This document shows positions 1 to 41,793 of a DNA stretch of 41,793 bases, in pieces. This DNA is from a virus, in IMG/VR virus record IMGVR_UViG_3300030098_000851, positions 1-41,793 of that record, one strand, 5' to 3'. The notes beneath the pieces were generated by a model that did no database searches, was not told where the DNA came from, and saw nothing but the letters and a program-made list of their open reading frames with translations. The position numbers and the translations under genes were made by a program. Within the stretch, counting starts at the first letter, position 1. Each line of letters begins with the position of its first letter.

Positions 1-98
1 TGTTCACTTGATATTAAGTGAACCTTTTTATCAGGGGCTTTAACAAACGAACACAATGGTGCGGCTGTGTAATTGTTGGCGGGAATAAGGAACCACTC
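1..98. repeat. Direct repeat of the window end (copy 1)
   Basis: Bases 1-98 are identical to 41695-41792; the next base differs (g at 99, a at 41793). A gene reads in frame through the join, so this is either a circular-assembly overlap or a short terminal redundancy. The copy lies inside a coding region, which favours assembly overlap over the real packaging end. Confidence 0.9.
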
Positions 99-251
99 GC
101 GTCCCTCATCAGTCTCCCCGAAGATACCCTCACCATAAACTGATGATGCTACCATTATAGCGTTGTTGAACTCGATTAATCTCTCACGTTCGTACTCTGT
201 AAATTTCTCAGAGTGATTCTGTAAGTCAGGGAATGGGATAACGTTATGCAT
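1..251 (-). CDS. Hypothetical protein, N-terminal part (continues at 41694 across the circular join)
   Basis: The ATG at 251-249 follows a good Shine-Dalgarno (AAGGAG, five bases upstream), and the frame is open to base 1. Base 1 is equivalent to 41695, and the frame continues from 41694 to a TGA at 41565, giving 126 residues in all. The N-terminus reads MHNVIPFPDLQNHSEKF, followed by a region rich in Glu, Arg and Phe. I recognise no family and see no membrane segment. The gene lies between the XRE regulator (12 bases upstream) and the integrase, whose ATG overlaps its stop, so it belongs to the lysogeny operon. An excision or regulatory role is possible only by position. Confidence 0.8.
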   Translation of the reverse strand, partial: MHNVIPFPDLQNHSEKFTEYERERLIEFNNAIMVASSVYGEGIFGETDEGREWFLIPANNYTAAPLCSFVKAPDKKVHLISSE

Positions 252-262
252 TCAATCTCCTT

Positions 263-556
263 TCAGCCATATAACGCCTCAAACATATGCGGGTCATAGT
301 GTCTGAGCAAAGTCTTGGCGAACTCCTGTCTTGGTACTTCAAGTACCTTGGCCCATAGCTCCATCGACTCAGGTGGTACACGTGCCGCACCTGATTCAAC
401 TTGCGATATGAACGTGTAGTAATCGAAGTTAAGTTTCATAGCTAACTCACGCTGAGTTAGCTCCATGTTCTCCCTTAGTCTCCTAACATAGAGACCAGCT
501 TCTTTTCTCCTAGCAGCGGCAGCTTCTCCTTGCTGCTTATACTTTGTGTTTGCCAT
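263..556 (-). CDS. XRE-family helix-turn-helix regulator, candidate lysogeny repressor
   Basis: This is a 97-residue DNA-binding protein. Residues about 27-72 form an XRE/Cro-like domain: LRENMELTQRELAMKLNF, then a recognition-helix region (TFISQVESGAARVP) and a fourth helix (MELWAKVLEVP). The N-terminal 20 residues are basic and Ala-rich. No peptidase or dimerization domain follows, so it is a single-domain repressor or Cro-like protein. The ATG at 556 has a strong Shine-Dalgarno (AAAGGAG). It is the second gene of a lysogeny operon that continues through an unknown gene to the integrase. A GTACAGT box lies about 80 bases upstream and may be its operator. Family is clear; the repressor role is inferred from context. 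Confidence 0.85.
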   Translation of the reverse strand: MANTKYKQQGEAAAARRKEAGLYVRRLRENMELTQRELAMKLNFDYYTFISQVESGAARVPPESMELWAKVLEVPRQEFAKTLLRHYDPHMFEALYG

Positions 557-632
557 AGAGTTTCTCTCCTTTCCAAACTGTCTGGCATGTGTACATAGTT
601 TTTATTGTTATACAAGCACTAAATATCATACT

Positions 633-639
633 ACTGTAC
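633..639 (-). promoter_or_regulatory. GTACAGT box upstream of the XRE regulator
   Basis: On the minus strand the site reads ATGTACAGTAGTATGATA, matching the box found upstream of other transcription units. TTGACC lies just upstream and could be a host -35 element. A second TGTACA hexamer lies near 590. It could be an operator of the XRE protein or a promoter element. Confidence 0.4.
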
Positions 640-659
640 ATTGGTCAACATAAGCATGA

Positions 660-749
660 CTAAAAGTCATCATCCAGTAGTCTCGATATGATAAATAGCG
701 GAGGTAGGATCACGAAGAATATCAACGTGATGACATCGAGTATCTCCAT
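660..749 (-). CDS. Small single-span membrane peptide
   Basis: This is a 29-residue reading frame starting at the ATG at 749, with a strong Shine-Dalgarno (ATAGGAGAACGT before the ATG). Residues 4-23 are almost entirely hydrophobic (Leu, Ile, Val, Phe, with two Pro), and the end is acidic (LLDDDF), so it should be a single membrane span with a short charged tail. It stands alone between the hairpin at 837-882 and the XRE promoter region. It has no recognised family. A role in lysogeny or superinfection exclusion would be a guess from position. Confidence 0.6.
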   Translation of the reverse strand: MEILDVITLIFFVILPPLFIISRLLDDDF

Positions 750-771
750 ACGTTCTCCTATAGTTATCGTG

Positions 772-821
772 TGTCTAACTTGTGTTTGTTATTCTTATTA
801 TAACTAATCTTTTGTTAGACA
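772..821. promoter_or_regulatory. Inverted repeat flanking a TATAAT, candidate promoter/operator
   Basis: TGTCTAAC at 772-779 is repeated inverted at 814-821 (GTTAGACA), 34 bases apart. Between them the minus strand has a perfect TATAAT (802 to 797) that could be the -10 for the 660-749 gene and the lysogeny operon. I could not find a convincing -35. The pairing of half-sites around a -10 suggests repressor control. Confidence 0.4.
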
Positions 822-836
822 TATGTTATCTACAAT

Positions 837-882
837 AGGGGGAATCAAATGCATGAACCATGAACGACACTTGATTCCCCCT
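837..882. terminator. Long hairpin at the end of the early block
   Basis: A perfect 12-bp inverted repeat (AGGGGGAATCAA at 837-848 and its complement at 871-882) encloses a 22-base spacer. It lies immediately after the stop of the last early gene, so it may end or attenuate the early transcript. On the plus strand it is followed by TTTT; on the minus strand there is no real T run, so simple intrinsic termination in the direction of the genes is uncertain. Confidence 0.45.
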
Positions 883-883
883 T

Positions 884-1129
884 TTAGACGACACCTTTGA
901 AGGTATCGAACTGACTTGGTTTGTCTTCTTTTCGATTGCGTCTCCAGTACCTCAACATTGTGTCTTTAATAAGACACCATTTCTTCATCGATAAGCGTAC
1001 CTTGTGTGAACATGAGCGTGATCTCAGGTACACCCATTTTCTACCGATTGTGACTGAACATAGTCTCCAGCCACAACCAATAGCTGGAACCTCGTTGCCA
1101 AGGTACAACCAGTGGTTTGTCGTCTTCAC
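884..1129 (-). CDS. Hypothetical basic early protein
   Basis: This 81-residue protein has a high content of Trp, Arg, Lys and Cys. The middle part, with GNEVPAIGCGWRL and TIGRKWVYLRSR, has the look of a small nucleic-acid-binding beta fold, but I do not recognise a family. Its ATG overlaps the stop of the upstream zinc-ribbon gene (ATGA at 1126-1129), which supports the start and the gene. It is the last gene of the early block, ending two bases past a long inverted repeat. Confidence 0.6.
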   Translation of the reverse strand: MKTTNHWLYLGNEVPAIGCGWRLCSVTIGRKWVYLRSRSCSHKVRLSMKKWCLIKDTMLRYWRRNRKEDKPSQFDTFKGVV

Positions 1130-1296
1130 TCGCCGTACCTCTCAGCCATTTTCTCGTCAGGCCCAACGAGTTCGTGTGTCTGAATGTGTCTCCACTCCCA
1201 ACCACAAGCAGCGCAGTACTTGATGTCTGTCCTGTCAATTGAGTACAGGTATTCCATCAAGCCTCCGCATGAGGGGCATGTGCTATACTTATTCAT
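1126..1296 (-). CDS. Small zinc-ribbon protein
   Basis: I choose the ATG at 1296, which overlaps the stop of the upstream gene as ATGA, giving 56 residues. Earlier in-frame ATGs at 1302 and 1338 are possible. Two cysteine pairs, CPSCGG near residue 7 and CAACGWEW near residue 28, form a classic zinc ribbon; an acidic tail follows. Such tiny ribbons in phages are usually nucleic-acid or protein adaptors, but no specific partner is known here. Its stop overlaps the next gene's start, so the three genes are likely translated together. Confidence 0.65.
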   Translation of the reverse strand: MNKYSTCPSCGGLMEYLYSIDRTDIKYCAACGWEWRHIQTHELVGPDEKMAERYGE

Positions 1297-1547
1297 GCCC
1301 ATGATCCGATAGGCCCGTGGTTTAATCCAATAGTCCAATCGGTGCCATGTTCCTGATTGTATTCCGCTAGGCTTTGTTGTTCTGGTGCTAGGAAGAATAG
1401 GTTAGCCTCGTTATCTCTCCAGTTACCTTCATAAGTAAACGAAACACCATCAACGAAGCCTCGACGTTCATGTTCATTATCAAAGTAAAAGTATTCGGCA
1501 TATTCCCAGTTGGGATTGATGATTATTAATTCACATTTGTTTTTCAT
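1293..1547 (-). CDS. Hypothetical acidic early protein
   Basis: This 84-residue protein is rich in aromatic and acidic residues (for example NWEYAEYFYFDNEHERRGF), with no membrane segment and no known motif that I can name. The start at 1547 is set by a conserved leader, CGGAGAACCACTG directly before the ATG, shared with neighbouring early genes. Its TGA overlaps the ATG of the zinc-ribbon gene. Acidic small proteins in this position in T7-like phages often inhibit host enzymes; that is only an analogy. Confidence 0.7.
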   Translation of the reverse strand: MKNKCELIIINPNWEYAEYFYFDNEHERRGFVDGVSFTYEGNWRDNEANLFFLAPEQQSLAEYNQEHGTDWTIGLNHGPIGSWA

Positions 1548-1551
1548 CAGT

Positions 1552-1565
1552 GGTTCTCCGTTGTG
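1552..1565 (-). promoter_or_regulatory. Conserved early leader / RBS copy 1
   Basis: The minus strand reads CACAACGGAGAACC immediately before the ATG at 1547. The core CGGAG is the Shine-Dalgarno. The same 14 bases occur before four other early genes, with one change before a sixth. Confidence 0.75.
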
Positions 1566-1580
1566 GTTTTGGTGTAGTCT

Positions 1581-1919
1581 CTAGTCAATAGGAAGCCAGT
1601 ACTCCTCGTCGTTGTAGTATTGCTTGATGCTTTCAATCTTGTGTAGCATCGTGAGTAGGTCACGATAGTCAGACAATGTAAAAGGCATCCACATGTCACC
1701 GTCGCACTCATAGAGTGTCGTTCGTAACGCACTTGCCTTAGTACCCATCTCATTGAAGAGATTTTTGACATCTCCGTAGACAGGTATGCGTTTCTTAGTC
1801 TTGTGATCGTAGTTACAATCAACGATCATTTCGTGACCGAGTGTCGAAAGTTTAGCGTCGAGTTGTGCGCTGGTCTTCGGTTGCTTTGTTCCGGTTTTGA
1901 TTGGAAACTTTTTAGTCAT
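1581..1919 (-). CDS. Hypothetical early protein
   Basis: This is a 112-residue soluble protein. The N-terminal third is basic (TKKFPIKTGTKQPKTSAQ) and the C-terminal half is mixed, with acidic and aromatic residues (FTLSDYRDLLTMLHKIESIKQYYNDEEYW). I recognise no family. Translation starts at 1919 after the repeated CGGAGAACCACA leader. There is a 33-base gap to the next gene, which holds that gene's own leader, so each of these genes has its own strong initiation site rather than being coupled. Confidence 0.65.
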   Translation of the reverse strand: MTKKFPIKTGTKQPKTSAQLDAKLSTLGHEMIVDCNYDHKTKKRIPVYGDVKNLFNEMGTKASALRTTLYECDGDMWMPFTLSDYRDLLTMLHKIESIKQYYNDEEYWLPID

Positions 1920-1926
1920 AGCGTGT

Positions 1927-1940
1927 GGTTCTCCGTTGTG
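1927..1940 (-). promoter_or_regulatory. Conserved early leader / RBS copy 2
   Basis: CACAACGGAGAACC on the minus strand, seven bases before the ATG at 1919. It is identical to copy 1. Confidence 0.75.
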
Positions 1941-1954
1941 TCGTTGAAGTATTC

Positions 1955-2233
1955 TTATAGATTCCAGCAGCCAACAGCCTTCGCGCCTTCACGAATGTAT
2001 TCTTTGGCCTCTTGTCTGCTAACTCGCCTATGATCTCTCGCGCCAAAGCCTATACCCTTGTCGTATAGAGCTTCACATATTGTATCTATCGGTGTGGACT
2101 TTGCTCTGATCAGCGAGGCGTTATCGTACCACGCCAGCACCTCATCTGCGTATCTCAGAAAATCCATACGATCATCGAAGGCAGTAATATGTTTAATGCC
2201 TCTGCCATGCTCATTCGTTGCTATGTAGATCAT
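1955..2233 (-). CDS. Hypothetical early protein
   Basis: This 92-residue soluble protein begins MIYIATNEHGRGIKHI and has a probable helical region around residues 20-60 (FLRYADEVLAWYDNASLIRAK in parts), then a basic segment with RDHRRVSRQEAKEYI. No family is recognised. The start at 2233 follows the repeated leader, here ending in GAACCGAAGC. It belongs to the same series of independently initiated early genes. Confidence 0.65.
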   Translation of the reverse strand: MIYIATNEHGRGIKHITAFDDRMDFLRYADEVLAWYDNASLIRAKSTPIDTICEALYDKGIGFGARDHRRVSRQEAKEYIREGAKAVGCWNL

Positions 2234-2238
2234 GCTTC

Positions 2239-2252
2239 GGTTCTCCGTTGTG
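2239..2252 (-). promoter_or_regulatory. Conserved early leader / RBS copy 3
   Basis: CACAACGGAGAACC on the minus strand, five bases before the ATG at 2233. It is identical to copy 1. Confidence 0.75.
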
Positions 2253-2266
2253 TCGTTGCGTTATGT

Positions 2267-2440
2267 TTACGCCTTGAAATCGTAACGTATCTTGGGATCG
2301 TCCAAGGCATCCGCATCCCATGATTCATAGGCTGCTATCATGCGCGGCCTGTTGATCTCTTCATCCACTGGTTTGACCATGATGTTATGACCATTCCAGA
2401 TTCCGTATTCCCAATCGGGTTTTACTTGTGGTGTACGCAT
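2267..2440 (-). CDS. Small hypothetical early protein
   Basis: This reading frame of 57 residues runs from the ATG at 2440 to a TAA at 2267-2269. It begins MRTPQVKPDWEYGIWNGHNI and ends in an acidic stretch with WDADALDDPKIRYDF. It has no recognisable domain. I call it a gene because the conserved leader CGGAGAACCACT stands directly before its ATG, exactly as for its neighbours, and the composition is normal for a soluble protein. Confidence 0.65.
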   Translation of the reverse strand: MRTPQVKPDWEYGIWNGHNIMVKPVDEEINRPRMIAAYESWDADALDDPKIRYDFKA

Positions 2441-2443
2441 AGT

Positions 2444-2457
2444 GGTTCTCCGTTGTG
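2444..2457 (-). promoter_or_regulatory. Conserved early leader / RBS copy 4
   Basis: CACAACGGAGAACC on the minus strand, three bases before the ATG at 2440. It is identical to copy 1. Confidence 0.75.
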
Positions 2458-2633
2458 TGAATTATGTTCTGGTGAGAGGACACGATTTCAAACCCGAGTT
2501 CGGTACTCACGCACCTCTCTAACGGCCCCAGTAGCCGACACTTAACAATGTGAGTCCTTTGTTTGTGAGTGCTACCTCACTTCTCATCATCGCAGTGGGT
2601 CTGCTGACTAGTCCCTGCTACAGGACACGTCTT
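2458..2633. other. Intergenic stretch without a clear gene
   Basis: About 175 bases between two leader-driven genes. It contains an 8-base direct repeat (AGGACACG at 2477-2484 and 2622-2629) and several GTGAG/CTCAC pairs that could fold. I see no tRNA, no convincing terminator with a T run, and only a 23-codon reading frame without a good Shine-Dalgarno. A small structured RNA is possible but not supported. Confidence 0.4.
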
Positions 2634-2816
2634 TCACAGCATCCCCATGTCACAGAGGATGCTGAATTCTTCATGCGTTAGGTCACGTGCTTTGAGACGC
2701 ACAGTGTTGCCTACGATCCCGCATATCTCATGCGTACCTGATGAGATCTTTTCGATGTCATCTTTGGTAAGTATGAAACTTGTCTTGCTGTATGAGTCTG
2801 GCAATTTGTTAGCCAT
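2634..2816 (-). CDS. Small hypothetical early protein
   Basis: This 60-residue soluble protein has a start at 2816 fixed by the repeated leader (CGGAGAACCACTAAC before the ATG). The sequence contains LTKDDIEKISSGTHEI and ends in LTHEEFSILCDMGML, which suggests two helices around a short beta region. No family is recognised. A GTACAGT box lies 20-odd bases upstream of its start codon, so it may head a transcription unit. Confidence 0.65.
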   Translation of the reverse strand: MANKLPDSYSKTSFILTKDDIEKISSGTHEICGIVGNTVRLKARDLTHEEFSILCDMGML

Positions 2817-2822
2817 GTTAGT

Positions 2823-2836
2823 GGTTCTCCGTTGTG
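2823..2836 (-). promoter_or_regulatory. Conserved early leader / RBS copy 5
   Basis: CACAACGGAGAACC on the minus strand before the ATG at 2816. It follows a GTACAGT box at a fixed distance, as copy 6 does. Confidence 0.75.
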
Positions 2837-2841
2837 ATTCT

Positions 2842-2848
2842 ACTGTAC
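2842..2848 (-). promoter_or_regulatory. GTACAGT box
   Basis: The minus strand reads AAGTACAGTAGAATCACAAC, running straight into leader copy 5. The unit GTACAGTRGAAWCAYAACGG is shared with the site at 3535. It may be a phage polymerase promoter, a host promoter element or an operator. Confidence 0.45.
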
Positions 2849-2855
2849 TTAATGG

Positions 2856-3491
2856 TCAAGCGGATTTCTTATCGTATCTTTTAGGATACGCTATGTTGCT
2901 GACCTCTGGGTTCCAACACGCACGACACGGGCCGCAATTGTATGACCCTGTCTCTTCTTTAACTTTATGAGCTACACATTGATAGCCTGTATTGCTTGGA
3001 CTATCATCATGCGTAAACGTGGTGGATGTAGTGCAACCTTTTGGCACCTTGATAGGACGTGTGTCATCCTTGGGTGTCGATAGTCGCAGTGCTACATTCT
3101 TTGGTAACGTGCGCGTCTTTAGAATATTACGCCACATTACATATTCTTTTGATGGTAACCAATGCTGACACCACTGTGTGGCTTCGATAATATCTAATAT
3201 ATCGTTGCCCATTTTCTCCGACTGGATGTCACCAGAGTCGAACCATCTGAATCGATCTTCCATGCCGAGCATGGCCGTCATACGTGGTACGAAATCTTTT
3301 GATTCCATGAACGCTAGACGCTCTGCCATTGCCTTCTTAACTGATGGCATATGGTAAAAGCCACGTCGTGCGTAACACTTATGACATACTGTCCCTTCGA
3401 TCTCTGCCAGCTTACTTCCGTTCTTACATAGGAATGCGCTGATCGAGATTGACTTGCTTGGCATCTTCGATGTTTGGCTGAGTGTAACCAT
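2856..3491 (-). CDS. Gp88-like cysteine-rich early protein
   Basis: This 211-residue protein resembles the phage family usually called gene product 88. Visible hallmarks are an N-terminal cysteine cluster (CKNGSKLAEIEGTVCHKCY, residues about 22-40), a central FRWFDSGDIQS, and a C-terminal cluster with CVAHKV, CGPCRACW near residues 172-193. The spaced cysteines suggest metal binding, possibly an iron-sulfur cluster, but the biochemical role of the family is not established to my knowledge. It is the largest early protein. The leader is unusual: the CGGAGAACC copy lies about 25 bases upstream, and a second CGGAGAGTAG lies next to the ATG at 3491. A GTACAGT box precedes both. Confidence 0.75.
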   Translation of the reverse strand: MVTLSQTSKMPSKSISISAFLCKNGSKLAEIEGTVCHKCYARRGFYHMPSVKKAMAERLAFMESKDFVPRMTAMLGMEDRFRWFDSGDIQSEKMGNDILDIIEATQWCQHWLPSKEYVMWRNILKTRTLPKNVALRLSTPKDDTRPIKVPKGCTTSTTFTHDDSPSNTGYQCVAHKVKEETGSYNCGPCRACWNPEVSNIAYPKRYDKKSA

Positions 3492-3515
3492 TGTCTCTAC
3501 TCTCCGTTAGCTAGT

Positions 3516-3529
3516 GGTTCTCCGTTATG
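3516..3529 (-). promoter_or_regulatory. Conserved early leader / RBS copy 6 (variant, doubled)
   Basis: The minus strand reads CATAACGGAGAACC, one base different from the others. A second partial copy (TAACGGAGAG) lies at about 3500-3509, nearer the ATG at 3491, so this gene has two tandem Shine-Dalgarno elements. Confidence 0.65.
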
Positions 3530-3534
3530 TTTCC

Positions 3535-3541
3535 ACTGTAC
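3535..3541 (-). promoter_or_regulatory. GTACAGT box
   Basis: The minus strand reads GGTGTACAGTGGAAACATAA, directly followed by leader copy 6. A near-identical 30-base unit lies in the opposite orientation at 4189-4218. Confidence 0.45.
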
Positions 3542-3566
3542 ACCAGAGTTAAAAAAATAGCTACAA

Positions 3567-3686
3567 TTAATAGCCTCGTTCTTCTTTAAGCCAACATTTG
3601 GGACAGATTGCCCCAAGATATCGATGTAACACTGTGGCCTTGTGTTTACCACAAGTGCATGTGTCTAGGTGTTGGTATTTAACCAT
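3567..3686 (-). CDS. Tiny zinc-binding protein
   Basis: This 39-residue reading frame starts at the ATG at 3686, which overlaps the stop of the upstream gene as TAATG. It has a CTCGKH motif near residue 10 and CPKC near residue 30, so a two-knuckle zinc ribbon is likely. The rest is basic (HKATVLHRYLG, WLKEERGY). No specific family is recognised. Coupled translation with the upstream gene and the paired cysteines are the reasons to believe in it. Confidence 0.6.
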   Translation of the reverse strand: MVKYQHLDTCTCGKHKATVLHRYLGAICPKCWLKEERGY

Positions 3687-3892
3687 TACTTCACGCCAGC
3701 GATTAAGCCGTCCTTCATTGTCACGTTGGCAAAAAACTCGCGTCCTTTACCTGTGATATGTGGGCGATTAGCTCCGGTCAGCGTACCATTGGGCCGATAC
3801 TCTGGACCGAACACGCTGGTCTCGATGAAGCGCAAGGGTTTGCCTACGTTTTCCTTGAGTGCCTTCTTGCTGGGATAGTTGAATATAATCAT
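3686..3892 (-). CDS. Hypothetical small early protein
   Basis: I choose the ATG at 3892, giving 68 residues; it follows GGGGGTGGTAGA and starts right after the stop of the gene upstream. The frame is open further upstream to 4150, but that part overlaps the neighbouring gene and looks like an out-of-frame translation. The protein begins MIIFNYPSKKALKENVGKPL and contains FIETSVFGPEYRPNG and HITGKGREFFANVTM. It is basic and probably a compact beta-rich domain. No family is recognised. Confidence 0.65.
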   Translation of the reverse strand: MIIFNYPSKKALKENVGKPLRFIETSVFGPEYRPNGTLTGANRPHITGKGREFFANVTMKDGLIAGVK

Positions 3893-3893
3893 T

Positions 3894-4163
3894 CTACCAC
3901 CCCCGATTAGTCGCGAAAGAATAGCACGACACAGGGCTTTCGTATAAACCCCAGCGTTTGGTGCTATTCTTATTCTTATCGAAGTAGATTGTTCTAGTGC
4001 CGTCCTCAACAACAATAAACTTATCAGTGTATCGGATAGCACGTGGTTTATCTTCGACAGTGTCACGGATGATAGAGGCATACTGCCATATATCGTTGAA
4101 CCGTAAACCCACGGCCCGTAACACAGTGACCAAGAATAGTTTAGTCTCAAGATAGTTTATCAT
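3894..4163 (-). CDS. Hypothetical early protein
   Basis: This 89-residue protein has a start at 4163 with an AAGGAAAC Shine-Dalgarno. The N-terminal 30 residues are hydrophobic to amphipathic (MINYLETKLFLVTVLRAVGL), followed by a charged beta-type region (RYTDKFIVVEDGTRTIYFDKN). It could be membrane-associated, but no clear span is present. No family is recognised. It overlaps nothing and is followed after one base by the next gene's leader. Confidence 0.65.
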   Translation of the reverse strand: MINYLETKLFLVTVLRAVGLRFNDIWQYASIIRDTVEDKPRAIRYTDKFIVVEDGTRTIYFDKNKNSTKRWGLYESPVSCYSFATNRGW

Positions 4164-4166
4164 GGT

Positions 4167-4277
4167 TCATGTTTCCTTGTGTCTTACTGGTGTACAGTGA
4201 AAACACAACGGGAGAACCTTGCACGGATCACCAGTTTTCAATTCATCCCCCAGCATATCATGGTATCGATAGGGCAC
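4167..4277 (-). CDS. Possible small cysteine-containing first early protein
   Basis: A frame of 36 residues runs from a GTG at 4277 to a TGA just before the next gene. It reads VPYRYHDMLGDELKTGDPCK and continues with three more Cys/His residues (LCFHC), which looks like real protein. The start is unclear: ATG at 4256 (29 residues) has a G-rich stretch only downstream, GTG at 4277 has a weak site, and an ATA at 4292 sits just after GAGGAG. No family is recognised. Its 3' part coincides with an inverted copy of the early box and leader, so the case for coding is not closed. Confidence 0.4.
   Translation of the reverse strand: MPYRYHDMLGDELKTGDPCKVLPLCFHCTPVRHKET
4192..4218 (+). promoter_or_regulatory. 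Plus-strand copy of GTACAGT box and early leader
   Basis: On the plus strand GTACAGTG is followed after eight bases by CGGGAGAACC, almost the same unit as on the minus strand at 3541-3516. No reading frame longer than about 17 codons follows on the plus strand. It may be a fossil inversion or may drive an antisense transcript across the intergenic region. Confidence 0.35.
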
Positions 4278-4568
4278 GGTGACTGTCCGTATAGGCTCCT
4301 CGGTTTATTCCATCCCGAGACTGGCTCTTGCGCTCCACGCTCCACGTGGTGGTAACTATTCCTCTCGCAATTGGCCGACAGTAACTAACTGCCATTGTTA
4401 CGCCTACGTGTGGCAACCATGCTCGAGGATAGGGCAAGCCGTCCTAATCTAGATATGTTCCTTTTTCGCTGTATAGCGGCTGGTGCGCTAGATCGCTCCG
4501 CTTGTGTGATATGGTGTCTGGTGTCAAAAAATCTCCTAAGTGAATCAGTAAAAAAACATTAGCAAACT

Positions 4569-4575
4569 ACTGTAC
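4569..4575 (-). promoter_or_regulatory. GTACAGT box in the genome-end region
   Basis: The minus strand reads GGGTACAGTAGTTTGCTAAT, flanked by long T tracts. It is the first such box met by transcription entering the early block. Confidence 0.4.
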
Positions 4576-4691
4576 CCACGTCCACAAAAAAATGCACAAA
4601 ATGAAAAAAAAATGCAGGGATGTAGAAGTGTGAATCCTAAAGATTCTGACTCCGATTCGAGTCCTATTCCATGAGCAACTAACAGTTAATC

Positions 4692-4722
4692 CGCGAGCTA
4701 GGCAAGGAAAGCGCGAGCTAGG
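4692..4722. repeat. Short tandem direct repeat CGCGAGCTAGG
   Basis: The 11-mer CGCGAGCTAGG occurs at 4692-4702 and again at 4712-4722, 20 bases apart (two turns of the helix). The position between terminase and early genes makes a packaging or terminase recognition role possible. Confidence 0.6.
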
Positions 4723-4804
4723 GGTATCGTGTGTCGTCAACGTGTCTCAATCGCCACGGCCGGTAATGCGAATGAGTCGCAATCGCAAAGGGGCACGGGG
4801 GAAA

Positions 4805-4836
4805 AATTCGCCGCCGCTTCGGCGCGAAGGCGTTCA
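4805..4836 (-). terminator. Probable late-operon terminator
   Basis: On the minus strand a GC-rich foldback (CTTCG loop CGAAG, or CGCC GAAGC GGCG) is followed by GCGAATTTTTC. It lies 30-60 bases after the stop of the last late gene. The stem is imperfect, so it may be weak. Confidence 0.45.
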
Positions 4837-4866
4837 CGAATCGCTGGGGGTAAACATAGTGAAAAA

Positions 4867-5190
4867 CTAACCGTCTACCACTGTTCTCTCCAAGATGCCC
4901 ACCAGAAGCAATACAAGCGCCACAGAGTTGATTACCAGTAAAGCCCTATCATTCCACCTATAGGCCACTAAGGCCCACCCAGCGGCCCCAGAAGCCGTCA
5001 GAATCAAATCTAAGAGGGGATACACCCCGGCAGAACGGAGTGCTATCCCGATAAGTAGTACAAACGTAGACAACCATTTGATCCCCCATAGGAACCCATA
5101 GTTGACTATGGTCTTCTTGTTACTTTTTCTTCTTCGGTTTCTTCTTAATCGCCTTAGTCGTCTTGTAGCCAGAACCTTTAGGCATCTCAT
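4867..5190 (-). CDS. Small multi-span membrane protein (DUF6552-like)
   Basis: Starting at the ATG at 5190, which overlaps the large terminase stop as TAATG, this gives 107 residues. About 30 basic residues are followed by three hydrophobic segments: WLSTFVLLIGIALRSAGVYP, LLDLILTASGAAGWALVAY and LLVINSVALVLLLVGIL. The pattern KWLSTFVLLIGIALR resembles small phage and alphaproteobacterial proteins named DUF6552; that match is from memory. The first 23 codons overlap another small gene in a different frame, so the true start is uncertain and could lie downstream at a non-ATG codon. It is the last gene before the intergenic region. Confidence 0.65.
   Translation of the reverse strand: MRCLKVLATRRLRRLRRNRRRKSNKKTIVNYGFLWGIKWLSTFVLLIGIALRSAGVYPLLDLILTASGAAGWALVAYRWNDRALLVINSVALVLLLVGILERTVVDG
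5120..5185 (-). CDS. Tiny very basic peptide overlapping the membrane gene
   Basis: The frame encodes 21 residues, MPKGSGYKTTKAIKKKPKKK and one more K. Its ATG at 5185 stands seven bases after a perfect GGAGG formed by the last codons of the large terminase gene, which is a better initiation site than that of the membrane protein. Half of the residues are lysine. Peptides of this type follow the terminase in other marine T7-like phages as far as I recall. It may bind nucleic acid. It lies in a different frame of the same DNA as the start of the membrane protein. Confidence 0.5.
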   Translation of the reverse strand: MPKGSGYKTTKAIKKKPKKKK

Positions 5191-6956
5191 TACCTCCATT
5201 GATAGATTTCTGTATCCGCTCTTCTTGATTTAAACCGCATAGAGATGCCGTTCTTAGCCGTCTCCATGAAGTCCTCTAGCATTTCCATAGTTTCCTGTTC
5301 GCTTATCTCCTTGGCAGCTTGGTTCATGTCCATCTCTAGGACTCTCTGGAAGTAACTTACCGCTCCAGCCAAGGCATCTACCCTGTCGTCATGCTTGAGA
5401 GACCCACGTTCTCTTGTGATATGTGTCATTTGGTAGATCAAAGTCTGATCACGAGCTACGGATTCATCGATAACAAGCCTGTGTGTAGCCATAACAGGCT
5501 CCAGAGTGTCGATAATACGCTCTTCCTTACGACCTTTGGCCCACTCAGCTTCCTCTACAGTGCAACCTTGGGGCCACACACGGCCTAACACAGGTTGGAA
5601 CCCACTGATCCATACACCGGGAGCGAAGTTTGGCTCTATAGAGATCAGAGATACGTCATAATGCTTCGCATCTCTGGCTATCTTCATGTACGCCTCGTTG
5701 ATATCGCCGTTATGCCCACCAACCTTGCAGACATACAGGACACCATTGAGTGTCTTTACGATAGCCCACGCTGTTTCGTCAGCACCTCTCCCTGCTGGGT
5801 CAACAAACAGTATAGATCCTGTGTAATCCCGCCATTCTCCATCCGAGAATAACGGACCAAGGAAGAAATCCCCAGTAAACCCTACGTTGGGTATATCGTT
5901 ACGTACATTCTTCTTGTCTGTGTCCTGACCCCATTGGATCGTGACGGGAGCTTTAGTAGCATTCACGCCCATCACCATGAGATCGTTCTGCTTCAAGGGA
6001 TATCTATCCGCATCACTCAGTGTGGTGTCTAACATATACTGTAGACCAAAGAATGCCTTACCCTTGGCCTCTCGATTGATCAGATCGTCCTCACCAAAAC
6101 GTGCTGGATCAACAGGTTTACCTGAGAGGGCAGGGTCTTTCTCTATGTTTGTCTTAATGAAGTCAGCAAGGATATTCACCAAGAGACCATCGTCCCTCTG
6201 GAGATCGTAGACGTTGAACTTATCAACGGAGGGATATCTAGCTGGTACACAATAAGACGTATAACTACGTTCTCTCACCAGTCTGTTGTAAATACTCTCC
6301 TCAGTTTGAGGTGTACCTAAGAACAGGACATCTGCTGCTGGTCTTACAAGCTGATCTTCTTCGTAGTGAGCGGGAACCTTAATAGCCTCGAACTCACTGA
6401 CGGCTCTCATAAGAGTTTGTCGAGCTTGTTCCGTCCTCGCGTTATTTTCAATTTCGCAGTCGTCGGCAATGATCCTCGTTGCCCTTGATCCTGTGATTTG
6501 TCCTGTGATCCCCGCCGCCTTGAGGGATGGCGATTGCGAGAGTGACGCTTGCCTAACGTCAAACCTGTCGAATGAATTTCTTTGATCATCTGTTGGCCTC
6601 AAATGTTTAAGTAAGTCACATGTCATCAAGATGCCCTTGGCCTGTGCAACGAACTCCTTTGCTTTCACAGAGCTTGCAGACACCACCAGTATCTTCTCGT
6701 TGATTGGGTCACGGTATAAACACCAGAGGCAATATGCCGCCGCTATGTATGACTTACCGATACCCCTAAAGGCTCGAACAACATCTGCCCTTCCAACCTT
6801 TGGGTCATAACAATCTGGATCACCGTGTTGCATAAACTCGGCAATCTTGTATTGAGCATTGGTAGGTTCTGGTAGATTCAGATGCTGCCAGATTAGGAAC
6901 AGGAAGTTACGAAAGTCATTCGCAACTTTATCGTTAATGAGGACTCTCCTCGTCAA
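5190..6956 (-). CDS. terL: Large terminase subunit (T7 gp19-like DNA maturase B)
   Basis: This 588-residue packaging motor matches the length of T7 gp19 (586). It has an N-terminal ATPase with Walker A at residues 63-70 (FRGIGKSY, the T7-type form) and Walker B at 162-168 (IIADDCE), then an RNase H-like nuclease domain beginning at ILFVDPAGRGADE near residue 382 with D386 as first metal ligand; a later acidic motif is HDDRVDAL near 545. It cuts concatemers and pumps DNA into the prohead through the portal. The start overlaps the small subunit gene by 23 bases. Confidence 0.95.
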   Translation of the reverse strand: MTRRVLINDKVANDFRNFLFLIWQHLNLPEPTNAQYKIAEFMQHGDPDCYDPKVGRADVVRAFRGIGKSYIAAAYCLWCLYRDPINEKILVVSASSVKAKEFVAQAKGILMTCDLLKHLRPTDDQRNSFDRFDVRQASLSQSPSLKAAGITGQITGSRATRIIADDCEIENNARTEQARQTLMRAVSEFEAIKVPAHYEEDQLVRPAADVLFLGTPQTEESIYNRLVRERSYTSYCVPARYPSVDKFNVYDLQRDDGLLVNILADFIKTNIEKDPALSGKPVDPARFGEDDLINREAKGKAFFGLQYMLDTTLSDADRYPLKQNDLMVMGVNATKAPVTIQWGQDTDKKNVRNDIPNVGFTGDFFLGPLFSDGEWRDYTGSILFVDPAGRGADETAWAIVKTLNGVLYVCKVGGHNGDINEAYMKIARDAKHYDVSLISIEPNFAPGVWISGFQPVLGRVWPQGCTVEEAEWAKGRKEERIIDTLEPVMATHRLVIDESVARDQTLIYQMTHITRERGSLKHDDRVDALAGAVSYFQRVLEMDMNQAAKEISEQETMEMLEDFMETAKNGISMRFKSRRADTEIYQWR

Positions 6957-7155
6957 ACGGAAGTTGATCTAAAAACTCAGCAAGGACACCACTTCCGCTT
7001 CCTGACAAAGGAATGTCTTCCTCTGGTGGGAAATCTTTAAGATAACCCTTTGCCACATTAAGCACAGCAGCAGGGGTCTCAGTGCCTTGTTCTTTTATAA
7101 TACTAAGAAGAGTATCAACGAGAGCGTCTCTGAGGGTATCGGATTTATCACTCAT
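6934..7155 (-). CDS. terS: Small terminase subunit (T7 gp18-like)
   Basis: I choose the ATG at 7155, inside the end of the preceding cysteine-rich gene, giving 73 residues (MSDKSDTLRDALVDTLLSII); an ATG at 7164 is also in frame. It is short compared with T7 gp18 (89). The first 45 residues are helical, followed by an acidic, Gly/Ser-rich linker (EEDIPLSGSGSG) and LAEFLDQLPFDEE. Identification rests on position directly before the large terminase and on size; sequence similarity to gp18 is weak by eye. It would recognise concatemer DNA and load the large subunit. Confidence 0.75.
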   Translation of the reverse strand: MSDKSDTLRDALVDTLLSIIKEQGTETPAAVLNVAKGYLKDFPPEEDIPLSGSGSGVLAEFLDQLPFDEESPH

Positions 7156-7255
7156 CAGGATCACCTACAGGTGCTGTTTTACCGCAATCACAAGTCTCAG
7201 GATCACAGGGGCAATCTACCTTGCCGCACTTAGGGCATACTTGTTTATCGCTCAT
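7148..7255 (-). CDS. Tiny cysteine-rich protein
   Basis: This frame of 35 residues has six cysteines: CPKCGK at 7-12, CPCD at 15-18 and CDCGK at 22-26, followed by an acidic end. Its ATG overlaps the endolysin stop (ATGA at 7252-7255), and its own stop lies inside the start of the small terminase gene, so it is fully coupled with both. A small zinc knuckle is the likely fold. Its function is unknown. Confidence 0.6.
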   Translation of the reverse strand: MSDKQVCPKCGKVDCPCDPETCDCGKTAPVGDPDE

Positions 7256-7746
7256 GTTAGAAATAGCTCCTTCTCTTTCTTACGTCTTCTGACTAAACCT
7301 CGTAATGTTCGTCCCCCCGCTTTTTTCCATTTATCAAACTCATCCGCTGCATCTTCATATTGTCCACGGTTCAGCTTCATTCTTAGAGTAGATCTCTGAA
7401 GGTTTCCTGTGCCTACGTTGTACGCAAAGCTACCAAGCGCAGAGAACATATTCTCTGTTAACTCCGCTGTGATAAGTCGTCTAATTGCTTTCTCAACGTG
7501 CGACACTTCTCGTCGGAGTAATACTGTGCCGTACTCCTTATCAATATCACTTTGTTTAGAGGTGATAGGATTGCCTTTATGATCCCAAGTAGAACCCCAT
7601 CCGATTGTCCAGCGTCCAGCACTGCACTGGTATACGGAGGATGACCACCCCTCGAATGTTTTAATGATATCCATACCAGCTTCATTCATAGTGCCATCCC
7701 ACTCAGGCTTCTTGTGGGTGGCTAAAAGAACGTCGTGAATACTCAT
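7252..7746 (-). CDS. Endolysin, GH24 lysozyme (muramidase)
   Basis: This 164-residue T4/P22-type lysozyme would hydrolyse the glycan strands of peptidoglycan at lysis. The catalytic pattern of the family, Glu, eight residues, Asp or Cys, five residues, Thr, is seen as E32, C41 and T47 in FEGWSSSVYQ through CSAGRWTIGWG. Thus the middle residue is Cys, as in some phage lysozymes, rather than Asp. A later NVGTGNLQRSTL helix region and a basic C-terminus (RRRKKEKELFL) are present. There is no signal peptide or anchor, so release should need the holin next door. The start overlaps the holin stop as ATGA. Confidence 0.92.
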   Translation of the reverse strand: MSIHDVLLATHKKPEWDGTMNEAGMDIIKTFEGWSSSVYQCSAGRWTIGWGSTWDHKGNPITSKQSDIDKEYGTVLLRREVSHVEKAIRRLITAELTENMFSALGSFAYNVGTGNLQRSTLRMKLNRGQYEDAADEFDKWKKAGGRTLRGLVRRRKKEKELFLT

Positions 7747-8183
7747 TTTCTATTGAAGGTTCTTTGCCCGTACCAGAAACAAACCACGGCGCTCCAGACA
7801 CCTTGTGTCGGTTCATTCCAGACCATTGCGTACATATCGTTGTCGATATATCCAAAGGCTAGTAAAAGAGATAGGAGAACAAACTCAAAGAACAACAGGT
7901 ATGTCATTATCGGTCTAACTGACGACGATAAGTTAATTACCCACTGACTACCTTTCTTAGTAATCTGTGCGTGTTCTTTATGTAGTGCTTTAGTTTCCTC
8001 AATGTCAGCAGTGATGTTCATCATCTGCATCTTTTGATTTCCCAGTTGAAGTTGCATCTCCAACTGTTTGTCCATCATTTGAAGTTCGTGTGCTTGGTCT
8101 CTTTTCTCCTCGAAATACCCAAGTATCTTAGGGAGAAACGAACTACCAAAACCAAGTATGGATGAGAATAATGTTAACATCAC
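7743..8183 (-). CDS. Holin of the GTA three-TM type
   Basis: This 146-residue membrane protein would permeabilize the inner membrane to free the endolysin. An N-terminal hydrophobic segment (LTLFSSILGFGSSFLPKILGYF) is followed by a Gln/Met-rich coiled-coil (residues about 25-70), then the signature WVINLSSSVRPIMTYLLF, a strongly hydrophobic span, and a last span ending WSAVVCFWYGQRTF. The SSSVRPxMTY and FWxGxRTF motifs are what I associate with the GTA_holin_3TM family. It is next to the endolysin with an ATGA overlap. Confidence 0.8.
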   Translation of the reverse strand: MMLTLFSSILGFGSSFLPKILGYFEEKRDQAHELQMMDKQLEMQLQLGNQKMQMMNITADIEETKALHKEHAQITKKGSQWVINLSSSVRPIMTYLLFFEFVLLSLLLAFGYIDNDMYAMVWNEPTQGVWSAVVCFWYGQRTFNRK

Positions 8184-8386
8184 ACACCTACCTTGCGCGG
8201 CGGTTCATCAAATTTAATACCCATACAAGTTGCTGCCCAATCGACAAATTCTTTTTCTTTTTTTCTTGCTTCGTATTTTTCAAAGACTACGGGTTGGGGT
8301 GGGCAAACAAGGGGGTGTTGGCTGACTTCAGTTTTAATAGATCCGTCGTTCATCAATAAAAATACGACTAACATAGTTTTAACCAT
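8180..8386 (-). CDS. Small protein of the lysis block, possibly exported
   Basis: This 68-residue protein has a short hydrophobic N-terminus (MVKTMLVVFLLM) that could be a membrane anchor or signal, then a polar part with LVCPPQPVVFEKYEARKK and a single later cysteine (WAATCMGIKF). The start at 8386 follows AAGGAAATACA. The two cysteines and proline-rich turn resemble small periplasmic phage proteins, and a spanin-like role is possible from position, but I cannot assign it. Its stop overlaps the holin start. Confidence 0.6.
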   Translation of the reverse strand: MVKTMLVVFLLMNDGSIKTEVSQHPLVCPPQPVVFEKYEARKKEKEFVDWAATCMGIKFDEPPRKVGV

Positions 8387-8395
8387 TGTATTTCC

Positions 8396-8725
8396 TTATG
8401 GGTGTTTCCCGTTGTGCATATGTCGGAGTGTCGATACTTCGGAAGTAATCGAGTCCAAGGATGCTCTTATTGAAGCGAGTTCTCTATGTTGTGCCGCTAG
8501 TTTTTCTGGAGATAAGATGTTTCCCAAAACAGATATTTGATGGGTAAACACAGCAGTTGACGATTCTGCCTGATCTAATCGTGAATTAAGACCATCCAGT
8601 TCTTTTCGTATATTTAAGAGGTCTTCTAGTACTCGTTGCATTTGCTGCCTCACCATGCCCCATGTGGTAGCAAGACCAGCAAGGACAACTCCTACTGTCA
8701 TTAATTCCTTTGGGCCAAGCTCCAT
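8396..8725 (-). CDS. Membrane-anchored coiled-coil protein of the lysis block
   Basis: This 109-residue protein has an N-terminal span (LMTVGVVLAGLATTWGMV, residues about 8-25), then heptad-like helices (VLEDLLNIRKELDGLNSRLDQ and LAAQHRELASIRASLDSI). This topology fits an inner-membrane spanin subunit or a structural anchor. No family name is certain. Its ATG lies at the stop of the upstream gene, so it is translated with it. Confidence 0.6.
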   Translation of the reverse strand: MELGPKELMTVGVVLAGLATTWGMVRQQMQRVLEDLLNIRKELDGLNSRLDQAESSTAVFTHQISVLGNILSPEKLAAQHRELASIRASLDSITSEVSTLRHMHNGKHP

Positions 8726-9267
8726 TATGCGCTCCCACCTCTTTCAGCAGCCCATATAAGGAAGTATATCATACCGAGAAGAGCGGAAATGATGACCAAG
8801 GCTTTCCCCCCTTCTATAAGAATTTTATGAATTAGTTTATCAAGTTGGTCTTTCTTTTCTTTTCTTTGTTTCTTTTGAATTTCTTCTCGTTCAGCCTTGG
8901 CTTTTAATCTTTTAGTCCGTTCATTTTGGATAGCATCCCAAGTGCCTTGCCCCCATTTACGATCTATCTCTCTTGCTAACCCTTGACGATTTAATTCATT
9001 TTGTTTCTCCGCAAGCACGTCTGCTGCGACAGAGGAAATAGATGTTTCATCAGCATAGGCATCAACATCTTCACCAGTTCTTCTTCGGACAATCTGTTGA
9101 TTTCTACTTTTAGGTTTTTGTTGAGAAGGGTTCTTTTTGTTTTTCTCATGTTCGTCTTCATCTGCCCACAGTTTTTGTAAGGCTCCCCCAATTTCTTTTA
9201 CATCTGAAGCAGCACCTACGGCTGCTTTCACAGCGGCAATCGAAGCACCAATTGTAATGGGGTCCAT
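8725..9267 (-). CDS. Charged protein with a C-terminal membrane anchor
   Basis: This is a 180-residue protein. The first 25 residues are Ala/Val-rich (GASIAAVKAAVGAASDVKEI), followed by a long, highly charged helical region (residues about 30-150, rich in Lys, Glu, Gln) and a single C-terminal span (ALVIISALLGMIYFLIWAA, about 156-174). Similar proteins sit between fibre and lysis genes in marine podoviruses as I recall, with unknown role. It could be a minor virion protein or a lysis regulator. Its ATG overlaps the upstream stop as TAATG. Confidence 0.6.
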   Translation of the reverse strand: MDPITIGASIAAVKAAVGAASDVKEIGGALQKLWADEDEHEKNKKNPSQQKPKSRNQQIVRRRTGEDVDAYADETSISSVAADVLAEKQNELNRQGLAREIDRKWGQGTWDAIQNERTKRLKAKAEREEIQKKQRKEKKDQLDKLIHKILIEGGKALVIISALLGMIYFLIWAAERGGSA

Positions 9268-9389
9268 TAGAATTTACTCCAACTACGATGCCATAGCCAT
9301 ACATGGAGTCTTCCAATCTGTTTTGAAAAGTAGAGAACAGGACGTGACCTCCAAAAGTCAGAGTGACGACGAGTGTCTCCGAATTTCAT
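9267..9389 (-). CDS. Tiny basic aromatic protein
   Basis: This frame of 40 residues begins MKFGDTRRHSDFWRSRPV, followed by LYFSKQIGRLHVWLWHRSW. It is rich in Arg, Trp and His. Its ATG overlaps the stop of the adhesin gene (ATGA at 9386-9389), and its TAA overlaps the ATG of the next gene, so it fills the gap exactly, which is the main argument that it is real. Its function is unknown. Confidence 0.6.
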   Translation of the reverse strand: MKFGDTRRHSDFWRSRPVLYFSKQIGRLHVWLWHRSWSKF

Positions 9390-11665
9390 TTTGCTCTGTT
9401 GTTTAATGGAAATGGCGTCCCAATGCTAATTCCGCAAGTGGTTTGCCCGTCTGTCTGATGCCATGCTCCCAAATTAAGACTGCCTCTAACTTTAAATCCA
9501 GTGCCTAACGTATCTGCGCCATCTTCTGTAATTTCATTTGTGCTAATGTTGTGAATTCTTGTAGATTTAGTCCAAGGGTTGTATGGGTTGTGTGTGCCAA
9601 ACCATGCCATGTACTGACCATACCCACCTGACATATCCCCCCACAACATCCACTCTGGCTTGTTATTGGTATGAACATATGCGCTATCTGTACCGCTAAC
9701 ATTTTTATAACTGTAAAGTGCAACAAGATCGTTTTCTGCGAATACAATGTATCGGTACGTCCCAGTAGGAGCCGCGCTTTTAACGATGGCGTTTGAGCTA
9801 GTTACGTCTGCATAAAATTTAGAGCTTTGCTGGCCTTCAGAACCACCTTGTGCAAGCCGCATATTATTGCTTGCTGTCATTGCTGGATGAAACCAGAACC
9901 ATCCATCATGGCTCGATGTAGCCTCAGAACTTATAAGAATAGAAAAACGACTTGTTGGACTGGTTAAACCATGTGCGCCAGTGCTGTCACCACCGCCGTT
10001 AGTATGTGAAATTGTTCCAGTAGCAATTCCTGTCGATGCACCAGTTGCTATTGCACAGCCTGTCCAATTGTTTGATCCAGATAAAGTTGGAAATGAATTT
10101 TTTCCAAGAACGCCATCATCACAAAAAGGAATATAATTTGATGAATCATCGCTGGCGTAAAAAATTCGTTGCTCACTCGCATCACGATTATAAAGGATAC
10201 TAATCCAGTTGCTAAAACTGTGCGCTGACTCAGTCGTAGATTTAATATTTGCTTCCGTTGCATTTGTCGTAACGATTGCGTCAGCCAAAGCGCCAGTGTA
10301 GCCAGATGTTAAGTTAGCAGTATGAAGTGTCTTATAACTTGTGTCAGTCGGCGTATATCCATTTTGACCAAAGTCGAGAGTGACGTTCGACCACTCCAGA
10401 AATATCACAAAGACCGGATTGTCTGCACTGATGTTCGTAATGGTTGAACCAATCTGCGAACCGTTGGTGTAAACTTTGATTGTGTTGGCATCCACATCAA
10501 CCAAGATCTCTGCGTAGCCGCCCGCACTTAATTTGGTATGTCCTGATGAAACTGACGAACCGCTATCATAAATTTCAATGTCAGAAGCATCTTGGTATAG
10601 ACCATCAAATGTAGAATCTTGAAATGGTCCACTTGGAGTTCCCGGGTATGTCCCGTGCTGTCCAACTCCAAATGCTAACCACGTTCCATAATTATAGGTC
10701 ATTTTTGCAGCCCATTTACCGCTGCTTGGGATAGGAATCGTTGCTACTGCATGTCGCGCATTTCCGCTGCCTGTGTTTGTGCTGTTAGCAGTTAAATTTC
10801 CATTAGATAGATCGGCTGAAACAAAACCTGAGACATTATAAATAGGATTAAGTGTGGAGTAGTTTCCAATATTATTATCAGCATCATCAGTGCAGGTGTC
10901 GGTGACTTGCTGCGCTGCCGTCATGCTGTTGTCGGTGAAGTGATTTCCGTTGCCAGATACGTCAGTTCCAGCGCCGTTTCCTGTGCCGGGGGCTACTTTA
11001 AAATCGAGGTAAAATCCGTTAGTTCCAAAGGTTAATCCAGATGGATCAACTGGAACCCACACTTGGTTTGAATCAAACTCACCTACATCAGTTGGACTAA
11101 GTGCTACCTCTGCCAAAATTACTTCAGCCAAATACCCAGCAAATGGGTGATTTGCCGAATATGACAGTCTGCCAATTCGGTGCGCTACGTTATTATTAAC
11201 GCTGCCATCGACGCCTGATCCTTGATAGGAGGGGCTTCCACTGTAAGACTGTTGCACACCATTGACGTATAATTTTGCTCGATTTGCAGCAGTGCCTTGC
11301 GTTGAGTCGCGAACAAAAAGTACGTGCATCCATGCAGTCGGATCACGATATGATCCGGCGCTTTTAACGTCCAAACTTGTGCTACTGCTGATATCATCAA
11401 AGATGCTTAGTGTGCTATCATTGTCCGACGATGCAAACCCAATACCAAATCGATTTGCAGATGAAGCTCCTGCCGTGAATATCTGTTGTTGCGTAAATGT
11501 CGACCGTTTTACCCAACAACTAAATGACCAAGTATCTCGATTTGACGCACTGCTTGGAGTTCGTTCAAGGTAGTCAGAAGAGCCATCAAACCAGACAGCG
11601 TTTTCGATGGTGTACCCACTGACCCCCGTCGGGATCAACGCTGGAAAGATGATGGACGCGACCAT
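9386..11665 (-). CDS. Tail adhesin with LamG/concanavalin-like jelly-roll and SPRY-like regions
   Basis: This 759-residue protein lies directly after the T7-type fibre gene, with a TAATG overlap. Residues about 25-210 form a LamG-like jelly-roll: TWSFSCWVKRSTFTQQQIFT, later WMHVLFVRDS and KLYVNGVQQSYSG, a pattern of carbohydrate-binding domains. A middle part (about 310-440), with KWAAKMTYNYGTWLAFGVGQ and VDVDANTIKVYTNG, looks SPRY/concanavalin-like. The C-terminal part is rich in Ser, Thr and Gly. It most likely forms the distal receptor-binding part of the tail fibre. No trypsin-like or chaperone cleavage domain is apparent. Confidence 0.75.
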   Translation of the reverse strand: MVASIIFPALIPTGVSGYTIENAVWFDGSSDYLERTPSSASNRDTWSFSCWVKRSTFTQQQIFTAGASSANRFGIGFASSDNDSTLSIFDDISSSTSLDVKSAGSYRDPTAWMHVLFVRDSTQGTAANRAKLYVNGVQQSYSGSPSYQGSGVDGSVNNNVAHRIGRLSYSANHPFAGYLAEVILAEVALSPTDVGEFDSNQVWVPVDPSGLTFGTNGFYLDFKVAPGTGNGAGTDVSGNGNHFTDNSMTAAQQVTDTCTDDADNNIGNYSTLNPIYNVSGFVSADLSNGNLTANSTNTGSGNARHAVATIPIPSSGKWAAKMTYNYGTWLAFGVGQHGTYPGTPSGPFQDSTFDGLYQDASDIEIYDSGSSVSSGHTKLSAGGYAEILVDVDANTIKVYTNGSQIGSTITNISADNPVFVIFLEWSNVTLDFGQNGYTPTDTSYKTLHTANLTSGYTGALADAIVTTNATEANIKSTTESAHSFSNWISILYNRDASEQRIFYASDDSSNYIPFCDDGVLGKNSFPTLSGSNNWTGCAIATGASTGIATGTISHTNGGGDSTGAHGLTSPTSRFSILISSEATSSHDGWFWFHPAMTASNNMRLAQGGSEGQQSSKFYADVTSSNAIVKSAAPTGTYRYIVFAENDLVALYSYKNVSGTDSAYVHTNNKPEWMLWGDMSGGYGQYMAWFGTHNPYNPWTKSTRIHNISTNEITEDGADTLGTGFKVRGSLNLGAWHQTDGQTTCGISIGTPFPLNNRAK

Positions 11666-13455
11666 TAACTGACCGCCAAGCTATTCGTCACCACCACGCT
11701 TGTTCCGTCAAAGGAATAATAACTTATTAAATAGTTCCCTGCTGCTGATACAGTAGCCAAAAAGTTTTCATCGCATTTAACTTCGGAACCTTTTGTAATG
11801 GCGTGGCCGCTTCCATTTACCAAATAAATCAAACCGCCCTGACCCGCTGTCTCATTTGTAAACTCAATTACGTCAGCGCCAGATGGCGTCCAGTTAAAGT
11901 TGTTACCGGCGTTCATATCGAAGCTGCCATCGCTGTCTGTCACTGGCGTTGAGCGTTGTGATCCTGTCCATGATTGATCGTTAGTAAGGTCAATCGTAAT
12001 TACTGACCCTGTCTTAGTAATACCACTACCTGCCGTAATCTGACTTAACAGAGTGCCAACCCAGTTATCAGGTGAGTTATCGTCAGCAACAAAAATGATG
12101 TTTGAATCAACGTCAGTTAGAGTGATGTTACTTGCAGAACCATTTAATGTATCCGAGCCAGTTCTTTGGAAGATCAAACTGTTTGATGCACTCGTTTTCT
12201 GAAACGCAAACTTTGTACCTTCACTAGTGCCAATTGCTGGCAGCGTCACAGTGATATTGTTAGATGACGTATCACAAAGATAATATGTGCCATCTGCACT
12301 TAATGCTGGTGATAGAGTAGCAGCCGACTGGTTTACAATTGTAGAATATATCTGTCCACTAGCGGCAGCAGTTGCGCTACTGGCGGCAGCGGTGGCAGAT
12401 GCAGCGGCTTTCGCCGCATGGTGTAATGCCGAATAGCTGGACCCTGTGACCGCACTGTCTTCAGCAAGAACAGCCCAATCTTTAGCAGAGCCATCAGCTA
12501 CTGTTGTTCCTAAAGCCCATTCCTTTGCTGAATAGTTTGTCCCATCAACAGTACCCCCAGTGGTCTGCGCCCAATCTTTAGCAGAACCACCAAGTGTAGA
12601 ACCTGTCATCGAAGCCCCTTGCGCCCAGTTCTTGGCGCTTCGATCATTGGTGCTTGCACCGTTAACTTGATCTGTATCTTGCGCCCAACTCTTCGCGGAT
12701 CCCCCAGTGGAACTCTGAGTACCTTGAGCATATTCTTTAGCAGAATACGACGTGCCATCAACCGTACCGCTAGTTTCGGTTGCCCACTCCTTCGCTGCGC
12801 CGGCACTAGAAGTATCCGTTACTCCAGTTCCACCTATTGCCCAAGCCTTGGAGCTATAGTCACTCCCAGTTACTACACCGTCTACCTTATTAGCGTAGTT
12901 ACCAGATAACGTAGCAGAAGTAGCTGCACTCGTTGCAGAAGTAGACGCACCTGATGCTGACGTTGCTGCTGCCGAAGCTGAAGATGCAGCGGCTGTAGCA
13001 TTGGTAGCAACTGTTGCTACTTGTGCATCTGTGTATGCTTTAGTGCTGGCATCTTGAGCGCCAGTAGGGTCAGTGACATTCGTGATGCGTTTACTGCTTG
13101 CATCCCATTGCAGGGTAGATGAACTTTTCCCGATAGTATCTCCAGCCGTATCTACAGCTTCTTGAGCAATGTAAAAGGCTTGGAGAGAATCTGTATCTAG
13201 GTCTTCCTCGGTTAACGTAGAGGGTTGAGTGTAGTCTACCAAACGAGAGGTCTGTGAGGAGTTACGAGATATTCTTATAACGGCAGCAGAAGCGGGAGCG
13301 GATGAGAACGTAGCCGTAGATCCAGCCACTGTGATCGTAGTTGATGAACCATTTACGGTAGCTGTAACATGAGAGGCATCTATGTAGGAAAATGGTATTG
13401 AGTAGGCTGTGGTACTTCCGTTACCTGTGTATTCAACGTAACTATTCGCCATCAA
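11665..13455 (-). CDS. Tail fibre with T7 gp17-type N-terminal domain
   Basis: This 596-residue protein starts with ANSYVEYTGNGSTTAYSIPF and continues through RLVDYTQPSTLTEEDLD, the hallmark of the T7 fibre N-terminal domain (about residues 1-130) that joins the fibre to the tail. Then follow an Ala/Ser/Thr-rich coil (about 140-190) and six to eight imperfect repeats of a SAKEWAxGT type (about 190-345). The C-terminal region (about 370-596) has beta-rich sequences ending YYSFDGTSVVVTNSLAVS. T7 gp17 is 553 residues. The receptor-binding role may be shared with the adhesin encoded next. Confidence 0.88.
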   Translation of the reverse strand: MMANSYVEYTGNGSTTAYSIPFSYIDASHVTATVNGSSTTITVAGSTATFSSAPASAAVIRISRNSSQTSRLVDYTQPSTLTEEDLDTDSLQAFYIAQEAVDTAGDTIGKSSSTLQWDASSKRITNVTDPTGAQDASTKAYTDAQVATVATNATAAASSASAAATSASGASTSATSAATSATLSGNYANKVDGVVTGSDYSSKAWAIGGTGVTDTSSAGAAKEWATETSGTVDGTSYSAKEYAQGTQSSTGGSAKSWAQDTDQVNGASTNDRSAKNWAQGASMTGSTLGGSAKDWAQTTGGTVDGTNYSAKEWALGTTVADGSAKDWAVLAEDSAVTGSSYSALHHAAKAAASATAAASSATAAASGQIYSTIVNQSAATLSPALSADGTYYLCDTSSNNITVTLPAIGTSEGTKFAFQKTSASNSLIFQRTGSDTLNGSASNITLTDVDSNIIFVADDNSPDNWVGTLLSQITAGSGITKTGSVITIDLTNDQSWTGSQRSTPVTDSDGSFDMNAGNNFNWTPSGADVIEFTNETAGQGGLIYLVNGSGHAITKGSEVKCDENFLATVSAAGNYLISYYSFDGTSVVVTNSLAVS

Positions 13456-16400
13456 TCATCTCCCCAAGCTAATCTCCATCCAGCTTCTAAATAAAATAAG
13501 TTTCGATACGGCGTTAACCGTTTACCTTTTTCGTAAATTTTCTCCATGTCTCCTTGACTCGTGTAGTAACCCAGCGTCCCTAGTTCTTTCAGTGTCGAAA
13601 TAGACGGTCCCGCAAGTGACTCGTACCAATTCTGTTGAGCGAAACGGCTAGGCTGTGTGATCTCTATGCCCATCTCTTGTAAGTGGGGAGCCATAAGTTT
13701 CATCCCAGCGTTAGAGTAGGGAGCAACCCAAGCCAACAAACCGCTACGGTCTATTGCTTCATACATCCATGTTGCGGGTTCATCTCTAGGATCAGGTAAG
13801 TCTTTACCTTTGATCATACCTTCTCTTACAGCATACGCCATTGTTCCCGTTCCAAGGGACCATGTGATTGCCATTAGTGCCGCTGGTAGGTCACCGTGGA
13901 ATGCTTCGTCTCCTAGATTCCTCACGAATTTATTAGCAGCGGCAAATCCGAAAGAGTTAAATTGGAATAAGAGTTGTCCCATTTGAGTCGAATGAAACAT
14001 TGGGAGGTCTGCAATACCGGGGGTGATTACCGCTCTGTCCGTTGATCGCTTTAAAGCAGCACTCAGAGCGTAGACAACTTCAGCCCCACCAAATACCTTA
14101 TCGTCCATCCATTTGTCTGTGTCAGGCCAACGAAACTTCAGACCATCTACCTGTTCATCAAAGCCGTACTTCTTTGTTAGATTGTCGATGCGTCTGAGCA
14201 TGTCATCAGAGATACCAAGTTCATTCCATCTGTAGTTACCTGATCGTCTTCCTCGTGCCGCAAGTTTCTCTCCTCGGTTTAATCTTGCAGCATCATCTAA
14301 AAGATTACCGAGAACAACATGACCTGTGACAAACTTGTGACGTGAGTTCCACCAGTGCATAAGGTTAAAAATATTCATTTGGTTAGACATGTAGTCTACC
14401 GTTGCATCGACTCCCGCCGAGATTGATCGGGTTTTACCCATGCCAAACCCACGACGACTAGCTTCATCAAGTCCATATAACTTCGCCATACGTTGGTGGG
14501 ACATCGTGCCTTCAGCGCCATACAGCATGAACGCGAGTTCACGGTTGTTCATTCCCTTGGCTTCTTTAGCAAGTCTTCCAAAGCCTGATGCCATCGCTTT
14601 GAAGTGGGGAAGCGCACCATGAGAAAACGAGACTGTTGCTAAGTCTGTCAAAGAGGCCAACATGACAGACCCCATAAAGCGTAGGAAGTTTCCACGGCGT
14701 AACATGCGACCAGCAAACAAAGCGCCATCGCCGTGATTGCCGTGTTTATCGATGTTTAACAATCGTTGACGAAGATTATCAACGGCTTTACTAACTAGTT
14801 CTTCATCCCTGTTTATCTTAGCTAACTCGTCTCCACTCTTACCTTTGCGAAGTTCTTTAAACTCCGCTTTAACCCTCTTCATAGGATTGGCAAGTTCTTC
14901 AAACTTGAGAAGTTCTTCGTTCTTTCCAGTGTACTTACCGAAGAACTCTGTGAGCGCAATACGACCTCCCATGTCATCAGCGTATCTCTTAGATAAGAGC
15001 GTGAGGTCTTTCATTAAGAACTCTTCAAAGAGATCTAGTTGGTCTGGCTCGATAAATATCTCACGGCTTTCCATCCGTTTTGATTTGCCAATTTTGAATG
15101 AGCCTTGTCGGACAAATCCATCTTTATGTAGACCGGGGTGTTCTCCTTTAGCGAGTTTATCTACAAGCTCAGTTGCGAACTCTTCCAGCCCCTCTGCATC
15201 ATCAGCATACCTATTAGCAAATTTAATCTTAAAGGCATCTATAAGAGCCTGTGGGTTATTTATAATGGCTTGTTGGTCCCACACTTGGGGCAGATAAGAA
15301 GTTATCTTCTGGTCAGCTTTGAGTAGTCCGACCTTTACCGCTCTCTCGAACATCTCTCTGTAGAAGTTATTGTATCCACGAGATGCTTTCTCCACGGCTT
15401 TTACAATGTCAGGGTCTAAGGAAGACGAGAGTTTTCCACCGCGCATGTGGCGCTGCACCAACAAAGCAAATTCTGCGAGACTAAGAGCGTTCTCGTTTAT
15501 CTTTACACCAACAGAAGCAGCAGCTTCCTTTGCGTCAGATGCGTATTTAGCAGCTACGGCAGATTTAGCGCCTTGTGCTTTACGAAGTTCTTCCCACGCT
15601 AACACCATGTCCTGTTCAGCCGCCATCTGTCTGGCGTAAACGGACATATCTTTCCATAACTCAACGGTGATGTTACGGGCTTTTCCCGCTGCCATCTCAG
15701 TAGTGCGTAGTCCCATCTCAGCCATACTGGTAAGTAAATTACGTGCTTCATTCGAGGACGTGTGGTTAGCAACTGTGGTAGGCGTTCGCATCCAACCAAT
15801 TTTATCTTGGGTCCAATCAAGCGCTCGTCCTATAGGGTTCTTTTTTATAGTAACGCCTTCTCCCGTCTTGAACGTCGGGTGATCTACCCCAGCCTCATCA
15901 AGTTGCTCGGAGACACTCTTACGGATCGAGAGTACAGTCTCAGAGACATCATCGTGTGGACCTAGTTGATCCTCACGTAATGGATTCTTGGGGTTATCAG
16001 GGTGAAGGAAATGAGACTTTGATGCAGACGATAAGTACCCACCTAAACCACCAATACCACCTCCAAGCACAGTGCCTATACCTATAGCCATCATTGACTC
16101 ATAAGTTGTCCTTGCCCGTTGCTGCATGTGGTGAAAACCTTCCTCGACGGCAACAACACCACCGACTTGTGCCGCTGTTCTAATAGCCTTTGCAGCAACA
16201 CTTGCTTTACCAGCCCAACCAAAGATTGGGATGAACGTGGAGGGATCGAGAAGACTAGCGCCCATGCCTACCGCATAGTCCCAACCTTCTGTGTTCTCTA
16301 TGATGCGGCGGTTTTCTAACTCACGTCGCAGGGAGTTGGCTATGGCTTGAAACTGTCGTGGTCCCTGTGCCTTGCCGAAGTGACCATCAAGGATGTAAGA

Positions 16401-16673
16401 CTCTAGATCGCCAAAGTCTTTCTTGTTAGTTTCGTAATATTCATATGGATTAAAGTTTAGGTCTGGCGTTTCACCAGAATACTCGGAGCGTTCTTGTAAG
16501 AAACTTTTAGCATCTCCGAGTAACGTCTCATTAGTCCACCACGCTTCAAAGACTTCTCCGCTTGTCAGATTTTCTTTTGGTACGGTGTACCCCGGCAACA
16601 TCGGACGAGAAAGGCGTTCTATAGAGGACTGTCTGGATAGCTCCATCTCCATCTCTAAGACAGAGGACATCAA
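13452..16673 (-). CDS. Internal virion protein (T7 gp16-position ejection protein)
   Basis: This 1073-residue protein lies between the larger ejection protein and the fibre gene, where T7 encodes gp16. It has an N-terminal charged region, a Gly/Ala-rich hydrophobic part at about 185-225 (MMAIGIGTVLGGGIGGLGGY) typical of membrane-inserting ejection proteins, then long helical regions with many Lys and Glu. No transglycosylase motif is visible; a lysozyme domain is instead in the protein encoded upstream. After adsorption it should leave the capsid and help form a channel across the cell envelope. Assignment rests on size, order and composition. Confidence 0.75.
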   Translation of the reverse strand: MMSSVLEMEMELSRQSSIERLSRPMLPGYTVPKENLTSGEVFEAWWTNETLLGDAKSFLQERSEYSGETPDLNFNPYEYYETNKKDFGDLESYILDGHFGKAQGPRQFQAIANSLRRELENRRIIENTEGWDYAVGMGASLLDPSTFIPIFGWAGKASVAAKAIRTAAQVGGVVAVEEGFHHMQQRARTTYESMMAIGIGTVLGGGIGGLGGYLSSASKSHFLHPDNPKNPLREDQLGPHDDVSETVLSIRKSVSEQLDEAGVDHPTFKTGEGVTIKKNPIGRALDWTQDKIGWMRTPTTVANHTSSNEARNLLTSMAEMGLRTTEMAAGKARNITVELWKDMSVYARQMAAEQDMVLAWEELRKAQGAKSAVAAKYASDAKEAAASVGVKINENALSLAEFALLVQRHMRGGKLSSSLDPDIVKAVEKASRGYNNFYREMFERAVKVGLLKADQKITSYLPQVWDQQAIINNPQALIDAFKIKFANRYADDAEGLEEFATELVDKLAKGEHPGLHKDGFVRQGSFKIGKSKRMESREIFIEPDQLDLFEEFLMKDLTLLSKRYADDMGGRIALTEFFGKYTGKNEELLKFEELANPMKRVKAEFKELRKGKSGDELAKINRDEELVSKAVDNLRQRLLNIDKHGNHGDGALFAGRMLRRGNFLRFMGSVMLASLTDLATVSFSHGALPHFKAMASGFGRLAKEAKGMNNRELAFMLYGAEGTMSHQRMAKLYGLDEASRRGFGMGKTRSISAGVDATVDYMSNQMNIFNLMHWWNSRHKFVTGHVVLGNLLDDAARLNRGEKLAARGRRSGNYRWNELGISDDMLRRIDNLTKKYGFDEQVDGLKFRWPDTDKWMDDKVFGGAEVVYALSAALKRSTDRAVITPGIADLPMFHSTQMGQLLFQFNSFGFAAANKFVRNLGDEAFHGDLPAALMAITWSLGTGTMAYAVREGMIKGKDLPDPRDEPATWMYEAIDRSGLLAWVAPYSNAGMKLMAPHLQEMGIEITQPSRFAQQNWYESLAGPSISTLKELGTLGYYTSQGDMEKIYEKGKRLTPYRNLFYLEAGWRLAWGDD

Positions 16674-19600
16674 TTAAGTTTCCCTAAGTTGATTCGCCAT
16701 TTGATTTTTTCATCGTCTGGATCGCTCTCAAGAGTAACCCTGTCAGGTTGTCCTATGTAGTTACGCACCCACCCATAGATTCCTTCTGATCGAGATTTGC
16801 CAAGAAACTGTTCAATGTCATAGGTATCCGTAAGGATTACATTACCGTCTTTATCGGTAGTGAGGGTTCCTTGCCCTATGGTCATCGCCATGTCTACGTT
16901 GGCATCAAGCATCGTCATCAATCCTAATTTTAAAAACCCCATAGGGGTCTTTGGATAGGTCTTATCAGCTTCCTTCACGCCTTTCTTATGCCCAATTATT
17001 CCAGCTATTGGAGCGCCAAATAGGTCATTACCGTAATCACTCCATGTAATATGTTTCTTTCCTTTTGATAGGGCGGTCTTAGCTAAAGCTCTCAAGGCAA
17101 TAAAACTTCTGATCTTAATGTCTTTTTCTGTCATAACTTTTCGACCTACTTTCATTCCCGCCATACCTTTTAAGACAAAGTCACTGAACAACATTTCACT
17201 GGAGTCTGTGGGCGTAACAAAACTAACAACCCCCTGTGCGACATGGGCCAAAGCTGTTTCACCATGATCTTTCATAGCCGCCCAGCCTTCAGTAGACCAA
17301 AGACGTAACGCTTCTTGACCTTCTTTCGAGGTCGGAAGTTTACCATTAGGATTAACAGCCGCCATTGCCTGACCAGCTTGTGCGGAACTTATTGGATTTA
17401 TAGCTGCTAAAAATTTATCTAATGCATCTTTTTTTGGAAGACTAGCAGTAGGCCCAAATAACGACGGTTGTGTCTTATTGTTAGACAATACATCTGAGTG
17501 ACGATCCATTCGGTTTTGAATGCCTTGAATATCTTTAGCGTTACTTCTATGTTTAATCTCATAGATCGCGCTGTCCCAATCGCCTTTCTTTACAGCCTTA
17601 TAGAACTCTGTTGTTGGTCCAACAAAAGTACCACCACCTTGATATGCAAGGTTTACGATTGTTGCTCTTTGTTCTTCTGTAAGATCTATATCTTTATACC
17701 ACGTAGAGACGTGGGATTCTTTCTCAGCGATTACTGCCTCAAACACAGCGTCCATTTGAGGCTCGGTGAGTTCTACAGTTTTCTTACTCTCGTCGTCGTA
17801 TTTTGCTTCCTTCATCAACAACTTGTACTTGTCTTCACCTATCATCTGCATGAGTGATGTCTTAACCACAGGGTCTTTCAGATTAAATCCGACACCAACG
17901 CTAGGATTATCATTAGTGTCTAGGTAGGCTTTCGTTCTAATCCCCTCATCACTGTAGATACTGGCGTTCCTCTTAGCGATATACGTATCTTCAACTGGAG
18001 TACTTATCGGTTGATTAGGAAGCCCACCTTTAGATTTCTTTTTATCATCGTGAGCTTTCTCAACGACTGTCATAAGTTCTTCAACGGATGCTATTTTCTC
18101 AGGGATATCATGCTTTGTGACATTAACAGCGTCACTTATTGTCCCGTCACGTTGACCCTGTCTCATTACTGTATGAGCTATGTTCGATAACTCGGTTTGA
18201 GTCTCGACCTGAGAAACACGGTCATTACTTCTTTCTAATGCTTTTTTCCGCATAGCATTACCGACAGGTTTGTTTGTAATCCCGTACCCTAACGCATTTG
18301 AGTTTTGCTCTATAAACCCACCTTTCTTCTCGTACTCATCACGGGCTTCTTTTGGTGTCATATTTTCGTAGTCGATACCCCCAAGACCCATTCGTATTTT
18401 TTCCATCCAACCTAATGCTTGTCCTTCTTTTTTAAGACGAGCCAGTTCATCTTGATCAGCTTTCCTAGCTTCATCAGGCGTCAGTACTGTGCTGTCGTAC
18501 TCTAAGGAATACGACACGTTCCCATTGGCTTCATGTCTAGGGATGAGACTAAAACCTATGTCGTACCCGTGTTCTTCGTTAAACCCCCGAACGAACTCGG
18601 TGATCGTAATTAAACCACCGTCCTTCATAGCGTCAGAGAAGGAGGACACAGGTGTAAACGAACCTGTCTCATTTATTGGGTGTCGATCCGATACTATTTT
18701 CAACGTCTTATCGCCTTGCGTTAGAACCTGTCCAACACCAAAGCGAACTCGTGTACCATTCTCTGCAATAACTCCACCGCTGCCGTGTTTACGTGACAGT
18801 GGGTTTTCTATATCTAATGTATACGTTCCATCCTTTGGCATCACAGAATCAATAAAGTTAGGTGCATCCTGTTGGGGAGCCGAACCCCCAGCTAGAATTT
18901 CTAAAGATGCTTTGGGATCTACTTTTTGGGTTACGACTTGTTTAGTCGCATCCTTGAAACCATCTACACCCATCTCACCATCTTCGGACTTTCTAAACAG
19001 AGAGTCGTTCTGTTGTTTAGATGGAGTATTGTTGGGAACTAGTCGGACATTCTCTCCTTTAGAGTCAGGTACTAAGTGATACCTCTCAGGAATATCCGCT
19101 ACGACTTTCTCTAATGTCTCTTTAATAACGTCTTTAGTTACGTCTTGATCAGTTACAGCAATTTCTCTTTTGATATCTCCAAGAACTTCATCCGTTAAAG
19201 CCGCTGGAATCTGAGCGTTTTCTAACCCATCAACGTCTCGTATTACTTTTCTGATCCTGTCGTGTTCCATTAATTTCGTTGAGCCAGATTGATTTCTGAC
19301 GGCCCTAGCTATATCTCTATCATCTATAGCGTCTAAATTCTTCTTAACACTGTCAGGGGAGTACTTCGTGATGGCTGCTACCACAGCATCGGCGGGGTTA
19401 ACTCCAAGTTGTGTGGCGTTTTCATACGAATCATATATAGCTAATGCGTGATCCCCAAACAGGCTTTTAATCTTCGGACGTGATATCTTTGAATTCGTAA
19501 TAGTCTCTAATGATCGCATCGCAGAGGTTTGGGCGAACTGAGTGGAAGGATCGTCAGGTTTACCCAAAAGATTTTTAGACGTTATCGAATCTCGAATAGT

Positions 19601-20971
19601 GGCATTTTGATTTGGGAAGTCTTTCCCGTGACCAGCGTTTAATAATCGGGAGTACATCTGACCCCCTGACGGACTACTGAAGGCGTTTGTACCATCAAGT
19701 TTTTTTATTAACTTACGATCATAAAAAGCGCCTTTCCCCCAGTTTGTTAACGCTGTCATAGGAGCGCGGTCTTTAATCATCTTATTAACGGCTTTAATTG
19801 TAGCAGCGTAAGCGGTGCGTACACCGTCGTTAACATTCTTAAATTCTTTTACCTTACTACTTCCTAAGAGCCTGATGACTTCGGGGACAGTTGCGGTGCC
19901 ATCAGCTAATGCGGTCTGCATGTTCTTAATTTCTTGAGTTACACCTTCGGCTTGTCGTTTAAAATATTCATTGGTTACCTTACTCGCTTCCCCAGACAAC
20001 TTCTGAAATGCTTCGGGATGTAGTTGAGCGAATGTCTGTGTCCCATCTCCTAACTCTGGGTCAGTGGCTAGTTGCCCTAGAACGTGACGTATCGTTCCAC
20101 CGCTGTCCTTCGCGTGTTTCGCAGCATCAAGAACATGCCCAACCACGATGGCTTTCAGTTGTCCTTCTGTTGCAGTGCCGGGGTACAACTTACGTGCTTC
20201 GGTGATGTATGTTCCTATAGTGCCGTGGTTTAAAATTTTATTGATAGAACCCGCTGGGTTAAGGTTCTGCCATTCTCCGTTGCTATCTAACGTGACACCC
20301 ATTGCATCGTAAATGCGTGATTTAAAGTCTACACGTAGTCTCTCTTCATCAGCGCGAACTACATTGGTAATATGTTCGTCCATCGCTGGTTTAACTTTGT
20401 CACGAAGAGCGGCTACGAAGTACGTCTCGTAGTCTAACTCCATGCCTTCAGTGATGTTGCTAACATGGTCAGCGAAGTGTTGTGTAAAGTTTGTCCCTAA
20501 TGGGAGATTATTCATCTCTTCATTGTACAGAGAGCCAGCTTCAGAGGCATGGTTTATCGCACGTATCTTGAGACGAGTATCGTAGTAGTCTCTATCGTTA
20601 AGAAGAGATTGATCTTGGAGTCCCGGCATATTTGTAGTCTTTCGCTCACCGGGATTCTCTAATTCATCTACACGGGCTTGAGCTTGTTGTCTTTCATTCT
20701 CTTCTTTAATTTCTACAAGGTTCTTACGGTGTTCAACTTCAGCAATATTCATTGCGGAACCACTAAGACTCTTAAAGAAATTATTAACATCACGACCCAT
20801 GCCTTCTAGACGTGAGGCAATCCCAGCGCCGACTTGAGAAGCTCCCTCCATTGGGTTGTAAGAGACGACACCACGCCGGGGTACGACAACATTCTGGACA
20901 GTAGGAGCGGAGCGTACATTGACGGTCCCGGTGGTTCTACCCACACGTTTCTGCCTAATTCCAGTTGCCAT
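16670..20971 (-). CDS. Giant internal virion protein with embedded GH24 lysozyme domain
   Basis: This 1433-residue protein occupies the T7 gp15 position but is about twice as long. Most is charged and helical. Residues about 990-1165 form a T4-type lysozyme: YSDEGIRTKAYLDTNDNPSV followed by GVGFNLKDP, with Glu and, nine residues later, Asp in the catalytic positions; the usual Thr six residues further is Ser. Later motifs (VNLAYQGGGTFVGPTT, then FYKAVKKGDWDSA) match the rest of the fold. It probably opens peptidoglycan locally during DNA ejection, a job done in T7 by the transglycosylase in gp16. Membrane-prone segments follow near 1230-1260. Confidence 0.82.
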   Translation of the reverse strand: MATGIRQKRVGRTTGTVNVRSAPTVQNVVVPRRGVVSYNPMEGASQVGAGIASRLEGMGRDVNNFFKSLSGSAMNIAEVEHRKNLVEIKEENERQQAQARVDELENPGERKTTNMPGLQDQSLLNDRDYYDTRLKIRAINHASEAGSLYNEEMNNLPLGTNFTQHFADHVSNITEGMELDYETYFVAALRDKVKPAMDEHITNVVRADEERLRVDFKSRIYDAMGVTLDSNGEWQNLNPAGSINKILNHGTIGTYITEARKLYPGTATEGQLKAIVVGHVLDAAKHAKDSGGTIRHVLGQLATDPELGDGTQTFAQLHPEAFQKLSGEASKVTNEYFKRQAEGVTQEIKNMQTALADGTATVPEVIRLLGSSKVKEFKNVNDGVRTAYAATIKAVNKMIKDRAPMTALTNWGKGAFYDRKLIKKLDGTNAFSSPSGGQMYSRLLNAGHGKDFPNQNATIRDSITSKNLLGKPDDPSTQFAQTSAMRSLETITNSKISRPKIKSLFGDHALAIYDSYENATQLGVNPADAVVAAITKYSPDSVKKNLDAIDDRDIARAVRNQSGSTKLMEHDRIRKVIRDVDGLENAQIPAALTDEVLGDIKREIAVTDQDVTKDVIKETLEKVVADIPERYHLVPDSKGENVRLVPNNTPSKQQNDSLFRKSEDGEMGVDGFKDATKQVVTQKVDPKASLEILAGGSAPQQDAPNFIDSVMPKDGTYTLDIENPLSRKHGSGGVIAENGTRVRFGVGQVLTQGDKTLKIVSDRHPINETGSFTPVSSFSDAMKDGGLITITEFVRGFNEEHGYDIGFSLIPRHEANGNVSYSLEYDSTVLTPDEARKADQDELARLKKEGQALGWMEKIRMGLGGIDYENMTPKEARDEYEKKGGFIEQNSNALGYGITNKPVGNAMRKKALERSNDRVSQVETQTELSNIAHTVMRQGQRDGTISDAVNVTKHDIPEKIASVEELMTVVEKAHDDKKKSKGGLPNQPISTPVEDTYIAKRNASIYSDEGIRTKAYLDTNDNPSVGVGFNLKDPVVKTSLMQMIGEDKYKLLMKEAKYDDESKKTVELTEPQMDAVFEAVIAEKESHVSTWYKDIDLTEEQRATIVNLAYQGGGTFVGPTTEFYKAVKKGDWDSAIYEIKHRSNAKDIQGIQNRMDRHSDVLSNNKTQPSLFGPTASLPKKDALDKFLAAINPISSAQAGQAMAAVNPNGKLPTSKEGQEALRLWSTEGWAAMKDHGETALAHVAQGVVSFVTPTDSSEMLFSDFVLKGMAGMKVGRKVMTEKDIKIRSFIALRALAKTALSKGKKHITWSDYGNDLFGAPIAGIIGHKKGVKEADKTYPKTPMGFLKLGLMTMLDANVDMAMTIGQGTLTTDKDGNVILTDTYDIEQFLGKSRSEGIYGWVRNYIGQPDRVTLESDPDDEKIKWRINLGKLN

Positions 20972-20980
20972 AAATTACTC

Positions 20981-21595
20981 CTATGATGTTTTAATGTTGG
21001 CAGCTATTTGCTGCATCGACTTGTTCTGATAATATTGCGTTCCAATCTGAACGGAACCTCCGACCACTTGGAAAAACGCCTGACGATTAGCAGCAGCGGT
21101 TGCTAACTTCTGATTGACGTTAGCTGAATACATAGCGAGAGAAGCGTTGTTATAAGTACGCTTTTGATTTTCAACTACTTGTTGTTTATCAGCTTGTAGC
21201 GACTCAACTCGTTTCTTTACGTCTCGATCCATACGAGCGGCATCGAGTTCATTGAAGTAATACAACTGCTGTGTTTGACGTAAGAACGTCGTGGTCCCTA
21301 ACTGTCCTCTCTCAGCAGCCAAAGCTACAAGCTCTGCTGACTCACGATCTGCACGACGAGCGTCGTCTGATTTCTTCTGTTCTCCAAGAAGACGTGTCTC
21401 TTCTTGTTGATCAGTAAGGGCAGCTTCTGCTGACTCTCGGACTTTCTCAGCATTAGCTATCGCAGCTTCTGCTTCCATCCTTGCCATGTTGGCTTGGGCT
21501 TGAGCCGCTGCCCTTTGATGTTGCATTTGGGAGAAAGCACCAAGGGCATTGATTCCCATTGAGGCCCACATAAGTTGGGTCATACTTAATCCCAT
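20981..21595 (-). CDS. Internal virion protein, T7 gp14-like
   Basis: This is a 204-residue, Ala- and Gln-rich helical protein (MQHQRAAAQAQANMARMEAE and similar) with a short hydrophobic N-terminus (LMWASMGINALGAF). T7 gp14 is 196 residues and has the same position, between tail tubular protein B and the larger core proteins, and the same composition. It should be part of the inner core and, once ejected, of the outer-membrane pore. Its ATG overlaps the stop of the tail gene. Confidence 0.8.
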   Translation of the reverse strand: MGLSMTQLMWASMGINALGAFSQMQHQRAAAQAQANMARMEAEAAIANAEKVRESAEAALTDQQEETRLLGEQKKSDDARRADRESAELVALAAERGQLGTTTFLRQTQQLYYFNELDAARMDRDVKKRVESLQADKQQVVENQKRTYNNASLAMYSANVNQKLATAAANRQAFFQVVGGSVQIGTQYYQNKSMQQIAANIKTS

Positions 21596-23856
21596 TATTC
21601 TTGCCTCGTGATCTCATTAAAGAAACCAACAAACGACGCACTGTTAATCGTAGAGGGGAGGTGACTGTCATTAACTATTTCTATCTTCACAGTGTCTCCT
21701 CTCGATTTCACAGGGAACTGCCATGTGTCTGTCAGTAACGCTGGTTTACCAATGATGTTTGATGACGACCCTAAGATACGTCCTGTCATAGTGTAGGTTT
21801 TCGCTGTGCGTGCGTCTGCCGTGACTACCGCTTGGAAGTACCCTGTGTCGGTAAAGTACACACGCATGGTGCGTATTTGATAACGTCCACGGATAATAGA
21901 TGAGCCATCAGATTCTCTGACGTATTGCCGTGAGAACTCCACACGCATCTCATAAGGCACACCGAAAGTAGCAGCGGAAGCGGAAAAGTTTCCAACGGCT
22001 GTGATGGTTGTACTACCACTATATGTTAGTGCTAATTTTTTCCCGGCATTAGTACCAAAAGCAGAAGGAAGTATCCCTTGGACTGTCGAGTTATGATTAT
22101 AAGGAAGCGTCCAAGTTGTTAGTCCAGTGCCAGCGGAGTAAGAACCAGTGAGATTAACTCTACCGTCCAACATGATTGCATGACCAAGAGTAGCGTCAGC
22201 AACCTCAGTCATTAATGGAATACGTTCAATAAAGAATGCACCATTACGATTTACGAAGAGATATAGATTACCGTCAATAACACCAATGCCGTGTATCTTG
22301 GTGCAGTTAACATCCCACTTAGTCCACGCACTTTGAGCTTTTTCAGCGCCATCGAAGTACACACTGTAAACATAGAGTTCATCAAAGTTTCCATCTGATG
22401 CAGCAACATTAGTTACACAGAACAGACGACCTGTCGTTGGATCGCCAACCATCATCGTGACATCTGACGGAATGTACCCTTCTGCATGTTTAGTTATATC
22501 AATAGCCACGTTGGTTAACGTGTCGTCTTCAACGAAGTACTCATAGATCACAGAGTTCGCACCTGATTTCCCAGCGAAATAAAGTTCATCACCAAGAGCC
22601 ACAGGTTTACTGAGATTGTCTGTAGAGTAGTTGGTAGCAAGATCGACAACAGCAGCAGAGGGTGTGAGCGTACCAGTTGACGACAATTCAAACTGCGCTC
22701 GGTCTGAAGATAAGAACAGCGTCTTCCTAAACGGTATCGCCCAACGGAGAAGTGTAACTTTTGTTGTACTTGCGGCTACATCGATAGGGTCCGTATCAAG
22801 AACCTCGGCAGCTTTATCAGGCCACAAATTAAAGAAGTCACCTGATTGTGAGAAGAACACGTTTTCATCAGCTAACAACCCAAGTCGGTTTTTAAAGAAG
22901 AACGCATCCGACATCTTCTTGCCAATGAACTGTGGGTTTGGGACAGATACACCGTCTCCCACACCTCGTGATGTCCAAGTAATTGTTGAGGCTGTCCACG
23001 AGCCATCCGCATTACGAACAATCTTATGCGGCATAGTAGTGGCATCAAAGGAGTTAGCAACAGAGGGATCAACAGTCTCTGTCCACGCTTGGGTGTCGTC
23101 ATCGAAGACAACAAAGTAGTCATCGAAATCACTGGCGGTGTTGGTCACACCATAGACACCTACAGCGCCTCCTACGGTTAAATCACCGAATGTATCTACA
23201 TAAGCGATAACACATGGAGTTACGGCGGCATCATCATCATGGCTGGCAGCAGAGGTGGAGCTTGCTCCCCGGGAACACCCTGTTAAATCATTAGAGCTAA
23301 TACCAGTGTACGTTATTTTTTCTGTACCAATTAAAACAGCACCCTTGGTAGGGAACCCAGTCGTACTGGTCAGCGTGATAGTCGTAACACTATTGTTGAT
23401 AGCTCCATCTAACGTAGTAGCTGTTGCTGCCGACATAGCCGTCGTCTTAGTACGATTAACGACAATCGTATAATCAGCTATAGTGACAAATGCTAAATCG
23501 TTTTGTGGATCAGACGACGTGAGATATGTCGTTATATCTGAACTGTACGAGTTAACAGTCTTAGCTACATCATTAACAACATCGTAAACTTTTAGTACGC
23601 CAGCATTATCTACGAGGAGAATATACTGTTCTGACGGGTCACGATCTATAGGGTGGAAAGCATAGGTTCCACTGCTGGCTAAACCAGTTACAGTAACAGC
23701 ATTCTGAGATGCTGGACGTTTTTCAAATCCTCCAGTTACAACAGACAACAACGTATTATTAGCTTCTTGAACTTGAGAGGTAAGCCTTACGTTATGTGGT
23801 TGTCTGGATACACCATTGAACAGCGCCTTAATCGGCTGCTCGATGAGCTTACCCAT
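21595..23856 (-). CDS. Tail tubular protein B (T7 gp12-like nozzle)
   Basis: This 753-residue protein is close to T7 gp12 (794). The start MGKLIEQPIKALFNGVSRQP is typical of the family (the IKxLxxGVSQQP type motif), followed by VQEANNTLLSVVTGGFEKRP. The rest is beta-rich with many Thr, Val, Asp and Tyr. It forms the conical tail nozzle below gp11 and carries the fibres. The gene overlaps both neighbours by one or a few bases, in normal T7 order. Confidence 0.92.
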   Translation of the reverse strand: MGKLIEQPIKALFNGVSRQPHNVRLTSQVQEANNTLLSVVTGGFEKRPASQNAVTVTGLASSGTYAFHPIDRDPSEQYILLVDNAGVLKVYDVVNDVAKTVNSYSSDITTYLTSSDPQNDLAFVTIADYTIVVNRTKTTAMSAATATTLDGAINNSVTTITLTSTTGFPTKGAVLIGTEKITYTGISSNDLTGCSRGASSTSAASHDDDAAVTPCVIAYVDTFGDLTVGGAVGVYGVTNTASDFDDYFVVFDDDTQAWTETVDPSVANSFDATTMPHKIVRNADGSWTASTITWTSRGVGDGVSVPNPQFIGKKMSDAFFFKNRLGLLADENVFFSQSGDFFNLWPDKAAEVLDTDPIDVAASTTKVTLLRWAIPFRKTLFLSSDRAQFELSSTGTLTPSAAVVDLATNYSTDNLSKPVALGDELYFAGKSGANSVIYEYFVEDDTLTNVAIDITKHAEGYIPSDVTMMVGDPTTGRLFCVTNVAASDGNFDELYVYSVYFDGAEKAQSAWTKWDVNCTKIHGIGVIDGNLYLFVNRNGAFFIERIPLMTEVADATLGHAIMLDGRVNLTGSYSAGTGLTTWTLPYNHNSTVQGILPSAFGTNAGKKLALTYSGSTTITAVGNFSASAATFGVPYEMRVEFSRQYVRESDGSSIIRGRYQIRTMRVYFTDTGYFQAVVTADARTAKTYTMTGRILGSSSNIIGKPALLTDTWQFPVKSRGDTVKIEIVNDSHLPSTINSASFVGFFNEITRQE

Positions 23857-24467
23857 TAGTACCCATATAGACGATTGTTACGTCTCTTTGTTACTTTATA
23901 AGAGTACTCATTGTCATAAAGAACATTTGCGTCTTCACGTTCAGCTTCGTCTTGGAGAAGATGAGCATAGGTTTCTTGTTCCCTACGTCGCGTGAAGCCA
24001 TCCATAGCTACACTAGAGAGAACGACTTCTTGAAACTCTCTTGCCGCTCTGGCGGCTATGTATCTTTGAAGAGAATAAGTTAGGTCTGTGAATTCTTGTT
24101 GAATTACAATGTCTACGTATAATGAATCGTGATCATTATCTGTGGCAGAGGTCCAAGTTAAGGATTGGTTCTTAACGTCATACAGGTAACTACCACGAGG
24201 TACAGCGTTGATGTATGCGTGTTCGTCTACCGTGTCTACAGTCAGTGTATCACTAGGTAGTGGAAATTTATTATCAACATCTCTGGTAAGTTTATAGATC
24301 CTCTCTCGGTTACAATGCCAGCCTATCGACTGAACATCTTTATTCGTTTGGTTAAAGACACGTTCAGCGGTCTCTGCATCCGCTAAACCACTTTGTAGAG
24401 AGGACACAGGATTTTCGCCAATCGCATCTAACATGAGGTTTACTGCCTCAAGTACAGTCATGCTCAT
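23856..24467 (-). CDS. Tail tubular protein A (T7 gp11-like adaptor)
   Basis: This 203-residue protein compares with T7 gp11 (196). The N-terminus has the family pattern LEAVNLMLDAIGENPVSSL, with AETAERVFNQTNKDVQSIGW next, then a beta region and a helical end rich in Arg and Glu. It forms the dodecameric ring between the portal and the nozzle. It is followed by gp12 and preceded by a small zinc-ribbon gene that overlaps its start by 20 bases. Confidence 0.92.
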   Translation of the reverse strand: MSMTVLEAVNLMLDAIGENPVSSLQSGLADAETAERVFNQTNKDVQSIGWHCNRERIYKLTRDVDNKFPLPSDTLTVDTVDEHAYINAVPRGSYLYDVKNQSLTWTSATDNDHDSLYVDIVIQQEFTDLTYSLQRYIAARAAREFQEVVLSSVAMDGFTRRREQETYAHLLQDEAEREDANVLYDNEYSYKVTKRRNNRLYGY

Positions 24468-24594
24468 TAGCTTCTCCTAAATAAACCAACACAAAGGCAT
24501 TACATTCGGAACATGATAAGTTAGTTACAAGAACTCCTTCAGAGTCGTCATCTCCTCCCCATATAAGTTCAGAGTCGCAATGCCAGCATTTCAT
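24448..24594 (-). CDS. Small zinc-ribbon protein between capsid and tail genes
   Basis: This frame of 48 residues begins MKCWHCDSELIWGGDDDSEG; CWHC at 3-6 and CSEC at 28-31 form a zinc ribbon, followed by FVLVYLGEANE. The ATG at 24594 has a good AAAAGGAAAAC leader. I recall very similar MKCWHCxxELIWGGD proteins in many marine T7-like phages, of unknown role. It is the first gene after the capsid terminator, and its end overlaps the tail tubular A start. Confidence 0.75.
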   Translation of the reverse strand: MKCWHCDSELIWGGDDDSEGVLVTNLSCSECNAFVLVYLGEANEHDCT

Positions 24595-24610
24595 GTGTTT
24601 TCCTTTTCAA

Positions 24611-24652
24611 AATAAAAAAAAGGCACTCCCACGTTTTCACATGAGAGTGCCT
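24611..24652 (-). terminator. Strong intrinsic terminator after the capsid gene
   Basis: On the minus strand a 13-bp stem (AGGCACTCTCATG and CGTGGGAGTGCCT, two G-U pairs) with loop TGAAAA is followed by seven T. The position corresponds to the T7 terminator downstream of gene 10, and would raise capsid over tail expression. Confidence 0.92.
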
Positions 24653-24668
24653 AATTTCCCACAGGGGC

Positions 24669-25652
24669 TTACGAAGTCTTAAATTCAACCGCAAGCTCTG
24701 GACGCAAAGTTCCATGACCGACCGCCATCTTGGCAACCATGAAATCTTCTTGTCTACGGACATCCCGCTCAGTCTCCATTGCGAGGTCCATAAGTTTCAA
24801 CGTACCCACAGCTTCTGGACACCACATGATGCCAGTTGTCGTGGAGTAGTTGGCGCGATAGTCTGAGTACACAGACGTGTCGGACGTCTCGTTAGCCGTT
24901 GGCATGAGATTAGAACGAATGATGGTAACACCATCGATCATAATCATTCCACCACGACCAGCGACACCGCCAGCTTGTTCACCGTAATCACGGTTCAAGA
25001 CGAGGTAGCCATGTGAAGAATCCACAGCGTACTTGATAGCGTCAAATACGTCGGCATTCACCACGAGATAACGAGGCATGTCGTCAGGTACGTTGTTGTT
25101 GAACAGCGCAATGTTGGCTTCACGAATATGGTCAATCCATGACTTACCCGTAGTACCAGCGATAGAACTGTTAACAAGCGCAGCGTCTGTGATGACGTTA
25201 CCAGCCGGGAACGGACCATCAGCAGAGGTTCGAGCCGCAAGAACGATCTGACGTAGAACATTCTTGTCAAACTCACGAGCCAAAGCACGACCAAGTTCAG
25301 CAGAGAACTCAGACGTAACATCGAAGTGCGACATCTTCTCATCGAGGTCATAGATCGCAGTGTGGGCTACAAGCAGTCCATCAATGGTGATCGTGATCTC
25401 GGTGGTGTCGATGTCGTTACCTAGAAGTTGCTTTCCAGCCGAAGTATATTCCGCTGTTGCTTTCCAAGTTTTCGGGAATTGTGCCGACTTCCCGAACTCG
25501 ATGTTGCGAACGACGTGCTTATCGAGGGTTACCACTTGTTCCGTATAGGCAGTAAGAACCTCACCTCCAAAGACTTTGAGAAATAGATTTCTGTCGTCAG
25601 AGGTACTCTGCCCATAACCGAAACGTGCGGGAGTGCTAGTTACACCAGCCAT
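24669..25652 (-). CDS. Major capsid protein (T7 gp10-like)
   Basis: This 327-residue HK97-fold shell protein compares with T7 gp10A (345). Near the N-terminus are LFLKVFGGEVLTAYTEQVV and then GKSAQFPKTWKATAEYTSAG, the conserved N-arm and E-loop region of this family; SHFDVTSEFSAELGRALARE and MPRYLVVNADVFDAIKYAVD lie in the middle. The start has a strong GGGAGG site. The gene sits after scaffold and the 133-residue head protein and before the terminator. No frameshift product is apparent. Confidence 0.93.
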   Translation of the reverse strand: MAGVTSTPARFGYGQSTSDDRNLFLKVFGGEVLTAYTEQVVTLDKHVVRNIEFGKSAQFPKTWKATAEYTSAGKQLLGNDIDTTEITITIDGLLVAHTAIYDLDEKMSHFDVTSEFSAELGRALAREFDKNVLRQIVLAARTSADGPFPAGNVITDAALVNSSIAGTTGKSWIDHIREANIALFNNNVPDDMPRYLVVNADVFDAIKYAVDSSHGYLVLNRDYGEQAGGVAGRGGMIMIDGVTIIRSNLMPTANETSDTSVYSDYRANYSTTTGIMWCPEAVGTLKLMDLAMETERDVRRQEDFMVAKMAVGHGTLRPELAVEFKTS

Positions 25653-25666
25653 TATTCAGTCCTCCC

Positions 25667-26068
25667 TTAACCTAATAGACCAACGGCGGCGGCTGTAGCC
25701 AGATCACCATTCGTCGCGTTAACGGTAGCACTCGTCACAGGAATGTAATGAACCTTCACAGGCCCAGTGAATGCTACCGCATTAGCTGAGTTGCTTGAGT
25801 TATAAACATTGCCGTTTGAACGAGCGAAGTTTGAATTAGTGACAGAGATAACTCCGACACCACATTCCCATTGGACTGCACCAGCGGCATTCTTGCCCAT
25901 TGCGGAATACCAGACAGTATCACTGTCTGCAATCGTAGCGGTGGTTTCACGGTCAGTCAGTTTACCGCAACCTCCAAGTTCAATACCTCCAGTAGGAAGC
26001 GTTGAGGAGTTTGCGTGACCCGCCTGTACCAATTCACCAGCGCCGACAAAATCATGGATATGTGCCAT
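25667..26068 (-). CDS. Probable head decoration protein
   Basis: This 133-residue protein lies between scaffold and major capsid, where T7 has no gene. It has low charge and is rich in Ala, Val, Asn, Ser and Thr, with beta-type sequence (VQWECGVGVISVTNSNFARS, AFTGPVKVHYIPVTSATVNA). Size, composition, position and a strong AAGGAG start suggest an abundant capsid-decorating or stabilizing protein. I see no known family signature. A 104-base gap upstream carries a pyrimidine/A-rich leader with CCAACCACCCAACTACTAAC-type repeats. Confidence 0.6.
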   Translation of the reverse strand: MAHIHDFVGAGELVQAGHANSSTLPTGGIELGGCGKLTDRETTATIADSDTVWYSAMGKNAAGAVQWECGVGVISVTNSNFARSNGNVYNSSNSANAVAFTGPVKVHYIPVTSATVNATNGDLATAAAVGLLG

Positions 26069-26172
26069 GACATTCTCCTTACTAGTTGGTTAGTAGTTGG
26101 GTGGTTGGTGACCTTTTCCGTAAGATTGTCCACCGTAGTGGGTCAGAGGTATTGGTCTATCCCGAAGGATTC

Positions 26173-26964
26173 TTAAAAGTTCGATCTTCCTACTCGGAGT
26201 CGAACTTGATTTCTAAATGCTGGATCAGACTTATATCGAGGGTCTGACATAGCTTCGATCATTTGTTGTTTTGAGGGGAAAGCCGCTCCGCTAACACCAG
26301 ACATTTCTCCTTCAACCAGACTAGGAGCGCGGCTATTCTGATCAGAAGCCACGCCGTCCACTTGGCTGGATACACGGAGAGAGTCGATAGCCATCCTCCA
26401 ATTCGGTGAATTAAGCATGTCATTATAATTATTTACTTCCTCCTCACTAAGATTACTTCTCGCCCAATCGAACATAGCGTTTATATTTTCCTCTCCACCA
26501 GCGTACTCAATAGTACGTTGTTGAGAGAACTCTTGACCTACGCTGTGAAGCTCAAGGTAGTTATTAATAATGTCATCAGGAATACCAGCGGCATTTAATG
26601 ACTTACGATGATCGTCAGATAATTCATTGTTTACTGCAAAGTCCGAGGAGATCTTGTCCCAATCGAGCGAAGGTTGTTCAGTAACATTTTTAGATACACT
26701 CTCAGAGGGAGACTCATCGGAGGAGGTTTTCTGTTGCTCCAATCTATACTCAAGTTCCTTGACATGATTAGACCAATCATACGCACCAGTCTCCTTATTA
26801 TAAAATTTATCCATACCGTTCTCAGGCATCGGTGGAGTCTCTGCTGTAAAACTTTGTGCGTTTGTGTCTTCACTTGCAGCCCCTTCAAATCGCTGCACCA
26901 TCATCTCGTTATATTCGGGAGTGCCTTTTTCTGGTGCTACCTCAACTTGTGCTTCTTCACTCAT
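26173..26964 (-). CDS. Capsid assembly scaffold (T7 gp9-like)
   Basis: This 263-residue, acidic, mostly helical and probably disordered protein has Glu- and Ser-rich N-terminal half (VEVAPEKGTPEYNEMMVQRF) and a basic C-terminus (RNQVRLRVGRSNF) that should bind the capsid shell from inside. T7 gp9 is 307 residues. It directs prohead assembly around the portal and leaves afterwards. Its start overlaps the portal gene end by eight bases. Confidence 0.88.
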   Translation of the reverse strand: MSEEAQVEVAPEKGTPEYNEMMVQRFEGAASEDTNAQSFTAETPPMPENGMDKFYNKETGAYDWSNHVKELEYRLEQQKTSSDESPSESVSKNVTEQPSLDWDKISSDFAVNNELSDDHRKSLNAAGIPDDIINNYLELHSVGQEFSQQRTIEYAGGEENINAMFDWARSNLSEEEVNNYNDMLNSPNWRMAIDSLRVSSQVDGVASDQNSRAPSLVEGEMSGVSGAAFPSKQQMIEAMSDPRYKSDPAFRNQVRLRVGRSNF

Positions 26965-28429
26965 TCATTTGTCCTTCAATAGCGGGTGCGACCTGTTCAG
27001 CCATTTGCATCATCTGACGTTGCTGCCTGAGTTGGGCAGCTTCTTGTTCAGATCGCACCACTTGTGGGAGTCCTAAACCATTGAATGCACGTGTCAGTAA
27101 CTCTGGCATCTTCACGTAATCCAATGACATCTCTGGCCCAAGCATTTGCACAATCTGTGCAGCGGCTTGAACTTTATGAACGTCTTGCTCTCTCCCAAGT
27201 GCTGACAGTCCTGTTGTAATTTGAGGTTCAATAAGATCTTCTTCAAACGGAGGCAGCGCACCTTGTTCGATCATCTGAATCATCAGACGCTCAAGTCTCT
27301 TACGCTGCATTTCTTGTGACATGGTGGAGTAGACACCCCCTAACGTACCTTCAAGTTCTTCCGCTAACATGCGAAGCTCTGTAGCCGTCACACGTTCAGC
27401 GTCTCTCGTCATTCCACTGTTAAGTAAGAATGCTGAAGATAGAACTTGGGTTAATCGTTGAACTTCTTGTGCTGCAATTTGTAGTCCAGTGACATTGGTA
27501 AACTGCAACATTGAGGTGTCTTCTGGATTACCTACCACTACCTCACCGTTATTAGCTTCAGCAATACGGCGGCGAAGGTTTGCGCCAGAGGCGTTGGGAC
27601 GGACCATATAAATATGGCGAGACGCCATTGTCGATCCATCAAGTAATGACTTCGCCATCCCATCTAGAGCTACGAGATCAGGGTAATGCTCTTCAATTTT
27701 ACCCCGTCCATAATCTTCAGATGGAACCAAAGCCCAGCGTAATGGTATAAAAGGAAGTACGTCGTAAACACCTTGAGAGTTAGGTACGATCTGTTCCTCA
27801 ATCTCCTGTTGGATTTCGTACTGACCTTTGTCGTTGCGTCTAATCCATGTGTACATATCGACATACTCATGGCCTAACTGTGTCTTAACTGTAGTCTCAA
27901 TCGGGGAATTTTCGGGGGAGATTTGTTGGTGGAGTATAATCTCTTTTACTGCACCTGTGAGATCACGCTCGACAACATATTGATCTAATCGATAAACACG
28001 AAGTTGATTATCTGGCCCTATGTATTCAAGGGCATTACCAGTTGTGATCAATAGTTGGAGGGATAAATTTGTTGCGCTTCGCCAGTTTAATCTATCGATC
28101 TCCGACATGATTAACTTTTCAGCCAATGTAAACCCACGCTCTAGATCAGCGGGAGGGGCAAGCTCTCCTGATTGAAGGAGGACATCATTAGGTATCACTA
28201 GTTTAAAGAAGGTTTGTCCCGGTGGTAGTAGTGCAGTTAACAAACGTGATGAAAGGTTAACAACACACCTAGCACCTAGCCCTTGATAAGGCTCTGGTAG
28301 TTCTTGTGTGTATGTATGTCCTTCGGGGGGAAGGAGCGACGGCACAGTTAGTTCAACTGCACGTCTAGCTCTTTTAAGGAACGGCTCTCTACGTAGGCTT
28401 AGATTGAAGTACCGTTCTTTTGCACTCAT
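26957..28429 (-). CDS. Portal protein (T7 gp8-like head-tail connector)
   Basis: This 490-residue protein compares with T7 gp8 (536). Family-like regions are LTVPSLLPPEGHTYTQELPE-like sequence near residues 28-48, VVNLSSRLLTALLPPGQTFF at about 56-75, GMTRDAERVTATELRMLAEE near 358-378, and helical C-terminal repeats rich in Gln (QVVRSEQEAAQLRQQRQMMQ). Twelve copies form the ring at one vertex through which DNA is packed. Start overlaps the small upstream gene by four bases. Confidence 0.95.
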   Translation of the reverse strand: MSAKERYFNLSLRREPFLKRARRAVELTVPSLLPPEGHTYTQELPEPYQGLGARCVVNLSSRLLTALLPPGQTFFKLVIPNDVLLQSGELAPPADLERGFTLAEKLIMSEIDRLNWRSATNLSLQLLITTGNALEYIGPDNQLRVYRLDQYVVERDLTGAVKEIILHQQISPENSPIETTVKTQLGHEYVDMYTWIRRNDKGQYEIQQEIEEQIVPNSQGVYDVLPFIPLRWALVPSEDYGRGKIEEHYPDLVALDGMAKSLLDGSTMASRHIYMVRPNASGANLRRRIAEANNGEVVVGNPEDTSMLQFTNVTGLQIAAQEVQRLTQVLSSAFLLNSGMTRDAERVTATELRMLAEELEGTLGGVYSTMSQEMQRKRLERLMIQMIEQGALPPFEEDLIEPQITTGLSALGREQDVHKVQAAAQIVQMLGPEMSLDYVKMPELLTRAFNGLGLPQVVRSEQEAAQLRQQRQMMQMAEQVAPAIEGQMNE

Positions 28430-28674
28430 GTACTCACAGTGAGACCCGTACTGTCACCTACAGCGGGGCTTATTGTTAAACCAGAGACACCTAATCTACG
28501 ACGGCGTATGCGTTCTGCTTGGGCGCTGGCTTTCATTCTAGCACTGGACTCCTCCTCAGTCTGTGGAAGGTCAGCATCGAGCTTTGCTTTAGGATCAGGC
28601 TCTGGCTCTGGGTCAGGAACAACAGGAGGAGGAGGGTTGTAAGCTGGTATCTTCGGAGCCATTAAGAAACCCAT
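28426..28674 (-). CDS. Small proline-rich virion-associated protein
   Basis: This 82-residue protein has a proline/acid-rich first third (PAYNPPPPVVPDPEPEPDPK) and ends with a basic, Gly/Ser-rich part (RIRRRRLGVSGLTIS). Such a basic tail ending in small residues recalls T7 gp7.3, a tail assembly protein in the same position before the portal. The resemblance is by composition, so the assignment is tentative. An internal ATG at 28662 is an alternative start. TGATG links it to the gene upstream. Confidence 0.55.
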   Translation of the reverse strand: MGFLMAPKIPAYNPPPPVVPDPEPEPDPKAKLDADLPQTEEESSARMKASAQAERIRRRRLGVSGLTISPAVGDSTGLTVST

Positions 28675-28931
28675 CAGATCGATACTCCTGATCGAGAACC
28701 ACCGATACCACCTAGTGATGATTTTATATTAGGTCTTCCCCCGCCACGCACACGAGCTTGTTTTACTTTCTCAGGGTTTAACCCTTCTTTGCTGACAGGG
28801 AATTTATTTTTAAAATCTATCTGCTTTTGAGCTTTATCCCGCGCAGCAATATCACTGTAGCTCTTACCATCTGAGTCATAGTAGATCGGTGGTGGCGCGG
28901 GTGGATCAGGCGGTCTACTTGGGCCTCCCAT
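28674..28931 (-). CDS. Small proline- and glycine-rich protein, gp7.3-like tail
   Basis: This 85-residue protein starts MGGPSRPPDPPAPPPIYYDS, has a short lysine-rich helix, and ends in RVRGGGRPNIKSSLGGIGGS and a few small residues, similar to the end of T7 gp7.3 (RSSGGGINI). It and its neighbour share the design of a proline-rich head and basic Gly/Ser tail, and may be diverged duplicates. A strong GGAG leader precedes the ATG. Confidence 0.55.
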   Translation of the reverse strand: MGGPSRPPDPPAPPPIYYDSDGKSYSDIAARDKAQKQIDFKNKFPVSKEGLNPEKVKQARVRGGGRPNIKSSLGGIGGSRSGVSI

Positions 28932-28935
28932 GACG

Positions 28936-29331
28936 TTACTCCTTCATTTTGTAAATTGCGAATGGTGGGTACACCTCGAACCCAAAACGAAGAAGGTGAT
29001 TTAATCGCTCGGTGTTCTGGGGATGGTGAATAAGAACTGTGTCTGCATCAATAAGATCAGCAACAGCTTTAAGTTTGTGGAAACATTTCTTTGTGTACCA
29101 AATTTTGTGGAACTTTGGTGCTATCGAAATGTTTAGGTCAAATATTTTGTACGTGTCAGGGACCGGGGCAAACCAGAAGTAACCTATAATCTGGTTTGCC
29201 TTAGTCACTGCTTTGAAGAGTATCGAGAAATCGATAAGGTCTTGCTTAGACCAGAGAAACGGATAGCCAGACTCAGAGATAAACTCTACGACTTCATCAG
29301 TCGGTTGAGTTAGCTTTAAGTCCCAATTCAT
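28936..29331 (-). CDS. GNAT-like protein (T7 gp13-type)
   Basis: This is a 131-residue protein. ANQIIGYFWFAPVP, FDLNISIAPKFHKIWYTKKC and LIHHPQNTERLNHLLRFGFE follow the strand-helix order of GNAT acetyltransferases, including a possible acetyl-CoA loop region, and the final RFGFEVYPPFAIYKM matches the usual last strands. Phage proteins of this type, such as T7 gp13, are often needed for virion morphogenesis with no shown acetylation. It sits at the border of replication and virion genes. Confidence 0.6.
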   Translation of the reverse strand: MNWDLKLTQPTDEVVEFISESGYPFLWSKQDLIDFSILFKAVTKANQIIGYFWFAPVPDTYKIFDLNISIAPKFHKIWYTKKCFHKLKAVADLIDADTVLIHHPQNTERLNHLLRFGFEVYPPFAIYKMKE

Positions 29332-29509
29332 TTTGCTTCCATGCAGCTAATTCAGTTACAAGATCAACAATCCCTGCATAACGATGGGCCTCTTCAATTG
29401 TCTGATCTGGTAAGATGCACCTCTCAGGGTACACCTCAACCAGTAGATCAATAAGCTCATACGCTGTCTCAGGAATAAACTCGTCTGCAATACCGGGACT
29501 CTCAAGCAT
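29297..29509 (-). CDS. Small hypothetical helical protein
   Basis: I choose the ATG at 29509, because GGAGGAG stands six bases upstream; longer frames start inside the reductase gene. It gives 70 residues, acidic, probably all helical: IPETAYELIDLLVEVYPERC and EEAHRYAGIVDLVTELAAWK. No family is recognised. It overlaps the end of the reductase gene by eight bases and the next gene by 35. Confidence 0.6.
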   Translation of the reverse strand: MLESPGIADEFIPETAYELIDLLVEVYPERCILPDQTIEEAHRYAGIVDLVTELAAWKQNELGLKANSTD

Positions 29510-31184
29510 TACACACTCCTCCATGTCCTGTGATTTCACATATGTCGTGAGCTTCCACGCCTTCCTCAAACTCCTCACCTAGTTTTTCCTTGGCATCTTT
29601 GTAATCAACAGGGACCAGAGGTTGCCCTCCACGTGAGCCATCAGGATAGACAGTGAACCCTCTGAGTTTATGTGCATACTTAGCTAGTGTATGGGCGAAG
29701 TCATCAACGATATCTTCGTTGTTGTATTTCGTACCCCAAGCGGGAAGGTTGATCGTGCTGGATATACACATGTCTACATATAACTGCACGTCTGCTTGGA
29801 ACTTCATCCGTCGTTCATATTGAGGAGCTAGGTCTAATGCTGATTCTATCTTGTCAGGGGATGTACCATACAGATCTATGAGTTCTTGGGCTGTGCTATC
29901 CACTACGTATTGATAGTGCCAGCGTGTACCAGCTTTTAGGTATCGGCGTTTGTATGCTACAGCAAAGATAGGTTCGATACCGCTTGAACTACCAGCGAGG
30001 ATGGCAATAGAACCTGTTGGTGCAATAGCTCTATTCGCAACAGGTCTTGAGATAGATAATTCATTGGCGAAGTTTTCACTCGTTGCGTCACTAACCCCTT
30101 TATATAGCTGAAGCCATCGACGTAGTTCTGGTGTTACTTCGTAACGACACCCTCTCTTTAAGAGCCACTCATGTATCCCCATGAGACCAAGACCTAGACG
30201 ACGGTTCTTACGACGAACCTTGTAGACCTCTTCATAAGGAAGATCAGCTTCAAGTGTTCCACAAAGAAGAAACTTTGTAGCTAACTCAACGACGGTTTTA
30301 AGTTGAGAGATGTCATCGATGCGTCCAAGATTAATTGAACCTAAGTTGCACACGTCAGAGTCGTCGGCACTGCTAACTTCACAACATGCGTTCCGAAGTG
30401 TCTCATCTTCTTTCTCAAAGAAATTAAAAGAGAACCCCGGCTCACCTGTCTTTAAACTTTGACGCACGTTTGTCTTAAAGGTTTCACCAACCTCACCAGT
30501 CTCCCAATAGTTAACCAACCAATCGGTGTCGTAATTAACTGAGATGTTCGTGTAGTCTAGCGGGGCTGGAAAATTAAAGTCAGCTTCCTTTAGTTGACCT
30601 ACGCTCATGTCAGTACCAGCGACAGGGAGATTGTACCAATCTTTAGCATGGAGCCACTCAGGAATATCAGGGTGATTCCAATTAAGGGAACCATAGATCG
30701 CACTGCGACGTGATCCCCCTTGCATTACACTACGTCCAATCGCATTGATCTTCGTAGCAGCAGGGACAACACCACTTGCTACACCTCCAGTGCCTTTGAT
30801 CGCTGCACCAGCGGGGCGATAGACAGAATAATCAACACCGATACCACCACCAGAAGATAGGCATAGCTCTGCCTTCTGTGACAGGTCTGCCCAGTCCTCA
30901 CGTGTATCTTCTTTTGCTTTTAGTAGATAACAGTTGTTAAAGAACTTCTTCATTCGACCAGCGTAATAGAGATACCGACCACCGGGGATAAACTGGAGAT
31001 TCTCCATAACCCCTTTGAGTTCTTCTTTTTCATCACCAGACATCTTGTCTCCACACACGTCTTCGACAAGGGTTCCACATAACTCAGCCCACGTCTCAGC
31101 ACCCTCATGTGCGTACTTAGTGTGGAAGATATCTTCCGAAAACTTACTTCGGAACATTGGATTTTGATTAGAACGCCACGTCAT
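29502..31184 (-). CDS. nrdJ: Class II (adenosylcobalamin-dependent) ribonucleotide reductase
   Basis: This 560-residue enzyme would reduce ribonucleotides to deoxyribonucleotides for phage DNA synthesis. Cysteine layout fits class II: C85 in FNNCY and C279 in VCNLGSINLGR as the redox pair, and C267 in NACCE (the NxCxE motif) as the likely thiyl radical residue with N265 and E269. Two C-terminal cysteines (CEITGHGGVC) would re-reduce the active site. No ATP-cone is visible, and there is no partner radical-generating subunit nearby, which supports class II. Similar reductases are known in roseophage SIO1-type podoviruses. The ATG overlaps the exonuclease stop as ATGA. Confidence 0.9.
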   Translation of the reverse strand: MTWRSNQNPMFRSKFSEDIFHTKYAHEGAETWAELCGTLVEDVCGDKMSGDEKEELKGVMENLQFIPGGRYLYYAGRMKKFFNNCYLLKAKEDTREDWADLSQKAELCLSSGGGIGVDYSVYRPAGAAIKGTGGVASGVVPAATKINAIGRSVMQGGSRRSAIYGSLNWNHPDIPEWLHAKDWYNLPVAGTDMSVGQLKEADFNFPAPLDYTNISVNYDTDWLVNYWETGEVGETFKTNVRQSLKTGEPGFSFNFFEKEDETLRNACCEVSSADDSDVCNLGSINLGRIDDISQLKTVVELATKFLLCGTLEADLPYEEVYKVRRKNRRLGLGLMGIHEWLLKRGCRYEVTPELRRWLQLYKGVSDATSENFANELSISRPVANRAIAPTGSIAILAGSSSGIEPIFAVAYKRRYLKAGTRWHYQYVVDSTAQELIDLYGTSPDKIESALDLAPQYERRMKFQADVQLYVDMCISSTINLPAWGTKYNNEDIVDDFAHTLAKYAHKLRGFTVYPDGSRGGQPLVPVDYKDAKEKLGEEFEEGVEAHDICEITGHGGVCNA

Positions 31185-32158
31185 TTAGCAGACCTCCCCT
31201 GTGTTGTTAGTTTCTTTTTCCTTTTGACGAATCGCCGCCGTCGCAATGAGTCTGTCGAGGTAGATCCTTGCTTTTTGGAGGTCTTCGACTCCTCCTTTAC
31301 GTCTCCATCGACTGACGTACTTGACGATATTTCCTTCGTGGAATCCGAGACCTTGGCTTTCGATAAGATCGAGGGGATCGCACCCCCGTCCTTGGTAGTG
31401 AGGGACAATGTGATGTCTGTCTTGAGAGGATGCCAAAGTCTAATCTCCTGTTTGTCTCGGTTGTAATCTTCTGAACGAAGGATGCGTGTCAGTCTTGCAG
31501 TTGCAATTGCGTCTCGCTCATTTAGTCCAGCGTTATTGTATGCGGAAACCACTGTAGCCCACAGTGCTGCTAAAACACTGTGAGTCTCCGCAAGTATCTT
31601 CTCTGCTTTCTTAGGGCCGATACGAGGGATGCCTTTGATCCCATCGACACGGTCTCCCATTAAGGTCTGGAGCATCCAGAACCTATCAGCTTGACCAATA
31701 GAAATTCTTTTTGGTCCTCGGTCTTTGTCTGGATTGAACACCATGCCGGGGATCGTTTGCATATCCTTATCGATGCTGACGATCACACTGTCAGTGCCTG
31801 ATGTCGTGTGGTAGATGCCCATCACATCGTCAGCTTCTAACCCCTCGACAGAATAACTTTCATGGTTTGATTTCATCCACTCAGTTACTTCAAGAAGTAA
31901 CTCAGGTTTCTCGCCGCCACGGTTTGTTTTGTAAGTATCACTTATTTCTTTGCGGAAATTATAATTGCTACTCCAGCATAGAATGGCTCGGTTCTGTCGA
32001 GCGCCATGCATCCACTCATTAATAATATACTGCGCGGATTCTTTCGCCTGTTGTGAACTAAGGGTGTTACCCTCAACTCCATCGTTCCAGTCTATGTTTT
32101 CTTGTGCAACACTCGCCGCTCGGTATGCGACGATGTCAGCGTCTATCAATGCTACCAT
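31181..32158 (-). CDS. 5'-3' exonuclease (T7 gp6-like)
   Basis: This 325-residue FEN/PIN-type nuclease has acidic metal-binding clusters VALIDADIVAYRA (2-14), VEGLEADDVMGI near 103-114 and IVSIDKDMQTIPG near 125-137; helix-hairpin-helix IKGIPRIGPKKAEKIL lies near 173-188. It would remove RNA primers and degrade host DNA. T7 gp6 has 300 residues. The catalytic domain ends around residue 240; the last 84 residues are Ser/Thr/Lys-rich and low in complexity and are encoded over the complete DUF3310-type gene in another frame. Start overlaps the polymerase stop as TGATG. Confidence 0.9.
   Translation of the reverse strand: MVALIDADIVAYRAASVAQENIDWNDGVEGNTLSSQQAKESAQYIINEWMHGARQNRAILCWSSNYNFRKEISDTYKTNRGGEKPELLLEVTEWMKSNHESYSVEGLEADDVMGIYHTTSGTDSVIVSIDKDMQTIPGMVFNPDKDRGPKRISIGQADRFWMLQTLMGDRVDGIKGIPRIGPKKAEKILAETHSVLAALWATVVSAYNNAGLNERDAIATARLTRILRSEDYNRDKQEIRLWHPLKTDITLSLTTKDGGAIPSILSKAKVSDSTKEISSSTSVDGDVKEESKTSKKQGSTSTDSLRRRRFVKRKKKLTTQGRSAK
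31185..31436 (-). CDS. DUF3310-type protein nested in the exonuclease gene
   Basis: This 83-residue protein carries the typical DUF3310 pattern: HYQGRGCDPLDLIESQGLGF, HEGNIVKYVSRWRRKGG and DLQKARIYLDRLI (residues 13-65). DUF3310 proteins occur widely in phages; part of T7 gp1.7 (a nucleotide kinase) belongs to this group. The start is a TTG at 31436 with CAGGAG eight bases upstream; no ATG is available in frame before the domain. The whole gene lies inside the 3' end of the exonuclease gene in another frame, and both stop within four bases of each other. Confidence 0.82.
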   Translation of the reverse strand: MASSQDRHHIVPHYQGRGCDPLDLIESQGLGFHEGNIVKYVSRWRRKGGVEDLQKARIYLDRLIATAAIRQKEKETNNTGEVC

Positions 32159-33873
32159 CAGTGCGTCTCACTCCAGTTATTTCCAATGTTAAAACTGCCG
32201 TCCATTAGGCAGTTCAGTTTGAGTTCATATCCAGCGTCTCTAATCGCAACACACATGGTATGTCCGATTAGTTCAGCTAAATCTGTCTGCGCTTCTATCT
32301 GCACCTCATCGTGGATGTTCGCGCAGTAATTCCAGCCATGATTTCCATAAGGATCACGTGGTGCGCGACCATCAAAGATACTCAAGGCTTGCTTCATCAC
32401 CGTAGCACCAGCCCCTTGAATCAATGTGTTCAAAGCTGAGTGTGCGCTCGGTGTAACCAAGCGTTGACCAAGCAGACCTTTGAGATAACCACGTGTGGTT
32501 GCTGCTTGTCGGACACGAGAGACTAGGGTGTCGAGACCTGTGATGCCTTGACTTAGTTTCTTACGTGTAGCTTTACCAACAGCAACCTTACTTCCTTTGT
32601 ACGGTTGATCGTCGTAAACGATCTGCCCAATCTTCCCATCGCCAGCACCATACATAAATCCAAAGAACAGCCTCTTGGCTGAGTTACGATCTTTAAGATC
32701 ACATATCTGTTGGTTGTAGCTATGGAAGTCTCCGTTCACGACACGATCAGCGAACTCACCATCATCAAAACGATGGAGGTAGTGACCAAGTAGTCGAGCC
32801 TCAAGACCATCAGCATCGATACCCACCAGCTTCCATCCCTCACGTGGAATGAACAGTTCACGCATTCTTTTGTCACCATCAGCTTGAGCGACGTTAGGGT
32901 TACGATGCGTCATTCTCCCAGTTCGAGCGCCAAGCGTGTTGACCTCACCGTGGATGCGTCCGTTGCGAACCAGCTTTAGCCATGACTTCTCTGACGTACT
33001 GAGCATACCTAACATCTTCTCGATGCGTAGGTACTTCACCATTGCTTTCGCTTCTGGATATGGAAGGTTCTTTAGTACACCTTCATTAATTTCAGGTTGT
33101 CCACTAGGTGTGAACGATTTCGGTTTCCAGCCCTGACGCATGAGTCGGTTGGCTATCTGTTGACGAGAACCGGGGTTAAACTCCTGATGTACGATCTTGG
33201 TCAGTGTGTGACCTTTGCTGTACCCATGACGGGCGTTGTCTGACTTCGGGGTAAACTCTTTACCCGGCACGTAGATAGGCTTGAAGATTTCTTTCAGTTC
33301 ACTCTCAGCTTCCTGTCTGTCACCGTACAATGTCGCAGCAAGTTGCTCTGCTTTCTCGATGTCAAACGTGAAACCATTGCGCTCTTGTGACGCAATAATA
33401 CGAGCAACGTCGAACTCCAAATCGAGGGCAGCTTCTGCGGCAATAGGGTGAATCTTTTGAAAGACTTTAAGGGTCACCTCGCAGTCACGTTTGCAGTACT
33501 CAAGCATCTCGTCGGAGTACTGAGACCAGTCTTCGTGATCCCCCTTGGCATAGCCAAGTGACTCACCCCACGCACGTAAAGAGTGACCACCTTCACGTTG
33601 TGGATCAGTTAGACGAGAGGCTACAAGAGTGTCGTAGATTTTTTTGATTGGGAAATCATAACCAAACTTTGCAAGGGCAGGGTGATCAAACCCAATACCA
33701 TTATGCATGACCACACGATCAGCATCATTAAGCCTACGAACACCTTCATGTAGAGAAGTCGAATCGTAACTGTCGATACGGTAAGTCGTCGCGTCTAATA
33801 TCACGAGACACCATACCCTTGTCATCTTTGGTAACAGGTTGTCGGTCTCTATGTCGGCTACTAATGTCTGCAT
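32158..33873 (-). CDS. Family A DNA polymerase (T7 gp5-like), short
   Basis: This 571-residue replicative polymerase has 3'-5' exonuclease motifs D7/E9 (VADIETD), HNGIGFDHPAL and YCKRDCEVTL, then palm motifs VGIDADGLEARLLGH (A), AKRLFFGFMYGAGDG (B) and NIHDEVQ at 519-525 with D522 (C). T7 gp5 has 704 residues. The region between PIYVPG and FNPGSRQQI, where T7 carries the thioredoxin-binding insertion, is about 40 residues shorter here, so thioredoxin may not be the processivity factor. The first 128 bases overlap the HNH-like gene in another frame. Confidence 0.93.
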   Translation of the reverse strand: MQTLVADIETDNLLPKMTRVWCLVILDATTYRIDSYDSTSLHEGVRRLNDADRVVMHNGIGFDHPALAKFGYDFPIKKIYDTLVASRLTDPQREGGHSLRAWGESLGYAKGDHEDWSQYSDEMLEYCKRDCEVTLKVFQKIHPIAAEAALDLEFDVARIIASQERNGFTFDIEKAEQLAATLYGDRQEAESELKEIFKPIYVPGKEFTPKSDNARHGYSKGHTLTKIVHQEFNPGSRQQIANRLMRQGWKPKSFTPSGQPEINEGVLKNLPYPEAKAMVKYLRIEKMLGMLSTSEKSWLKLVRNGRIHGEVNTLGARTGRMTHRNPNVAQADGDKRMRELFIPREGWKLVGIDADGLEARLLGHYLHRFDDGEFADRVVNGDFHSYNQQICDLKDRNSAKRLFFGFMYGAGDGKIGQIVYDDQPYKGSKVAVGKATRKKLSQGITGLDTLVSRVRQAATTRGYLKGLLGQRLVTPSAHSALNTLIQGAGATVMKQALSIFDGRAPRDPYGNHGWNYCANIHDEVQIEAQTDLAELIGHTMCVAIRDAGYELKLNCLMDGSFNIGNNWSETH

Positions 33874-34243
33874 CTAGTATTTCCTTATCAAGATACTGGT
33901 GTACTCTTTGAGCAAATGTTATCGCTGCTTCGGCTAATAAATCAGGGTCTGTCTGTGACCCCATCAAGCTATTAGCCAACGAACTGATGACGCGAATGTT
34001 TCCACGAACATAACCACGTGAAGGATCGACACGATCTAACGTGGGACTATTCCAACGAGGCCCACGATGACCACCTGTTCCTTCATGTGATACGAGTTGA
34101 ATATCTGTGAGTGGACAAAATTGTGGAACAACAATGTCGTCTAACTGGAGATCGAAAGGCATGTCTTTTTTCTTAGCTCGATTCCTTGCATTTCGTAGTA
34201 GTCTAACTTCTGTCCTCTCACCATAACGGCGAGAGGTTGGCAT
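33746..34243 (-). CDS. HNH-like (His-Me finger) endonuclease
   Basis: This is a 165-residue protein. The core PQFCPLTDIQLVSH followed by SPTLDRVDPSRGYVRGNIRV has the pattern of free-standing phage HNH-type nucleases (C-P-x-T, LDRxxPxxGYxxGNxxVIS). The N-terminus is basic (TSRRYGERTEVRLLRNARNR). The last 42 residues are encoded over the beginning of the DNA polymerase gene in another frame. It stands between primase and polymerase, a common place for homing endonucleases in T7-like phages. It could also serve replication or packaging; no intron is seen in the neighbours. Confidence 0.75.
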   Translation of the reverse strand: MPTSRRYGERTEVRLLRNARNRAKKKDMPFDLQLDDIVVPQFCPLTDIQLVSHEGTGGHRGPRWNSPTLDRVDPSRGYVRGNIRVISSLANSLMGSQTDPDLLAEAAITFAQRVHQYLDKEILDADISSRHRDRQPVTKDDKGMVSRDIRRDDLPYRQLRFDFST

Positions 34244-34248
34244 TATGT

Positions 34249-35835
34249 TTAAAACTCCTCTTCATCAAATATGTGATCCGACTCATTGAGCCGTCCTGTT
34301 GTTGTGTCATAAGCGAGGACACAGCCAGCGCCTGTCTCTCCAGAAAATCTATTCTTCAAGATACGAACCTGAGTAAGGTTACGCTCGGCTGGGTCATCAG
34401 CCTGACTGTTGCGAGACAAGGCAAGCACCATGTCTGACAACTGAGCTATCGAATGACTTGACCTCAAGTCAGTAAGCGAAGGCATCAATCCTTCCTCGTG
34501 TGACTTACCGCTCGGAGGACGTCGAAGGTGTGACACTATCAAAAGACCAACCTTGGTCTCCTCCGCAAACGAGCGAAGGTTGGTCATGCACTTGTCTAGT
34601 GTACGACGTTCATCTCCCATGTCCTCCATGCCACTGACAACAATACTAAGGTGATCGAGAACGATCCACTTACAGTCACAACCCTTAGCTAAGTAGCGTA
34701 ACTTTGACAGGAGATTGTCACTGTCTACTGATCCCCAGTGATCGTACAGCCAGATACGTTTTGTACCCATCGTGTCATCGAATGCGCGTCGAAGCTCGGC
34801 TTGTTCCACCTCTTGATTGGGCAAGTGGATTGGCTTGTTGAGATTGATACCCATGAAACGTCTGGCGCTACGTCCAGTGTTCTCTTCCAGTGCGACATAA
34901 CCGACATTGTCACCACCATTTATCGCTAGGTGATAAGCTGTTTCAGCAGTGAAGGCCGACTTGCCAATACCTGACCCAGCGCAGATCGTAACGAGTTCTC
35001 CCGGTCTGAGACCGTAAGTCTTGTCGTTGAGATCGGACCAAGGATACTGAACTCCCATCTCAATGGGCTTGCACACTTCAGCCCATGTGTCGCCGCCGTT
35101 GATGATGCCATCTGGTCTTGACTCCTTAGCCTCGAATACGGCGTGAGCTATCTGCTTTGCCTCACCGTTAACCAACATCTCATTGGCATCTTTGCGCGAG
35201 AGCTTGGCAATCGCTGCCTTGCCGGGACTCAGGAGATCAGCACACTCACGTGCTGCCTTCTGCCCCGCCTCATCCTCATCGAACATGATGACGACCTTGT
35301 CGTATGACTCAAGGTACTCGATGTTTTCCTTGAAGCTGCGCTTGGCTCCAGCAGCACCTGTCTTGATAGAAACTACAGGCCAGTTAGGCATCGCCTCAAA
35401 GACAGAGAGCGCATCGATTTCACCCTCTGTAACCACGATACGTTTGTTGCCTGACCGAAATAACTTCTGACCAAATAGTGTAGCCTTCTTCATGTCACCT
35501 AGTGTGATCATGTCTTTATTAGCGAAGCGAACTTTCTGAGCGACGAGCTTACCACTCTCGTCATAGTACGGTGCGACTTGAACTGTCTGTCCTTTGTACT
35601 CACCACGTCCATAGCCGAATTTTCTACACGTTGTCTCTGAAATATTCCGCTTGGAAAGCGCAACAGTAGATAAACTGTTTATCAATTCTGAGTTCACATA
35701 CTCCTCCTGTTCTTTACCAAAGTATTTGTCACAGCTAAAACAGAAGGAGTGACCATCATCATAAACAGCGAGTGCATCGCTTGACGTACCACACGGACAC
35801 GCTGTGTGTTTGACTAGATTTGAAGCTCCATCCAT
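34249..35835 (-). CDS. Bifunctional primase-helicase (T7 gp4-like)
   Basis: This 528-residue protein compares with T7 gp4 (566). A zinc-binding start (C13, C15, C32, C35 in HTACPCG and FCFSCDKYF) is followed by a TOPRIM primase core, VVTEGEIDALS with E137 and IMFDEDEAG at 183-191, and a RecA-like helicase with Walker A at 286-293 (AGSGIGKS), Walker B around IVLDHLS near 393, and SHLRRPPSGKSHEEG near 440-455. It unwinds DNA and makes primers for the phage polymerase. The acidic C-terminus (DHIFDEEEF) with terminal Phe resembles the polymerase-binding tail of T7 gp4. Start overlaps the RusA gene. Confidence 0.94.
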   Translation of the reverse strand: MDGASNLVKHTACPCGTSSDALAVYDDGHSFCFSCDKYFGKEQEEYVNSELINSLSTVALSKRNISETTCRKFGYGRGEYKGQTVQVAPYYDESGKLVAQKVRFANKDMITLGDMKKATLFGQKLFRSGNKRIVVTEGEIDALSVFEAMPNWPVVSIKTGAAGAKRSFKENIEYLESYDKVVIMFDEDEAGQKAARECADLLSPGKAAIAKLSRKDANEMLVNGEAKQIAHAVFEAKESRPDGIINGGDTWAEVCKPIEMGVQYPWSDLNDKTYGLRPGELVTICAGSGIGKSAFTAETAYHLAINGGDNVGYVALEENTGRSARRFMGINLNKPIHLPNQEVEQAELRRAFDDTMGTKRIWLYDHWGSVDSDNLLSKLRYLAKGCDCKWIVLDHLSIVVSGMEDMGDERRTLDKCMTNLRSFAEETKVGLLIVSHLRRPPSGKSHEEGLMPSLTDLRSSHSIAQLSDMVLALSRNSQADDPAERNLTQVRILKNRFSGETGAGCVLAYDTTTGRLNESDHIFDEEEF

Positions 35836-36218
35836 TTAACAATGCTCCTTGGTTGTTCATCCTGATCTGCAAATCGTTTTGTCACTGCTAACCAGACAAT
35901 CTGGTCATCGTCGTCCCACGCACCATCTGCCTTAGTGATTGCATCGAGTGGACCCTTGGCGTGATTGTCACAATCGCCACGTGGGTACAGCCGCTTGGTG
36001 GTCTTCGGCTTACGACACACTTGCTCAACCATGACGGCGAGAGGGGCAGAGGTGCGCGGGAGTTCTTGATCTTTTAGAAGTAGTCGAGCTTGCTCTTTCC
36101 ATTGCGCGTAGTTCTTGGAATAAAAAGTTCCCCACCTCCCGACACGAGGACGAGAGGCAGGGACAGGTGGCAGTAGGAGAGAACACTCACCGTCAGCTTT
36201 GAACTTAGAAATCGTCAT
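35814..36218 (-). CDS. RusA-like Holliday junction resolvase
   Basis: I choose the ATG at 36218 (or 36221), giving 134 residues; the frame is open further upstream inside the SSB gene but reads as noise. LPPVPASRPRVGRWGTFYS at 16-34 and GDCDNHAKGPLDAITKADGA at 81-100, followed by WDDDDQIV, carry the conserved Asp residues (D82/D84, D92, D102-105) of the RusA family. It would cut branched DNA, the job done in T7 by the unrelated endonuclease I (gp3), which has the same map position between SSB and primase. Start overlaps the SSB end by 14 bases. Confidence 0.87.
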   Translation of the reverse strand: MTISKFKADGECSLLLPPVPASRPRVGRWGTFYSKNYAQWKEQARLLLKDQELPRTSAPLAVMVEQVCRKPKTTKRLYPRGDCDNHAKGPLDAITKADGAWDDDDQIVWLAVTKRFADQDEQPRSIVKWMELQI

Positions 36219-36741
36219 CATCTTCTGGTTCAACGCTTTCGGCTTCTTCGGCAACGTAGCCGTCGATGTCATCGAAGACATCCCCGACATCGCCACCAGC
36301 GTTCCGCTTCTCGACAAGCTGAACAGCTTTGAGTCGAAGCGAGACACCTGCATTAGCACCAGTGTCATACCCAGCGAGGCCCATCGCTACTCGGATGAGA
36401 TCGCCAGACATTGGTGCTGTATTTCCTGAGAGTTGTTGACGTTTCGTGTCAACTAGCTTCGGAGCATATTGCGTCTTCGCAGTGAAGCTCCACTTGCCAG
36501 CGAGTTCTTCTTTGTCACTCGCATCGCCATCTTTGATAGGGCTGGCAGTCTTCTTACCATTAGCGAAACCTTTGTGGATCTTGTTGACTTTATCGACAAA
36601 TGCTTTGTTGTCTTTGTCATCCTTGTCCAACATCAAGGTGACCTTGAAATGGTTCTGACCGAAGGCGGTGTCGGCCTTGGTCAACCACGAGTAGGCGGCT
36701 GTACCAATGGGACTTACAACAGTCTCAACTTTAGTTTTCAT
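36205..36741 (-). CDS. Single-stranded DNA-binding protein (T7 gp2.5-like)
   Basis: I choose the ATG at 36741 with GGAGG six bases upstream, giving 178 residues. It starts MKTKVETVVSPIGTAAYSWL and has an OB-fold type sequence (FKVTLMLDKDDKDNKAF, KWSFTAKTQYAPKLVDT, AGVSLRLKAVQLVEKR). It ends in a very acidic tail with terminal Phe (EPEDDDDF), the signature of gp2.5, which contacts polymerase and helicase. T7 gp2.5 has 232 residues. The start lies inside the end of the upstream gene. Confidence 0.88.
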   Translation of the reverse strand: MKTKVETVVSPIGTAAYSWLTKADTAFGQNHFKVTLMLDKDDKDNKAFVDKVNKIHKGFANGKKTASPIKDGDASDKEELAGKWSFTAKTQYAPKLVDTKRQQLSGNTAPMSGDLIRVAMGLAGYDTGANAGVSLRLKAVQLVEKRNAGGDVGDVFDDIDGYVAEEAESVEPEDDDDF

Positions 36742-37090
36742 CTTCTTCCTCCATGTATTGCTGGAATATTGCTTGAAGTTTTGGGGGAGCTTCGGTTGGT
36801 GACATGTCGAACAAGCCACGATCAGCAGCCTCAAGTAGTCGAAAGTAAAAGGTCTCAAGGTCTTCATTGATGAATGATCCAGCCGCCTCGATTATGACGG
36901 CTGCTGCCATTGATTGTGCGAGAGCCATAGCCTCACGTGACGGGTCTTCGGTTGCAGCTACATCTTTGAAGACTTCGGATATACGAAGGCTAATCTCATA
37001 GACTAACGGTCTAGCCTCTCGAATAACCTCAGTGTCTAACCCAAGGGCTTGAGCTACCTCAAAATTGAAGTCGATCACTTGACCATTCAT
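36731..37090 (-). CDS. Hypothetical acidic helical protein
   Basis: This 119-residue protein is mostly helical and acidic: LVYEISLRISEVFKDVAATE, AMALAQSMAAAVIIEAAGSF and FQQYMEEEDEN at the end. It lies between the DUF6378-like gene and SSB, overlapping both by 4 and 11 bases. I recognise no family. Position suggests a replication accessory protein or inhibitor of a host enzyme, as in the T7 class II region. Confidence 0.7.
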   Translation of the reverse strand: MNGQVIDFNFEVAQALGLDTEVIREARPLVYEISLRISEVFKDVAATEDPSREAMALAQSMAAAVIIEAAGSFINEDLETFYFRLLEAADRGLFDMSPTEAPPKLQAIFQQYMEEEDEN

Positions 37091-37377
37091 TTACTGCACT
37101 CGTGTGCGACGGCGGCATAACCAGCAGCATCGATGTAATCATCATCGTTGTGAGCGCCTGTCTTTCGACGAGCTACCTTGAGCAACTCCATCATGTTCGC
37201 TGCATCATGTGCTGTGATACGACCAGCATGGTGCATCTTGTCGTGTAGATACCCTTGCCATAGCTGTGCTATGTTGCGGTGGTTCTCAATCATATCGCCG
37301 TGAGTATCCGCACGATCATCCAAGATTAACGATGCAGCTTCTTTTAGAATTTGAGCGGGGGGAATGTCTGTACTCAT
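37087..37377 (-). CDS. DUF6378-like protein
   Basis: This 96-residue helical protein has the pattern ADTHGDMIENHRNIAQLWQG, then ITAHDAANMMELLKVARRKTG and NDDDYIDAAGYAAVAHE. This combination is what I associate with phage DUF6378 proteins, whose function is not known to me; the metal-type residues (His, Glu, Asp) recall all-alpha nucleotide pyrophosphohydrolases such as MazG, so nucleotide hydrolysis is possible. It is the first gene after the polymerase, and its own leader holds a GTACAGT box and an AAGGAG site. Confidence 0.75.
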   Translation of the reverse strand: MSTDIPPAQILKEAASLILDDRADTHGDMIENHRNIAQLWQGYLHDKMHHAGRITAHDAANMMELLKVARRKTGAHNDDDYIDAAGYAAVAHECSK

Positions 37378-37423
37378 ATGTAGTCTCCTTGTTTTCTCTA
37401 CACTAGAGGGAATCTATTGCATT

Positions 37424-37446
37424 AATGTTATGAAACCACTGTACAA
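37424..37446 (-). promoter_or_regulatory. GTACAGT box, candidate promoter for replication genes
   Basis: In the 69-base gap after the RNA polymerase gene the minus strand reads TTGTACAGTGGTTTCATAAC (box at 37438-37444). This is the spot where T7-like phages have their first phage-polymerase promoters. It shares GTACAGTGGNNNCATAAC with the site at 3535. Confidence 0.5.
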
Positions 37447-39099
37447 CTATGAGAAAAAATAAGGGGCTTGCTCGACACTCTTAATGTCGAATGATCCAAG
37501 TGCTGGTGGATCAGGAAGCTTGACCTTATGTCTCTTTAGATTGTCGTGGAACTCTTCAAGGATTGGACGATCATAGATCCGCACGAACTCACGGCGTATG
37601 ATCTTGTTCAACCTGTCCACCTCACAGGCATGGACACCAATCGAATCATGGATACACGCCCAGCTTGTGATGGGCTTGTCTTCGCTGGCTCCCATCATCA
37701 CGACAGCTTGAAGGTGGGCAGCATCATGGGCGTGAATGATGTTGGGACTACTCGCTAGGCTTTGCTTACGCTTGTTTAAACCCAGTGATTTCTCCTCGTA
37801 CCACAACACAGCCTTACCGAAGAGTGTCTTCACTTCTTTCTTGTTGTGATTAATGTACGCTTGGCGAACCTTCATACCCATCGGTGTTCTAAATTCGAGA
37901 GGTATGTTCTCATTGGCTAGTGCCTCGACACACCCCTTGAAGTACGCCATGACTTCCATTGGTTTCTGAATAGTATCACCCAGTGATTCCATCAACGCAT
38001 CACGAAGATAGTTTGCGTTCTGAATCTTGGAGCCGGGGATGTCATCGAGATGCCCATCCTTGATGAACTGATCACGAAGACCTTGTGGAGTTACACTATA
38101 TGGGATGGTCATAACGCCACGCTTCACCGTCTTTCTTGTAACATGCCCATGACAGTTAGCTGCTGCCTCATTAGTTTCCATGTCATTAGCGATTACCTTA
38201 TCTAGGGCTTGAGCTTGGATACCGTAGATATCGTAGCGTTCATCACTGCCTGTCATGTTGACCACCTGTGCAGCACGTGCGTCACGTGACCACGCACTGA
38301 GGTGCTGTAGTCCACTCGCCGTAGCGTCAAGGTGAATAGGAATGTGAGAGACGAATGTCTCTCCTTGCATGACGTATCCTTCGTACTCTTTACACGCAGC
38401 GAGGAATTGGTATGGCTCATCAGCATCTGCCCAAAACCTTTGACCATCCAGAGGATTACGTGCGCTGTCTAGTATCAGCGTATCGTTGTTAATAACCCAC
38501 TGTACACGTTTCGCAAATGAAAGTTTATCCATCCCATACGTGTTAGCTAACCGTATGGATAACCAATGCTTACCACGTGGGCCTAGTTGTTTACCTTCGG
38601 CAAACCTAATGAGACCACGAGATAGATCGTCATTCACAAAGTTAAGGTCTTGTGACTGTGGGTACAGTCGTCCTCGAAAGTCAGGGCAGTGCGGTATCCA
38701 AAAGGTTTCACCCTTGAGGTCATGTGCCATGTTGATCTTACGATAGAGAGCTTCACGTTGACCTTGGTATTTAGCACGTGAGTTCCATACAGACTCACGG
38801 TCTGCCTTGACTGACATCTTGTCCTTCACTGTCATACCTTCCCATACGTGGTCAGGTATCGTTGGCGGCATGGGTATGTCACCACTCGGTGGTATACTGC
38901 CAAGGGTTTCGTTTCGATCCACCAGTTCTTGGACAACATCGAACACGAACTCGTTGATCTCAAGTGGTGTCTTACCAAGCACGTCACACACGTACATCAC
39001 TTCGTCAGATATAGGACGACGAAGAGATGCCGTGTGTTCGTGTAAGCCGTACTTCAAGAACGGCTCTTTAATCATGTAGTACCCACCAATGTAACTCAT
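37447..39099 (-). CDS. T7-type RNA polymerase, C-terminal (catalytic) fragment of a split enzyme
   Basis: This 550-residue polypeptide begins MSYIGGYYMIKEPFLKYGLH, matching the GGGYW region near T7 residue 280, and continues to a normal end (APYFFS, compare FAFA). All catalytic parts are present: DFRGRLY at 140-146, D258 in HLDATASGLQH (T7 D537), K326 and Y334 in the TRKTVKRGVMTIPY helix (K631, Y639), and D485 in CIHDSIG (D812). It lacks the N-terminal domain, encoded separately upstream. The two pieces add to 874 residues against 883 in T7. Start overlaps the stop of the inserted membrane gene (ATGA). A two-subunit polymerase is likely. Confidence 0.92.
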   Translation of the reverse strand: MSYIGGYYMIKEPFLKYGLHEHTASLRRPISDEVMYVCDVLGKTPLEINEFVFDVVQELVDRNETLGSIPPSGDIPMPPTIPDHVWEGMTVKDKMSVKADRESVWNSRAKYQGQREALYRKINMAHDLKGETFWIPHCPDFRGRLYPQSQDLNFVNDDLSRGLIRFAEGKQLGPRGKHWLSIRLANTYGMDKLSFAKRVQWVINNDTLILDSARNPLDGQRFWADADEPYQFLAACKEYEGYVMQGETFVSHIPIHLDATASGLQHLSAWSRDARAAQVVNMTGSDERYDIYGIQAQALDKVIANDMETNEAAANCHGHVTRKTVKRGVMTIPYSVTPQGLRDQFIKDGHLDDIPGSKIQNANYLRDALMESLGDTIQKPMEVMAYFKGCVEALANENIPLEFRTPMGMKVRQAYINHNKKEVKTLFGKAVLWYEEKSLGLNKRKQSLASSPNIIHAHDAAHLQAVVMMGASEDKPITSWACIHDSIGVHACEVDRLNKIIRREFVRIYDRPILEEFHDNLKRHKVKLPDPPALGSFDIKSVEQAPYFFS

Positions 39100-39317
39100 G
39101 CACGTCTCCTTCGTAGCCAGAATATGAATGTCATTACAGTTTGAATAGGCCAGACGATTGCAAAGAGACCAAAGATAAACACGTTGATCTCTTCATAAGA
39201 GAGACCTGTGATGTCTACGATCATGTAAAGAATCTCGACTGCTTTATCGAAGCTGACATCTACCCACTTTATACCGCTATTTGCTGCCATCTCTTTCATA
39301 CCTTTCATCCTTGTCAC
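39096..39317 (-). CDS. Small membrane protein between the two RNA polymerase fragments
   Basis: This 73-residue frame runs from a GTG at 39317 (overlapping the upstream stop as GTGA); ATGs at 39308, 39299 and 39290 are alternative starts. A polar N-terminus is followed by VDVSFDKAVEILYMIVDITG, EEINVFIFGLFAIVWPIQTV as one strong span, and MTFIFWLRRRRA. A single-span protein with a basic cytoplasmic end is expected. Its stop overlaps the ATG of the catalytic fragment, so both are translated together. Proteins with an SYEEINVFIF-type motif occur in other phages as I recall; function unknown. Confidence 0.75.
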   Translation of the reverse strand: MTRMKGMKEMAANSGIKWVDVSFDKAVEILYMIVDITGLSYEEINVFIFGLFAIVWPIQTVMTFIFWLRRRRA

Positions 39318-39423
39318 GCTGCTTGGTTTTGTTTCTGTCGTAGACCTTCTGCGATTTGACTATCCGCTTCCGATACTTCGGTTGCCGTAAGTCCTTCGCC
39401 ACTGGATTTCGCTTTCCCTTCAT
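39277..39423 (-). CDS. Small basic protein (DUF7230-like) between the RNA polymerase fragments
   Basis: The 48-residue frame starts MKGKRNPVAKDLRQPKYRKR and continues VVKSQ-like (IVKSQKVYDRNKTK), a pattern I recall from small phage proteins called DUF7230 (KRNPVAKxLRxPKYRxRVV). The ATG at 39423 has GGAG five bases upstream. Its first 110 bases overlap the low-complexity tail of the N-terminal polymerase fragment in a different frame, and its start coincides with the point where polymerase homology ends (residue 286-289). So it marks the left border of the inserted piece. It may bind nucleic acid. Confidence 0.72.
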   Translation of the reverse strand: MKGKRNPVAKDLRQPKYRKRIVKSQKVYDRNKTKQRDKDERYERDGSK

Positions 39424-40288
39424 GCCATCTCCACTCCGCTGGTTCACATAACATTGGAAGTAAGAAGGGACGATTGAACTCACACCTTCGGTGATCCTGT
39501 TCGATGGCATCACGTGCTACTTGTGTTAGCTTGACTGTCTTCTCCGTATGTCTCGTCCTTCCATACCCACGCCCAACCAAGGACATCTCGAACCATCCAT
39601 TGCCATGACGTACCAGAGTATCCAGACATTTCATGCCAATATGAAGGCGAACTTCTTTAGTCCAGTCGAGACGATCAAGGTCAGTAGACAGACGCATGAA
39701 CTTACGCGCTGCACGTGTGTCGATACGCTTACAGTTCTTGGTCATTACCTTGTAGAGATTCACACTGCCATCTTGTTTAGCCTCACGATACTGACGCTCT
39801 TTCCACAGATCGAACTCACGTTCCATCTTGATGTTCGCACCAATGAGTAACGCTGCTGCTGTCCAAGGCCGAGAGTGTGATACCTCTGGCTGTAGACCAG
39901 CGAGGACAGTACGAATGGTAACTGCTGCTATCTTCTCAGGCTGGAGACACAACATAGGCAACCACCACACGGCGGCGTGTCCCTTCTTAGAGAACCCTAG
40001 CTGTGCAACTGCTTGCTCTTCCTTAACGCCAGCAACCAGTGGTTTCATACACTGGTCAACCAGCTTCGATCCGACATCTGTATCTGCGAATGCGGATCTT
40101 CCAGTCTCACTAAACTTAGAGACATCCTTGTTCAATTCATTGTGGTATCTATCGACACCACGTTGGATGCCGCCTGATTCCCACTCCACGTTACGACGTA
40201 TCGCTGCCTCTCGCTCTTCATATGTTCGAGCGCTGTGTTGTGTCGTGAATGTGCCACGACTAAGCCCTTGATATAGATAGTTTTTCAT
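39314..40288 (-). CDS. T7-type RNA polymerase, N-terminal fragment of a split enzyme
   Basis: This 324-residue protein matches the N-terminal domain of single-subunit phage polymerases. VNLYKVMTKNCKRIDTRAAR lies near 176-195; WTKEVRLHIGMKCLDTLVRH at 209-228 corresponds to T7 DSIHVGVRCIEMLIE; NRPFLLPMLCEPAEW at 272-286 corresponds to MFQPCVVPPKPW near T7 272. Homology then stops, and 38 Gln/Glu/Ala/Ser-rich residues follow that are read over another gene. In T7 this domain binds promoter upstream DNA and nascent RNA. It must associate with the separate catalytic fragment. Start at 40288 follows AAGGAACCACTGT. Confidence 0.88.
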   Translation of the reverse strand: MKNYLYQGLSRGTFTTQHSARTYEEREAAIRRNVEWESGGIQRGVDRYHNELNKDVSKFSETGRSAFADTDVGSKLVDQCMKPLVAGVKEEQAVAQLGFSKKGHAAVWWLPMLCLQPEKIAAVTIRTVLAGLQPEVSHSRPWTAAALLIGANIKMEREFDLWKERQYREAKQDGSVNLYKVMTKNCKRIDTRAARKFMRLSTDLDRLDWTKEVRLHIGMKCLDTLVRHGNGWFEMSLVGRGYGRTRHTEKTVKLTQVARDAIEQDHRRCEFNRPFLLPMLCEPAEWRWHEGKAKSSGEGLTATEVSEADSQIAEGLRQKQNQAA

Positions 40289-40295
40289 ACAGTGG

Positions 40296-40314
40296 TTCCT
40301 TAACTAGTAAGGAA
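40296..40314. promoter_or_regulatory. Palindrome over the RNA polymerase ribosome-binding site
   Basis: TTCCTTA at 40296-40302 and TAAGGAA at 40308-40314 form a perfect 7-bp inverted repeat with a 5-base centre. The Shine-Dalgarno of the N-terminal polymerase fragment lies in one arm. It could be a repressor operator or an RNA hairpin that hides the start site. Confidence 0.5.
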
Positions 40315-40352
40315 ACACAAGGGATTTCAGTAGCTTACAAATTGTAGATCGA

Positions 40353-40398
40353 AATCATAATCCGCGTGTCGGGGGTTCAAGTCCCTCCTCCGCTACCA
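40353..40398 (+). other. attP: Phage attachment site attP: 3' part of a tRNA, probably tRNA-Met(CAU)
   Basis: This stretch reads as the 3' end of a tRNA: anticodon loop ATCATAA and stem half TCCGC, variable loop GTGTC, a T-arm GGGGG-TTCAAGT-CCCTC, acceptor strand CTCCGCT, then A and CCA. The 5' half of a tRNA is missing (the bases before do not pair with TCCGC), so it is not a functional gene. It lies just downstream of the integrase, as attP does in integrating T7-like phages. Loop ATCATAA points to anticodon CAU, so elongator tRNA-Met is the best guess for the host attB; tRNA-Ile(CAU) is an alternative. Confidence 0.85.
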
Positions 40399-40399
40399 A

Positions 40400-40440
40400 A
40401 ATTCCCTCGTGATTCCAATGAGTTACGGGGGAAATTTTTT
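40400..40440. terminator. Bidirectional-type terminator between integrase and attP
   Basis: ATTCCCTCGT and ACGGGGGAAAT form a stem with one wobble pair and a 14-base loop. On the plus strand it is followed by TTTTTT, on the minus strand by AATTTTGG. It can end integrase transcription and, after integration, the host tRNA transcript. Confidence 0.6.
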
Positions 40441-40470
40441 ATTTACTTAACATCCTTTCACTATACAGTG

Positions 40471-41568
40471 TCACATATGTGTCGTGAACTTGGCATCAAA
40501 AGTAGCACTCGCTTTGCGTGAGACCTCACTCGGAATCAAGTGTGCATACTTCTTTGTCATGGTCATAGTCGTGTGACCAAGTAGTTCTCGTATTTCATTT
40601 AGGTCATGTTCACCGGATTGCGCCAAGATACTTGCGAAGGAATCTCGCAAGCTATGGATAGTAAACTTACCCTTCTTCTTGACCAACACAGGGTCATCGT
40701 TGATCCCTGATTTCTCAATGGCTTTATCAATAGATCGAGGACGATGGATGGGTTGGTTCTTACGGCGGCGTGATTGAAAGACAAACACGTCACCATCTCG
40801 ACGTTCATTATATCTCCGCGTTAGCATGGCGATACAATCTTCTGGTAGTGCAAGGATAGTCTCGTTGTCAGTCTTGTCTCGATAGAGTTGAATCGTTCCC
40901 TCATTAAGACTGACTTGTGACCACCTGATGTCCTTGTCTTCACTCAGCCTAGCTCCCGTTGACATCAAGAGTAGAGCTAAGTCTTTCTCATCCTGATTTT
41001 CTATCAGAGAGAGGATGAGCTTGAGTTGTTCGATGGTTGCCCATCGCTTTTTCTTAAAGATAGGTAACCGAATGTCCTTCCAAGATATGAATGACACCCT
41101 GACGTTGTGATTACCCGCCAACCACGTGAGCGCACCAGAAACAAATGCTAGTTCCTGATTGATGGTTGAATTAGCCATACCTTCACGCTTGCGTGTTGCC
41201 ACATGACTCGTGAAGTCACCACCTATCAGTTGATCAATAGGTTTGTTTGGAAACTTCGTGTGTCCACTAACGTCACCATTCATACGACGATACTGTAAGT
41301 CATGGTCACGATAGTTCTTCACATGGACAGATGAGTAGTCATCAAGATATTTCTTGAGACCATCCATCAATGTCATGCGACGATACTCCCCCTCTGCATC
41401 CTTCTGTTGCAGAGCTTTGATCTTCCGTTGCATGACAGAACGGGCGGCACCAAGCGTAGTCTCACCAGTGGTCTCTCGTAGACGTACCTTACGGTGTGGA
41501 TTGAACAGTTCGACTGTCCTATCCATGTGCCATACGCCACCTCGTTGGACTAACCCACGCTCACTCAT
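40471..41568 (-). CDS. int: Tyrosine recombinase integrase
   Basis: This 365-residue site-specific recombinase has an N-terminal arm-binding region, a core-binding SAM-like domain at about 65-165 (MDGLKKYLDDYSSVHVKNYR) and a catalytic domain with R207 (STGARLSEDKDIRW), a lysine in the beta-hairpin (K232), H305 and R308 (IHSLRDSFASIL), H332 (LLGHTTMTMTKKY) and nucleophile Y341. All active-site residues are there, so it should be functional. The tRNA-like attP lies about 70 bases downstream. Its ATG overlaps the stop of the preceding gene (ATGA at 41565-41568), making it the last gene of the regulator operon. Confidence 0.95.
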   Translation of the reverse strand: MSERGLVQRGGVWHMDRTVELFNPHRKVRLRETTGETTLGAARSVMQRKIKALQQKDAEGEYRRMTLMDGLKKYLDDYSSVHVKNYRDHDLQYRRMNGDVSGHTKFPNKPIDQLIGGDFTSHVATRKREGMANSTINQELAFVSGALTWLAGNHNVRVSFISWKDIRLPIFKKKRWATIEQLKLILSLIENQDEKDLALLLMSTGARLSEDKDIRWSQVSLNEGTIQLYRDKTDNETILALPEDCIAMLTRRYNERRDGDVFVFQSRRRKNQPIHRPRSIDKAIEKSGINDDPVLVKKKGKFTIHSLRDSFASILAQSGEHDLNEIRELLGHTTMTMTKKYAHLIPSEVSRKASATFDAKFTTHM

Positions 41569-41793
41569 GGTGTAGCCTTTGCAGTGTCTGCCACATTCTG
41601 ATACATGAGATCTCGTCGGCGTGACACCACGTCATCGATAACCTCATCGAGTGTACCTGTGATATAAGGTCTATCTTTCTGCACAAATCCATTGTGTTCA
41701 CTTGATATTAAGTGAACCTTTTTATCAGGGGCTTTAACAAACGAACACAATGGTGCGGCTGTGTAATTGTTGGCGGGAATAAGGAACCACTCA
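41565..41793 (-). CDS. Hypothetical protein, C-terminal part (begins at 251 across the circular join)
   Basis: This is the remainder of the gene that starts at 251. The part after the join includes ISSEHNGFVQKDRPYITGTL and ends DLMYQNVADTAKATP at a TGA overlapping the integrase ATG. Bases 41695-41792 repeat 1-98, so that stretch is counted twice in the linear sequence. If read only in the linear window, a shorter frame from an internal ATG at 41750 (61 residues) would appear, which is misleading. Function unknown. Confidence 0.8.
   Translation of the reverse strand, partial: EWFLIPANNYTAAPLCSFVKAPDKKVHLISSEHNGFVQKDRPYITGTLDEVIDDVVSRRRDLMYQNVADTAKATP
41695..41792. repeat. Direct repeat of the window start (copy 2)
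   Basis: Identical over 98 bases to positions 1-98, with the final base of the window differing. Removing one copy gives a circle of about 41,695 bases in which the junction gene is intact. Confidence 0.9.

Follow-up and report, generated by a model that had tools for sequence, protein, structure and literature searches.

A tRNA-Met(CAU)-derived attachment site predicted between the integrase gene and the two-part RNA polymerase genes of a T7-like phage

The closest described systems are those of the T7-like cyanophages P-SSP7 and S-TIP37, in which the integrase gene is followed by a tRNA-Leu attP (PMC8776855). For S-TIP37, integration into the tRNA gene has been shown by PCR, and both int and attP are required. 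Both phages integrate, yet stable lysogens have never been found, and an integrase gene together with an attP is no proof of lysogeny (PMC8776855). The Roseobacter phage CRP-3 integrates at the 3' end of the host tRNA-Met(CAT) gene (PMC6918029), and PMC10134795 cites pelagiphages and others as also having a tRNA-derived attP next to int. For Pseudomonas phage LUZ100, read-through out of the regulator-integrase operon is the proposed source of the earliest polymerase (PMC10134795). With regard to divided polymerases, N4 RNAPII consists of gp15 and gp16, the N-terminal piece including the thumb and DX2GR motif and the C-terminal piece only palm and fingers (PMC4496689).

The window analysed here is the 41,793-nt IMG/VR record IMGVR_UViG_3300030098_000851, and positions 40353-40398 (+ strand) read AATCATAATCCGCGTGTCGGGGGTTCAAGTCCCTCCTCCGCTACCA. 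From CAT and the loop bases after it, the segment runs through TCCGC, the 3' strand of an anticodon stem, and then through a T arm and acceptor strand to CCA. The first-pass annotation described it in these terms, with no 5' half, proposed that it is an attP derived from a tRNA-Met(CAU) gene, and took the phage to have an intact integrase and an XRE regulator, and all of this stands. ARAGORN finds no tRNA gene in the 41.8-kb window, which indicates that the 5' half is absent at 40353-40398, and in an Rfam search of the window nothing reached gathering score. It is the single tRNA-3'-half-like site on either strand, as judged by a pattern search (T stem, T loop, complementary stem, then 7 + 1 positions and CCA). 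We put at about 90% the probability that these 46 nt are the attP of a temperate T7-like phage that integrates at an alphaproteobacterial tRNA-Met(CAU) gene. Besides uniqueness in the window, the evidence consists of exact matches to bacterial tRNA genes, conservation in a related phage, the adjacent intact integrase gene and the rebuilding of a complete tRNA in silico. On sequence comparison the match of the core and its conservation are far beyond chance.

The exact 46-mer is present in at least 119 genome contigs, and among the matches listed every title is alphaproteobacterial. A tRNA gene ending in the segment had been proposed as the thing to look for, and 110 of the 119 matches listed are complete tRNA-Met(CAU) genes. 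The start suggested for the host gene, AGCGGAG, needs correction, as all 110 complete genes among the matches listed begin GGCGGAG, the first pair being G1.U72. The segment had also been thought to identify the host directly, and this was too optimistic. It is carried by 36 of 385 genomes sampled evenly across Alphaproteobacteria, and the matches listed include Rhodobacterales, Sphingomonadales, SAR116, Rickettsiales, Holosporales and others, so that it is an indication of Alphaproteobacteria and of no particular genus or order. At least six genome fragments (L008, L044, L053, L066, L083 and L084) have the 46-mer at an end, with a foreign left flank and without a complete tRNA, and the viral contig L002 likewise ends in the 46-mer without a complete tRNA. 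In all seven the 46-mer probably marks the end of a different element integrated at tRNA-Met(CAU), and the site thus seems to be shared with other elements.

The segment has what is looked for in a tRNA-gene attP: the block of identity is the 3' end of the host tRNA gene including CCA, and an intact tyrosine integrase gene is 72 bp away. The integrase (365 aa, 40471-41568, - strand) matches PF00589 with E=1.4e-22 over profile positions 5-168 of 172, which is nearly full length, and phrog_1 with 4.4e-42, and the context of its HSLRDS, LLGH and YAH catalytic motifs aligns with relatives. A peptide-pattern search for integrase relatives in viral contigs found none. The start of int is overlapped by ATGA by a 126-aa ORF, the start portion of which is at 3-251 (- strand) and which runs across the contig joint once the 98/99-bp end overlap is removed. 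This ORF lies between int and the gene for an XRE/HTH_3 regulator of 97 aa (263-556, - strand; PF01381 and PF13560 above gathering score; phrog_2967). The spacing makes it likely that XRE-orf-int is an operon, with XRE as the first gene and the ORF in the middle, reading towards attP. Beyond int, attP follows after 72 bp, and a further 64 bp separate it from the RNA polymerase genes. The two ends of the window, 1-99 and 41695-41793, share a direct repeat of 98/99 bp, so that the record probably represents the whole genome as a closed circle of ~41,694 bp; the last-base mismatch may explain why the contig was not classed as having end repeats.

Hybrid junctions, which the first-pass annotation had proposed as a check, were built in silico. 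Attachment site attL, made from the host 5' half and the phage from 40353 onwards, is a complete 77-nt tRNA-Met for ARAGORN, while neither attR nor attP scores as a tRNA. On the preferred reading the tyrosine integrase would recombine the core with the host tRNA-Met gene, strand exchange probably being near the anticodon loop, at the start of the block of identity. The rebuilt host tRNA would still be functional, with its 3' end and terminator hairpin now derived from the phage, and the former 3' piece of the host tRNA would end up at the far end of the prophage. A terminator-like hairpin is present directly 3' of the CCA (40402-40433, + strand), with 14 pairs, a T run in its ATTTTTTATT tail and -20.3 kcal/mol, and would presumably end transcription of the tRNA gene once this is rebuilt; it is not evident in the relative G001, discussed below. 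Since the XRE-orf-int operon reads towards attP and the RNA polymerase genes start just beyond it, integration would send these two sets of genes to opposite ends of the prophage, and any transcription running on from the lysogeny operon into the polymerase would be lost. The exact junction sequences can be used for read searches: attL is GGCGGAGTAGCTCAG...GCGG followed by 40353-40470, and attR is 40289-40398 followed by host DNA.

No attL or attR junction was found in the sampled genomes, which may not include hosts of this phage. The samples covered the class (385 genomes), the order of genome G012 (393), the SAR116 order (136) and the Sphingomonas order (199), and the first-pass suggestion of prophages of this group flanked by the segment found no support in them: for the Alphaproteobacteria the search gave only one distant prophage and weak matches. 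This raises an alternative in which a functional attP supports no more than transient or abortive integration, the phage being essentially lytic like S-TIP37 and P-SSP7. Such a phage would fit the lack of prophages of the group among the sampled genomes, and int with a downstream tRNA-derived attP is also the arrangement of those cyanophages never seen as stable lysogens (PMC8776855). However the XRE regulator in an apparent operon with int argues for lysogeny, as does the distant T7-like prophage in an alphaproteobacterial genome (G327:C1:60001-120000, covered by L157-L159). Its fused RNA polymerase gene and its int lie at opposite ends, int next to a tRNA-Leu(CAA) gene, which is the order predicted for the integrated state; a tRNA-like piece at the left end of the prophage (35 bp, 89%) mismatches the acceptor stem of this tRNA-Leu(CAA). 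We think an essentially lytic phage unlikely, while by analogy with the cyanophages integration need not mean stable lysogeny.

The conservation of the segment bears on a second alternative, that it is a leftover of a host tRNA, acquired by imprecise excision or recombination and now unused for integration. Phages do capture pieces of tRNA genes, and the LUZ100 authors propose this for a complete tRNA-Leu (PMC10134795). However, in the relative G001 (L134; IMGVR_UViG_3300029787_000286), with 76% identity over the att region, the block is identical at 46/46 positions (47 with the next base), as against 59% on the left (66 alignment columns) and 63% on the right (75), which in an unused remnant would call for selection, or else for recurrent exchange with the tRNA gene of the host. 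The 47-bp core block is the longest identical run in the alignment, the second longest being 31.

A more divergent relative, L167, also speaks against a leftover, since in the equivalent position it carries the 3' end of another kind of tRNA. Its segment (L167:1470-1520), in the same position between int and the RNA polymerase genes, resembles the 3' end of tRNA-Phe(GAA) with CCA, and its integrase has 41% identity to that of the window. Integrase and attP thus appear to change together with their position kept, and L167 likely has a swapped integration module. The tRNA-Phe-like segment is within 2-3 mismatches of tRNA-Phe genes in 52 of 136 SAR116-order genomes, and no exact source was found at 0 mismatches in 190 genomes. 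In L165 and L166 int ends directly at the gene for the N-terminal part of the polymerase with no tRNA segment between, and the attP arrangement is therefore not universal in the group. Taken with the G001 comparison, we regard a disused leftover as very improbable. A degraded phage-encoded tRNA gene can be rejected almost outright, for although the T arm and acceptor strand are there by pattern, the 5' half is missing while the remaining 46 nt are a perfect, undegraded 3' half, identical to host genes across orders.

On the other side of attP the T7-type RNA polymerase is encoded in two parts. The N-terminal polypeptide (324 aa, 39314-40288, - strand) begins 64 bp from attP and matches PF14700 and phrog_414 positions 3-247, and the C-terminal catalytic polypeptide (550 aa, 37447-39099, - strand) matches PF00940 (2.8e-99) and phrog_414 positions 250-816. 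Between them is a small ORF of 73 aa with one hydrophobic stretch and no Pfam match (39096-39317, - strand). The N part aligns to residues 95-279 of T7 RNA polymerase and the C part from residue 313, so that the break is between T7 residues ~279 and 313, before the thumb, and both thumb and DX2GR are in the C part. AlphaFold models of the two parts had mean pLDDT of 39 and 44 and were set aside. Upstream of the N-part gene, between its start and attP, is a palindrome, TTCCTTA-ACTAG-TAAGGAA (40292-40318), a possible operator; G001 has a different inverted repeat in this position, TGGTTTCC/GGAAACCA.

The C part led to seven further contigs (L163-L169), all with the polymerase in two ORFs and an identical break, and the split is thus no sequencing error or assembly frameshift. 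An intron can also be rejected as the cause, since the Rfam search gave no group I intron signal in the gap and most relatives have a small ORF there instead: the spacer ORF, of 65-73 aa with a hydrophobic stretch, is found in L163-L166 and L169, and is absent in L167 and L168, where the spacer is 22 bp. The N parts of L163-L169 are 66-98% identical to that of the window, and the C parts 68-96%. Residues D258, K326, Y334, H484 and D485 of the C part are invariant across the contigs compared, and we take them to correspond to T7 D537, K631, Y639, H811 and D812.

The position of attP between the lysogeny operon and the polymerase genes allows a further suggestion. If read-through of the LUZ100 type applies here, integration at attP would cut that path. 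The attP would then also be a transcription switch, the polymerase being within reach of lysogeny-operon transcription only while the genome is circular (excised or infecting), and integration silencing the lytic programme through separation of operon and polymerase. Together with this we suggest that heterodimeric T7-family enzymes may have arisen naturally twice, the two-part polymerase here being split at another point than N4 RNAPII. We put this forward as a tentative proposal, possible though by no means favoured. The order of lysogeny operon, attP and polymerase does offer a simple and testable mechanism for a silent T7-like prophage.

The phage has a T7-like gene set, with a family-A DNA polymerase, a T7 primase-helicase, a Gp10A-like capsid protein, a T7 connector and a T7 terminase. 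The first-pass annotation of a temperate T7-like phage is thus sound as regards T7-like; that the phage is temperate is likely, although no prophage of the group was found in the sampled genomes. The Autographiviridae are recognised by a single-gene, single-subunit RNA polymerase, and here there are two ORFs in the window and in the seven related contigs, so we call the phage T7-like with no formal placement in that family. The best GenBank match of the connector has 42% identity, and as judged by its sequence the lineage is distinct among T7-like phages. The analysis ties it to the Alphaproteobacteria, with tRNA-Met(CAU) as the predicted integration site. The window also has a homologue of the ribonucleotide reductase large subunit (29502-31184, - strand), which matches PF02867 in three separate stretches.

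With regard to the known systems, the present phage is like P-SSP7 and S-TIP37 in being T7-like and having a tyrosine integrase gene with a tRNA-derived attP directly downstream. It differs from them in that the site is from tRNA-Met and not tRNA-Leu, the sequence is alphaproteobacterial and the polymerase is in two ORFs, and in being predicted from sequence alone. The 3' end of tRNA-Met as a site is shared with CRP-3, which belongs to a different group (HMO-2011 type); megablast of a 53-bp att query against a phage collection, from which CRP-3 may be absent, gave no match. LUZ100 (PMC10134795) and Roseobacter Autographiviridae such as CRP-804 have the same order of regulator, integrase and RNA polymerase, with temperate features as here, but with a MarR-type regulator and a single polymerase ORF as against XRE and two ORFs. 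LUZ100 has a complete tRNA-Leu upstream of int, whereas here there is only a 3' half, and a pattern search of the first 10 kb of CRP-804 found no tRNA 3' segment. A tRNA-derived attP beside int is of a kind already known, to which the present site adds a tRNA-Met example.

The conserved split polymerase beside attP is the more unusual feature. In the literature searched, largely non-subscription, we found no natural splits of the polymerase besides N4-type heterodimers (PMC4496689 and papers on N4-like phages). As in N4 RNAPII, a T7-family RNA polymerase is present as N- and C-terminal polypeptides from two genes; however N4 RNAPII is split after the thumb and DX2GR, and the break here is earlier, at T7 residues ~279-313, so that it is not a split of the N4 type. 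If the two polypeptides form a heterodimer, this would be a natural split-polymerase design to set beside the engineered split T7 polymerases as well as N4 RNAPII.
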